IMG/VR virus record: IMGVR_UViG_3300046777_000457 | Coordinates: 1 to 36,474 of that record | Reading direction: 5' to 3' (one strand) | DNA length: 36,474 nt | Source of the DNA: a virus | Shown here: positions 1-36,474 of the stretch, in pieces | Numbering within the stretch: position 1 is the stretch's first letter | How the letters are laid out: the number at the start of each line of letters is the position of its first letter | Notes under the pieces: model-generated | The model's database searches: none | What the model was told of the DNA's origin: nothing | Seen by the model: the letters and a program-made list of their open reading frames with translations, nothing else | Translations under genes and position numbers: made by a program

Positions 1-449
1 CACAAAACCTTGTTGTGATCTGCCAGTATCAAGATGCAGCATATAGATGCACTGTTGATATTTGGGATGAATGGAACCAAGAGTGGGATAATGTTCCATA
101 TTGCGCTAGAGAAGGTGATCCTGCGCCCGTGAATCAGTGGATTTTGGAACAAATCGCAACTGGCGCTTACGATCCAATCAGCGCCTGTCCAATTCCTCCT
201 CCACCTCCACAGCCAACAGTGACGGCAACTTATAGCCCGTCTCCTGCAACGGCTGGTCAGCCAACAACGCTGTCATGGTCAACGACCAATGCGACATATG
301 TGACGTTCCAATCTCGCGGGATGACTCAATATCCGGCTAACGGCTCGTTGAGCATCACATATCCTGCTGCTGGCACTTATGATGATGTGATTACTGCACA
401 TGGAAATGGTGGGTCAGTTAATCAGCCAATCTCCATTCAGGTGCAATAA
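1..449 (+). CDS. 3' part of tail-fibre-like protein (gene continues from the right edge)
   Basis: The frame is open from the first base (codons begin at base 3), so the gene has no start inside this end of the window. Its 5' part is most likely the open frame at 36273-36474: joining the two ends keeps frame and gives about 216 codons. The visible part has a Trp-rich segment, a short Pro run (PIPPPPPQP), then about 70 residues rich in Thr, Ser and Tyr that look like an Ig/PKD-type beta domain. Such modules are usual in phage receptor-binding or decoration proteins. The gene sits between the tail genes and the lysis cassette. A GTG at base 15 could in principle start a shorter protein, but no good ribosome site can be seen before it. 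The function is inferred from position and composition. Confidence 0.6.
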   Translation, partial: QNLVVICQYQDAAYRCTVDIWDEWNQEWDNVPYCAREGDPAPVNQWILEQIATGAYDPISACPIPPPPPQPTVTATYSPSPATAGQPTTLSWSTTNATYVTFQSRGMTQYPANGSLSITYPAAGTYDDVITAHGNGGSVNQPISIQVQ

Positions 450-462
450 GTGAGGCATCGTC

Positions 463-699
463 ATGGATATGCAGTCGATCATTAACCTAGGTGTCGCAAC
501 AGCTTTTGCCATCGTTGGCTGGCTTGCTCGCGAGATATGGGGTGCAGTTAAAGAACTGCGCAGGGACTTACATGACTTGGAAGTCAGTCTTCCAAGGGAG
601 TACGTTCAGAAGATCGACTTAGACAAACGCATGGAACGCATCGAGCAGATGTTCCAGCGCATTGAAGATAGGCTGGAAGGCAAGGCTGACAAGCACTGA
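463..699 (+). CDS. small membrane-anchored coiled-coil protein of the lysis cassette
   Basis: A 78-residue protein. Residues about 5-23 are hydrophobic (INLGVATAFAIVGWLA) and fit one membrane segment. The rest is highly charged with heptad-like spacing (KELRRDLHDLE, then KRMERIEQMFQRIEDRLEG), so a coiled coil is likely. GAGG at 452-455 lies 7 bases before the ATG. The gene comes directly before the holin and endolysin genes, so a lysis role (a spanin-like or holin-regulating protein) is plausible. I do not recognise a specific family, and it has no lipobox. The membrane anchor and coiled coil are visible; the role is inferred from context. Confidence 0.75.
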   Translation: MDMQSIINLGVATAFAIVGWLAREIWGAVKELRRDLHDLEVSLPREYVQKIDLDKRMERIEQMFQRIEDRLEGKADKH

Positions 700-711
700 T
701 GGGAGAACATC

Positions 712-1104
712 ATGGCCTTTGGAATTGATGACGCAATCGCAGCAGGACTAAAGGTCATTGATAAGTTTGTCCCTGATCCGGCTGCAAAGCAGAAGGCAGA
801 AGGGGAGCTTCGTTCTGCATTGCAAGGATGGGATAAGGCTCAGACTGATGTAAACGCGATTGAGGCTGCAAACCCGTCCGTGTTTACTTCTGGGTGGCGT
901 CCCTTTATCGGATGGTGCTGTGGGTGTGCACTGGCATATCAATATGTCGCAACACCAATCTTGATGTGGGTCACTGCAAGCATTGGTGTGACGTTGGCAC
1001 AGCCTCCCAAGCTGGATGGAACACTGTGGGAACTTGTCTTTGCGATGCTCGGCCTTGGCGGTCTTCGCACTTATGAAAAATTAAAGGGCGTGGCTGGAAA
1101 ATGA
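712..1104 (+). CDS. holin, gene-transfer-agent 3TM type
   Basis: A 130-residue protein with an amphipathic charged N-terminal part (residues 1-60). A hydrophobic section follows from about residue 61 (GWRPFIGWCCGCALAYQYVATPI) to 95, and another helix lies around 105-120 ending in GLGGLRTYEKLKG. The GWRPFIGW and LGLGGLRTYEK signatures are those of the family named holin of 3TMs for gene-transfer release (PF11351). Holins form lesions in the inner membrane that time the escape of endolysin. The stop codon overlaps the start of the endolysin gene by 4 bases, which supports a coupled lysis cassette. The family is common in alphaproteobacterial phages and gene transfer agents. Confidence 0.85.
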   Translation: MAFGIDDAIAAGLKVIDKFVPDPAAKQKAEGELRSALQGWDKAQTDVNAIEAANPSVFTSGWRPFIGWCCGCALAYQYVATPILMWVTASIGVTLAQPPKLDGTLWELVFAMLGLGGLRTYEKLKGVAGK

Positions 1105-1610
1105 AAAGTAACTGGGAAGAGTGCTTTAAACTGGTCTTGAGCCATGAGGGTGGTTACGTGAACCATCCTCGTGACCCCGGTGGCCGTACTAATCTTGGTG
1201 TTACCCAGCGCTCTTGGGAGGCATATCTGGACCGTCCAGTGACTGAGGCAGAGATGAAAGCTCTTACCCCTGAAATGGTGAAGCCTTTCTACAAGTCTCG
1301 ATACTGGGATAAAGTGCGTGGTGATGAACTGCCGTTCGGGGTTGATTACGCAGTCTATGATCTGGCGGTAAACTCTGGGCCTACACGGGCTGCTAAATAC
1401 CTCCAACAAGCGGCTGGAGTGCCAGCAGACGGTATTATCGGTCGCAAAACTATGGCTGCTGTATTAGCTGCTCCTCCAGATGAGTTGGTTGATGCCATCT
1501 GCGGCATGCGCATGGACTTTCTGAGGGCACTTCCGACCTTTGATGTGTTTGGTAAGGGTTGGACTCGCCGCGTTGCTGAAGTCGAAGAAGCAGCAAAGGG
1601 CATGGCTTGA
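1101..1610 (+). CDS. endolysin, glycoside hydrolase family 108 (N-acetylmuramidase)
   Basis: A 169-residue peptidoglycan hydrolase. The N-terminal half carries the GH108 signature: E16 in the EGGY motif (the proposed catalytic Glu of the family), then PRDPGGRTNLGVTQ. The C-terminal half (about 95-165), with QQAAGVPADGIIGRKT, fits the peptidoglycan-binding domain usually fused to GH108 (PG_binding_3). Length is normal for the family. No signal peptide is visible, so export is expected to depend on the holin encoded just upstream, whose stop overlaps this ATG (ATGA). It would cleave the glycan backbone of the host wall at the end of infection. Confidence 0.92.
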   Translation: MKSNWEECFKLVLSHEGGYVNHPRDPGGRTNLGVTQRSWEAYLDRPVTEAEMKALTPEMVKPFYKSRYWDKVRGDELPFGVDYAVYDLAVNSGPTRAAKYLQQAAGVPADGIIGRKTMAAVLAAPPDELVDAICGMRMDFLRALPTFDVFGKGWTRRVAEVEEAAKGMA

Positions 1611-1621
1611 AGCCTGTTTCG

Positions 1622-1630
1622 TGGTATAAA
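1622..1630 (+). promoter_or_regulatory. possible extended -10 promoter before the nozzle gene
   Basis: The short gap between the endolysin gene and the next gene contains TGGTATAAA, an extended -10 (TGnTATAAT, 5 of 6 in the hexamer). No -35 hexamer is found at the usual spacing; a TTGAAG at 1607-1612 is too close. Extended -10 promoters can work without a good -35, so this may start transcription of the virion genes. This is sequence resemblance only. Confidence 0.3.
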
Positions 1631-1653
1631 TGATGGACTTCTAAGGGGTAACT

Positions 1654-3609
1654 ATGCCGCTGGCTCCAATCAACATTCCACCCGGCGTTGTGAAGACAGC
1701 AACTCCGCTTCAGGTGAAGGGCCGTTATTGGGACGCCAACTTGATCCGTTGGCGCGCTGGTAAACTGCTGCCTGTTGGTGGCTGGCAGCGTATTACATCA
1801 AGCCCATTGGCAAGCACTCCAAGAATTATCTTTCCTTGGACGTCTCAGCTTGATTCGTTGGTTACAGCCATCGGCTGTGATTCGCATCTTTATGCTCTTC
1901 GCGGCGCTGTCTATGAAGACATTACACCAGACAACTTTGTAACAGCAGAAGCTGGTGAAACTGGTGGCTATGGCGCTGGTGATTATGGTGAGCTGCTTTA
2001 TGGGCTGGACTATGCTGGTGTTGATATTTCAACAGCAGTGCGTAGCTCCAATGTCGTGACCATAACGACAGCAACAGCCAACAAGTTTATCACTGGCATG
2101 TCCGTAATGATTGCTGATGTTACTGACAGCAGCTTTAACGGCACATTTACAGTGACTGTCACAAACTCAACGACATTCACATATTCGCAAACAGCAGCAA
2201 ATGCGTCCTCTACAGGTGGAATAGCATCCTTGCCGACTGCTGATTGGCGTCCTGTTTCTTCTGCGTTTGTCCCGTCATTCAGTTGGACTATCGACAACTG
2301 GGGTGGTGACATTCTTGCAGTTGCATCAAGCGATGGCCGTTTGCTCCATTATCAAGATGGAGAAGATCAAGCCCATGCTGTTGGTTATGATGTTATTGCT
2401 ACGGCGGTGCGATCAAGCAACGTAGTTACCATCACAACAGACTACAATCACGGATATACTATCGGTGATGAGGTTGTAATTGCTGGGACAAGTGTTGGTT
2501 CCATGAACGGGACATTTACCATCACTGGTGTTCCTGCAAGCAATCAATTCACCTACGCAAACTCTGGAACAGATGCGTCTGGAACTGGTGGCACTGCGTC
2601 AATTACGCCTGCTGTTCCTTTGAACAATCGCGGCGTCATTGTTACACCAGAACGTCATGCAGTCCTGATTGGTGCAGGCGGTAATCCTCGTCGTGTTGCA
2701 TGGTCTTCTCGTGAAGATTATGCAGATTGGGACTTTGCTGACACAACCACAACCGCTGGCTATCTTGATCTTGATACATCAAGCAAGATCACGATGTGCG
2801 CTGCTGTCCGTGAAGGCACTCTGATCTGGACGGAAGATGAAGCATGGCTGATGCAGTACATTGGCCTGCCATACATTTACAGCATCACTCGTATTGGTTA
2901 CGGATGCGGTCTGATTGCTCCTCGTGCATTTGCCACTACTGCTGGGCGCTGCATTTGGATGAGCAAAGAATCATTCTGGATCTATGACGGCGGAACAGTG
3001 CGTCCATTGCGCTGCGATGTTGGCTCTTACGTTTTTGAAAATGTAGATCCAGACACAGGCATTCTTTATACGAATGGTGCTGAAAACGGCACATTTCCAG
3101 AAGCATGGTTCTGGTATCCATCTGAGGGATCAGACGTACCTAATAAGTATGTCGTCTATAATTATGCAGAGGATTGGTGGACTATTGGAGAAATGACACG
3201 CACAGCAGCAGTAGGCGCTGGCGTCTTAAAATATCCAATGGCTGCTGATGAAAACAATGACCTGTACTTCCATGAGGATGGATGGACAGCAGCTGGTGCA
3301 TCTTTGGCTGGTGATCGCTGGGTTGAGACATCATCCATCAACATTCAGAACGGAAACCTGATCAGCCATATCAGGCAGGCAATCACAGACAGCGGTTATG
3401 GTTACGACAGCACACAGATCACAGTTTACTCATCCTTCACACCAGAAGGAACAGAAACTGTTTCTGGACCGTACAATCCGCGTTCTAATGGTTATACTGA
3501 TATGCGTGTGTCTGGTCGTGATTTCCGTATGAAAATCACAGCAACAGAAGATGCACCGTGGAGCATCGGTGAAATGCGCGTAGAGTTTATGGGTGGAGGC
3601 GGACGATGA
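1654..3609 (+). CDS. tail nozzle / packaged-DNA-stabilisation-type protein with an internal repeat
   Basis: A 651-residue protein starting MPLAPINIPPGVVKTATPLQ, a beginning I associate with the tail stabilisation or nozzle protein of short-tailed phages (P22 gp10 or T7 gp12 role). This is an assignment by appearance and by position ahead of the ejection genes. Two inserted repeats are visible: about residues 127-200 and 250-328 both run AVRSSNVVTIT, then a G-rich segment, NGTFT, a Thr/Tyr stretch and GTGG or STGG. They look like two copies of a small beta domain inserted in the beta-propeller-like body. AAGGGG lies 8 bases before the ATG. The protein would close the tail tube under the adaptor and portal rings. 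Confidence 0.7.
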   Translation: MPLAPINIPPGVVKTATPLQVKGRYWDANLIRWRAGKLLPVGGWQRITSSPLASTPRIIFPWTSQLDSLVTAIGCDSHLYALRGAVYEDITPDNFVTAEAGETGGYGAGDYGELLYGLDYAGVDISTAVRSSNVVTITTATANKFITGMSVMIADVTDSSFNGTFTVTVTNSTTFTYSQTAANASSTGGIASLPTADWRPVSSAFVPSFSWTIDNWGGDILAVASSDGRLLHYQDGEDQAHAVGYDVIATAVRSSNVVTITTDYNHGYTIGDEVVIAGTSVGSMNGTFTITGVPASNQFTYANSGTDASGTGGTASITPAVPLNNRGVIVTPERHAVLIGAGGNPRRVAWSSREDYADWDFADTTTTAGYLDLDTSSKITMCAAVREGTLIWTEDEAWLMQYIGLPYIYSITRIGYGCGLIAPRAFATTAGRCIWMSKESFWIYDGGTVRPLRCDVGSYVFENVDPDTGILYTNGAENGTFPEAWFWYPSEGSDVPNKYVVYNYAEDWWTIGEMTRTAAVGAGVLKYPMAADENNDLYFHEDGWTAAGASLAGDRWVETSSINIQNGNLISHIRQAITDSGYGYDSTQITVYSSFTPEGTETVSGPYNPRSNGYTDMRVSGRDFRMKITATEDAPWSIGEMRVEFMGGGGR

Positions 3610-3836
3610 ACTTAACCTTTCAGCCAGTTCCTCCGTCATATGATAGTGGATACTTCAACCGTGCTTTTGCTACCTTTTCGCAGGCTATCAACAAGTCTGT
3701 TACAAGATATGAGGCAGTCGAAAGTATCCTCCTGCAAGCACCAAACGGGTCAGTCTGGAAAGTGGTTGTAGACAATAGCGGTAATCTAGCAACAGAGGCA
3801 GTTCCACTTGGACAGCAAGGCGCACCTCCTTACTAA
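3606..3836 (+). CDS. small conserved-type virion-region protein, function unknown
   Basis: A 76-residue protein that starts inside the stop of the nozzle-type gene (ATGA overlap), so it is translationally coupled to it. It contains an aromatic stretch (YDSGYFNRAFATFSQAINKSV) cut short here, then a beta-like part with WKVVVDNSGN. It has no membrane segment, no signal peptide and no cysteine. Small proteins of this kind often follow the stabilisation or nozzle gene in short-tailed phages, where they may be tail accessory or assembly factors. I do not recognise a named family. Confidence 0.65.
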   Translation: MNLTFQPVPPSYDSGYFNRAFATFSQAINKSVTRYEAVESILLQAPNGSVWKVVVDNSGNLATEAVPLGQQGAPPY

Positions 3837-3837
3837 G

Positions 3838-4170
3838 ATGGAGAAAGCACTTAGACTTAATGGCGGTACGCATTCAGTCGGTGATGTCTATCTTGGGTTG
3901 CAGTCGGGTAAGTATCAGGGGTGGTTCACGGATAACTCTGGTGTCATCACCGAGATACTCGTTGGACCACAGAAGAAATGGCTGAACTGTTTTTTGGTGT
4001 TCGGTGACATGGAAGAAGCGATGAGTATGCACCCGCAGGTCATCGCATTTGCAAAGGAGCACGGTTGCTCTTTTATGACCATGAACGGACGCTGGGGATG
4101 GCAGAAAATCCTGCCGAAATATGGATGGACCAACAGGTCGGTGTCGATGGCACTGCCATTGGAGGACTAA
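3838..4170 (+). CDS. GNAT-like small internal virion protein (T7 gp13-like position)
   Basis: A 110-residue protein. I place the start at ATG 3838, one base after the upstream stop, rather than at an upstream in-frame TTG inside the previous gene. No strong ribosome site is seen, so re-initiation after the upstream stop is likely. The segment TMNGRWGWQKILPKYGW resembles the C-terminal beta strand and loop (GR.GW...L...G) of small acetyltransferase-fold proteins found at the T7 gp13 position ahead of ejection proteins. An active acetyltransferase is not implied. The position before the Gln-rich ejection-type gene supports a virion assembly role. Confidence 0.6.
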   Translation: MEKALRLNGGTHSVGDVYLGLQSGKYQGWFTDNSGVITEILVGPQKKWLNCFLVFGDMEEAMSMHPQVIAFAKEHGCSFMTMNGRWGWQKILPKYGWTNRSVSMALPLED

Positions 4171-4171
4171 A

Positions 4172-5107
4172 ATGGGCAAAGGTGGCGGCGGTCAGCAGCA
4201 GGTAGTCAACAAGACAGAACTGCCTGAATGGGTTCAGGAAGCAGGTCGCAAGAACCTTGCTGCTGCATATCAGGTTTCTGAAAACATGATGGGACCGTAT
4301 GAAGGTCAGCGTGTTGCTGGTCTTACAGGCGGTCAGCTTCAGACTATCGGTGACATTGCATCGAGCTATGGCATGGCACAGCCTGCCTATGCTTACGCGC
4401 AGCAGATGGCGGCACAGGCTGGTCAGTATCAGCCGCAGCAGGTACAGGCAGGTCAGCTTGCTTCAACTGATCTTTCTCCATACATGAATCCGTTCACGCA
4501 GTCTGTCCTGCAATCCTCGTTGGACACGTTGAACCAGCAGCGGATGCAGAACCTGAACACGACTGCCGATGCTGCCATCCGTGCCCGTGCATTCGGTGGA
4601 TCAAGGCAGGCGATTCAAGAAGGTGTGGTCAACGCGGCTGCTCAGCAGCAGGCGGCAAACCTTGCTGCTCAGTTGTACTCGCAGAACTTCCAACAGGCGC
4701 AGCAGGCAGCACAGGCTGACTTGGCTCGTCAGATGGCATCGCAGCAGCTTAATCAGGCTGCCGGGTTGCAACAGGCTGGCATTGGTCTGCAAGGTGCACA
4801 GGCATTGGGTGGTTTGGCTGGTGCAGGTCAGCAGGCATATCTTCAGGGCGCCGGGTCTGCATTGGCTGCTCAGTCTGCCTTGCAGCAGCAGCAGCAGGCT
4901 GAACTTGATGCAATGCAGCAGGCTTATCGTGAAGCACAGCAGTTCCCGTTGCAGCAGTTGCAGATTCCTGTCCAAGCACTCGGTGCTACACCGTATGGAC
5001 AGACAAACACGCAAACTGGACCCGGTCCTTCCAGCAACCCATTGCTGACTGGTTTGGGTGCAGCCGCGTCTGCCGCGTCTCTCATCGGTACGATTGCTTC
5101 ACTATGA
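4172..5107 (+). CDS. Gln/Ala-rich putative DNA ejection (internal virion) protein
   Basis: A 311-residue protein. The start is ATG 4172, preceded by a strong GGAGG at 4161-4165. The N-terminus MGKGGGGQQQ followed by LPEWVQEAGRKNLAAAY and PYEGQRVAGLT is a pattern I know from many podophage and marine phage virion proteins. The middle (about 80-270) is very rich in Gln and Ala and should be helical. The C-terminus GLGAAASAASLIGTIASL is a Gly/Ala hydrophobic tail that could insert in membrane. Together with the following genes it resembles an ejection-protein set that is released into the cell envelope at infection. The specific role is inferred. Confidence 0.65.
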   Translation: MGKGGGGQQQVVNKTELPEWVQEAGRKNLAAAYQVSENMMGPYEGQRVAGLTGGQLQTIGDIASSYGMAQPAYAYAQQMAAQAGQYQPQQVQAGQLASTDLSPYMNPFTQSVLQSSLDTLNQQRMQNLNTTADAAIRARAFGGSRQAIQEGVVNAAAQQQAANLAAQLYSQNFQQAQQAAQADLARQMASQQLNQAAGLQQAGIGLQGAQALGGLAGAGQQAYLQGAGSALAAQSALQQQQQAELDAMQQAYREAQQFPLQQLQIPVQALGATPYGQTNTQTGPGPSSNPLLTGLGAAASAASLIGTIASL

Positions 5108-5799
5108 TCGACACTGCACTTCTGTTTAGTGGTGGCAAAGACAGTCTGGCTTGTTTGTATTTGAACAAAGACAAATGGGACCAGATGTATGTTGTATGGC
5201 TAAACACTGGTGCAGCGTATCCTGAGATGGTTGCGTATATGGGTGAATGGAAGAAGAAGCTGCCGCACTTTGTGGAGCTTCATTCCAATCAGCCTGAAAA
5301 CGTGCAGCAGTTTGGCTGGCCTGTTGATGTGTTGCCAGTCAACAACACGATGGTTGGTAAGCACATCAGCGGTGAAACAGGACCATTGATGCAGCCTTAT
5401 GTAGCGTGCTGCTCAACTAACATCTGGATACCTTTGCACTATGGGGTGAAGGATTTAGGTGTTACAAAGGTGATCAAAGGTCAGCGCAATTCTGACGCAA
5501 AAAAGTCAACTGCGCGTAACGGTACAAAGATTGATGGCATTGAGTTTGTAATGCCGATCCAAGATTGGACCGAAGAACAGGTTTACCAGTATCTTGATGA
5601 AGTCGGCGCTGTGCTACCACCGGGATACAAAGAAGGTGAGAAAACAGGAAGAGACTGCTGGGACTGCACCGCATATCTTTCTGACAATATGCAACGGATC
5701 AAGAACCTGTCTCCGTTCAAAAAAGCAGAGGTGCTGCGTAGGTTGAACATCATCGACGAGGCAGTCGGGAAGCAGTGGGTGAGCTATGGCGACTTATGA
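5104..5799 (+). CDS. PAPS-reductase-like PP-loop protein (CysH/DndC superfamily)
   Basis: A 231-residue protein with the PP-loop motif FSGGKDS at residues 8-14, an ATP-pyrophosphatase / adenylyl-sulfate binding signature. Further features of the phosphoadenosine-phosphosulfate reductase family are VWLNTGAAYPE (around 38) and KGQRNSDAKKS (around 122). There are paired cysteines CC at about 103-104 and C..C near 185-188. The classical CysH C-terminal ECGLH motif is not seen, so assimilatory sulfate reduction is uncertain; sulfur transfer to nucleic acid or another AMP-activated reaction is possible. It overlaps the genes on both sides (4 and 14 bases) and lies inside the ejection-protein operon, so it is expressed late with virion genes. 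The superfamily call is firm; the substrate is unknown. Confidence 0.85.
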   Translation: MIDTALLFSGGKDSLACLYLNKDKWDQMYVVWLNTGAAYPEMVAYMGEWKKKLPHFVELHSNQPENVQQFGWPVDVLPVNNTMVGKHISGETGPLMQPYVACCSTNIWIPLHYGVKDLGVTKVIKGQRNSDAKKSTARNGTKIDGIEFVMPIQDWTEEQVYQYLDEVGAVLPPGYKEGEKTGRDCWDCTAYLSDNMQRIKNLSPFKKAEVLRRLNIIDEAVGKQWVSYGDL

Positions 5800-6850
5800 C
5801 GAGATTCTCCGGCAGATTGCCTACAATGAAAGCCGTGGCATTCCGACTGCACGGAATCCATATTCATCTGCTGGCGGAATGTTCCAGTTCATCGACACAA
5901 CATGGGGCAATGTCCTTCGTCGTATGAACCCAGAGCAGTTTGGTAATATGACCAATGCTCAACTTGCACCACTGAAGACTGATCCTAAGTACGTTGATCT
6001 TCAGCAGCAGGCAGCGCAGTTCCATCTGCAAAACGATATCGCCCCTACACTGGAAAAACGCGGTGTTCCGATGACACCGGGAACAGCCTATCTGTCGTGG
6101 TTTCAGGGTCCGGCAGGTGCAGCAAAGCTGTACAATGCACCCGAAGGAACCCGCATTTCTGATATGTTCCCTGAGACAATTGCAGCCAACAAAAACATGA
6201 AGTTCAACGGCAAACCCTATGCCGAGTGGACCCGTGAAGACGCGATTGGCTGGGCAAACAATAAAATGGGTGGCACCGGGCAAACGCCTGCTATGCCAAC
6301 CCAGCAAGCACCTGCAACCCAGATGGCAGATGTAAAAGGCTATCTTGCTCCTGCATCAGCAGCTGAACTTGCTCCGGCTGGTACATGGTCCCGGTTTGGA
6401 CAGGATTTCCTTGGTGGCATGACAGGCGGTCTGCTTGGTACATCTTGGTCAACGCCTGCTGCCAATGCTGCCCAGCCAACACAGGTTGCCTCGATGGCTC
6501 CTGTTGCGGCGCCGCAGCCGACACAGTTTCCAGCTGCAACACCGGGTATGGCTGACAAGGTGACGCTGCCTGCTTCCGTTGGTCAGCCGACGATGCCGCA
6601 GATGCCGGGGTTGAACGCTGGTGCTGGGTATCAAGCTCCACCTGCTTCCGCGATGCAGCCGACATCACAGTCGCTATTCAATCCTGCACCATCTGCTCTA
6701 TCGACAGCAGGCAGCCTTGCAAGCCTTGCCAATGTTGGACTTGGTTTGATGGCAGCAGGTGCAGAGAAGCCGTCATGGCAGCCGGGTGCACCTGCGCCCG
6801 TGCAACGTGGGCAATGGCGTGATATTATATTCTCAGGTCTTTTGGGGTGA
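5786..6850 (+). CDS. virion-associated lytic transglycosylase (ejection protein)
   Basis: A 354-residue protein. Residues 1-160 form an SLT-type transglycosylase-like domain: the probable catalytic E15 in YNESRG, then NPYSSAGGMFQF (around 24-35) and AYLSWFQGPAGAAKLY. The remainder (165-354) is low-complexity Ala/Pro/Gln/Met sequence with a Gly/Ala/Leu-rich segment near the end. There is no signal peptide. This layout fits a virion protein that locally opens peptidoglycan at genome entry, as the N-terminal domain of T7 gp16 does, rather than a lysis enzyme. It overlaps the upstream PP-loop gene by 14 bases. It is the second of three wall-degrading enzymes in the genome. Confidence 0.8.
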   Translation: MATYDEILRQIAYNESRGIPTARNPYSSAGGMFQFIDTTWGNVLRRMNPEQFGNMTNAQLAPLKTDPKYVDLQQQAAQFHLQNDIAPTLEKRGVPMTPGTAYLSWFQGPAGAAKLYNAPEGTRISDMFPETIAANKNMKFNGKPYAEWTREDAIGWANNKMGGTGQTPAMPTQQAPATQMADVKGYLAPASAAELAPAGTWSRFGQDFLGGMTGGLLGTSWSTPAANAAQPTQVASMAPVAAPQPTQFPAATPGMADKVTLPASVGQPTMPQMPGLNAGAGYQAPPASAMQPTSQSLFNPAPSALSTAGSLASLANVGLGLMAAGAEKPSWQPGAPAPVQRGQWRDIIFSGLLG

Positions 6851-6854
6851 TGAC

Positions 6855-7217
6855 ATGGCAAGTCTTGAAGAACAGCTTGGTGCACTTTACCTGCAATCGC
6901 TGACAGGCGGTCAGGGTGAAACTGCTGGCTATGGCATGATGCCTCCGCAGCCGATGCAGCCTGTTGTGCCGACACCTCCGATGCAGCCGATGCAGATGGC
7001 TCCGATCATGCAGGTTCATCCGGCTATCCAGTCTGCATTTCAAACTGCACTGATGAATCAGGCTATGCTTGGAACACAAGCACCACCGTTCAACCCTGCT
7101 GAAGCGCAGGTGAGTGCAAACGAGTTGCCCACGCAATATGGTCGCCTGAAGTTTGAAGGTAACACCGGAACCATCACTCAAGCACCAATCAACTTTGGCG
7201 GTTTGTTGGGCCGATAA
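6855..7217 (+). CDS. Met/Pro/Gln-rich small virion-region protein
   Basis: A 120-residue protein. The start is ATG 6855 just after the previous stop, with GGGGTGA upstream. The centre is a Pro/Met/Gln repeat (PPQPMQPVVPTPPMQPMQM, positions about 25-48), followed by a less biased C-terminal part ending in NFGGLLGR. No catalytic motif, cysteine or membrane segment is visible. Its place between two ejection-type genes suggests a minor virion or assembly protein. The ending NFGGLLG resembles the start of the next protein (NFFGGLLGG), which may reflect a shared short binding motif or chance. No family is recognised. Confidence 0.6.
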   Translation: MASLEEQLGALYLQSLTGGQGETAGYGMMPPQPMQPVVPTPPMQPMQMAPIMQVHPAIQSAFQTALMNQAMLGTQAPPFNPAEAQVSANELPTQYGRLKFEGNTGTITQAPINFGGLLGR

Positions 7218-7228
7218 GGATAAACAAC

Positions 7229-9019
7229 ATGGCACTTCTTGAAGACATCACTGGTGGCATCGGCAACTTCTTTGGTGGGTTGCTGGGTGGCGGTGGTCAG
7301 ACTGGTCAGACTGCTGAAGGTGTGCAGCCGCAGCAGCAGGCAACTGACTTGCTCTCCATGATGTCGCCTGAAGATCAGCGCCGCATGACATACAGCCTGC
7401 TCGGTCAGCTTGGATCGACTTTGCTTGCTGCTGGTCAGAAGCAGATGCCGGGACAGCGTGCACAGTATCTCGCGCAGTTGGGTGCTATCCCCGGCAACGT
7501 GCAGCGTGAAGCAATGGGTAACCTGCAAGCACGCATGATGCAGTCGCAGCTTGCTGAACGGTTGCAGAACCAGCAGTCGCTGGCGCAGATCAATAACTTG
7601 ATGAAAGACCCTGCTGCATTTAAGCAGGCTTACGGTTTTGACCTGCCACCGGGTATGTCTGCCGCACAGGTGCAGAACATCGTACAGCAGCGTGCAACAT
7701 CGCAGTTTGTGAACCCGCTGGCTCGTCAGATTCAAGAAGCACAATATGCCGACATCCTTGCTAATCGTGAGAAGGCTATTACGCAGCTTGAAACGCAGAA
7801 GCAGCAACTTGGTGCAATCGGTGGTGATACATCGCAGATTGATGCACAGATTAACACACTGCGCCGCATTTACGGTGGTGCACCTGCTCCGGCTGCTGCA
7901 CCAGTTGCACCTGCACCAACTCCGATGCTGGTGACGCCTGCTGCACCTGCTGCTGCTCCTGCCGTGACACCGGGTGGTGTCGTGCAGCCGTCTGCACCCG
8001 CTGCCGCTCCTACAGCAGAACAACCATCTGCTGCGCCTGTTACACCTCCGGCTGAAGCACCTGCTGAAGTTGCTCCTGCTGCACCACCATCACTGTTTAC
8101 ACCTCCAGCTGCACCTGCAACTCCTGCTGCAAAGCAAGGTGCTGCACTGTTTGGACAGTTCACCCAGATCCCGCAGGCTGAAGTGCGTCAGCGTTTGCAG
8201 GCTGCAATCGGTGCTGGAAAGTTCCAAGAAGAATATTCAAAGCTGCTGAAGGAAGAACGTGACCAGCTTGGTGAAGAAGGCAAGCGCCGCTTCGATCAAG
8301 AAGGAAAACTGCGTGACTCGTTCAACGCGGCTACGAAGGACTTTTCTACGATCCAGACAGCATACAAGACAATGGAAGGTCTTGCTCAGAATGCAGCAGG
8401 TACAAGTGATCTGACACTCGTCATGTCACTTTATAAAATCTATGATCCCGGTTCAGTCGTGTCCATGAATGAATCCGGTCAGATTATTGGTACTGATTCT
8501 GCTGTTGGCAAGTTCCAAGCATTTGCAAACAGCATGATGACTGGTCAGAAGCTGCGTCCAGAAATCCGTGATCAGGTTCTTGATGCTGCACGTTCTAGGT
8601 TCCGTGAGGTGTACAACGACTATGATCGCCGCGTCACACAAAACAACACACTTGCTGAAAAGTATGGTTTGCAGCCTGATCGTGTTGTTATTGATGTTCG
8701 CGAACCAGAACTTCAGCAGCAGATGGATGCACTGAATCAGCGTGATAAACTGTCAAAGTCGATCAGTGTTGATGCAATCAGCAATGCTTCACTTGATGAC
8801 CTGAACTTGCTGAATAAGCGCGTTTTGAATGCAAACCAGATGGCTGCTGTGAAGAAGCGACTTGAAGAACTCGGTCAGCCTCCTGCGCCACCTGCTTCAT
8901 CTGGAACAGGCACATCTATGATGGGTCCACCAATGCCGCCTCCTATGATTAAGCCTCTTGGTGGAAGCCTAAGCACACTTGGCAACAAACAACTTCTTCC
9001 ACTTGGCTTCGGTCAATAA
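7229..9019 (+). CDS. large Gln-rich putative ejection protein with Ala/Pro linker
   Basis: A 596-residue protein with AAGGAT before the ATG. The N-terminus has a Gly-rich hydrophobic segment (GGIGNFFGGLLGGGG, residues 8-22) that could contact membrane. Residues about 30-215 are helical and Gln-rich. Residues about 218-303 are an Ala/Pro/Thr/Val linker with many PAAP units. The C-terminal half (about 310-570) is charged and probably coiled coil. The order suits a virion protein that unfolds through the tail. Codons in the linker are dominated by GCT, GCA and CCT, giving apparent repeats and spurious long frames on the other strand. No enzyme motif is seen. Confidence 0.65.
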   Translation: MALLEDITGGIGNFFGGLLGGGGQTGQTAEGVQPQQQATDLLSMMSPEDQRRMTYSLLGQLGSTLLAAGQKQMPGQRAQYLAQLGAIPGNVQREAMGNLQARMMQSQLAERLQNQQSLAQINNLMKDPAAFKQAYGFDLPPGMSAAQVQNIVQQRATSQFVNPLARQIQEAQYADILANREKAITQLETQKQQLGAIGGDTSQIDAQINTLRRIYGGAPAPAAAPVAPAPTPMLVTPAAPAAAPAVTPGGVVQPSAPAAAPTAEQPSAAPVTPPAEAPAEVAPAAPPSLFTPPAAPATPAAKQGAALFGQFTQIPQAEVRQRLQAAIGAGKFQEEYSKLLKEERDQLGEEGKRRFDQEGKLRDSFNAATKDFSTIQTAYKTMEGLAQNAAGTSDLTLVMSLYKIYDPGSVVSMNESGQIIGTDSAVGKFQAFANSMMTGQKLRPEIRDQVLDAARSRFREVYNDYDRRVTQNNTLAEKYGLQPDRVVIDVREPELQQQMDALNQRDKLSKSISVDAISNASLDDLNLLNKRVLNANQMAAVKKRLEELGQPPAPPASSGTGTSMMGPPMPPPMIKPLGGSLSTLGNKQLLPLGFGQ

Positions 9020-9027
9020 GGTGAAAC

Positions 9028-10977
9028 ATGGCAGATGATCCTTTTGAAAAACTCCGCAGCCTGAATCTTCCTGCTGGTGCTGCACAGGCGCGTGATCAGC
9101 AGGCAATCATGGCTGGTCTTCGTCAGCAGTATGGTCTGCCATCACAATCGCAGTTTGTGCGTGACGTGCTGCTGCGTCAGGGTCTTGGTCAGGGTGTGCT
9201 GCTTGGTGCAGGTGACGAGGCAGAAGCCTTTGCACGTTCCAAGCTGTACGGCACAAACTATGATGAAGAGTTGGCGCGTGTTCGCGGTGAACTCTCGATT
9301 GCCAAGGCTGAACGTCCTACATCCATGACTGCTGCTGAAGTGGTTGGCTCGTTTGCTCCGGCTGTCGGCATCACGGCACTGACGGGTGGCGCTGCTGCTC
9401 CTGCAATGGCTGCAACATTGCCTGCACGTATAGGTCTGATGGCTGGTCAGGGTGCACTCGGTGGTGTCATCCAAGGCGGTGTTGAAGGTTATCTGAAGGG
9501 TGAAGGATCAGCCGCGCAACGTCTCGATAAGGCTGCTGAAGGTGCATTAATGGGTGGCGGTATTGGCGCTGCTGTCGGTGGTGCATTGCCTGTAGCTGGC
9601 GCTGCATTCCGTGCTGTCAGCCGTACACCTGAGCAACTTGCTGCGGCACGTTTGCAGGGTGTGATGAAGGAAGCAGGCACAACACCTGATGATCTGTTGC
9701 GCACATACCAGCAGCAGCAGGCGCGTGGCGTGAAGCCTGAAGTGCTGGCTGAAGTTGTTCCTCCGACCAGCCCGATCGTCCGTGAAACAGAGCGACTGGC
9801 TACTGCACCCGGCAGCCGTGGAATGGCTGAAGCACTGGAGCAGCGTGCACTGTCACAAGGTCAGCGTGTTGAAGAAGGGTTCCAGCAGGCAATCGGTCAG
9901 CAGAAGAACCTGTTTGCCGCGTTGGATGATCTCAAGGCTGTCCGTGAACAGCAGGCGCGTCCTCTGTACCGTGCTGCCGATCCAATCAGTGCACGCACTG
10001 ACACAATGGATGATCTGCTGAAACGTGTTCCGAAGTCTGTCTTTGGTGAAATCGAGCAGGCTGCTGGCATTGGTCAAACGGCGCCCAAAGCTATCGTTGA
10101 AATCGGTGACAACGGTGCGCAGGTGGTGCGGAACTATACCTATGCAGAAGTTGATGCCATCCAGCGTGCTTTGGATGACGCCGCGTCTGCCGCGTATCGT
10201 GGTGGCAAGGGTAATCTGGGCAACAAGCTGGCTGGGTTGCGCGATGACATCGTCAATGCGGCTGAAGCAGGTTCACAAGAATACCGTGCTGCTCGTCAGA
10301 TTTGGGCAGGCAGCCAGTCTGCTGAACGTGCAATGGATCAGGGCCGCAACTTCCTGAAGCAGCGTGCTGAACTGACAACCCGTGCAATCGACAAGATGTC
10401 TCAGGCTGACAAGGAAGCATATCTGGTTGGTGTCTTTGATGCCGTCAATGATGTGATCCTTGGCAAGCTGCCGGGTCGTGATGTCACACAGGCATTTAAA
10501 AGCGGCAAGGCGCAGAACCAGATCGAAGCAGCTATCAAGGCTGTGACCAATGATCCTGTGCAGGCAAAGGCTATCACCGACAGCCTGATGGACAACATCG
10601 CCCGTGAATCACGGATGATGCTGACTCGCGCTGGAACCAAGGGCAGCCGTACACAGCCGTTGCAGGCTGAAACAGCAGGCTTCTTGGAGCAGATCAGCCC
10701 GATGGCAGGCATTGCTGGGGAACTGGCATCAGGTGGCCCCACGATGGGCCTGATGGCGCGTGCTGCTAGGGGCATCGGTGAACGCATCTCTACCGGGATG
10801 ACGCAGGCACGGCAGGCACAGACAAACGAGTTGCTGGGCAAACTGCTGCTATCCACGAAGCAGAGCGACATCGAAGAAGCATTGAAGCGGTTGCAGCAGG
10901 TTCAGACGCAGCCGCAGATGCCGGGTGTCATCCAGAAGGGTCTGCTCGGTGGTGCATTGGGTGGCATTGGTCAGTAA
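9028..10977 (+). CDS. large putative ejection protein with glycine-zipper membrane region
   Basis: A 649-residue protein with AAGGTGA before the ATG. The N-terminal 90 residues contain GAGDEAEAFARSK and YDEELARVRGEL, a segment I associate with prophage and phage virion proteins. Residues about 105-200 are Gly/Ala-rich with small-residue spacing (LTGGAAAPAM, GGVIQGGVEGYL, GGGIGAAVGGALPVAG), as in glycine zippers that insert in membranes. The rest is helical, Gln-rich and charged. It is the last gene before the terminator at 11008 and so ends the ejection operon. It may form part of a trans-envelope channel. The function is inferred from context and composition. Confidence 0.65.
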   Translation: MADDPFEKLRSLNLPAGAAQARDQQAIMAGLRQQYGLPSQSQFVRDVLLRQGLGQGVLLGAGDEAEAFARSKLYGTNYDEELARVRGELSIAKAERPTSMTAAEVVGSFAPAVGITALTGGAAAPAMAATLPARIGLMAGQGALGGVIQGGVEGYLKGEGSAAQRLDKAAEGALMGGGIGAAVGGALPVAGAAFRAVSRTPEQLAAARLQGVMKEAGTTPDDLLRTYQQQQARGVKPEVLAEVVPPTSPIVRETERLATAPGSRGMAEALEQRALSQGQRVEEGFQQAIGQQKNLFAALDDLKAVREQQARPLYRAADPISARTDTMDDLLKRVPKSVFGEIEQAAGIGQTAPKAIVEIGDNGAQVVRNYTYAEVDAIQRALDDAASAAYRGGKGNLGNKLAGLRDDIVNAAEAGSQEYRAARQIWAGSQSAERAMDQGRNFLKQRAELTTRAIDKMSQADKEAYLVGVFDAVNDVILGKLPGRDVTQAFKSGKAQNQIEAAIKAVTNDPVQAKAITDSLMDNIARESRMMLTRAGTKGSRTQPLQAETAGFLEQISPMAGIAGELASGGPTMGLMARAARGIGERISTGMTQARQAQTNELLGKLLLSTKQSDIEEALKRLQQVQTQPQMPGVIQKGLLGGALGGIGQ

Positions 10978-11007
10978 CAGCCGTTAACACATTGTTAACC
11001 ATATTCA

Positions 11008-11044
11008 GCAGCCCTGTGGATAAATCTTCACGGGGTTGCTTTTT
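11008..11044 (+). terminator. Rho-independent terminator after the ejection operon
   Basis: An 11-bp stem (GCAGCCCTGTG paired with CACGGGGTTGC, two G-U pairs) with a 10-base loop is followed by five T. It lies 30 bases after the stop of the last ejection-type gene and before the small-gene region, so it separates two transcription units. Confidence 0.8.
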
Positions 11045-11128
11045 CCCGCTTGCAACAAATTATTTTGTCGTTTAATGTTTTTGGCATGGACGGAGTGATT
11101 CGCACCCGTCCGGCAACGGAGAAAGACC

Positions 11129-11320
11129 ATGACTACTCAGCCTTCCATCGAAACAAAGAGCGTCACTTTTCGCAACTATGACGGAAAGGCTCATCGTGGC
11201 GTTGTCATCAGCGGCACTCTCTTCGCCTGCTGCTCCTGCCCCGGTTCACGCAACGGTCGCCTGACCAATGGTGCCAAGATCATCTGTGAAGGCCACGACA
11301 AAGCCAACTGCGGAAAATAA
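11129..11320 (+). CDS. small cysteine-containing protein, function unknown
   Basis: A 63-residue protein, the first gene after the terminator at 11008, with GGAG about 10 bases before the ATG. Four cysteines (CCSC around 34-37, then C near 53 and C near 61 with a nearby His in CEGHDKANC) could bind a metal such as zinc. No known family is recognised. As the first gene of the small-gene cluster it may be an early host-interaction protein. A possible promoter (TTGCAA at 11050) precedes it, but the -10 is poor. Confidence 0.65.
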   Translation: MTTQPSIETKSVTFRNYDGKAHRGVVISGTLFACCSCPGSRNGRLTNGAKIICEGHDKANCGK

Positions 11321-11327
11321 CATAACC

Positions 11328-11345
11328 GGGGAGCTTCGGCTCCCC
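11328..11345 (+). promoter_or_regulatory. UUCG-tetraloop hairpin between small genes
   Basis: A perfect 7-bp stem GGGGAGC / GCTCCCC closes a TTCG loop, giving the very stable C(UUCG)G form. There is no T run after it, so it is not a standard terminator. It may stabilise the 3' end of the upstream message or limit read-through. The sequence ACCGGGGAG occurs in it and again at 11352-11360, where it serves as ribosome site for the next small gene. Confidence 0.6.
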
Positions 11346-11366
11346 ACCACTACCGGGGAGACACAC

Positions 11367-11471
11367 ATGACCAATGCAGAACTAATCACAAACATCCTCG
11401 TATTTACCTCTGGTTCACTTATGTTCGGCATCATCCTTGCCATCAGCATTATTGCGGTGGTGATGCAATGA
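11367..11471 (+). CDS. 34-residue single-span membrane peptide
   Basis: A short frame starting at ATG 11367 with GGGGAG upstream (11355-11360). It begins MTNAELITNI and continues as one hydrophobic stretch (LVFTSGSLMFGIILAISIIAVVM), so it is almost entirely one membrane helix. The stop overlaps the start of the next gene by 4 bases (ATGA), and the ribosome site is good, so I think it is real. Small membrane peptides in early phage regions often target host membrane proteins; nothing here shows a specific target. Confidence 0.6.
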   Translation: MTNAELITNILVFTSGSLMFGIILAISIIAVVMQ

Positions 11472-11677
11472 ACCAGCTAGTCAACCCAATAAATATGCAG
11501 CGCAACGACGACCAGACATATACCCTGTTCTACTTCGACAAGGTGGCTGGTCACGTTGCACCAATCACAGGCAAGAAGACTGCGCATAAGTGGCGTGCAG
11601 TCTCTGTGCATGGACAACTTCAGTATTGCTACACATTGAGTGAGGCACGGAAATGGCTGATCGGGATGTATCACTAG
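11468..11677 (+). CDS. small protein, function unknown
   Basis: A 69-residue protein overlapping the upstream membrane peptide by 4 bases and the DnaA-like gene by 25 bases. The sequence is mixed with many aromatic residues (YTLFYFDKVAGH, then HKWRAVSVHGQLQYCYTLSEARKWL shortened here to its ends HKWRAVS and SEARKWL). The C-terminal SEARKWLIGMYH looks like a short helix of the kind seen in small phage proteins that handle nucleic acid or bind partners. There is no signal peptide and no metal motif. I do not recognise it. Confidence 0.6.
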   Translation: MNQLVNPINMQRNDDQTYTLFYFDKVAGHVAPITGKKTAHKWRAVSVHGQLQYCYTLSEARKWLIGMYH

Positions 11678-12207
11678 ACTTCATGGACAACTATGCACGC
11701 ATCAGGCAGCAGCTATGGAAAGCACCGCCAAAGCCTGTAGCAGTTGTCATACCAAAGCTGCCTGATCCAGAACCTGAACCACCTGCGCCGCAAGTTAATG
11801 TGCCGAAGAAGTTCGATGTGTTTGGTGTTCCAGATCATCCGCTGCTGCGTGGGATCAAACGAGCAAGAGTTGCAAACATCGTCGCACCAATACTGTTTCG
11901 CGACAATGTGCCGTGGAAGATGATCCTGAGTCCAATTCGTGAGAAGTCGTGGCACTGGATCAGGTATGAGTGTTATTACGCACTCTTTGTGAATGGCTAT
12001 GGGTACTCTGAAATCGCGAGGCTCTGTGACCGTGACCATACGTCAGTGATGTATGGAGTTAAAAAGTGGAGAAAGGAAAAGGGTGATGACTATCAACGTT
12101 ACATTATCAGAACGAGAGAAGACGCACGGGTTCTACCGCAACCAAGCAGCGTGTACGCAGCAGCTGAAGAACGTGATGCACGAAATGCCGGGGTGGAAAC
12201 AGCTTGA
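11653..12207 (+). CDS. DnaA domain IV-like DNA-binding protein
   Basis: A 184-residue protein. Residues about 100-140 resemble the DNA-binding domain IV of the replication initiator DnaA: a helix with GYSEIARLCD followed by RDHTSVMYGVKK (R127, D128, H129, T130), matching the DnaA signature RDHTTV that contacts the DnaA box. The N-terminal 65 residues have a Pro/Val/Glu-rich linker (PDPEPEPPAPQV). There is no AAA+ ATPase domain, so it cannot act as a full DnaA. It could bind the phage origin, compete for host DnaA boxes or regulate transcription. GAGG lies 7 bases before the ATG. The last 40 residues overlap the next gene in another frame over 122 bases. Confidence 0.75.
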   Translation: MADRDVSLDFMDNYARIRQQLWKAPPKPVAVVIPKLPDPEPEPPAPQVNVPKKFDVFGVPDHPLLRGIKRARVANIVAPILFRDNVPWKMILSPIREKSWHWIRYECYYALFVNGYGYSEIARLCDRDHTSVMYGVKKWRKEKGDDYQRYIIRTREDARVLPQPSSVYAAAEERDARNAGVETA

Positions 12208-12412
12208 GTATTTCCAAGCACAATCACTTGATGCCATCGCTGATAAAATTGGTCGCATTCTCGCAGGTAATCCAGACTTCAAAGATCACTGGGTTGACAT
12301 TCAAGGATATGCCGCACTGGTACACCGTGAGCTTGAGATGCTTGAGTTAGAAGCAGCAGTTGGAAACACAGCAACTGGGGGACTGAACTATGACGAACAA
12401 CAAGCTGGCTGA
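12086..12412 (+). CDS. conserved-type phage protein resembling DUF6378
   Basis: A 108-residue protein. I choose ATG 12086 because AAAGG and AAAAGGG lie just upstream; a more distant ATG at 12053 lacks a better site. The pattern HGFYRNQA, then W..L.....SLDAIADKIGRIL, AGNPDFKDHW and DIQGYAALVHREL resembles a widespread phage family of unknown function (DUF6378-like: a helical protein with a D/N-rich centre and a conserved HW.DI.GYA). The first 122 bases overlap the DnaA-like gene in a different frame. The helical fold and acidic residues recall MazG-like nucleotide hydrolases, but that is only a suggestion. Confidence 0.7.
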   Translation: MTINVTLSEREKTHGFYRNQAACTQQLKNVMHEMPGWKQLEYFQAQSLDAIADKIGRILAGNPDFKDHWVDIQGYAALVHRELEMLELEAAVGNTATGGLNYDEQQAG

Positions 12413-12656
12413 AATTGTCAACCGTATCGAGCGGCTAGAAGATGAACGGGCTGTCCTTGCTGCTGATGTGAAGGACATCTACACTGAGGCCAAGAGCAGC
12501 GGTTATGATCCAAAGATCATCAAAAAGCTGATTGCTCTTCGCAAAAAGGACGCTGCGACTATCGCTGAAGAAGAGGCCCTGCTGGACACCTACAAGTCTG
12601 CGCTGGGTATGCTCGAAGGAACTCCGCTTGGAGACTATGCGAAAAAGCAGGAATAA
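12390..12656 (+). CDS. GapR-like (DUF2312) DNA-binding protein
   Basis: An 88-residue protein. The N-terminal coiled coil IVNRIERLEDERAVLAADV, then DIYTEAKSSGYDPKIIKKL and RKKDAATIAEEEALLDTY, are the hallmarks of the GapR / DUF2312 family. GapR is an alphaproteobacterial nucleoid-associated protein that clamps overtwisted DNA ahead of replication and transcription and stimulates type II topoisomerases. A phage copy could support replication fork movement or alter the host nucleoid. It overlaps the upstream gene by 23 bases. Length matches the family. This gene is the best single hint that the host is an alphaproteobacterium. Confidence 0.85.
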   Translation: MTNNKLAEIVNRIERLEDERAVLAADVKDIYTEAKSSGYDPKIIKKLIALRKKDAATIAEEEALLDTYKSALGMLEGTPLGDYAKKQE

Positions 12657-12667
12657 CAGGAGAAATT

Positions 12668-13231
12668 ATGAGACAGGCAATCTACGCATCAATCCTTGTT
12701 GCCGCTGCAACACCAGCCTTCGCATATCAGGATGAAAGCAACGCTGCATACTGGACGAAGGAATGGGAACGGTGGAACGGATCAGTCAAAGTGGCTGCGA
12801 ATTACCACCTCAGTGGTGAGAAAGACCGGGTGCGCAAGATTGTTGAAAGGCAGGCTCGGCAGCAACTTGGAGAGAAGTGGGTGAACGTAGCGGTGAAGAT
12901 CGCTCATGCTGAAAGTCGCTTCACTACAACTGCTGTTGGGCCTGTCGTTAAAATGCCTAGTGGCTCTGAAAGTGCGCGTGGAGTTATGCAAGTGATGCCG
13001 TCATCTGCACGAGCATTAGGCTTTGCTGACATTGCTCGCCTTACTCGCGATGACGAGTATTCAGTAGCAGCTGGCATTGCACACATGAAGGCTTGCATTG
13101 CTAGTGGCGTAACTACTGATGCAGAGATGAGCGCGTGTCATGTGTCAGGTGTGATGGGGTGGAAGGTTAAACTGCATCGTCGTGCTGAGCAGTATAAACG
13201 TCAGTACGTAGCTATGGTTATGAGGAGATGA
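12668..13231 (+). CDS. secreted SLT-type lytic transglycosylase
   Basis: A 187-residue protein with an apparent signal peptide (MRQAIYASILVAAATPAFA, cleavage after about residue 19). A soluble-lytic-transglycosylase domain follows: the probable catalytic E82 in AHAESRF, then RGVMQVMPSSARALGF and IAHMKACI. AGGAGA lies upstream of the ATG. Unlike the endolysin and the virion enzyme, this one is predicted to be exported by the host Sec path to the periplasm from the early/middle region. It might remodel the wall, assist lysis or exclude other phages. The family call is strong, the timing is inferred. Confidence 0.85.
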   Translation: MRQAIYASILVAAATPAFAYQDESNAAYWTKEWERWNGSVKVAANYHLSGEKDRVRKIVERQARQQLGEKWVNVAVKIAHAESRFTTTAVGPVVKMPSGSESARGVMQVMPSSARALGFADIARLTRDDEYSVAAGIAHMKACIASGVTTDAEMSACHVSGVMGWKVKLHRRAEQYKRQYVAMVMRR

Positions 13232-13233
13232 CC

Positions 13234-13572
13234 ATGATCAGCAAAGACAAACAATACCGAACCCGCGATGGCTGTGAGGTTCGCATCTATGCGACTGATG
13301 GAAAAGACAGCAATGCTGTTCATGGCGCTGTGTTCCGCAATGGAATGTGGCTCATAACCACTTGGCGCGCAGACGGATGCTATGCTGGCGTCAAATCTGA
13401 CAGCGATCTCATTGAAGTGAAGCCCCGCATCCGCCGCACCGTCTGGCTGAATGTGTATGACGATAGGGTCCACCAATATGACACACGCAAAGAAGCTGAT
13501 AACGGCACGTTTAAGCAGCGCCTTGCTTGCGTGAAAATTGAAATTGACTGCGAAGAGGGAGAAGGGCTGTGA
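13234..13572 (+). CDS. small conserved-type phage protein, function unknown
   Basis: A 112-residue protein. ATG 13234 is preferred over ATG 13228 because GAGGAG at 13222-13227 is 6 bases before the former and directly abuts the latter. The N-terminal half has a compact beta pattern, YRTRDGCEVRIYATDG, AVHGAV and WRADG, which I know from short hypothetical proteins in phages of alphaproteobacteria. The second half has RRTVWLNVYDD and ends in an acidic stretch (CEEGEGL). No catalytic residues are evident. It is part of the chain of overlapping small genes from 11129 to 15237. Confidence 0.65.
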   Translation: MISKDKQYRTRDGCEVRIYATDGKDSNAVHGAVFRNGMWLITTWRADGCYAGVKSDSDLIEVKPRIRRTVWLNVYDDRVHQYDTRKEADNGTFKQRLACVKIEIDCEEGEGL

Positions 13573-13847
13573 CTGATGATCTTGTGAAGCGGCTGCGTGT
13601 CGGTGTTGTCTTTAACGTAGAGCTTGAAAGGCAAATAATGAACGAAGCCGCCGACCGCATTGAGACGCTGGAAGCGGCGCTGGAGAAAATAGCAAAGCAT
13701 GATGTGCAAGCTATGGCTATAGATGCTTTGAGGCCCGGAACACGGACAAATATGGAGAACGCATTGCGTGAGATAGCAGACGCAGTAGGTGATCCTTCTG
13801 CCTATTGGATTGCCCGCGCTGCACTAGGGGAGAAGGATGATGAGTGA
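13569..13847 (+). CDS. small helical protein, function unknown
   Basis: A 92-residue protein starting with GTG 13569, overlapping the upstream stop by 4 bases, with GAGGGAGAAGGG before it. It is helical, with NEAADRIETLEAALEKIAKHD as a likely coiled coil. Similar short proteins with an 'ADRIE.LEA.L' helix are very common in phage early regions. The C-terminal RAALGEKDDE is encoded by a stretch that is repeated almost exactly at the end of the next small gene. No function can be assigned. Confidence 0.65.
   Translation: MTDDLVKRLRVGVVFNVELERQIMNEAADRIETLEAALEKIAKHDVQAMAIDALRPGTRTNMENALREIADAVGDPSAYWIARAALGEKDDE
13815..13835 (+). repeat. gene-end / ribosome-site cassette, copy 1
   Basis: A 21-base direct repeat matching 13942-13962 at 20 of 21 positions. 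It encodes the RAALGEK end of one small protein and carries the GGGGAG ribosome site for the next gene. The other copy has one changed base (GAGG in place of GGGG). Confidence 0.75.
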
Positions 13848-13971
13848 TTTTCTCGCCTTCACTATTTGGCTCATACTTATCGCCGCATTATGGAGTCCGG
13901 CGGCAGTGGGTGGATGGTTAGCAGATGTTGTGAGAGTTTACCGCGCTGCACTAGAGGAGAAGAAAGAGTGA
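13840..13971 (+). CDS. 43-residue membrane protein
   Basis: A short frame starting at ATG 13840 (ATG 13837 is also possible) with GGGGAGAAGG just upstream. It begins MSDFLAFTIWLILIAALW, one clear membrane helix, followed by GGWLADVVRVY and the charged end RAALEEKKE. It overlaps the upstream gene by 8 bases and the downstream gene by 4 bases. The ribosome site, the chain of overlaps and the hydrophobic pattern make it credible despite its size. Its end is nearly identical to the end of the preceding protein. Confidence 0.55.
   Translation: MSDFLAFTIWLILIAALWSPAAVGGWLADVVRVYRAALEEKKE
13942..13962 (+). repeat. gene-end / ribosome-site cassette, copy 2
   Basis: The second copy of the 21-base direct repeat at 13815-13835. 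It encodes RAALEEK and provides GAGGAG as ribosome site for the next gene, which starts at GTG 13968. Confidence 0.75.
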
Positions 13972-14114
13972 GCGGCTGGCTCATCATCATAACAGGTCTG
14001 ATCTATGCCTATGTAGCAGCAGAACAGGCTTGGCATGGGAATAACGGTCTATCAATCGCATACGCTGGCTATGCTTTTGCTAATATTGGGCTGTGGCTGC
14101 TGGCGAGTAAGTAG
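13968..14114 (+). CDS. 48-residue two-span membrane protein
   Basis: A short frame beginning at GTG 13968, overlapping the previous stop by 4 bases, with GAGGAGAAG 7-15 bases upstream. The sequence has two hydrophobic segments, GWLIIITGLIYAYVAA (residues 3-18) and SIAYAGYAFANIGLWLLA (29-46), joined by a polar turn with WHGNN. It looks like a small membrane hairpin. An alternative upstream ATG at 13866 would add a segment that overlaps the preceding membrane gene out of frame and lacks a ribosome site. The function is unknown. Confidence 0.6.
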   Translation: MSGWLIIITGLIYAYVAAEQAWHGNNGLSIAYAGYAFANIGLWLLASK

Positions 14115-14123
14115 GGGGAGAAG

Positions 14124-14519
14124 ATGCTTGAATGCGTTTTACTAGGAGACAGCATTGCTGTTGGCCTGAAGTCTCATCTGCCTTGCAATCTTGAGGCTAA
14201 GGTTGGTCGCAATAGCCACCAGCAATCTATGCTTGTGCGCAACATCAAAGCAAAGACCGTCATCATCAGCCTTGGCAGCAATGATGTCGGTGACAAGCTG
14301 CTGGAGAAGTCACTGCTGCGGAATCTTCGCAGCGTTCGCAGGCAGGTGGAAGCAAACAAGGTCATCTGGGTGATCCCATATCACGCAGCTGCACGGGAGC
14401 AGGTGCGCAGGGTTGCCGCTGAATGGGGCGATGGGCTGGTTGACCTGATGGACTACAGGACAAAGGACGGGGTGCATCCGCAGAGTTATAAGGAGCTGGC
14501 AAATGGCGTATTACGATAA
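14124..14519 (+). CDS. minimal SGNH/GDSL-type hydrolase-like protein
   Basis: A 131-residue protein with all four SGNH sequence blocks in order: GDSI with S10 (block I nucleophile), G28 in AKVGRN (block II), GSND with N53 (block III), and DGVHP with D115 and H118 (block V). The family includes esterases and carbohydrate deacetylases. The usual domain is about 180-220 residues, so this is a very short version. There is no signal peptide, so it would act in the cytoplasm or in the virion. GGGGAGAAG precedes the ATG. Deacylation of a cell-envelope precursor or host metabolite is possible; the substrate cannot be read from sequence. Confidence 0.8.
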   Translation: MLECVLLGDSIAVGLKSHLPCNLEAKVGRNSHQQSMLVRNIKAKTVIISLGSNDVGDKLLEKSLLRNLRSVRRQVEANKVIWVIPYHAAAREQVRRVAAEWGDGLVDLMDYRTKDGVHPQSYKELANGVLR

Positions 14520-14763
14520 GGAGTCGGCAGAGATGCAGCAGGAAACAGCGCAACTGATGATCAAGTGCGCCGAGTTAGCACGCGAAAACGATGTGCTTCA
14601 GGAGCAGGTTGAACGGCTGACGTTCCGCATCGAAAACCTGCGTGCTGCACTGCAATCAATCGAAAATGTGGACCGTGAAGACGAAGACCTGTGCTCATGG
14701 TGGGCACTGGAAGCACTGCGCGAAGATAACGATTTCGTAAAGGATACACGCGATGAACGATAA
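14503..14763 (+). CDS. small coiled-coil protein, function unknown
   Basis: An 86-residue acidic protein overlapping the SGNH gene by 17 bases; AAGGAG lies a few bases before the ATG. Residues about 8-55 have heptad character (IKCAELARENDVLQEQVERL) and should form a coiled coil, followed by a segment with DREDEDLCSWWALEAL. Such short coiled-coil proteins are common in phage accessory regions, where they may be regulators or inhibitors of host proteins. No family is recognised. Confidence 0.65.
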   Translation: MAYYDKESAEMQQETAQLMIKCAELARENDVLQEQVERLTFRIENLRAALQSIENVDREDEDLCSWWALEALREDNDFVKDTRDER

Positions 14764-14971
14764 GAACTGTGTTAACTGCCGATTCACGATTGGCAAGGAT
14801 GGCGGGTCACTGAGTTGCCAACGTCATCCAACACCAACCCGTGTGGCACGATCATACTGGTGCGGTGAATGGCAGGAGATGCCTGCGGCGCCGCAGCCGC
14901 GTGCACGCAATCCGCGTGAAGCAAAGAAGGACTTCAGCAGCCTTTTTGTGGACAAGGAAAGCACTGATTGA
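14753..14971 (+). CDS. small zinc-ribbon-like protein
   Basis: A 72-residue protein. It has CVNC at residues 6-9, C22 with QRH after it, and WCGEW around 35-39: four cysteines in a pattern that would bind one zinc ion. The segment C..C followed later by WCGEW is known to me from many short phage proteins annotated as hypothetical. The C-terminal half is basic, then acidic (KKDFSSLFVDKESTD). It overlaps its neighbours by 11 and 4 bases. A role in binding nucleic acid or protein is possible but not shown. Confidence 0.65.
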   Translation: MNDKNCVNCRFTIGKDGGSLSCQRHPTPTRVARSYWCGEWQEMPAAPQPRARNPREAKKDFSSLFVDKESTD

Positions 14972-15012
14972 ATAATTTGTCAGTTGCAGTCAGTGTGTCT
15001 GCGGAGGTGATG

Positions 15013-15237
15013 ATGAGCAAGGAAGTCAAAATCAAAACACCAGCAGAGTTGGCACGGCTGCTTGAGGCAGCACGGGAGCATCATGGTATGTCGAAGCGGC
15101 AGCTTGCAGCAGAAGCAGATGTTTCCTTTGCCACTTATGCTGTCGCAATCGCCAAGAACAAGGTTGGTAACGTGCCGACCCTGTTCAAGTATCTTGATGC
15201 ACTTGGGTTGCAAATGAAGATTGGACCAAAGGCATGA
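15013..15237 (+). CDS. XRE-type helix-turn-helix protein
   Basis: A 74-residue protein. I place the start at ATG 15013 because GGAGG at 15003-15007 is 5 bases upstream; a TTG at 14968 touching the previous gene is less likely. The region LLEAAREHHGMSKRQLAAEADVS contains a Cro/CI-type helix-turn-helix (MSKRQLAAEADVSFATY), then KNKVGNVPTLFKYLDALGL as dimer helix. It may be a Cro-like regulator of phage genes, or an antitoxin-like relic. A half-site TTTGTCAGT just before this gene (14979-14987) also occurs in the dyad at 19899-19920. It overlaps the resolvase gene by 4 bases. Confidence 0.75.
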   Translation: MSKEVKIKTPAELARLLEAAREHHGMSKRQLAAEADVSFATYAVAIAKNKVGNVPTLFKYLDALGLQMKIGPKA

Positions 15238-15701
15238 AGATACTTGCGATCGACCCCGGTGCACGCGGTGCACTTGCTTTCTTTGACATGGAAGCAGGCA
15301 TCCTCGATGTGCTTGATGTTCCATCTGTTCAGGTGAAACGCGGTCAGAAGATGAAGCTGGAGATCAGTCCACAGATGACGGCTGCAATCATTACTGCACG
15401 GCAACCTGCTTGTGCAGTGATGGAGAAGGTCGGTGCTATGCCGGGTCAAGGTGTATCGTCGATGTTCCAGTTCGGTCGCAGTGTTGGAATGCTGGAAGGC
15501 ATCCTTGCTGGACTGCTGATACCAGTAACCTATGTCAGCCCTGCGACATGGCAGAAGGATGTCAATGCAAGAGGGGGAAAGGACGGTAACAGAGCAAGGG
15601 CTGCTGAGTTGTTTCCTGCGTACGCTGCTGAGTTTAGCAGGAAGAAAGACGATGGAAGGGCTGATGCCGCGTTGATGGCATTCTGGATGGCAACACGTTA
15701 A
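15234..15701 (+). CDS. RuvC-like Holliday junction resolvase
   Basis: A 155-residue protein with the RNase H-fold signatures of RuvC: IDPGARGALAF with D7, MEKVGAMPGQGV with E64, and KKDDGRADAAL with D139/D140 and D144. These acidic residues hold the two metal ions. The length fits the RuvC family. It would resolve branched replication or recombination intermediates before packaging. It is the first gene of the recombination-replication set and overlaps the HTH gene by 4 bases. Confidence 0.9.
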   Translation: MKILAIDPGARGALAFFDMEAGILDVLDVPSVQVKRGQKMKLEISPQMTAAIITARQPACAVMEKVGAMPGQGVSSMFQFGRSVGMLEGILAGLLIPVTYVSPATWQKDVNARGGKDGNRARAAELFPAYAAEFSRKKDDGRADAALMAFWMATR

Positions 15702-15721
15702 CCAACTAAACGGGGACCAAT

Positions 15722-16516
15722 ATGCAAGACGATTACTTCAATGTGGAGGCGCTGTCTGCCTCCGGTGCAAAGCTGCTGCTCAAGTCACCAGCGCATTACC
15801 GCTACTGGAAAGACAACCCGAAGAAAGCAACACCTGCAATGGTGTTTGGCACGGTGGTTCATGCAATGGTGCTGGAGCCGCATCGTGATCTTAGCCAACT
15901 CTACGCAATCAAAACGCTGAACTGGGCAACCAAGGAAGGCAAGGAAGAGAAGGCAAGACTTGAATCATACGGTCTGCCGATCATCAGTCAGGACGATGAA
16001 GAACGTGCACTGCGTGTACGTGATGCTTTCTGGTCAAACAGCTTCATCAAAGAACTGATGCAAGGTGCAGAGTGTGAGACATCGCATCAGTGGCGTGGCT
16101 ATAGCAGCCATGTGCCTTGCAAGGCAGGTGTTGACGCGTTCACCGCTGATCACATCATCGACCTGAAGACTTGTCTCGATGCTTCACCTGAAGGGTTTGC
16201 TGCCCAGATCAGGCGTTTCAACTATGACCTGCAAGCAGCGCATTACCTTGACGCACTCGTTGACAAGGATGTCCACAGCTTCGTGTTTGTGGCCGTTGAG
16301 ACACAGCCACCATACGCTGTGGCTGCATACACGCTTGACTACGATACATTGATGAATGGTCACAGACGTATGGATCGTGTCGCAGCCATTTACAAAAAAT
16401 GTCTGGAGACGGACGAGTGGCCTTCGTATCAAGATGACAACAAAGCAATCAGGGTATTGTCCGTGCCGACCTATCAAAATGATATGCCGGACGACATTGA
16501 AGCCGAGGACTTCTAA
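15722..16516 (+). CDS. PD-(D/E)XK exonuclease, DUF3799 / RecE-like
   Basis: A 264-residue protein. The N-terminal SASGAKLLLKSPAHYRYW and FGTVVHAMVLEP are typical of the DUF3799 (exodeoxyribonuclease VIII-like) family. The catalytic core is GVDAF with D138 and HIIDLKT with D147 and K149, then the helix QAAHYLDAL. It would resect duplex DNA to make single strands for annealing or replication, next to an ssDNA-binding protein gene. The C-terminus is IEAEDF, an acidic tip ending in Phe; the same six residues occur inside the following protein. A GGGGACC is seen before the ATG. Confidence 0.88.
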   Translation: MQDDYFNVEALSASGAKLLLKSPAHYRYWKDNPKKATPAMVFGTVVHAMVLEPHRDLSQLYAIKTLNWATKEGKEEKARLESYGLPIISQDDEERALRVRDAFWSNSFIKELMQGAECETSHQWRGYSSHVPCKAGVDAFTADHIIDLKTCLDASPEGFAAQIRRFNYDLQAAHYLDALVDKDVHSFVFVAVETQPPYAVAAYTLDYDTLMNGHRRMDRVAAIYKKCLETDEWPSYQDDNKAIRVLSVPTYQNDMPDDIEAEDF

Positions 16517-16526
16517 ACCTCGCCAC

Positions 16527-16543
16527 GCTGTCTGGGGGACAGC
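16527..16543 (+). promoter_or_regulatory. small hairpin before the ssDNA-binding protein gene
   Basis: A perfect 6-bp stem GCTGTC / GACAGC with a TGGGG loop lies in the 51-base gap ahead of the ssDNA-binding protein gene, 24 bases upstream of its ATG. It has no T run. It could affect message stability or translation of the downstream gene. This is a weak inference. Confidence 0.4.
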
Positions 16544-16567
16544 AAACGCTGAAAACGGAGTAAACGA

Positions 16568-17155
16568 ATGGAAAACGCATCAACTCGCATGGTCATCCCG
16601 CACGCACGGTTTGCCTATGTTCACTTGATGGAACCGCGTGCCGCTGCTGAAGGTGCTGAACCGAAGTACAGTGTGACGCTGATCATCCCGAAGACGGATG
16701 AAGCCACGATCAACAAGATCAAGGCATCCATGAAAGCAGCCATCACAAAGAAGTGGGATAGCAAGCCACCGAAAGGACTGCGCAACCCGCTGCGTGATGG
16801 TGACGAGGTGGACGCTGACACAGGCGAACGCATGAAGGGTGAGGAGTTCAAGGGCTGCTGGTATATCAGTGCATCCAACAAGAAGCCTGTTCGGGCTGTT
16901 GCAGGTCGTGCCAAGATCCCGGCAACCGAGGAGCATCTGACATCCGGCAACTATGGTGCAGCCGAGCTCAACTTCTATGCCTATGATGCCGCTGGAAACC
17001 GTGGCGTTGCAGCCGGGTTGAACGGTGTTTGGATCACCAAACGCGGCGAACCGCTGTCTGCATCAGGCGTGGAATGGGGTGAGATTGAAGCCGAAGACTT
17101 CGCTGCTTCAAGTCTGCCTAGCACCGCAGGCATGACAGAAGATGACGTGTTCTGA
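16568..17155 (+). CDS. single-stranded DNA-binding protein, Enc34/DUF2815 type
   Basis: A 195-residue protein. The sequence order MVIPHARFAYVHLMEP, YSVTLIIPK, NPLRDGDE, FKGCWYISASNKKP and AELNFYAYD.AGNRGVAAGLN (shortened) matches the DUF2815 family, whose member Enc34 is an OB-fold ssDNA-binding protein. It would coat single strands made by the neighbouring exonuclease and helicase. The C-terminus is acidic and ends TEDDVF, like the acidic, Phe-ending tails of SSB and T7 gp2.5 that recruit replication enzymes. IEAEDF also appears at about residues 173-178. GGAG precedes the ATG. Confidence 0.88.
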   Translation: MENASTRMVIPHARFAYVHLMEPRAAAEGAEPKYSVTLIIPKTDEATINKIKASMKAAITKKWDSKPPKGLRNPLRDGDEVDADTGERMKGEEFKGCWYISASNKKPVRAVAGRAKIPATEEHLTSGNYGAAELNFYAYDAAGNRGVAAGLNGVWITKRGEPLSASGVEWGEIEAEDFAASSLPSTAGMTEDDVF

Positions 17156-17162
17156 CTAATAA

Positions 17163-17197
17163 GAACCCGGCTGCACGGGAGAAATGCAGCCGGGTTC
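17163..17197 (+). terminator. strong hairpin after the ssDNA-binding protein gene
   Basis: A perfect 13-bp stem (GAACCCGGCTGCA paired with TGCAGCCGGGTTC) with a 9-base loop lies 8 bases after the stop codon. There is no T run after it, so termination would be incomplete or would need a factor. It may mainly protect the abundant upstream message from 3' exonucleases and lower expression of the genes that follow. Confidence 0.65.
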
Positions 17198-17241
17198 CAT
17201 GGTCGGGGGGACCACTCGTCAACGTGCCAAGGGGCTGACCA

Positions 17242-17568
17242 ATGACCGACGAGCAGAAGCATTATAGCACTGGATCACGACAACTTCCAAAAGCTGCCGA
17301 CCCTTATGAGGCGCTGCATGAATACCTAGGCAGCCTGCGACTTTATGCCGAGATTGCGCAGGGATACACAGAGACGCACGACATAGCCGGATTATCCCAT
17401 TCCATCCGCTGCCTGTTAGCCTATGCTAAGGCTGCCAAGGGGGAACTAGCAGCAATCATTGAGCAGGCAATAGACGAGGCTGGAAGGGCAGCAGACGCAG
17501 CCGTGTCGCGCGTGCCGAAGAAGCCGCAGCAGCCACAACAAGACAAAGATGAATGGTGGAACGAATGA
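17242..17568 (+). CDS. small helical protein before the primase/helicase gene
   Basis: A 108-residue protein with AGGGG about 8-12 bases before the ATG. It is mostly helical (DPYEALHEYLGSLRLYAEIA and GLSHSIRCLLAYAKAAKGEL), with a Pro/Gln linker (PKKPQQPQQ) and the end DKDEWWNE, an acidic, aromatic tip. The gene overlaps the start of the primase/helicase gene by 4 bases and may encode a loader or accessory factor for it. This is inferred from position alone; I do not recognise a family. Confidence 0.65.
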   Translation: MTDEQKHYSTGSRQLPKAADPYEALHEYLGSLRLYAEIAQGYTETHDIAGLSHSIRCLLAYAKAAKGELAAIIEQAIDEAGRAADAAVSRVPKKPQQPQQDKDEWWNE

Positions 17569-19013
17569 ACACGCTGGATGACCTGTTCAACGATGAACCA
17601 GACGACGACCTGACCGCTGATGACTTATCAAAAAAGGTACAGGTGCTGACTGCCAAGAAGAATGCCGACAAGGTCTGGTCAACCGAGGAAGACGGTTCGA
17701 CTAAGGATGTGGTCGAAGGGGCGCCGTGGGAAGACGGTCTGATCCGTGATGCCAAGGGATACACGATCCTGAACCATTACAACGTGTGCCACGTTCTGCG
17801 TGACCATCCTGAGTGGCGCAACGTCATCGCGTTCAACGAGTTCAACGGGCGCAAGATGGTGATCAACCCGATACCCGGCAGCCGTGAACCAAAGAAATAC
17901 TTCAAGCCGCGTGAACTGCAAGACAAGGATATCCTTGTAGCAACAGCATGGCTGAACCGTCACGCGCTGCTGCGGGTCAACAAGGGCATGGTGGCAGACG
18001 CGATTGACGAGGTGGTCCATGAGTCAGCTGTCAACCCGGTCAGGGATTATCTGTTGCAGTGCAAACAGGAATGGGACGGCAAGCACCGGATCGACACATG
18101 GCTGGAAGCATATCTGAACTGCAATCCTGATACAGACAGTCAGAAGCAGTACAGCCGTGAAGTCGGGCTGCGGTGGCTCATCAGTGCCGTTGCAAGGGTA
18201 TTCCAGCCCGGTTGCAAGGCTGACGGGACGCTGATCCTCGAAGGCATCCAAGGCGCAGGTAAAAGCACTGCTGCCAAGATACTCGCAGGCGCCGACTTCT
18301 TCGGTGATAACCTGCCGCCCATGACCAGCAAGGAAGCATCGGCATACGTCCGTGGCCGCTGGATCATTGAAATGGCTGAACTGGCAAACGTTACCAAGGC
18401 TGAAGTTGAGGTGGTCAAGGCATTCATCAGCCGCACTGAAGAACGGTTCAGACCGCCTTACGGTCGCAATGAAGTCTGCTATCCAAGGCAATGCGTGTTC
18501 ATCGGCAGCACTAACCGCACAGACTATCTGCGAGATGATACAGGCAACCGCCGCTTCTGGCCTGTAGCCGTTGGCAAGGTGCGGCTGAAGCAGCTGGAAG
18601 CAGACCGCAATATGCTCTGGGGCGAAGCCGTGTTGCGGTACGAGGCAGGGGAGCAATGGTGGCTGTCTGCCGAGGTGGAACGCATTGCACAGGCAGAGCA
18701 GGCTGACAGGCTGATCGAAGACCCGTGGACCAGTGACGTGTTGGATAAGCTGACCGGGAAGACGGAAGCCTGTGTGAAGGAGTTGCTGTCCGATATGTCG
18801 GTCGACGTGTCGCGCAGAGACAGGCTGATGTCGAACCGCATCGTCAGCATCCTGATGCAGAATGGATGGGTGCGGCAGGGTCGCTTTACGACAGGGCAAA
18901 GCAGGGGACATAACAGGTTTGTCCGTGTGGACCAGTTGCCGCTGAAGCAGGATGTGTCGCTGAAAGAGGTGCTGAAGGCTGGGCCTGCGCCGGGGGATGA
19001 TGACCTGTTTTAG
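17565..19013 (+). CDS. VapE-type primase/helicase (virulence-associated E family)
   Basis: A 482-residue protein counted from ATG 17565, which overlaps the upstream stop (ATGA); ATG 17553 is an alternative. Residues about 227-235 are the Walker A motif GIQGAGKST (K233). They are followed by MTSKEASAYVRGRWIIEMAEL, FISRTEERFRPPYGR and FIGSTNRTDYLRDDTGNRRFWP (given in parts), all typical of the virulence-associated E (PF05272) helicase domain. The N-terminal 200 residues lack an obvious complete primase motif. The protein is the likely replicative helicase. It ends PGDDDLF, an acidic tip with terminal Phe. The candidate origin lies directly after it. Confidence 0.88.
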   Translation: MNTLDDLFNDEPDDDLTADDLSKKVQVLTAKKNADKVWSTEEDGSTKDVVEGAPWEDGLIRDAKGYTILNHYNVCHVLRDHPEWRNVIAFNEFNGRKMVINPIPGSREPKKYFKPRELQDKDILVATAWLNRHALLRVNKGMVADAIDEVVHESAVNPVRDYLLQCKQEWDGKHRIDTWLEAYLNCNPDTDSQKQYSREVGLRWLISAVARVFQPGCKADGTLILEGIQGAGKSTAAKILAGADFFGDNLPPMTSKEASAYVRGRWIIEMAELANVTKAEVEVVKAFISRTEERFRPPYGRNEVCYPRQCVFIGSTNRTDYLRDDTGNRRFWPVAVGKVRLKQLEADRNMLWGEAVLRYEAGEQWWLSAEVERIAQAEQADRLIEDPWTSDVLDKLTGKTEACVKELLSDMSVDVSRRDRLMSNRIVSILMQNGWVRQGRFTTGQSRGHNRFVRVDQLPLKQDVSLKEVLKAGPAPGDDDLF

Positions 19014-19015
19014 GT

Positions 19016-19063
19016 GTGAATAGGTGAGTGAATAGCCGAGTGAATAGAGGTGTGAATAGGGCT
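19016..19063 (+). repeat. four tandem 12-base iterons (GTGAATAG + 4 variable bases)
   Basis: Exact GTGAATAG copies start at 19016, 19028, 19040 and 19052. The four spacer bases differ (GTGA, CCGA, AGGT, GGCT), so the conserved octamer is the bound element rather than a simple tandem duplication. The 12-base step is close to one helical turn, which would place the sites on nearly the same face of the DNA. Confidence 0.9.
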
Positions 19064-19141
19064 GTTTTCCAACACATAGTTGGCAGGTGTGAACAAGTGA
19101 ATAGAATGAATAATATAGCTAATATATTTATAAATCCTGTA

Positions 19142-19172
19142 AGTAGCTGATAGTACTACGTTATCGGCTGCT
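19142..19172 (+). other. hairpin in the candidate origin
   Basis: AGTAGCTGATA can pair with TATCGGCTGCT around a 9-base loop (11 pairs, two of them G-U or T-G). It has no T run and lies between the direct and inverted iterons. It could be an origin secondary structure or a transcript stem; function is not shown. Confidence 0.4.
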
Positions 19173-19285
19173 ATGTGTTGCAGCTAGACCTATGCTATAG
19201 CGTGTACGTATAGGCCAGAAGAATTTGCGTGAATTCTATTCACTCTATTCACTGAGTGTTTCAGGTAAATCTGAAGGGGATTAGG

Positions 19286-19867
19286 ATGACGGAAAAGCAG
19301 AGTAATCGGGGAAGGACGCAACGCGCAGATGCGGTGGTCAATCCAGTCAGCACGGAGTCAGAAGCAGCATGGCGTGCTGCACTGCAATACGCTGACGAGG
19401 CTGCATTGAAGATCGAGGGGCAGTGGGGCATCGGCAGACTGGAGCGGCTGGTTGCACCGGAACTTGCTGCCAAGTTTGCAATGGCGCAGTGGCAACTGGA
19501 TGATGCCATCAGAGCAGGTGATGCACAGTTGGCAGCGCAAAAGTCGGCTGCCATTGCTAGAGGGTGGCACGCACTGGACAAGGCTGCACGCGATGCTGGT
19601 CATACACCGGAAGACATTGGGCAGGTGTGGTTCCATCGCAGTGATGATGGGAAGAAGGCATACGCATTTGCTGTCGATATTCACGCGGCTGACAGGCTGC
19701 GGAAGAAGTACCCAGATCACACGGTCTATAGTTTCGCAGAGATCGCACGGGTCATCGAGGCTTCACAGGCAGGACGGATGACTGATGCCGTGAAGAAGGC
19801 ATTTCCCGGCGCTACGGTGGCTACACAGCGCAGTCGTGAAGAACCGGAGGACGAGATACCTTTTTGA
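19286..19867 (+). CDS. replication-region protein with SSB-like C-terminal tip
   Basis: A 193-residue protein with GAAGGGG 6 bases before ATG 19286. I recognise no catalytic domain. The N-terminal 20 residues are basic and polar; the middle has helices with WGIGRLERLVAPELAAKF and WQLDDAIRAGD, and about 115-150 contains VWFHRSDDGKKAYAFAVD. The last residues are EPEDEIPF, nearly the DDDIPF tip by which bacterial SSB docks replication and repair proteins. It follows the candidate origin directly, so it could be an origin-binding or primosome accessory protein. The tip is visible; the role is an inference. Confidence 0.7.
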   Translation: MTEKQSNRGRTQRADAVVNPVSTESEAAWRAALQYADEAALKIEGQWGIGRLERLVAPELAAKFAMAQWQLDDAIRAGDAQLAAQKSAAIARGWHALDKAARDAGHTPEDIGQVWFHRSDDGKKAYAFAVDIHAADRLRKKYPDHTVYSFAEIARVIEASQAGRMTDAVKKAFPGATVATQRSREEPEDEIPF

Positions 19868-19889
19868 CGTTGTGGCCGCTGTTGGCGCC

Positions 19890-19920
19890 TGATATAGTTT
19901 TGTCAGTACACAGTGACAAA
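19890..19920 (+). promoter_or_regulatory. extended -10 promoter with a dyad operator before the terminase genes
   Basis: TGATATAGT (19890-19898) is an extended -10 with 5 of 6 matches in the hexamer. TTGTGG lies 17 bases before it (19870-19875) as a weak -35. Directly after the -10, TTTGTCA (19899-19905) and TGACAAA (19914-19920) are perfect inverted arms around 8 bases, covering the expected transcription start. A protein bound there would block the promoter. The candidate regulator is the small HTH protein at 15013. Confidence 0.55.
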
Positions 19921-19930
19921 AGGTGATGCC

Positions 19931-20656
19931 GTGTCAGAGGGTGAGCAGGTAAAGCCTAAAGCAAAGATGGGCAGGCCGTCGAAGAAGACGCCTAAAACCG
20001 TGGAAGAACTGCTGCTTAGGATAAGCATGGGCAGGTCGGTTGCCAATGTCAGCCAAGATGAGGATATGCCTGATCTGCGGACTATCTTTCGCTGGGTCGC
20101 CTCAGATGAGGAGTTCCGTCACGCCTACGCGCGTGCGTGCGCGAACCGCAGCCTCGTTTACGCTGATACCATCGGCGACATTGCTAAAGGTGTCATGGCT
20201 GGCAAGATTCCACCTGATGCAGGTCGCGTGGCCATCGACAGCTACAAGTGGATCGCTGCACGCCTGATGCCGAAGTATTACGGTGAAAAGCAGCAAATCG
20301 AAGCAACCGTGAATCACACGCACACGCTGCACCTGTCAGCCCTGAAGCAGCTGGCCGAGGAGGCACGGTTATCACGCGGCGACAATGCGAAGGTCATCGA
20401 CGCGGTGACAGTGCCGCAGCTGCAACACCAGCAGCCGATCGACGCAGTGCAGCAGGGATTCAGTGTGGCAGGAATAGCACAGGACCCCCCCGGCTGCCTC
20501 GATGGCGGGGGCGCGCTGGTGCGGGGACCATCCCATCCACACGCGCAACACCTCAACATCGAAAACACGGAAACATCGGACACACCTGAAGACTCGGAAG
20601 CACTGAACCACCCCCATACCCCCGGCATCAAGGGAGACACGGATGCCTCAAAATAA
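19931..20656 (+). CDS. terminase small subunit
   Basis: A 241-residue protein counted from GTG 19931, which has AAAGGTGA upstream; GTG 19913 lies inside the dyad operator and lacks a ribosome site. MGRPSKKTPKTVEELLLRI, then DEDMPDLRTIFRWVASDEEFRHAYA and DSYKWIAARLMPKYYG (given in parts) match the Sf6-like small terminase family: a helix-turn-helix that selects the phage DNA for packaging. The C-terminal 90 residues are low-complexity and rich in His, Pro and Asp, probably flexible. The position ahead of the large terminase gene supports the call, although a ParB-methyltransferase gene lies between them. Confidence 0.82.
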   Translation: MSEGEQVKPKAKMGRPSKKTPKTVEELLLRISMGRSVANVSQDEDMPDLRTIFRWVASDEEFRHAYARACANRSLVYADTIGDIAKGVMAGKIPPDAGRVAIDSYKWIAARLMPKYYGEKQQIEATVNHTHTLHLSALKQLAEEARLSRGDNAKVIDAVTVPQLQHQQPIDAVQQGFSVAGIAQDPPGCLDGGGALVRGPSHPHAQHLNIENTETSDTPEDSEALNHPHTPGIKGDTDASK

Positions 20657-21899
20657 AACTGAATATAGTGTTACATGGAAAGCAACAGATGACCTGTTGC
20701 CGTATGTACGCAATAGCCGGACGCATAGCGACAGTCAGGTTGCACAGATAGCCGCGTCCATCCGTGAATTCGGGTGGACTAATCCCATCTTGGTTGACGC
20801 GGACGGCACTATTATTGCGGGCCACGGTCGCCTTATGGCGGCACGGAAGCTAGGTGAGCAGCGTGTGCCAGTGATTACTTTGGGGCACCTGACAGAGGCG
20901 CAAAAGCGGGCATACGTGATTGCGGACAATCAGCTGGCAATGAATGCTGGTTGGGATGCAGAGATGCTGAAGGTGGAAATTGCGGACTTGGCTTCGCTTG
21001 ATTTCGACCTAAGCCTGCTTGGCTTTGATGACAAGATGCTTGCAAGCCTCACGGCAGAAGCGACTGAAGGGTTGACTGATCCAGACGAAGTACCTGAAGC
21101 ACCTGCTAATCCGGTGACGGTGTTAGGGGATGTATGGGTGCTTGGGAAGCATCGGCTGATGTGCGGCGACAGCACCAGTGTGGATGATATGCAAAAGCTG
21201 ACTGATGGGCAGCTTGTAGATATGTGGCTAACCGATCCACCGTATAACGTTGCTTACGAAGGCAAGACAAAGGATGCATTAAAGATTAAAAACGATTCAA
21301 TGAATGATGAAAGCTTCAGGCAGTTCTTGCGTGATGCCTATGTTGCAGCCGATACAGTTATGAAACCGGGTGCAGTGTTTTATATTTGGCACGCGGACTC
21401 AGAAGGATACAACTTTAGGGGCGCAGCCAAAGATGCCGGGTGGAAAGTTCGGCAGTGCCTTATTTGGAAGAAGCAAACAATGGTTATGGGGCGGCAGGAT
21501 TACCATTGGCGACATGAGCCGTGTTTGTATGGATGGAAGGAAGGTGCATCTCACCTTTGGGCGGCAGACCGGAAGCAAACGACAATCCTTGAGTTTGATC
21601 GACCGTCCCGCAACGGTGAACATCCAACTATGAAGCCCGTTGCTTTGTTTGAGTATCAGATGCTCAATAATACAAAAGGCGGGGACATCGTTTTAGATAG
21701 CTTCGGTGGTTCAGGTACAACAGCTATTGCAGCTGAAAAGAACGGACGGTTTGGACGCCTGATGGAACTCGACCCCAAATACTGCGATGTCATCGTCAAA
21801 CGCTGGCAAGAGTTTACGGGGCAAAAGGCTGTGCACGCTGACAGCGGCAAACTGTTTGACGAGATGGCAACGGAGCGCACTGGTGATCAGCTGGTTTAA
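20643..21899 (+). CDS. ParB-like domain fused to a DNA methyltransferase
   Basis: A 418-residue protein. Residues about 10-110 form a ParB/Spo0J-type N-terminal domain (NSRTHSDSQVAQIAASI, GWTNPILVD, IAGHGRLMAARKLG, ADNQLA). Residues about 155-400 are an SAM-dependent amino-methyltransferase with TDPPY (197-201, motif IV) before DSFGGSGTT (352-360, motif I), the beta-class order. The DPPY tetrad suits N6-adenine or N4-cytosine methylation. The product would mark phage DNA, perhaps against host restriction or to time packaging. It overlaps the small terminase gene by 14 bases. No partner restriction enzyme is seen. Confidence 0.9.
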   Translation: MPQNKTEYSVTWKATDDLLPYVRNSRTHSDSQVAQIAASIREFGWTNPILVDADGTIIAGHGRLMAARKLGEQRVPVITLGHLTEAQKRAYVIADNQLAMNAGWDAEMLKVEIADLASLDFDLSLLGFDDKMLASLTAEATEGLTDPDEVPEAPANPVTVLGDVWVLGKHRLMCGDSTSVDDMQKLTDGQLVDMWLTDPPYNVAYEGKTKDALKIKNDSMNDESFRQFLRDAYVAADTVMKPGAVFYIWHADSEGYNFRGAAKDAGWKVRQCLIWKKQTMVMGRQDYHWRHEPCLYGWKEGASHLWAADRKQTTILEFDRPSRNGEHPTMKPVALFEYQMLNNTKGGDIVLDSFGGSGTTAIAAEKNGRFGRLMELDPKYCDVIVKRWQEFTGQKAVHADSGKLFDEMATERTGDQLV

Positions 21900-22050
21900 G
21901 TATGTCCTTCACAAGGATGTTGCTGTGTATGAAGCCTTAGGCTGGAAGCACGCGGCATATTTGGGCGGCAGTCATGGACTGTATTCTGTGCTGATGGAGT
22001 GGTGCGGCAGCGGTGATCCGGTGATGCCTGCAAAGGGTGACAAGAAATGA
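21883..22050 (+). CDS. 55-residue conserved-type protein before the large terminase
   Basis: The most likely start is GTG 21883, with GGAG 7 bases upstream, overlapping the methyltransferase gene by 17 bases. A start further upstream would only add residues read out of frame within that gene. The protein begins MISWFKYVLHKDV and has EALGWKHAAYLGGSHGLYSVLMEW, a pattern I know from very short proteins encoded next to terminase genes in other phages. It overlaps the large terminase by 4 bases. It may be a packaging accessory factor; nothing more can be said. Confidence 0.65.
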   Translation: MISWFKYVLHKDVAVYEALGWKHAAYLGGSHGLYSVLMEWCGSGDPVMPAKGDKK

Positions 22051-23444
22051 CACAGGAAGCAGGCGACGAGTTCTTAGGGTTTATTCGTGCTTATGCGAAT
22101 GACCCTGTTGCGTTTGTCAGGAATGTACTGGGTGCAGATCCTCTGCCGTGGCAGGTTGATTTCCTGAACAATTTGGCACGCGGTGAACGGCGCATCAGCG
22201 TTCGCGCTGGTCACGGTGTCGGCAAGTCAACCGCGTGTAGCTGGGCTCTCATCTGGCACATGACCTGTCGGTTCCCGCAGAAGGGTGTGGTGACTGCACC
22301 AACGGCTGCACAGTTGTTTGATGCTTTGTTTGCTGAACTGAAATCATGGATCAATAAGCTGCCTCCTGTACTGCGTGACAGCTTCGACGTGTTCAGCGAC
22401 AAGATCGTGCTAAAGGGTGCAGCAGAGTCCAGCTTTATATCGGCAAGAACGTCATCGTCGGATCGACCTGAAGCACTTGCAGGTGTGCACTCGGAGAACG
22501 TGCTTCTGGTGGTAGACGAGGCATCGGCTGTGCCTGAAGCAGTGTTTGAAGCGGCAGCAGGTTCTATGTCCGGTCACTCGGCAACAACGATCTTGATCAG
22601 CAACCCCACACGCAACAGTGGTTTGTTTTACAAGACACACCACGAACTTGCATCCGACTGGAAACGTATGCACGTCAGCTGCGCTGATAATCCATTGGTC
22701 AGCACAGACTTTATTCGGCAGATTGCAACGACATACGGTGAGCAATCAAACGCATATAGGATTCGTGTCCTAGGTGAATTTGCGTTAACAGACGATGATA
22801 CGCTGATCTCGGCTGACTTGGTAGATGCAGCAATGCAACGTGATGTGACCGTGCAGCAATCAGAACCGATCATCTACGGTGTAGACGTTGCACGGTTTGG
22901 CACGGACAGAACTGCACTGTGCAAACGGCGTGGCAATGTTGTGTTGGAAATCAAGTCATGGGGCGGCTTGGACCTGATGCAGACTGTCGGTCAGATCGTC
23001 AATGAAGCAAAACTAGATGCACCTGAAGAAATCTGCGTCGATACGATCGGCCTTGGCGGCGGTGTTGCTGATCGCCTGCGTGAGCAGGGATACAACGTCC
23101 GCGATGTGAACGTGTCTGAATCGTCAGCCATGAACCCGAATGCAAACAAGCTGCGCGATGAACTATGGATGTCGGTCAAAGACTGGCTGGCAACAAGGGC
23201 TGTGAAACTGCCGCGTGATGAAACACTGCGACATGAGTTAGTGGCGCCACGGTATAGCTTTACCAGCAGCGGCAGGTTGGTTGTTGAGTCAAAGGATTCA
23301 ATGCGGAAGCGGCGGATGCGGTCGCCCGACTTGGCTGACGCACTGTGCCTGACGTTTGCAGGCAACGCTGCAATGGTCGGCGGCAGGGCGATGGCGTGGA
23401 AGCCGGGTAAACCTCTGACACGCGGGATCAGGGGTGTGGTGTGA
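22047..23444 (+). CDS. terL: terminase large subunit (packaging ATPase-nuclease)
   Basis: A 465-residue protein. Walker A is GHGVGKST at 55-62; Walker B is LLVVDEAS with D157 and E158. The C-terminal nuclease domain has GVDVARFGTDRT with D280, CVDTIGLGGG, and SPDLADAL near the end: an RNase H-fold with three acidic residues for metal ions. The motor pumps DNA through the portal into the prohead and cuts the concatemer. Length is normal. It overlaps the upstream small gene by 4 bases. The stop abuts a 14-base palindrome and a tRNA gene. Confidence 0.96.
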   Translation: MTQEAGDEFLGFIRAYANDPVAFVRNVLGADPLPWQVDFLNNLARGERRISVRAGHGVGKSTACSWALIWHMTCRFPQKGVVTAPTAAQLFDALFAELKSWINKLPPVLRDSFDVFSDKIVLKGAAESSFISARTSSSDRPEALAGVHSENVLLVVDEASAVPEAVFEAAAGSMSGHSATTILISNPTRNSGLFYKTHHELASDWKRMHVSCADNPLVSTDFIRQIATTYGEQSNAYRIRVLGEFALTDDDTLISADLVDAAMQRDVTVQQSEPIIYGVDVARFGTDRTALCKRRGNVVLEIKSWGGLDLMQTVGQIVNEAKLDAPEEICVDTIGLGGGVADRLREQGYNVRDVNVSESSAMNPNANKLRDELWMSVKDWLATRAVKLPRDETLRHELVAPRYSFTSSGRLVVESKDSMRKRRMRSPDLADALCLTFAGNAAMVGGRAMAWKPGKPLTRGIRGVV

Positions 23445-23458
23445 TTGTATATACAATG
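23445..23458. other. 14-base perfect palindrome after the large terminase gene
   Basis: ATTGTATATACAAT is its own reverse complement and starts at the base after the terminase stop, 8 bases before the tRNA-Gly. It may be an operator or the trace of an insertion; there is no T run for termination. The role is unknown. Confidence 0.6.
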
Positions 23459-23465
23459 TGGATAC

Positions 23466-23540
23466 GCGGGTGTAGCTCAGTGGTAGAGCATCTGCCTTCC
23501 AAGCAGACTGTCATCGGTTCGATCCCGATTACCCGCTCCA
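23466..23540 (+). tRNA. tRNA-Gly (anticodon TCC)
   Basis: A full cloverleaf can be drawn by hand. The acceptor GCGGGTG pairs with TACCCGC (last pair G-U). The D-arm is GCTC/GAGC. The anticodon stem TCTGC/GCAGA has the loop CTTCCAA, giving anticodon TCC. The T-arm is ATCGG/CCGAT with the loop TTCGATC. The discriminator base is T, as expected for bacterial tRNA-Gly, and CCA is encoded. It lies between the large terminase and the HNH gene. It could supply GGA reading, or could be a site where mobile genes entered. Confidence 0.95.
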
Positions 23541-23567
23541 AGTTTATGAAATTGTAGTGTTTTGATT

Positions 23568-23573
23568 TATAAT
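23568..23573 (+). promoter_or_regulatory. possible promoter -10 before the HNH gene
   Basis: A perfect TATAAT lies 24 bases before the HNH start codon in a short AT-rich gap. The best -35 at 18 bases spacing (TTATGA, 23544-23549) matches only half of the consensus. A separate promoter for the HNH gene is possible but weakly supported. Confidence 0.3.
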
Positions 23574-23597
23574 GGCATTAACTGAGGAAGAAGGTTA

Positions 23598-24215
23598 ATG
23601 CCACCTAGATCGAAACCTGATAAGGTCTGTTCTGGATGCAAACGGCTGTTGCCGATTGAGGCTTATTATACATCCAGCCCAGCCAAACCGGGGCACAGCG
23701 TCCGATACTCCGGCAGATGCAGATCCTGCATAAAAGCTGATAGACGGATCAAGAATGCAGCTGGCGCAGGCATCCCGAAGAACCTTTCTCCCAAGCATTA
23801 CCTGAACCACCTGCGGCTGAAGGCTATCCGGCGGCGTGGTTCCATGAATGTTACCACCGCAGACCTGCTTGAACTTTGGGATAAACAGGGCGGCAAGTGT
23901 TCATTGACTGGTTGGCCTATGACGATGACGCGGCGTACGGGCATTGTACGTACAAATGCCTCGATTGACCGGATAGACTCGTCACTCGGCTACACCTTGG
24001 ACAACATCCAGCTAGTCTGTGTTGCGGCAAACAAAGCAAAGTTTGATCTTAGTCACGAGGAATTCGTGCAATTATGTCGGTCTGTATTGGCAAGGGCTTT
24101 GCGGCGCAATAAGAAAAGGGGTGCGTCATGTCGGAAGAAATCCCAAAAGACAAACCGTCCTTACGGGTCATCAAGTTTGAACCCAAAAAAAACGAGAAGG
24201 CCGAGGAAGCCGTGA
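23598..24215 (+). CDS. HNH endonuclease with zinc-ribbon N-terminus
   Basis: A 205-residue basic protein with AGGAAGAAGG before the ATG. The N-terminus has CSGC (C11, C14) and CRSC (C41, C44), a zinc ribbon likely to bind DNA. The region from about 98 has GGKCSLTGWPM, NASIDRIDSSLGYTLDN and VCVAANKAKFDLS, typical of phage HNH nucleases. It lies between two tRNA genes and after the large terminase. HNH proteins at this place can either be free-standing homing enzymes or, as with HK97 gp74, help the terminase cut. The last 30 residues overlap the next gene out of frame and are a basic, low-complexity tail. Confidence 0.85.
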   Translation: MPPRSKPDKVCSGCKRLLPIEAYYTSSPAKPGHSVRYSGRCRSCIKADRRIKNAAGAGIPKNLSPKHYLNHLRLKAIRRRGSMNVTTADLLELWDKQGGKCSLTGWPMTMTRRTGIVRTNASIDRIDSSLGYTLDNIQLVCVAANKAKFDLSHEEFVQLCRSVLARALRRNKKRGASCRKKSQKTNRPYGSSSLNPKKTRRPRKP

Positions 24216-24403
24216 AGGGTGAAGAGGTAGCCTGCGACGAAATCCTGAAAAATGCTATGGGGCGGCTGTCCACCGTGGTTATTGTCGGCTACACCAAGGA
24301 TGAATATGAATACTACGCAGCATCGGTTGATGATTGCGCAGAGATTGTCTGGTTGTTGGAGCGCATGAAGAAATTCATGGTCGAACAGGCAGACGGTGAA
24401 TAG
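24128..24403 (+). CDS. small protein overlapping the HNH gene, function unknown
   Basis: A 91-residue protein starting at ATG 24128 with AAAAGGGG upstream, overlapping the HNH gene by 88 bases in another frame. The N-terminal third is charged and probably disordered (EPKKNEKAEEAVKGEEV). The C-terminal part has LSTVVIVGYTKDEYEYYAAS and a helix DCAEIVWLLERMKKFM, a compact pattern known from short phage proteins of unknown role. Its stop codon shares its last base with the first base of the tRNA-Thr gene, so message and tRNA must be separated by processing. Confidence 0.7.
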   Translation: MSEEIPKDKPSLRVIKFEPKKNEKAEEAVKGEEVACDEILKNAMGRLSTVVIVGYTKDEYEYYAASVDDCAEIVWLLERMKKFMVEQADGE

Positions 24404-24478
24404 CCCCTGTAGCTCAGTTGGCAGAGCAGCGGTTTTGTAAACCGTTTGTCGTGGGTTCGATTCCTGCCGGGGGCACCA
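24403..24478 (+). tRNA. tRNA-Thr (anticodon TGT)
   Basis: The cloverleaf is complete. The acceptor GCCCCTG pairs with CGGGGGC (one G-U). The D-arm is GCTC/GAGC. The anticodon stem GCGGT/ACCGT has the loop TTTGTAA, giving anticodon TGT, which reads ACA and other Thr codons. The T-arm GTGGG/CCTGC has two wobble pairs and the loop TTCGATT. The discriminator is A and CCA is encoded. Its first base is the last base of the upstream stop codon. ACA is frequent in the tail genes, so this tRNA may support late translation. Confidence 0.95.
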
Positions 24479-24533
24479 TTCGCATTCGTGTTAAATTTAG
24501 TGTAGTTTATGCAGCGAATATAAGGTGGCTAAA

Positions 24534-24842
24534 ATGGCTAAAACTCCTGCATGGCAGCGGTTAGAAGGTAAGAACCCCAAAGGTGGTTTGAATGCTAAGG
24601 GTCGTGCATCAGCAAAAGCTGAAGGCATGAACCTGAAGCCACCAGTTAAGTCTGGCGATAATCCTCGTCGTGCGTCATTCTTGGCTCGTATGGGCAATAT
24701 GCCGGGGCCAGAACGCGATGAAAAAGGCAAACCAACACGTCTACTATTATCGCTGCAAGCATGGGGTGCGAGTTCTAAAGCGGATGCCAAGGCCAAGGCA
24801 AAAGCTATCTCCGCGCGAAATAAGGGAAAGGGCAGCAAGTGA
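24534..24842 (+). CDS. small basic protein (W.R.EGKNPKGGLNAKGR type)
   Basis: A 102-residue protein. ATG 24534 has AAGGTGG 5 bases upstream and is preferred over GTG 24525, which lies within that site. The sequence WQRLEGKNPKGGLNAKGRAS, then LKPPVKSGDNPRRASFLARM and GASSKADAKAKAKAISARNK (in parts) is a pattern I know from phage genes of unknown function. It is rich in Lys, Arg, Ala and Gly with no membrane part. Its position before the capsid genes suggests a small DNA-associated or virion protein. The role is an inference. Confidence 0.75.
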   Translation: MAKTPAWQRLEGKNPKGGLNAKGRASAKAEGMNLKPPVKSGDNPRRASFLARMGNMPGPERDEKGKPTRLLLSLQAWGASSKADAKAKAKAISARNKGKGSK

Positions 24843-25003
24843 AAAAGCCTGTCTGGAAAACGAAAGATCCGACGAAGACTGACAAGAAGCTGTCTCCTAA
24901 ACAGAAGTCAGCCGCAAAATCGATGGCAAAGGCTGCTGGTCGGCCATATCCAAACATCGTTGACAATATGAGGGCTAGCGCCCGCATGAAGAAAGGAAAG
25001 TAA
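24839..25003 (+). CDS. 54-residue Lys-rich protein
   Basis: A short frame from GTG 24839, overlapping the previous stop by 4 bases, with AAGGGAAAGGG upstream. It is strongly basic (KTKDPTKTDKKLSPKQKSAA) with a conserved-looking core MAKAAGRPYPNIVDNMRASA. Together with the previous gene it looks like a pair of small basic proteins found in many environmental phages. It may bind DNA during packaging or belong to the virion. The coupling, the ribosome site and the familiar core sequence support it as a real gene. Confidence 0.7.
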   Translation: MKKPVWKTKDPTKTDKKLSPKQKSAAKSMAKAAGRPYPNIVDNMRASARMKKGK

Positions 25004-25004
25004 C

Positions 25005-25244
25005 ATGAGCAGCTTTTTGGCAAACGGTCGTGTCTGGGGTGATGCTGAATCAATCACAACATCTGCGACTGCAAGCAATGCTTATTCCGGCATTTATGTC
25101 GGTGGCACAGGCGATGTGATTGTGGTGACAGAAGCTGGCACGACAGTGACGTTCAAATCTGTTCCAGTCGGCACGATTATCCCGATCCGCACGCAGAAGG
25201 TGCTGGCAACTTCAACTGCTACCTTGATGGTCGGCTTCAAGTAA
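25005..25244 (+). CDS. small beta-rich putative virion protein
   Basis: A 79-residue protein with AAGGAAAG before the ATG. It is rich in Thr, Val, Gly and Ser and contains YVGGTGDVIVVTEAGTTVTF and SVPVGTIIPIRTQKVLAT (in parts), a pattern of short beta strands typical of small phage structural proteins. In related genomes such proteins lie near the capsid genes and have been suggested to be head decoration or spike-base proteins. There is no cysteine and no membrane helix. The family resemblance is by eye only. Confidence 0.65.
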   Translation: MSSFLANGRVWGDAESITTSATASNAYSGIYVGGTGDVIVVTEAGTTVTFKSVPVGTIIPIRTQKVLATSTATLMVGFK

Positions 25245-25254
25245 GAGGTGCATC

Positions 25255-25773
25255 ATGGCTCGTATGCCTGAAGGGATCGGCCTTCTGTCAACTCGTATGC
25301 AAGAGATGATGGGTGAAGGTGAGATGGATCGTTCTTGCCCGGTGGCAACGCGAGACATGACGTTGAACTTGAAGAACCGTGGCAAGGCAATCAAGGTTGC
25401 CATGTATGGTCCTATGAATCCTGCTGAACCCAATGACGATTACTGGGCAAAACTTGCTGCAAAGTGGGATGTTCCTGCGGAAGAAGCACGAACAATGCGC
25501 TGCGGTAATTGCGCTGCATTCATCCAGACTGCAAAGATGCTGAAGTGCATCGAAGAAGGGCTGGCTGATGGCGATAACAAAGCGGATGCCATGGAGACTA
25601 TTGAAGCGGGTGATCTTGGCTACTGTGAAGTCTTCGACTTCAAGTGTGCCGCAGACCGCACCTGCTCCGCATGGATCGTCGGCGGACCTGTCACCGATGA
25701 AGAAGGTGAAGATGACGAGTACGAAGATGAAGACAGTGAAATGTACTCATCTGAAAACGGGGAAATGGACTGA
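25255..25773 (+). CDS. cysteine-rich protein with possible metal or Fe-S site
   Basis: A 172-residue protein. From about residue 82 it has MRCGNCAAF, then C near 98, GYCEVFDFKC near 122-131 and RTCSAWIVGG near 134-143: six or seven cysteines in a compact domain. The pattern ending C.A.RTC.AW recalls HiPIP-like iron-sulfur proteins annotated in some phages, but zinc binding is equally possible. The N-terminal part has MYGPMNPAEPNDDYWAK. The last 30 residues are almost all acidic (DEEGEDDEYEDEDSEM). It overlaps the glycosyltransferase gene by one base. The function is unknown. Confidence 0.7.
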   Translation: MARMPEGIGLLSTRMQEMMGEGEMDRSCPVATRDMTLNLKNRGKAIKVAMYGPMNPAEPNDDYWAKLAAKWDVPAEEARTMRCGNCAAFIQTAKMLKCIEEGLADGDNKADAMETIEAGDLGYCEVFDFKCAADRTCSAWIVGGPVTDEEGEDDEYEDEDSEMYSSENGEMD

Positions 25774-26456
25774 TGAATCTTAGCATCTGTGTTCCTGCGC
25801 GGGAGACTGTGAACACAGGGTTTTCGTATGATCTTGCTATGTTGTGTGCACGGTTTTACGGAAATGCTCCTGCGGGTACAACATTCAACCTGAACTTTCT
25901 CAACGGGACTTTGATTGCAGATCAGCGGTCAAAGCTCGTTGAGATGAGTCTGAAACAAGGTGCAACGCATATCCTGTTTCTGGATAGTGATATGCGTTTC
26001 CCGTCATATTTAGTCGAACGCCTAACTAAGCATGACAAAGACATCGTTGCCTGCAACTATGCAACGCGGCGCCTGCCTGTAAAGACGGTGGCATTTAAGG
26101 ACTTTTCTAAGCTGTCGTATATGTATTCGATGGACAAGAATGGACTTGAAGAATGTGACGCTGTTGGAATGGGCTGTATGCTGATCAAGGCAGATGTGTT
26201 CAAGCAGGTCAGCTATCCTTGGTTCCAGATACATTATCTGCCATCCGCGCGTATGTGGATGGGCGAAGATATGTACTTCTGTCAGGCAGCGAAGATGGCT
26301 GGGAAGCAGATTTGGATTGACCATGATCTATCAAAGGACATCCGGCACATCGGGTCTTTTGAGTTTGGACATGAACACACTGAACAGGCTCTGGCCGATG
26401 ATGAGGCGCTGGCAGCAGCGGCTGAGAAGATCAAGGAGATGAGCGATGAAGGGTAA
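25773..26456 (+). CDS. GT-A type glycosyltransferase-like protein
   Basis: A 227-residue protein. It starts MNLSICVPARETVNTGF, as in family 2-type glycosyltransferases, and has the DxD motif FLDSDMRFP (D71, D73) that binds nucleotide-sugar and metal. The later part has GMGCMLIKADVF and MWMGEDMYFC, where E and D fit the acceptor-side acidic residues. The length is that of a single GT-A domain. The C-terminus is an acidic helix. Substrates might be capsid or tail protein, phage DNA base or host surface glycan. It shares an operon with a methyltransferase and the portal gene. Confidence 0.82.
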   Translation: MNLSICVPARETVNTGFSYDLAMLCARFYGNAPAGTTFNLNFLNGTLIADQRSKLVEMSLKQGATHILFLDSDMRFPSYLVERLTKHDKDIVACNYATRRLPVKTVAFKDFSKLSYMYSMDKNGLEECDAVGMGCMLIKADVFKQVSYPWFQIHYLPSARMWMGEDMYFCQAAKMAGKQIWIDHDLSKDIRHIGSFEFGHEHTEQALADDEALAAAAEKIKEMSDEG

Positions 26457-26613
26457 GTCAAAGATCGCCAAGGTGATGGGCGAATACAAGAAGGGTACAC
26501 TTCATGCGGGTGTGAACCCGAAGGGACCGAAGAAGGCTCCTTTGGCTAAATCACGGAAGCAGGCGATTGCGATTGCTTTGTCTGAAGCCGGGATGAGCAA
26601 GAAGAAGAAGTGA
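26446..26613 (+). CDS. 55-residue basic protein, DUF6496-like
   Basis: The ATG at 26446 overlaps the glycosyltransferase gene by 11 bases and has AAGGAGA upstream. The sequence KVMGEYKKGTLHAGVNPKGP followed by SRKQAIAIALSEAGMSKKKK matches the small DUF6496 family, known from phages and bacteria: a short basic protein with conserved RKQAIAIALSEA. The end is a run of lysines. The stop overlaps the next gene (TGATG). Its role is unknown; DNA or RNA binding is plausible because of the charge. Confidence 0.75.
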   Translation: MKGKSKIAKVMGEYKKGTLHAGVNPKGPKKAPLAKSRKQAIAIALSEAGMSKKKK

Positions 26614-27173
26614 TGGACCACTTCTACGACCAGATTCAAGGCTGGTTTAACTTCAAAGAACCGTATCGTCAGGCTGTCCGTGAGGCATCTGATGGTGCGG
26701 TTTTCGTTGAATTAGGGTGCTGGAAGGGTAAATCGGCCGTGTTTCTTGGTGTTGAGGTAATCAACTCCGGCAAAGCGGTTTCCGTTCATTATGTCGATCA
26801 TTGGGGAGGTTCTGATGAACCTGCACACAAAGCTGATCCTGATCTGGAGCGCGTGTTTGACGTTTTCCAAGGCAACATTGCACTTCTGCGCGGGCTTGAT
26901 TGCATTGTGCATCGACGGTCTACGGTGGATGCTGCAAAAGACTTTGCAGATGGCAGCGTGGATTTCATCTGGGTTGATGCAGGCCATGAGCACGATGAAG
27001 TCTTGGCTGACATCACTGCGTGGTGGCCGAAGCTAAAAGTCGGCGGCGTCATGGGCGGTGACGATTACCCTATGGATGGTGTAAAATCAGCCGTGAAACA
27101 GTTTTTTCCGCAGCATGAGGTCGGCACAGAGGGTGGCTGGCAGTGGTGGCGGGTACGGAAAAGAGGTCAATGA
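26613..27173 (+). CDS. class I SAM-dependent methyltransferase
   Basis: A 186-residue protein starting at ATG 26613, which overlaps the upstream stop. The SAM-binding loop is VELGCWKGKSAVF (E33, G35, K37); a Tyr/Asp motif VHYVDHWGG follows, then VDFIWVDAGHEHDEV as the post-strand-4 region and LKVGGVMGGDDY as strand 5. This is the Methyltransf_24 type, which often acts on sugars or small molecules. Pairing with a glycosyltransferase suggests a two-step modification of a glycan (sugar added, then methylated). It overlaps the portal gene start. Confidence 0.85.
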   Translation: MDHFYDQIQGWFNFKEPYRQAVREASDGAVFVELGCWKGKSAVFLGVEVINSGKAVSVHYVDHWGGSDEPAHKADPDLERVFDVFQGNIALLRGLDCIVHRRSTVDAAKDFADGSVDFIWVDAGHEHDEVLADITAWWPKLKVGGVMGGDDYPMDGVKSAVKQFFPQHEVGTEGGWQWWRVRKRGQ

Positions 27174-29395
27174 TGGCTATGCAGGACATCCAGCCGGGAA
27201 CATACACACCAGACCTGATCCCGCAGTCTGCTGATGGGCCGCAGGGTGCGGCATACAACACTGAGACAGGCTATCTGACACCGTATGACGTGCCAATGTC
27301 TGAGGACCAGTTCCGCTACACGGTCTATCAGGCAATTCAGGACGCACAGACTTACATCGACTCGTATATCGCGCCTGAACGTGAACAGGCTATGGCTTAT
27401 TACTTGGCTGAACCGCTGGGTAATGAGGAAGAAGGACGGTCGCAGATCGTTATGACGGAAGTGCGCGACACGGTACTCGCGATGCTTCCGTCACTTCTTC
27501 GCATTTTTACAGGCGGTGACAAGATTCTGGAGTTTGTGCCTAAAGGTGCAGAAGACGTTGAAGCAGCAGCGCAGGCAACAGACCTGATTGACTACATCTT
27601 CAACCAAGAGAACCCCGGCTTCCGTACATTGCACGATGCAATGAAGGACGCACTGATCCTGAAGACTGGCATTCTGACTTGGTACAAGTTGGATGAAGTC
27701 AGTGTGGAGTATTACAGCTATTCAGGACTGAATCAGGCGGAAGCAAACCTGATCACCAATGATCCAGATGTTGACGTTGACAGCATTTCAGAGGAAATGG
27801 ACCTGATCACGGGTGAAGTGAAGATCAGCCTCACCATTCGTCGTAAACGGAAGAACCCGCGTTACGTTGTTGAGTGCATCCCGCCTGAACAGTTCCTGAT
27901 CGACAACGAAGCAACATCGTTGGATGACTTTATCTACATGGGTCGCCGCAAACTGATGACAATCAGTGAACTTGTTGCAATGGGATACGACCGCACGATC
28001 ATCGAGCAAAACGCTGGCACAGGCGGTTTTGAGATGAACAACGAAGTGCTGGTGCGCAACCCTGCTGACCAGTCATTCTTCGGCCTTGAGCTTGGAAACG
28101 ATGAAACCACCAATAAGGTGTTTTACGTTGAAAGCTATATCAAGGTTGATAAGGACGGTGACGGCATTGCAGAACTGCACAAGGTCTGCACGGTCGGCAA
28201 CGGCTCTTACATTCTACACGATGAAGTTGTGCAATCTGCACCTTTCTCCATCCTTGCTCCTGATCCAACACCGCACACAATCTTTGGTCAGTCTATTGCT
28301 GATCAGACGATTGACTTGCAGCGCATCAAATCAGCCATCATGCGCAACACGCTGGATTCATTGGCGCAGTCTATCCATCCGCGCACTGCCATCGTTGAAG
28401 GACAAGTTAACATTGACGATGTCCTGAACAATGAAACAGGTGCAATCATCCGTATGCGTCAGGCTGGTGCAGTGCAGCCGTTTACGACACCGTTTGTCGG
28501 TCAGCAGGCGCTTGGTGTGATGGCGTATATGGACGAAATCAAGACGCAGCGCACAGGCATTTCCCGTGCGTCACAGGGTCTTGATGCAGATGCGTTGCAA
28601 TCGACCACACGCGCAGCCGTGCAGGCGCAGTTATCATCGTCGCAGGAGCGCATCGAAATGATTGCGCGTCTGTTCTCTGATGGCCTGAAACGCTGCTTCC
28701 AAGGTCTGCTGAAGCTGGTGATCCAGCATCAGGATAAGGCAAAGATCATCCGGCTGCGTGGCAAGTTTGTGCCGATTGATCCACGCGGCTGGGATGCCAA
28801 CATGGACATGGTGGTCAACATTGCACTGGGCCGTGGTTCGGACGAGCAGCGCATGGCATTCCTGATGAACATTTTGCAGCAGCAGAAGGAAGCAGTGCAG
28901 GCATTTGGTCCGATGAACCCGCTTTGTGGCGTTGACAAGATTGCATCGACACTGGCGCAGATCACGCAGCTTGCAGGCTTCCAAGACACTGCAAAGTTTT
29001 GGAACCAGATCACACCGCAGCAGGTGCAGGAATATGCCGCGATGATGGCGTCTAACAAGTCGCCTGATCCTGCGACAATGCTTGCTAATGTTGAGGCTGA
29101 GAAAATCAAGGCTGACATCATCATCAATGCTGCTAAGCAGGAACTGGATCGTCAGAAGGCAATCGCACAGGCAGACATTGAGCGCGACAAGCTATATGTC
29201 GATGCCATGATGAAGGCTATCGAGATTCAGGCGAAATATGGTGCGCAGGTCGATATGGCTGTCATCAAAGGTGAAGTTGATAAGCAGCGCGAAGAGATCA
29301 AGCAAATCTTTGCAACGGTTGGCGCACAGCAGCAGCAACAGATGCAGCAGCAGCCAGTGATGCCTCCGATGCCAGTACCACCGGGGGTGATGTAA
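27173..29395 (+). CDS. portal protein, P22-like
   Basis: A 740-residue protein from ATG 27173, with AAGAGG 6 bases upstream; ATG 27170 is an alternative. Features of the P22-like portal family are YLAEPLGNEEEGRSQIVMTEV near the N-terminus (in parts), VPKGAEDVEAAAQATDLIDY, PPEQFLID, and YVKVDKDGDGIAEL-like YIKVDKDGDGIAEL. It forms the dodecameric ring at the head vertex through which the terminase packages DNA. The C-terminal 150 residues are Gln- and Ala-rich helices ending in QQQQMQQQPVMPPMPVPP, which would form the barrel and its tail. Length agrees with the P22 gp1 class (about 725). Confidence 0.93.
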   Translation: MAMQDIQPGTYTPDLIPQSADGPQGAAYNTETGYLTPYDVPMSEDQFRYTVYQAIQDAQTYIDSYIAPEREQAMAYYLAEPLGNEEEGRSQIVMTEVRDTVLAMLPSLLRIFTGGDKILEFVPKGAEDVEAAAQATDLIDYIFNQENPGFRTLHDAMKDALILKTGILTWYKLDEVSVEYYSYSGLNQAEANLITNDPDVDVDSISEEMDLITGEVKISLTIRRKRKNPRYVVECIPPEQFLIDNEATSLDDFIYMGRRKLMTISELVAMGYDRTIIEQNAGTGGFEMNNEVLVRNPADQSFFGLELGNDETTNKVFYVESYIKVDKDGDGIAELHKVCTVGNGSYILHDEVVQSAPFSILAPDPTPHTIFGQSIADQTIDLQRIKSAIMRNTLDSLAQSIHPRTAIVEGQVNIDDVLNNETGAIIRMRQAGAVQPFTTPFVGQQALGVMAYMDEIKTQRTGISRASQGLDADALQSTTRAAVQAQLSSSQERIEMIARLFSDGLKRCFQGLLKLVIQHQDKAKIIRLRGKFVPIDPRGWDANMDMVVNIALGRGSDEQRMAFLMNILQQQKEAVQAFGPMNPLCGVDKIASTLAQITQLAGFQDTAKFWNQITPQQVQEYAAMMASNKSPDPATMLANVEAEKIKADIIINAAKQELDRQKAIAQADIERDKLYVDAMMKAIEIQAKYGAQVDMAVIKGEVDKQREEIKQIFATVGAQQQQQMQQQPVMPPMPVPPGVM

Positions 29396-29650
29396 GTGCA
29401 AACGTTTGAACAGGAAGACCTGTGGCGGTCAGCCAAGGCATTTCATGGTGATCCGCTTTTTGCCGAACTGCTGAAGCGGATGGAACAGAAATATATGGAC
29501 CAATGGCGCACGTCTCCACCGGATCGTCAGGCAGACCGGGAGAATGCTTATTATATGGTCCGTGCAATATCTGCACTTTCGGAAGAACTGTCTGCACTCG
29601 CAGCAGAGAAGAAAGTTGCAGATTTCAACGCCCGATTGAAAAGGGCATAA
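29396..29650 (+). CDS. small helical protein between portal and scaffold genes
   Basis: An 84-residue protein starting with GTG 29396 directly after the portal stop, with GGGGGTGAT upstream. It is helical and polar (EQEDLWRSAKAFHGDPLFAE, then ENAYYMVRAISALSEELSAL, in parts). Short proteins of this kind often lie between portal and scaffold genes in podoviruses of this capsid type; they may be assembly factors or small head proteins. No enzyme motif, cysteine or membrane part is present. Confidence 0.7.
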   Translation: MQTFEQEDLWRSAKAFHGDPLFAELLKRMEQKYMDQWRTSPPDRQADRENAYYMVRAISALSEELSALAAEKKVADFNARLKRA

Positions 29651-29662
29651 CTTGGGAGTAGT

Positions 29663-30670
29663 ATGATGTCGAATGCCGAGAAGTCGCAGCCTAGCGAAAT
29701 CGGCCTTGCAGATGCCGCTGGTCGTATCTCAGCAATTCTGGAAGGGTCCGCACCCACAGCCGAACCTGAGAAAAAGCAGATGGCTCCTGCCGCAGTCGAA
29801 GAGACTGAGGCGACTGCTGAAGATGCTGAAGAGACTTCAGCACCAGAAGACGAGGCAGCATCCGATGATGCGTCTGATGGTGATGAAACAGCAGATGAAG
29901 CAGGGAATGATGATGATGGCTCTGAGGAGCAGCTGAAGCCGGATACGCTCGTAACCGTCAAGATTGACGGCAAGACGCAGCAAATCCCGCTGAAAGAGGC
30001 TTTGGAAGGTTATCAGCGTCAGTCCGATTACTCGCGGCGTATGAATGAGTTGCGTTCTGAGAAGCAGGCGGTAGAGGCTGAACGGTCGCAGCTTCGTGTA
30101 GCCACTGAACGGGTTTTGCAGGAACTTCAACAGTTCGAAATGCAGGAGCCTGATTGGCAGCGGTTGCACCAAGAAGACCCGATCAACTTTCCGCTGATTG
30201 AGAAGCAGTGGCGTGACCAGCAGGCTCGTAAGCAGCAGTTGCAGGCACAAAAGGCATATCTCGATCAAATCGCGTATCAGAAGGATTTGGAGCAAAAGCA
30301 GCAGCTTGTTGAGGTTGGACGAAAGTATCTCCTTGATACGTTTGCTGAATGGAAGGACCAAGAGAAGTTCGAAGCATCAACCAAACAGCTTCGTCAGTAC
30401 GGCATGAAACAGGGCTTCACTGAGGAAGAATTGGGAAATGTTTACGATCCTCGTTATGTCGTAATGCTTGAGAAAGCACGTCGATATGATGAATTGCAGG
30501 TCAAACGTCCGCAGCCTGTTCGACAGGATGGACCAAGACCAATGCGTTCTGGTTCAACTGCTTCATCACCTAAAGCGCAAACAGATGTCGCCCGTGTAAA
30601 ACAGCGTCTCAAATCATCCGGCCACGTTAATGACGCGGCTGCTCTCTTTGCAATGCTAGACAGGAAATGA
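29663..30670 (+). CDS. capsid scaffolding protein
   Basis: A 335-residue protein with GGGAG 5 bases before the ATG. The N-terminal 90 residues are strongly acidic and low in complexity (EDEAASDDASDGDETADEA). Then a short beta unit VTVKIDGKTQQIPLKEALEG and a long charged helix (YQRQSDYSRRMNELRSEKQA onward, in parts) follow, rich in Gln and Glu. The C-terminus is basic (ARVKQRLKSSGHVND). This is the standard form of scaffolding proteins that guide capsid assembly and then leave or are cut. It lies directly before the capsid gene. The DGK...PLKEALEGYQRQSDY pattern is common in these proteins. Confidence 0.85.
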   Translation: MMSNAEKSQPSEIGLADAAGRISAILEGSAPTAEPEKKQMAPAAVEETEATAEDAEETSAPEDEAASDDASDGDETADEAGNDDDGSEEQLKPDTLVTVKIDGKTQQIPLKEALEGYQRQSDYSRRMNELRSEKQAVEAERSQLRVATERVLQELQQFEMQEPDWQRLHQEDPINFPLIEKQWRDQQARKQQLQAQKAYLDQIAYQKDLEQKQQLVEVGRKYLLDTFAEWKDQEKFEASTKQLRQYGMKQGFTEEELGNVYDPRYVVMLEKARRYDELQVKRPQPVRQDGPRPMRSGSTASSPKAQTDVARVKQRLKSSGHVNDAAALFAMLDRK

Positions 30671-30674
30671 AACC

Positions 30675-31658
30675 ATGCCTACAGTTTCCAAGGTTACGAC
30701 CTACGATGCTCCTAATTCCATCAGGGAAGATTTGAGCAACATCATCTATGACATCAGCCCGACTGATACGCCCTTCATGAGCAACATCGGTCGCGACACC
30801 TGCGAAAACACATATTTCGAGTGGCAGACAGACGTGCTTGCTTCGGCTGACACGACTAACGCTGCTATCGAAGGCGCTGATGCAGGTGATGCTAGCTTCA
30901 CACCCACCGTTCGCGTTGCTAACTACACTCAGATCAGCCGCAAGGTTATCTCCGTGTCTGGCACCGACGATGTCGTGAACAACGCTGGTATGCGCACGCA
31001 GATGGCTTACCAGACCGCTAAGGCTGCAAAAGAGCTGAAGCGCGATATGGAAGCTATCCTGACGAGCAATCAGGCTGGTGTTGCTGGCAACAGCACATCG
31101 ACTGCTCGCAAGACTGCTGGTCTGCCCACATGGCTGATCACCAACTCGCAGGCTAACGGTGCTACCGTTTCTGCTATGTCTGGTGCAAACGGCAACGGCT
31201 ATCCCAGCACAGCTTGGACTTCGCTCTCCACTTCGACAGACGTTGCTCTGACGGAGACAATGCTCAAGACTGCTATCCAGCAGGTTTGGGAACAGGGTGG
31301 TGATCCGTCCATCTTTATGGTGAACGCTTACAACAAGACTGTTGCTTCTGCGTTCTCTGGCCTTGCCCAGCAGCGCGTGAACTACACATCTGCAACACCG
31401 CTTAAAATTATTGCCACCGCGGATGTATACCTTGGGGATTTTGGTGAGGTAGCCATCGTTCCAAATAGGTTCCAACCGGGCAACTTTGCCTTCGTGCTTG
31501 ATCCTGAGTACGCATCGGTTGCTTATCTGCGTCCTTTCCGCACGTTCGACATCGCCAAGACAGGCGACTCGGACAAGAAGGAAATGATTGTGGAGTATGG
31601 CCTCCGCATCAAGAGCGAAAAGGCTCACGCGGTCATCGCGAACATCATTGCTTCGTGA
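30675..31658 (+). CDS. major capsid protein, SU10/DUF5309 type
   Basis: A 327-residue protein. The N-terminus TYDAPNSIREDLSNIIYDIS followed by PTDTPFMSNIGRDT and YFEWQTDVLA is the hallmark of the DUF5309 family, known as the SU10 major capsid protein (HK97 fold). Other fitting parts are AANYTQISRK-like RVANYTQISRKVISVSGTDD, AKELKRDMEAILTSNQ and the C-terminal EKAHAVIANI. Length is normal. A strong terminator follows 7 bases after the stop, so this gene ends a unit and would be the most transcribed. CAGGAA is present before the ATG. Confidence 0.95.
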   Translation: MPTVSKVTTYDAPNSIREDLSNIIYDISPTDTPFMSNIGRDTCENTYFEWQTDVLASADTTNAAIEGADAGDASFTPTVRVANYTQISRKVISVSGTDDVVNNAGMRTQMAYQTAKAAKELKRDMEAILTSNQAGVAGNSTSTARKTAGLPTWLITNSQANGATVSAMSGANGNGYPSTAWTSLSTSTDVALTETMLKTAIQQVWEQGGDPSIFMVNAYNKTVASAFSGLAQQRVNYTSATPLKIIATADVYLGDFGEVAIVPNRFQPGNFAFVLDPEYASVAYLRPFRTFDIAKTGDSDKKEMIVEYGLRIKSEKAHAVIANIIAS

Positions 31659-31665
31659 TAACACT

Positions 31666-31691
31666 GGGGCAGGAGAAATCCTGCCCCTTTT
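31666..31691 (+). terminator. Rho-independent terminator after the capsid gene
   Basis: A perfect 9-bp stem (GGGGCAGGA paired with TCCTGCCCC) with a GAAA tetraloop is followed by TTTT. It lies 7 bases after the capsid stop. It should reduce transcription of the tail genes relative to the capsid. Confidence 0.92.
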
Positions 31692-31706
31692 ACCTTGGGG
31701 ATCATT

Positions 31707-32036
31707 ATGGCTGAAGAATACGCACCCGGATCATTTAACCTTGGTTATGACAGTGTCAGTGGCACGATGACCAAGATGCACATCACAGCGGATCAGAAAA
31801 TGATCTTTGAAGATGTGGTCAACATTGACGGGATTGCAGAGCAGAACAAGGCAATCAAGGACAGCATCAGCAACACGGAGCGCCTGCCGGACGGCATGGT
31901 GAAAGTGGCATCTTTGCCCATGATGGTGTATCTTGAATTGCAGCAGAAGGGCATTTTGAAAGACAAGATGGCCTTCCGTAAATGGCTTCGGTCTGACGCT
32001 GCGGCGCCTTACCGTACTCACCGGATCACAAGCTGA
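31707..32036 (+). CDS. small protein between capsid and adaptor genes, function unknown
   Basis: A 109-residue protein. ATG 31707 is the better start, because GGGGA at 31697-31701 is 5 bases upstream; a TTG at 31695 lies within that site. The central part has KMHITADQKMIFEDVVNIDG and a helix with NKAIKDSISNTE; then LPDGMVKVASLPMMVYLELQ and KWLRSDAAAPYRTH (in parts). It overlaps the adaptor gene by one base. Small proteins at this place in other podoviruses are minor head or connector proteins, but no clear family can be named. Confidence 0.7.
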   Translation: MAEEYAPGSFNLGYDSVSGTMTKMHITADQKMIFEDVVNIDGIAEQNKAIKDSISNTERLPDGMVKVASLPMMVYLELQQKGILKDKMAFRKWLRSDAAAPYRTHRITS

Positions 32037-32656
32037 TGGGCACAATCACGAACTATTCGACGCTGCAATCAGCAATCGCTGACTATCTGAACCGTGCTGA
32101 CCTGACTTCTCAGATTCAGACGTTCATTCAGTTTGTTGAGGCAGACTTGAATACGCGGCTGCGTTGCCGTGAAATGATCGTGCGTGCCACAACCACCAAT
32201 GATGATGAGTTTGTTAAGCTGCCTCTTGATTTCCTTGAGGCACTCAACTTGCAGATCGTTGGCGGAACATCACCTCTACGCTACATCACACTTGATGAGG
32301 CTGACATCATCAACAAAGAGCAGCTTTTTACGCAAGTTGCAGCTTATTCGCTGATGAATGGTGCAATCGAGCTTGTACCACCACCGAGTGATGATGTTGA
32401 AATTGAGATGGTCTATTACGGGAAAATTCCTGCATTGACCGATGTGAACACGACAAACTGGCTGCTGACGAAAGCACCTGATGTCTATCTGTATGGCGCA
32501 CTTGTCCATGCAGCACCGTTCCTGATGGATGACCAGCGCATCCCGGTATTTGGCAACATCTACCTGAAGCGCGTTGAAGAACTCAATCAGGAAGCACAGA
32601 AATCACTGCACAGCGGATCACCGCTGATTACTCGCACCCGCCGTGCTTATGTCTAG
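32036..32656 (+). CDS. head-tail adaptor protein (SU10-type, P22 gp4 role)
   Basis: A 206-residue protein that starts at the last base of the previous stop (TGATG). ITNYSTLQSAIADYLNRADL, then IQFVEADLNTRLRCREM, and later IELVPPPSDDVEIEMVYYGKIP and WLLTKAPDVYLYGALVHAAP (in parts) match the phage adaptor family of SU10-like phages. It forms the ring between portal and tail nozzle and is helical at the N-terminus. Length is typical. The ending ITRTRRAYV is basic. Confidence 0.88.
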   Translation: MGTITNYSTLQSAIADYLNRADLTSQIQTFIQFVEADLNTRLRCREMIVRATTTNDDEFVKLPLDFLEALNLQIVGGTSPLRYITLDEADIINKEQLFTQVAAYSLMNGAIELVPPPSDDVEIEMVYYGKIPALTDVNTTNWLLTKAPDVYLYGALVHAAPFLMDDQRIPVFGNIYLKRVEELNQEAQKSLHSGSPLITRTRRAYV

Positions 32657-32666
32657 GAGCTAACAG

Positions 32667-33095
32667 ATGTCTAAGTCTAATGCCTTTGAAAATTCGCTGT
32701 TGCAGCTCATCTTCAATGCCACTGCAATCGCAAATCTTGCAGACAACGCTGCTTCGTCTCCTTTGACGAACCTGTATGTGTCTTTGCATACGGCTGATCC
32801 CGGCGAAGCGGGCAACCAGTCAACCAGTGAAGCAACATATACAAGCTATGCGCGTGTAGCTGTTGCCCGAACATCTGGTGGCTGGACTGTCACAAACAAT
32901 AGCGTATCGCCTGTTGCCAATATTGACTTCCCCGCAGCCACTGGTGGTTCTGAAACAATCACTTACTTTGGCGTTGGCTCTGCATCTTCTGGCACTGGCG
33001 TCCTGTACTATAGTGGTACAGTTACGCCTAACATTACAGTGTCATCTGGTGTTACTCCTCGCCTAACAACGGCTTCCACCATCACTGAGGACTAA
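32667..33095 (+). CDS. tail-fibre-associated protein, Gp80-like
   Basis: A 142-residue protein with AGGAG before the ATG. The segment LFNATAIAN-like LIFNATAIANLADNAASSPL, LYVSLHTADPGEAGNQSTSE and YARVAVARTSGGWTV (in parts) is shared by a widespread phage tail protein family (Gp80-like). It is beta-rich with Ser, Thr and Gly. Proteins of this family occur next to tail fibre genes and may be fibre-attachment or baseplate-like components. There is no enzyme motif. It is the first of a set of fibre-type genes that follow the adaptor gene. Confidence 0.75.
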   Translation: MSKSNAFENSLLQLIFNATAIANLADNAASSPLTNLYVSLHTADPGEAGNQSTSEATYTSYARVAVARTSGGWTVTNNSVSPVANIDFPAATGGSETITYFGVGSASSGTGVLYYSGTVTPNITVSSGVTPRLTTASTITED

Positions 33096-33100
33096 TCCTC

Positions 33101-33925
33101 ATGGCATTTGTTACTGCTGATCGCGTTCGCGATACATCAACAACAACAAGCACAGGTAACTTCACTGTTACTGGTACGGCTCCTACTGGATACCGTACCC
33201 TTTCTGCTGTCTTGTCTGTTAATGATACTTTCTACTACGTCATTCAGCATCAAACTGCTAATGAGTGGGAAGTGGGTCTTGGCACTTATTCAAGCGCCAA
33301 TGTTTTTGCTCGCACTACACCTCTTAGCTCTTCAAATGCTGGATCAGCAGTAAACTTTTCTGCTGGAACAAAAGATGTGTTTCTGACACTTGCTGCGTCA
33401 AAAACAATTCAAAAAGATGGCAGCGGCGCAGTTGTTGGCCTGACTGCGGGCACTGACTTTGTTGCGCCGGGTACAGCTACAACATTTACTGCTACGCAGA
33501 CCTTCAATGGTACATCAAGCTCAATCGCAATGGTTCTGGCAGATGCGGCAGAAACAACTACAATTTCAGCTACTGCTGCTACGGGCACAATTAACTTTGA
33601 TGTAACAACACAAAGCGTTCTTTATTATACAAGCAACGCATCTGCTAACTGGACGGTTAATTTTCGCGGGTCAAGTGGAACATCATTGAATACGTTAATG
33701 AGCACTGGACAGTCAGTCACAGTGGCTTTTTTAGTTACTCAAGGATCGACAGCTTATTACAACAACGTTGTGCAAGTTGATGGTTCGTCTGTCACACCAA
33801 AATATCAAGGCGGAGCAGCATGGGCAGCTGGAAATGCTTCCGGTATTGATGTTTATACATACACAATCATCAAGACAGGAAACGCTGCATTTACGGTTCT
33901 TGCATCTCAAACTCAGTTTAAGTGA
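33101..33925 (+). CDS. tail fibre-type protein
   Basis: A 274-residue protein with GAGGA upstream of the ATG. The N-terminus FVTADRVRDTSTTTSTGNFT, then YYVIQHQTANEWEVGLGTYS and NFSAGTKDVFLTLAASKT (in parts), is a module often seen at the start of phage tail fibres, followed by long Thr/Ala/Gly beta-rich sequence with FTATQTFNG. The C-terminal part (about 150-274) may be a separate beta domain. There is no sign of a chaperone cleavage motif. The gene is part of the fibre block. Confidence 0.75.
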   Translation: MAFVTADRVRDTSTTTSTGNFTVTGTAPTGYRTLSAVLSVNDTFYYVIQHQTANEWEVGLGTYSSANVFARTTPLSSSNAGSAVNFSAGTKDVFLTLAASKTIQKDGSGAVVGLTAGTDFVAPGTATTFTATQTFNGTSSSIAMVLADAAETTTISATAATGTINFDVTTQSVLYYTSNASANWTVNFRGSSGTSLNTLMSTGQSVTVAFLVTQGSTAYYNNVVQVDGSSVTPKYQGGAAWAAGNASGIDVYTYTIIKTGNAAFTVLASQTQFK

Positions 33926-33934
33926 GGTTGGGTA

Positions 33935-35977
33935 ATGCCAACAATTATCACACGCGGCGCTGCTTCTGCTCTGGCTTATGGATGGTCACGACTGTCTGGT
34001 GCCGTAAAAGACGCATACTTCAAATATGTAACCATACTGCTTCCCGGAAACGGCACAAACGGCGCACAGAACAATACGTTTCTTGATAGCAGCACCAACA
34101 ATTTTACCATTACGCGCAATGGTAATACCACGCAGGGCACCTTTACGCCTTATGGCGATAATTGGAGTTACAACTCAACAGCAAACGGCAACTATTTGAC
34201 GGTGGCTCAAAATACAGCCTTTGCTTTTGGAACTGGCAACTTCACGATTGAGGCTTGGATATTCAGAACAGATGTATCAGCTCAGCGCATCATAGTTGAC
34301 ACTCGCGGCGCTGGTGGCGGCGCGGTCGGTGTCATGTTTTATGTAACCACGCAAGGTTATCTTACAGTTTTTGATGGAACTGGAACGGTTATTGGCGGTT
34401 CAGTTGCTACTATAACAACGAACAACGCTTGGAGCCACGTTGCAGTTACAAGAAGTGGGACAACAACTACACTATGGATCAATGGTACAAGTGTAGCTAC
34501 AGCTACAGATACACGTAACTACGCAAACGGTGCATCTGGCACTTACGTAGGTCGTCAATTCGGTTCCACTTCTAACGATTGGATCGGCTATCTTAGCAAC
34601 GTGCGTGTAGTTAAGGGCACTGCTGTTTATACAGCAAATTTTACGCCTCCAACAACGCCTTTGACAGCAATCAGTGGAACATCATTGCTTACTTGTCAAA
34701 GCAACCGCTTCATTGATAACAGCGGTAATAGCTTCGCGCTGACAATCACAGGAACGCCAAGCGTTCAGCGCTTCAGCCCGTTCAATCCAACAGCTTCTTA
34801 TGTTTCTGAAACAATTGGCGGGAGCGCTTTTTTTGATGGCAACGGTGACTACTTGCAGTCTTCGGGGTCAGTAAATTGGTCTGCAAACAGCGCGATCACG
34901 GTAGATTATTGGGTATATCCAACAACGCTCAACGGTTCATCGACAACAGCCTATGCTATTTTTGGCACATCCAGCAATACCAATGACAACTACACATTTT
35001 CCTACATCTACGGGAATGGCAGAGTTGCGGTTGGCATCAATGGTGTCAATGAAATTGTCTCTGCGGCTAACGTGATCCGCGCGGGCGTATGGTCATATGT
35101 GTCTGTTGTTCGCAACGGGTCAACCACGACTATCTATGTGAACGGCACATCTGTAGCTTCCAATACAACAGGCGTCTGGTCCAACAACAGCGCTGCTGTG
35201 CGCATTGGATTTGGGCCGCCAAACACTTACTTCAATGGCTACCTGTCTGATCTCAGAATTGTTCTGGGGTCTTCCAACGTGCCATCTACCAACCCAACAT
35301 CGCCACTGACCAGCATCACCAATACTAATACTCTTCTCAGCTTCACCAACGCTGGGCTGCTTGATAATTCTATGATAAACGACTTTGAGACTGTCGGAAG
35401 CGCACAGATCAGCACCACGCAATCAAAGTTTGGCGGTTCGTCTATTTCCTTCAACGGAAGCAACTCATCGCTTACCGTGCCAAGCAGCCAAAATTATGAC
35501 TTTGGTACAGGCGACTTCACTGTTGAGCTTTGGGCTTACTTTAATGGCCTAAGCACTCAGAACTTTATAATTTCCGAGGGAACAGGTATCAATGGATCTG
35601 GACCTCTGGCTACTTCTGGGTGGTCATTAAATTATAGCTCAAATAACCTTCGCTTTGAAAAGTATGACGGTACTACGCAGACTACCTATACCTTTTCTTG
35701 GACGCCATCTACGGGGGTTTGGTATCATATCGCAGTGTCTCGTTCTGGAACGTCTTTAAGGGCGTTTATTAACGGAACACAGATCGGAACGACACAAACG
35801 TCATCTTTGTCCTTTAACAGGGCAAATACTACTGAGCCGCTTACAGTTGGCTTTGGTTATGCAGCTGGTTCAGGCTGGTATCTAAATGCGTACCTTGATG
35901 ATATTCGTGTCACTAAGGGCTACGCCCGTTACACCGCCAACTTTACAGCTCCTACTGCTGCATTCCCGACATCGTGA
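33935..35977 (+). CDS. large tail/adhesin protein with three LamG-like domains
   Basis: A 680-residue protein with GAGG before the ATG. Three concanavalin-like (LamG, Laminin_G_3) domains are visible. They cover about residues 75-240, 285-450 and 490-675, each with a W-[SY]-[HY]-V/I strand (WSHVAVTR, WSYVSVVR, WYHIAVSR) and an ending GYLSNVRVVKG, GYLSDLRIVLG and AYLDDIRVTKG. Such domains bind sugars or proteins. It is probably the main receptor-binding or surface-adhesion protein. The N-terminal 40 residues (RGAASALAYGWSRLSG) may anchor to the tail. The third copy has a slightly different order. Confidence 0.85.
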   Translation: MPTIITRGAASALAYGWSRLSGAVKDAYFKYVTILLPGNGTNGAQNNTFLDSSTNNFTITRNGNTTQGTFTPYGDNWSYNSTANGNYLTVAQNTAFAFGTGNFTIEAWIFRTDVSAQRIIVDTRGAGGGAVGVMFYVTTQGYLTVFDGTGTVIGGSVATITTNNAWSHVAVTRSGTTTTLWINGTSVATATDTRNYANGASGTYVGRQFGSTSNDWIGYLSNVRVVKGTAVYTANFTPPTTPLTAISGTSLLTCQSNRFIDNSGNSFALTITGTPSVQRFSPFNPTASYVSETIGGSAFFDGNGDYLQSSGSVNWSANSAITVDYWVYPTTLNGSSTTAYAIFGTSSNTNDNYTFSYIYGNGRVAVGINGVNEIVSAANVIRAGVWSYVSVVRNGSTTTIYVNGTSVASNTTGVWSNNSAAVRIGFGPPNTYFNGYLSDLRIVLGSSNVPSTNPTSPLTSITNTNTLLSFTNAGLLDNSMINDFETVGSAQISTTQSKFGGSSISFNGSNSSLTVPSSQNYDFGTGDFTVELWAYFNGLSTQNFIISEGTGINGSGPLATSGWSLNYSSNNLRFEKYDGTTQTTYTFSWTPSTGVWYHIAVSRSGTSLRAFINGTQIGTTQTSSLSFNRANTTEPLTVGFGYAAGSGWYLNAYLDDIRVTKGYARYTANFTAPTAAFPTS

Positions 35978-35985
35978 GGTAGATC

Positions 35986-36264
35986 ATGCTCTATTCAAAG
36001 AACGGGTCTATCCCTAAGCCTGAAACAGATGGAACGGACGGGTGGGTCGAAGTGCCTGATCCTCCAATGCCGCCTGAAGGTATGGAAACTGTATGGTGGT
36101 GCCCGCCAGGGTGGATTGTTCGACCTTTACAGCCGCCCTATGAAGATGGCTACGTTTGGAAGTGGTCACAAACGGAAGAGCAATGGAATAAATATGCCGA
36201 AAACCCAGTTATTTCTGACGCTGCGGCAGTTGGCTATTCAATAGCGCAAGCATTATCTGAGTGA
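35986..36264 (+). CDS. small Trp/Pro-rich protein of the tail fibre block
   Basis: A 92-residue protein with GAGGT upstream of the ATG. The sequence GWVEVPDPPMPPEGMETVWW, then CPPGWIVRPLQPPYEDGYVW and WSQTEEQWNKY (in parts), is very rich in Trp and Pro. It resembles short phage proteins described as tail fibre assembly or tail assembly chaperones, which often follow fibre genes. The helix at the end has AAAVGYSIAQALSE. The chaperone call is tentative. Confidence 0.6.
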   Translation: MLYSKNGSIPKPETDGTDGWVEVPDPPMPPEGMETVWWCPPGWIVRPLQPPYEDGYVWKWSQTEEQWNKYAENPVISDAAAVGYSIAQALSE

Positions 36265-36272
36265 GGTAGGTA

Positions 36273-36474
36273 ATGTCTGAATATGGCATTGGGTCATCGC
36301 CAATTGCTGCCTCCTCCATCGGGGGAGTTGCAGATCTTGCGCTATTGCCTGTTCAGTCAAAACCAGACGACGCATTAGGTATTTCATCAGCGCCGATATC
36401 TGCTGCATCAATATCTGGTTCTGTAATAATTTCTTCAGTAATTATTTCAGAAGGTGTTGGTTCCGCGTCTGGTT
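36273..36474 (+). CDS. 5' part of the tail-fibre-like gene (continues at base 1)
   Basis: ATG 36273 with GAGGTAGG upstream opens a frame of 67 codons that runs off the window with no stop. The translation begins MSEYGIGSSPIAASSIGG and later has GISSAPISAASISG: two near copies of a Ser/Ile/Ala motif about 36 residues apart. This motif is typical of beta-rich phage tail proteins. The last base starts a codon completed by bases 1-2 (TCA), after which the frame stays open to 449. That gives about 216 residues with an Ig/PKD-like C-terminal part. The gene is therefore split only by how the sequence was opened. Confidence 0.75.
   Translation, partial: MSEYGIGSSPIAASSIGGVADLALLPVQSKPDDALGISSAPISAASISGSVIISSVIISEGVGSASG

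Follow-up and report, generated by a model that had tools for sequence, protein, structure and literature searches.

A PP-loop gene of predicted PAPS-reductase fold between viral ejection genes and its exchange with a Peptidase_S74 tail

The PP-loop gene and its neighbours

The window analyzed here, the whole 36,474 bases of an IMG/VR virus record, carries a gene for a PP-loop protein of the PAPS-reductase family among genes for DNA ejection proteins, raising the question of which chemistry this protein performs and why it is encoded at this place. The gene (5104 to 5799, plus strand, ATG to TGA) encodes a 231 aa protein, here called the PP protein, with SGGKDS at residues 9-14, CC at 102-103 and CxxC at 185-188. 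Its five cysteines in all are residues 17, 102, 103, 185 and 188, and ECGLH is absent. The protein matched Pfam PAPS_reduct (6e-15) and the PHROG family 'phosphoadenosine phosphosulfate reductase' (2.9e-19). At its 5' end the gene overlaps the upstream ORF, which ends at 5107, by 4 bases (ATGA), and at its 3' end it overlaps the downstream ORF, which starts at 5786, by 14 bases. A preliminary description, made from the sequence alone, had reported both overlaps, the intact SGGKDS, the missing ECGLH and the placement of a PAPS-reductase-family gene between two ejection-type genes, and all of these were borne out. The CC and CxxC motifs had been overlooked there.

The neighbouring genes are all on the plus strand. 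Upstream lie genes for a gp10/stabilisation-like virion protein of 651 aa (1654 to 3609; PHROG 3287 virion structural protein, 1.3e-82) and a small conserved protein of 76 aa (3606 to 3836), both syntenic in relatives, followed by a GNAT-fold protein of 120 aa with a TTG start (3808 to 4170) and the ejection protein EJ1 (4172 to 5107; PHROG 4287 DNA ejection protein, 1.6e-16). The EJ1 ORF was listed from 4121 and its start at 4172 was taken from aligned relatives; alignment identified it as the short form without a Peptidase_S74 tail, ending in SLIGTIASL. Downstream lie genes for a transglycosylase-type virion/ejection protein of 354 aa (5786 to 6850; PHROG 4067 transglycosylase, 3.2e-14; Pfam SLT 0.002, below cut-off) and three ejection-cluster proteins, all syntenic in relatives, of 120 aa (6855 to 7217), 596 aa (7229 to 9019; PHROG 13634 unknown, 9.5e-15) and 649 aa (9028 to 10977; PHROG 5880 unknown, 7e-47). 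Pfam and PHROG searches of eight window proteins from 1654 to 10974 gave virion families or no match. The preliminary description had proposed expression with the late virion proteins, a fair reading of a gene that lies between ejection-type genes; the PP gene is probably late and would be translationally coupled between its neighbours.

The AlphaFold model of the GNAT-fold protein (pLDDT 85.9) points to a probable acyltransferase, as most of the 50 PDB entries listed were named acetyltransferases (Z 8.9-10.6); a Pfam search of the product gave no match. Its gene occupies the position of the annotated N-acetyltransferase in Lessieviruses. A relative was found in all 46 testable gp10-anchored loci with the PP gene present or not, and it is therefore not a PP-specific partner.

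Comparison of the PP gene with six close relatives gave a dN of 0.029-0.074 and a dS of 0.30-0.96, and the resulting dN/dS of 0.05-0.10 indicated purifying selection and thus a working gene. Together with motifs and synteny conserved across roughly a hundred loci, some of them near-identical, this confirmed that the gene is more than a chance reading frame. In IMG/VR, 23 loci carried a PP relative at 63-95% identity, and a wider set comprised 80 of 151; bacterial genome contigs added seven PP loci, three of them remote. Ten phage records matched the PP protein: MW202711 at 47% identity, eight records of Burkholderia Lessieviruses at 36-37% and Aeromonas phiA008 at 35%. In annotated relatives the order was a stabilisation, closure or internal virion protein, GNAT or hypothetical protein, ejection-position protein, PP protein, and further virion or hypothetical proteins. 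In Lessieviruses a giant protein follows, and the cluster of phiA008 carries hypothetical names alone.

Among 106 PP loci (window included, some near-identical), a profile placed a window-type EJ1 directly upstream of the PP gene in 71; another or unclassified gene was found there in 34 and the contig ended there in one. When 30 upstream picks from distant PP loci were searched, 12 matched phrog_6121 and nine matched phrog_8003, both annotated 'virion structural protein', and a small number proved to be different genes, for example GNAT or methyltransferase genes. The cluster was also conserved on two phage-like plasmids. None of the viral relatives mapped carried the PP gene as an ordinary early gene, the arrangement that the preliminary description had named as evidence against its reading; a remote homologue on Methylobacterium plasmid pMt-1 (29% identity) is located away from virion genes.

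Several candidate fusions were also evaluated. Long PP ORFs in L077 and L095 suggested ejection-protein/PP fusions, and these were rejected as Arg-rich shadow frames with no blastp match to upstream ejection proteins. The N-terminal part of PHROG 424 matched the gene before PP in L080 and L081, which suggested an ejection-protein fusion; the genes immediately upstream of PP in these two loci proved to be class I methyltransferases. Separately, a 420-aa protein of a Comamonas plasmid annotated 'methyltransferase type 11' contains the PP domain in its C-terminal part; it gave no Pfam methyltransferase match at E<=0.1, and its PAPS_reduct match reached only 0.0006.

Fold and residues of the PP protein

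Structure prediction and comparison, suggested earlier as a check on the enzyme type, gave a predicted PAPS-reductase fold. The AlphaFold model of the PP protein was built from 47 aligned sequences (pLDDT 95.9), and PAPS/APS reductases were its best matches among solved structures (Z 13.7-15.3). ATP sulfurylase CysD scored equally well (Z 14.2, with an rmsd of 2.4 over 141 residues), as did human FAD synthase (Z 14.0), and GMP synthetase, LarE, QueC, NcsA and TtuA came lower at 10.8-12.8.

Motifs were counted in 103 PP copies with the window included and near-identical copies kept; 100 were full-length and the others were cut by a contig end. Of the 106 PP loci, L104, L105 and L106 were left out as remote matches, and L105 and L106 resemble CysD. 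The PP-loop SGG[KR][DE]S and the CC pair were intact in all 103 copies and CxxC was present in 100/100 full-length copies, with a CC-to-CxxC spacing of 83 residues in 72 of these. An ECGLH-like catalytic C-terminus was found in 0 of the 100 full-length copies, which justified the doubt about CysH identity voiced in the preliminary description, and in 93 of them cysteine was absent downstream of CxxC. Sulfonucleotide reductases are also marked by a conserved lysine shortly after the CC columns. This column is K in E. coli CysH and in the comparison protein L176, a Hyphomonadaceae CysH resembling APS reductases (E 7e-48 to TIGR02055, under the cut-off of that model); in the PP copies it is I, L, V, M or F in 102 and R in one. 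Both aligned reductases have SSFG loops where the phage PP family has SGGK, and the CC and CxxC columns of the family coincide with those of L176. The window protein scored far below the cut-offs of the NCBIfam cysH/APR models (34.7 against 154, 28.9 against 165.1 and 23.8 against 235.3).

Judged by its defining residues, the PP protein is not CysH. One of the closest known systems is the assimilatory APS reductase, a CysH with a [4Fe-4S] cluster (PDB 2goy and 7lhr; Z 13.7-14.3), which differs in having ECGLH, the lysine after CC, and SSFGAES in place of SGGKDS. A true PAPS/APS reductase providing sulfite for cysteine, that is, a cysH auxiliary metabolic gene, would account for the PAPS_reduct match, the closest folds, the APR-like CC/CxxC columns and the annotation in Lessieviruses; the missing ECGLH, the replaced lysine, the intact PP-loop in place of SSFG and the low NCBIfam scores make it extremely unlikely. 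Sulfur supply by sulfonucleotide reduction, one of the roles proposed in the preliminary description, is unlikely on the same residue grounds.

The retained SGGKDS, the CC and CxxC columns shared with L176, the missing ECGLH and lysine, and the low NCBIfam scores led us to read the PP protein as probably an adenylating PP-loop enzyme with a [4Fe-4S] cluster. On this reading the protein would bind ATP via SGGKDS and adenylate a substrate with release of PPi, and a cluster held by Cys-Cys and CxxC would serve structure, or act on the activated substrate through sulfur or redox chemistry; the same cysteines could hold zinc instead. A likeness is found in type IV-B CRISPR CasCysH, which a passage of PMC8175902 describes with an SGGxDS PP-motif and no catalytic cysteine, and for which AMPylation of a substrate was proposed there instead of reduction. 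Rhodococcus CasCysH shares 25% identity with the window protein (E 3e-3) and differs in being without CC/CxxC and in adjoining a RAMP CRISPR gene, not virion genes. In a family tree of phage PP proteins with CysH, CysD, CasCysH and others, DndC left out, the phage PP proteins fell on one side of a branch with support 86, and the nearest cellular sister was unsure because of long branches. The tree sequence L175 is a CysD that adjoins an APS reductase.

An adenylating enzyme could also act on nucleic acid. In a DndC-like or tRNA-thiolase-like route, the former also raised in the preliminary description, the PP protein would adenylate nucleic acid and pass on cluster sulfur. The intact SGGKDS with four conserved cysteines would suit this chemistry, as would the methyltransferase gene directly before PP in L080 and L081 if thiolation were followed by methylation. 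The TtuA and NcsA thiolases and the sulfur transferase LarE share the PP-loop fold, with Fe-S in some structures, but in the fold comparison, at Z about 11, they are less like the PP protein than CysH is. No DndC model was among the PADLOC or NCBIfam matches at E<=10, and the PADLOC SspD match to the window protein was 0.002. A gene of the Aminotran_5 (cysteine desulfurase) family was found in 0 of nine virus records, possibly fragments, with controls detected in 14/14, though a host enzyme could serve. The ejection-gene position gives no call for it either, and we consider nucleic-acid thiolation unlikely.

Exchange with a Peptidase_S74 tail at the end of EJ1

The position of the gene was assessed in loci anchored on the gp10-like gene. 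The sequence extended at least 2.4 kb downstream in 46 of 80 such loci; the PP gene was present in 28 and missing in 18, and among the loci listed EJ1 was longer where the PP gene was missing. The extension was Peptidase_S74 (PF13884, 'chaperone of endosialidase') in 4/4 tested by Pfam. Judging 111 of 125 EJ1 frames gave 93 with PP and without S74, 18 with S74 and without PP, and none with both or neither. This sample is PP-enriched, since many loci were retrieved via the PP protein, and it holds 66 distinct PP and 14 distinct S74 EJ1 sequences with some contigs counted twice. A scan based on EJ1 itself covered 80 of at least 488 homologues, with two loci giving two frames each and some contigs already present in the first sample; a purpose-built profile from 14 tails served to call S74. 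Of 65 frames judged here (17 were unjudged), 13 had PP, 15 had S74, 37 had neither and none had both. The alleles with neither include L186, L191 and L212, the last standing beside the S74 allele L125. Inspection of ten such loci by eye recognised no alternative enzyme, and in L191, L197 and L209 the 0.7-1.1 kb directly downstream of EJ1 contained no convincing ORF.

PP and S74 are therefore each optional, and the two were never seen together in the judged loci. Alternative alleles of a single joint can never occur together in any case, so this exclusivity is no proof of shared function. The alleles with neither module indicate that the tail can be lost without gain of PP, and a strict functional replacement of S74 by PP, which we considered, is unsupported for this reason.

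The boundaries of the exchange were located by DNA alignment. L119 (PP) and L123 (S74) share 87.8% identity up to 10 and 244 bases, respectively, before their EJ1 stops, and 86.8% identity resumes 691 bases past the stop in L119 and right at the stop in L123. The break points of L053 and L110 are almost identical to these, with 82.0% identity before and 74.2% after. Two pairs were less clean: the window and L173 align on the upstream side alone, and the alignment of L020 and L170 reaches to 73 and 280 bases short of the stop, beyond which it is patchy.

The end of EJ1 was then compared between alleles. Near-clade S74 tails start with Ser(+5)Lys in 19/19 distinct sequences. From the last GxG, a median of 18 residues remain to the end of PP-type EJ1 (10-90% range 15-20, n=66), compared to a median of 19 to the tail serine of S74-type EJ1 (15-26, n=19). 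We take cleavage of S74 tails to fall just before the tail serine. Passages of PMC11058221 and PMC7824862 describe autoprocessing of Peptidase_S74 via a conserved Ser and Lys. The PP-type end lies near the position of the tail serine, and with the autoprocessing described this suggests that mature EJ1 may have about equal length in both alleles; a self-cleaved tail would leave EJ1 ending at about the same point. The last residue was L, F, M or I in 67/67 distinct PP-type EJ1 sequences compared to 16/37 of the neither type, and the residue before the S74 tail serine was one of these four in 16/25. Among 28 upstream genes of distant PP loci, 22 have products with a final L, F or M; the other six include two methyltransferases and one gene resembling one. 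These genes came from 32 loci, of which three yielded none and one a duplicate. The endings are one further hint at functional replacement, a hypothesis, though common ancestry may account for them.

One reading ties the PP protein to this end directly. EJ1 would obtain its free C-terminus by autocleavage in S74 alleles and have it encoded directly in PP alleles, and the PP protein, standing in for the autoprocessing chaperone in trans, would adenylate or thiolate the carboxylate or serve as an ATP-dependent folding aid for EJ1. Such maturation of a virion protein would be of a new kind. We rate this reading as very unlikely.

The states were mapped on a careful EJ1 tree of 84 sequences with tails removed (L044, L056, L073 and L201 left out). 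The tree required seven changes for three states and five for PP/S74 alone, and its well-supported branches force at least five PP-label and at least five S74-label changes, each label taken against all other rows. A quick tree of 88 sequences needed equally many changes in total and forced four and five. Of five independent pairs, 3-4 run in opposite directions and none in the same one, though a test on five pairs cannot become significant (median p 0.125).

A distant second lineage repeats the PP/S74 pattern. Lessievirus JC1 gp64, the ejection-position protein, matched 37 phage records, of which 29 are non-Burkholderia, and 11 of the 29 were compared among the matches listed, with some of the other 18 being duplicates of these. 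The ejection proteins of these 11 phages (386-437 aa) align with JC1 gp64, BcepIL02 gp66 and a Chromobacterium protein, and the latter three end where an extra domain starts in the 11 longer ones. For example, JC1 ends in GIMAF and SopranoGao has GLMAF followed by SSKEFK. Pfam S74 was found in 11 of 14 Lessievirus-like ejection proteins, equal to the number that extend past the joint, the search having given the number and not the names. The ten PP-matching phage records include none of these 11 phages, and S74 (Pfam, E<=0.1) was found in 0 of nine ejection-position proteins from PP-carrying loci, two of them also among the 14. The Chromobacterium protein, which comes from a PP-carrying locus, ends at the joint and gave no Pfam S74 match at this threshold, is annotated 'tail fiber domain-containing', a name also on several S74 proteins. 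In addition, a Roseicitreum plasmid protein matched JC1 gp64.

Site of action and meaning

Published virion proteomics of JC1 bears on where the protein acts. Table 6 of PMC9144972 lists 16 virion proteins, from a band that the paper calls a ghost band; gp64 is fourth by score with 9 unique peptides and 45% coverage and gp67-gp69 are present, and gp63 (GNAT) and gp65 (PP family) are missing from this list. The absence of gp65, with the adjacent gp64 present, speaks against bulk packaging in JC1, whose protein is a relative at 36% identity. The proposal of the preliminary description that the enzyme travels in the virion is thus unsupported, and the protein would act in the infected cell and not as a bulk virion component.

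The PP gene could also be a moron, an accessory enzyme acting on host metabolism or macromolecules, with the EJ1 joint a tolerated insertion point in a late operon and the S74 alternation functionally meaningless. The JC1 authors use that word for the gene, and the optional occurrence (missing in 18/46 gp10-anchored loci, neither module in 37/65 EJ1 frames), the absence from the listed JC1 virion proteins and the remote plasmid homologue located elsewhere would all fit. However, the gene keeps one slot after window-type EJ1 in 71/106 loci and after other virion proteins in many others, the slot is kept down to 36-37% identity, the exchange is repeated at one joint, and in two far lineages the stop codon falls close to where the S74 serine is predicted. 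We regard the moron explanation as possible but doubtful. The explanation we favour, and consider somewhat probable, is that the PP protein is a late-expressed PP-loop ATP pyrophosphatase that has kept the Fe-S ligand columns and lost the reductase chemistry, and that its gene sits at the 3' end of EJ1 as an optional module, exchangeable for the Peptidase_S74 chaperone tail that many relatives have there instead.

The family was already known by annotation. BcepIL02 gp67, JC1 gp65 and CSP3 orf41 share 36-37% identity, the same motifs and the same slot after a GNAT and an ejection-position protein, and passages of the Lessievirus accounts annotate the family as PAPS reductase and describe sulfate-reduction morons, with the missing catalytic residues and the S74 alternation unmentioned in those passages. 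S74 is described in passages of PMC11058221 and PMC7824862 on tail fibres, spikes and low-complexity proteins; in the present loci an ejection protein carries it, in alternation with the PP gene. A link between PP and S74 was not found in the open-licence PMC literature, as covered by listings, abstract starts and passages of PMC9144972, PMC10269572, PMC8175902, PMC6145125, PMC7824862 and PMC11058221. What is new here is the argument from residues against a reductase function of this family, together with the repeated exchange of its gene for a Peptidase_S74 tail on EJ1.

Many papers, going by the parts of the literature covered here, class viral PAPS-reductase-like genes as cysH auxiliary metabolic genes. 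As this family is without the catalytic residues and lies among ejection genes, counts of such genes need a residue check if the family is counted there. That the gene is exchanged for an autoprocessing chaperone tail in two far lineages, and at the same joint, suggests that the hunt for the substrate could start at the neighbouring ejection protein.

Loss of the Peptidase_S74 tail

The ejection protein encoded directly upstream of the PP-loop gene (EJ1) carries, in some relatives such as locus L125, a Peptidase_S74 autoprocessing chaperone tail as the alternative to the PP-loop gene at its 3' end (the joint). In locus L212, EJ1 (end 2411) is close to that of L125, stops near the joint and has neither the S74 tail nor a PP-loop gene beside it, and therefore the tail can be lost without gain of the PP-loop gene.

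Methyltransferase-like genes beside the PP-loop gene and elsewhere in the window

A class I methyltransferase gene (Pfam Methyltransf_11/25) lies directly before the PP-loop gene at L080:3711-4388 and L081:6702-7343, and by eye the preceding gene in locus L093 is probably one as well. On Comamonas thiooxydans plasmid NZ_CP083940 the PP-loop domain forms the C-terminus of a 420-aa protein (L258:7446-8708) occupying the same slot as in relatives, downstream of an acetyltransferase-fold (GNAT) gene and a hypothetical protein. This protein is annotated as methyltransferase type 11, and Pfam did not find a methyltransferase domain in it. In the window, adjacent glycosyltransferase-like (25773-26456) and class I methyltransferase-like (26610-27173) genes lie upstream of a portal-like gene, all assigned by eye.

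Annotation and remote homologues of the PP-loop family

In Aeromonas phage phiA008 the PP-loop frame (L028:8941-9660) begins upstream of an annotated hypothetical CDS (9130-9663), whose start excludes the SGG motif. A Caballeronia contig (genome G001 contig 40) carries a PP relative at 39373 and, about 29 kb away near 10313, a second PP-loop gene (L177) of a different subfamily with SGGKDS and a single Cys followed by CxxC. A remote homologue with 29% identity was located away from virion genes on Methylobacterium tardum plasmid pMt-1 (L261:6905-7774). The CC and CxxC columns of the phage family are also present in this homologue, which possibly lies near the cellular root of that family.
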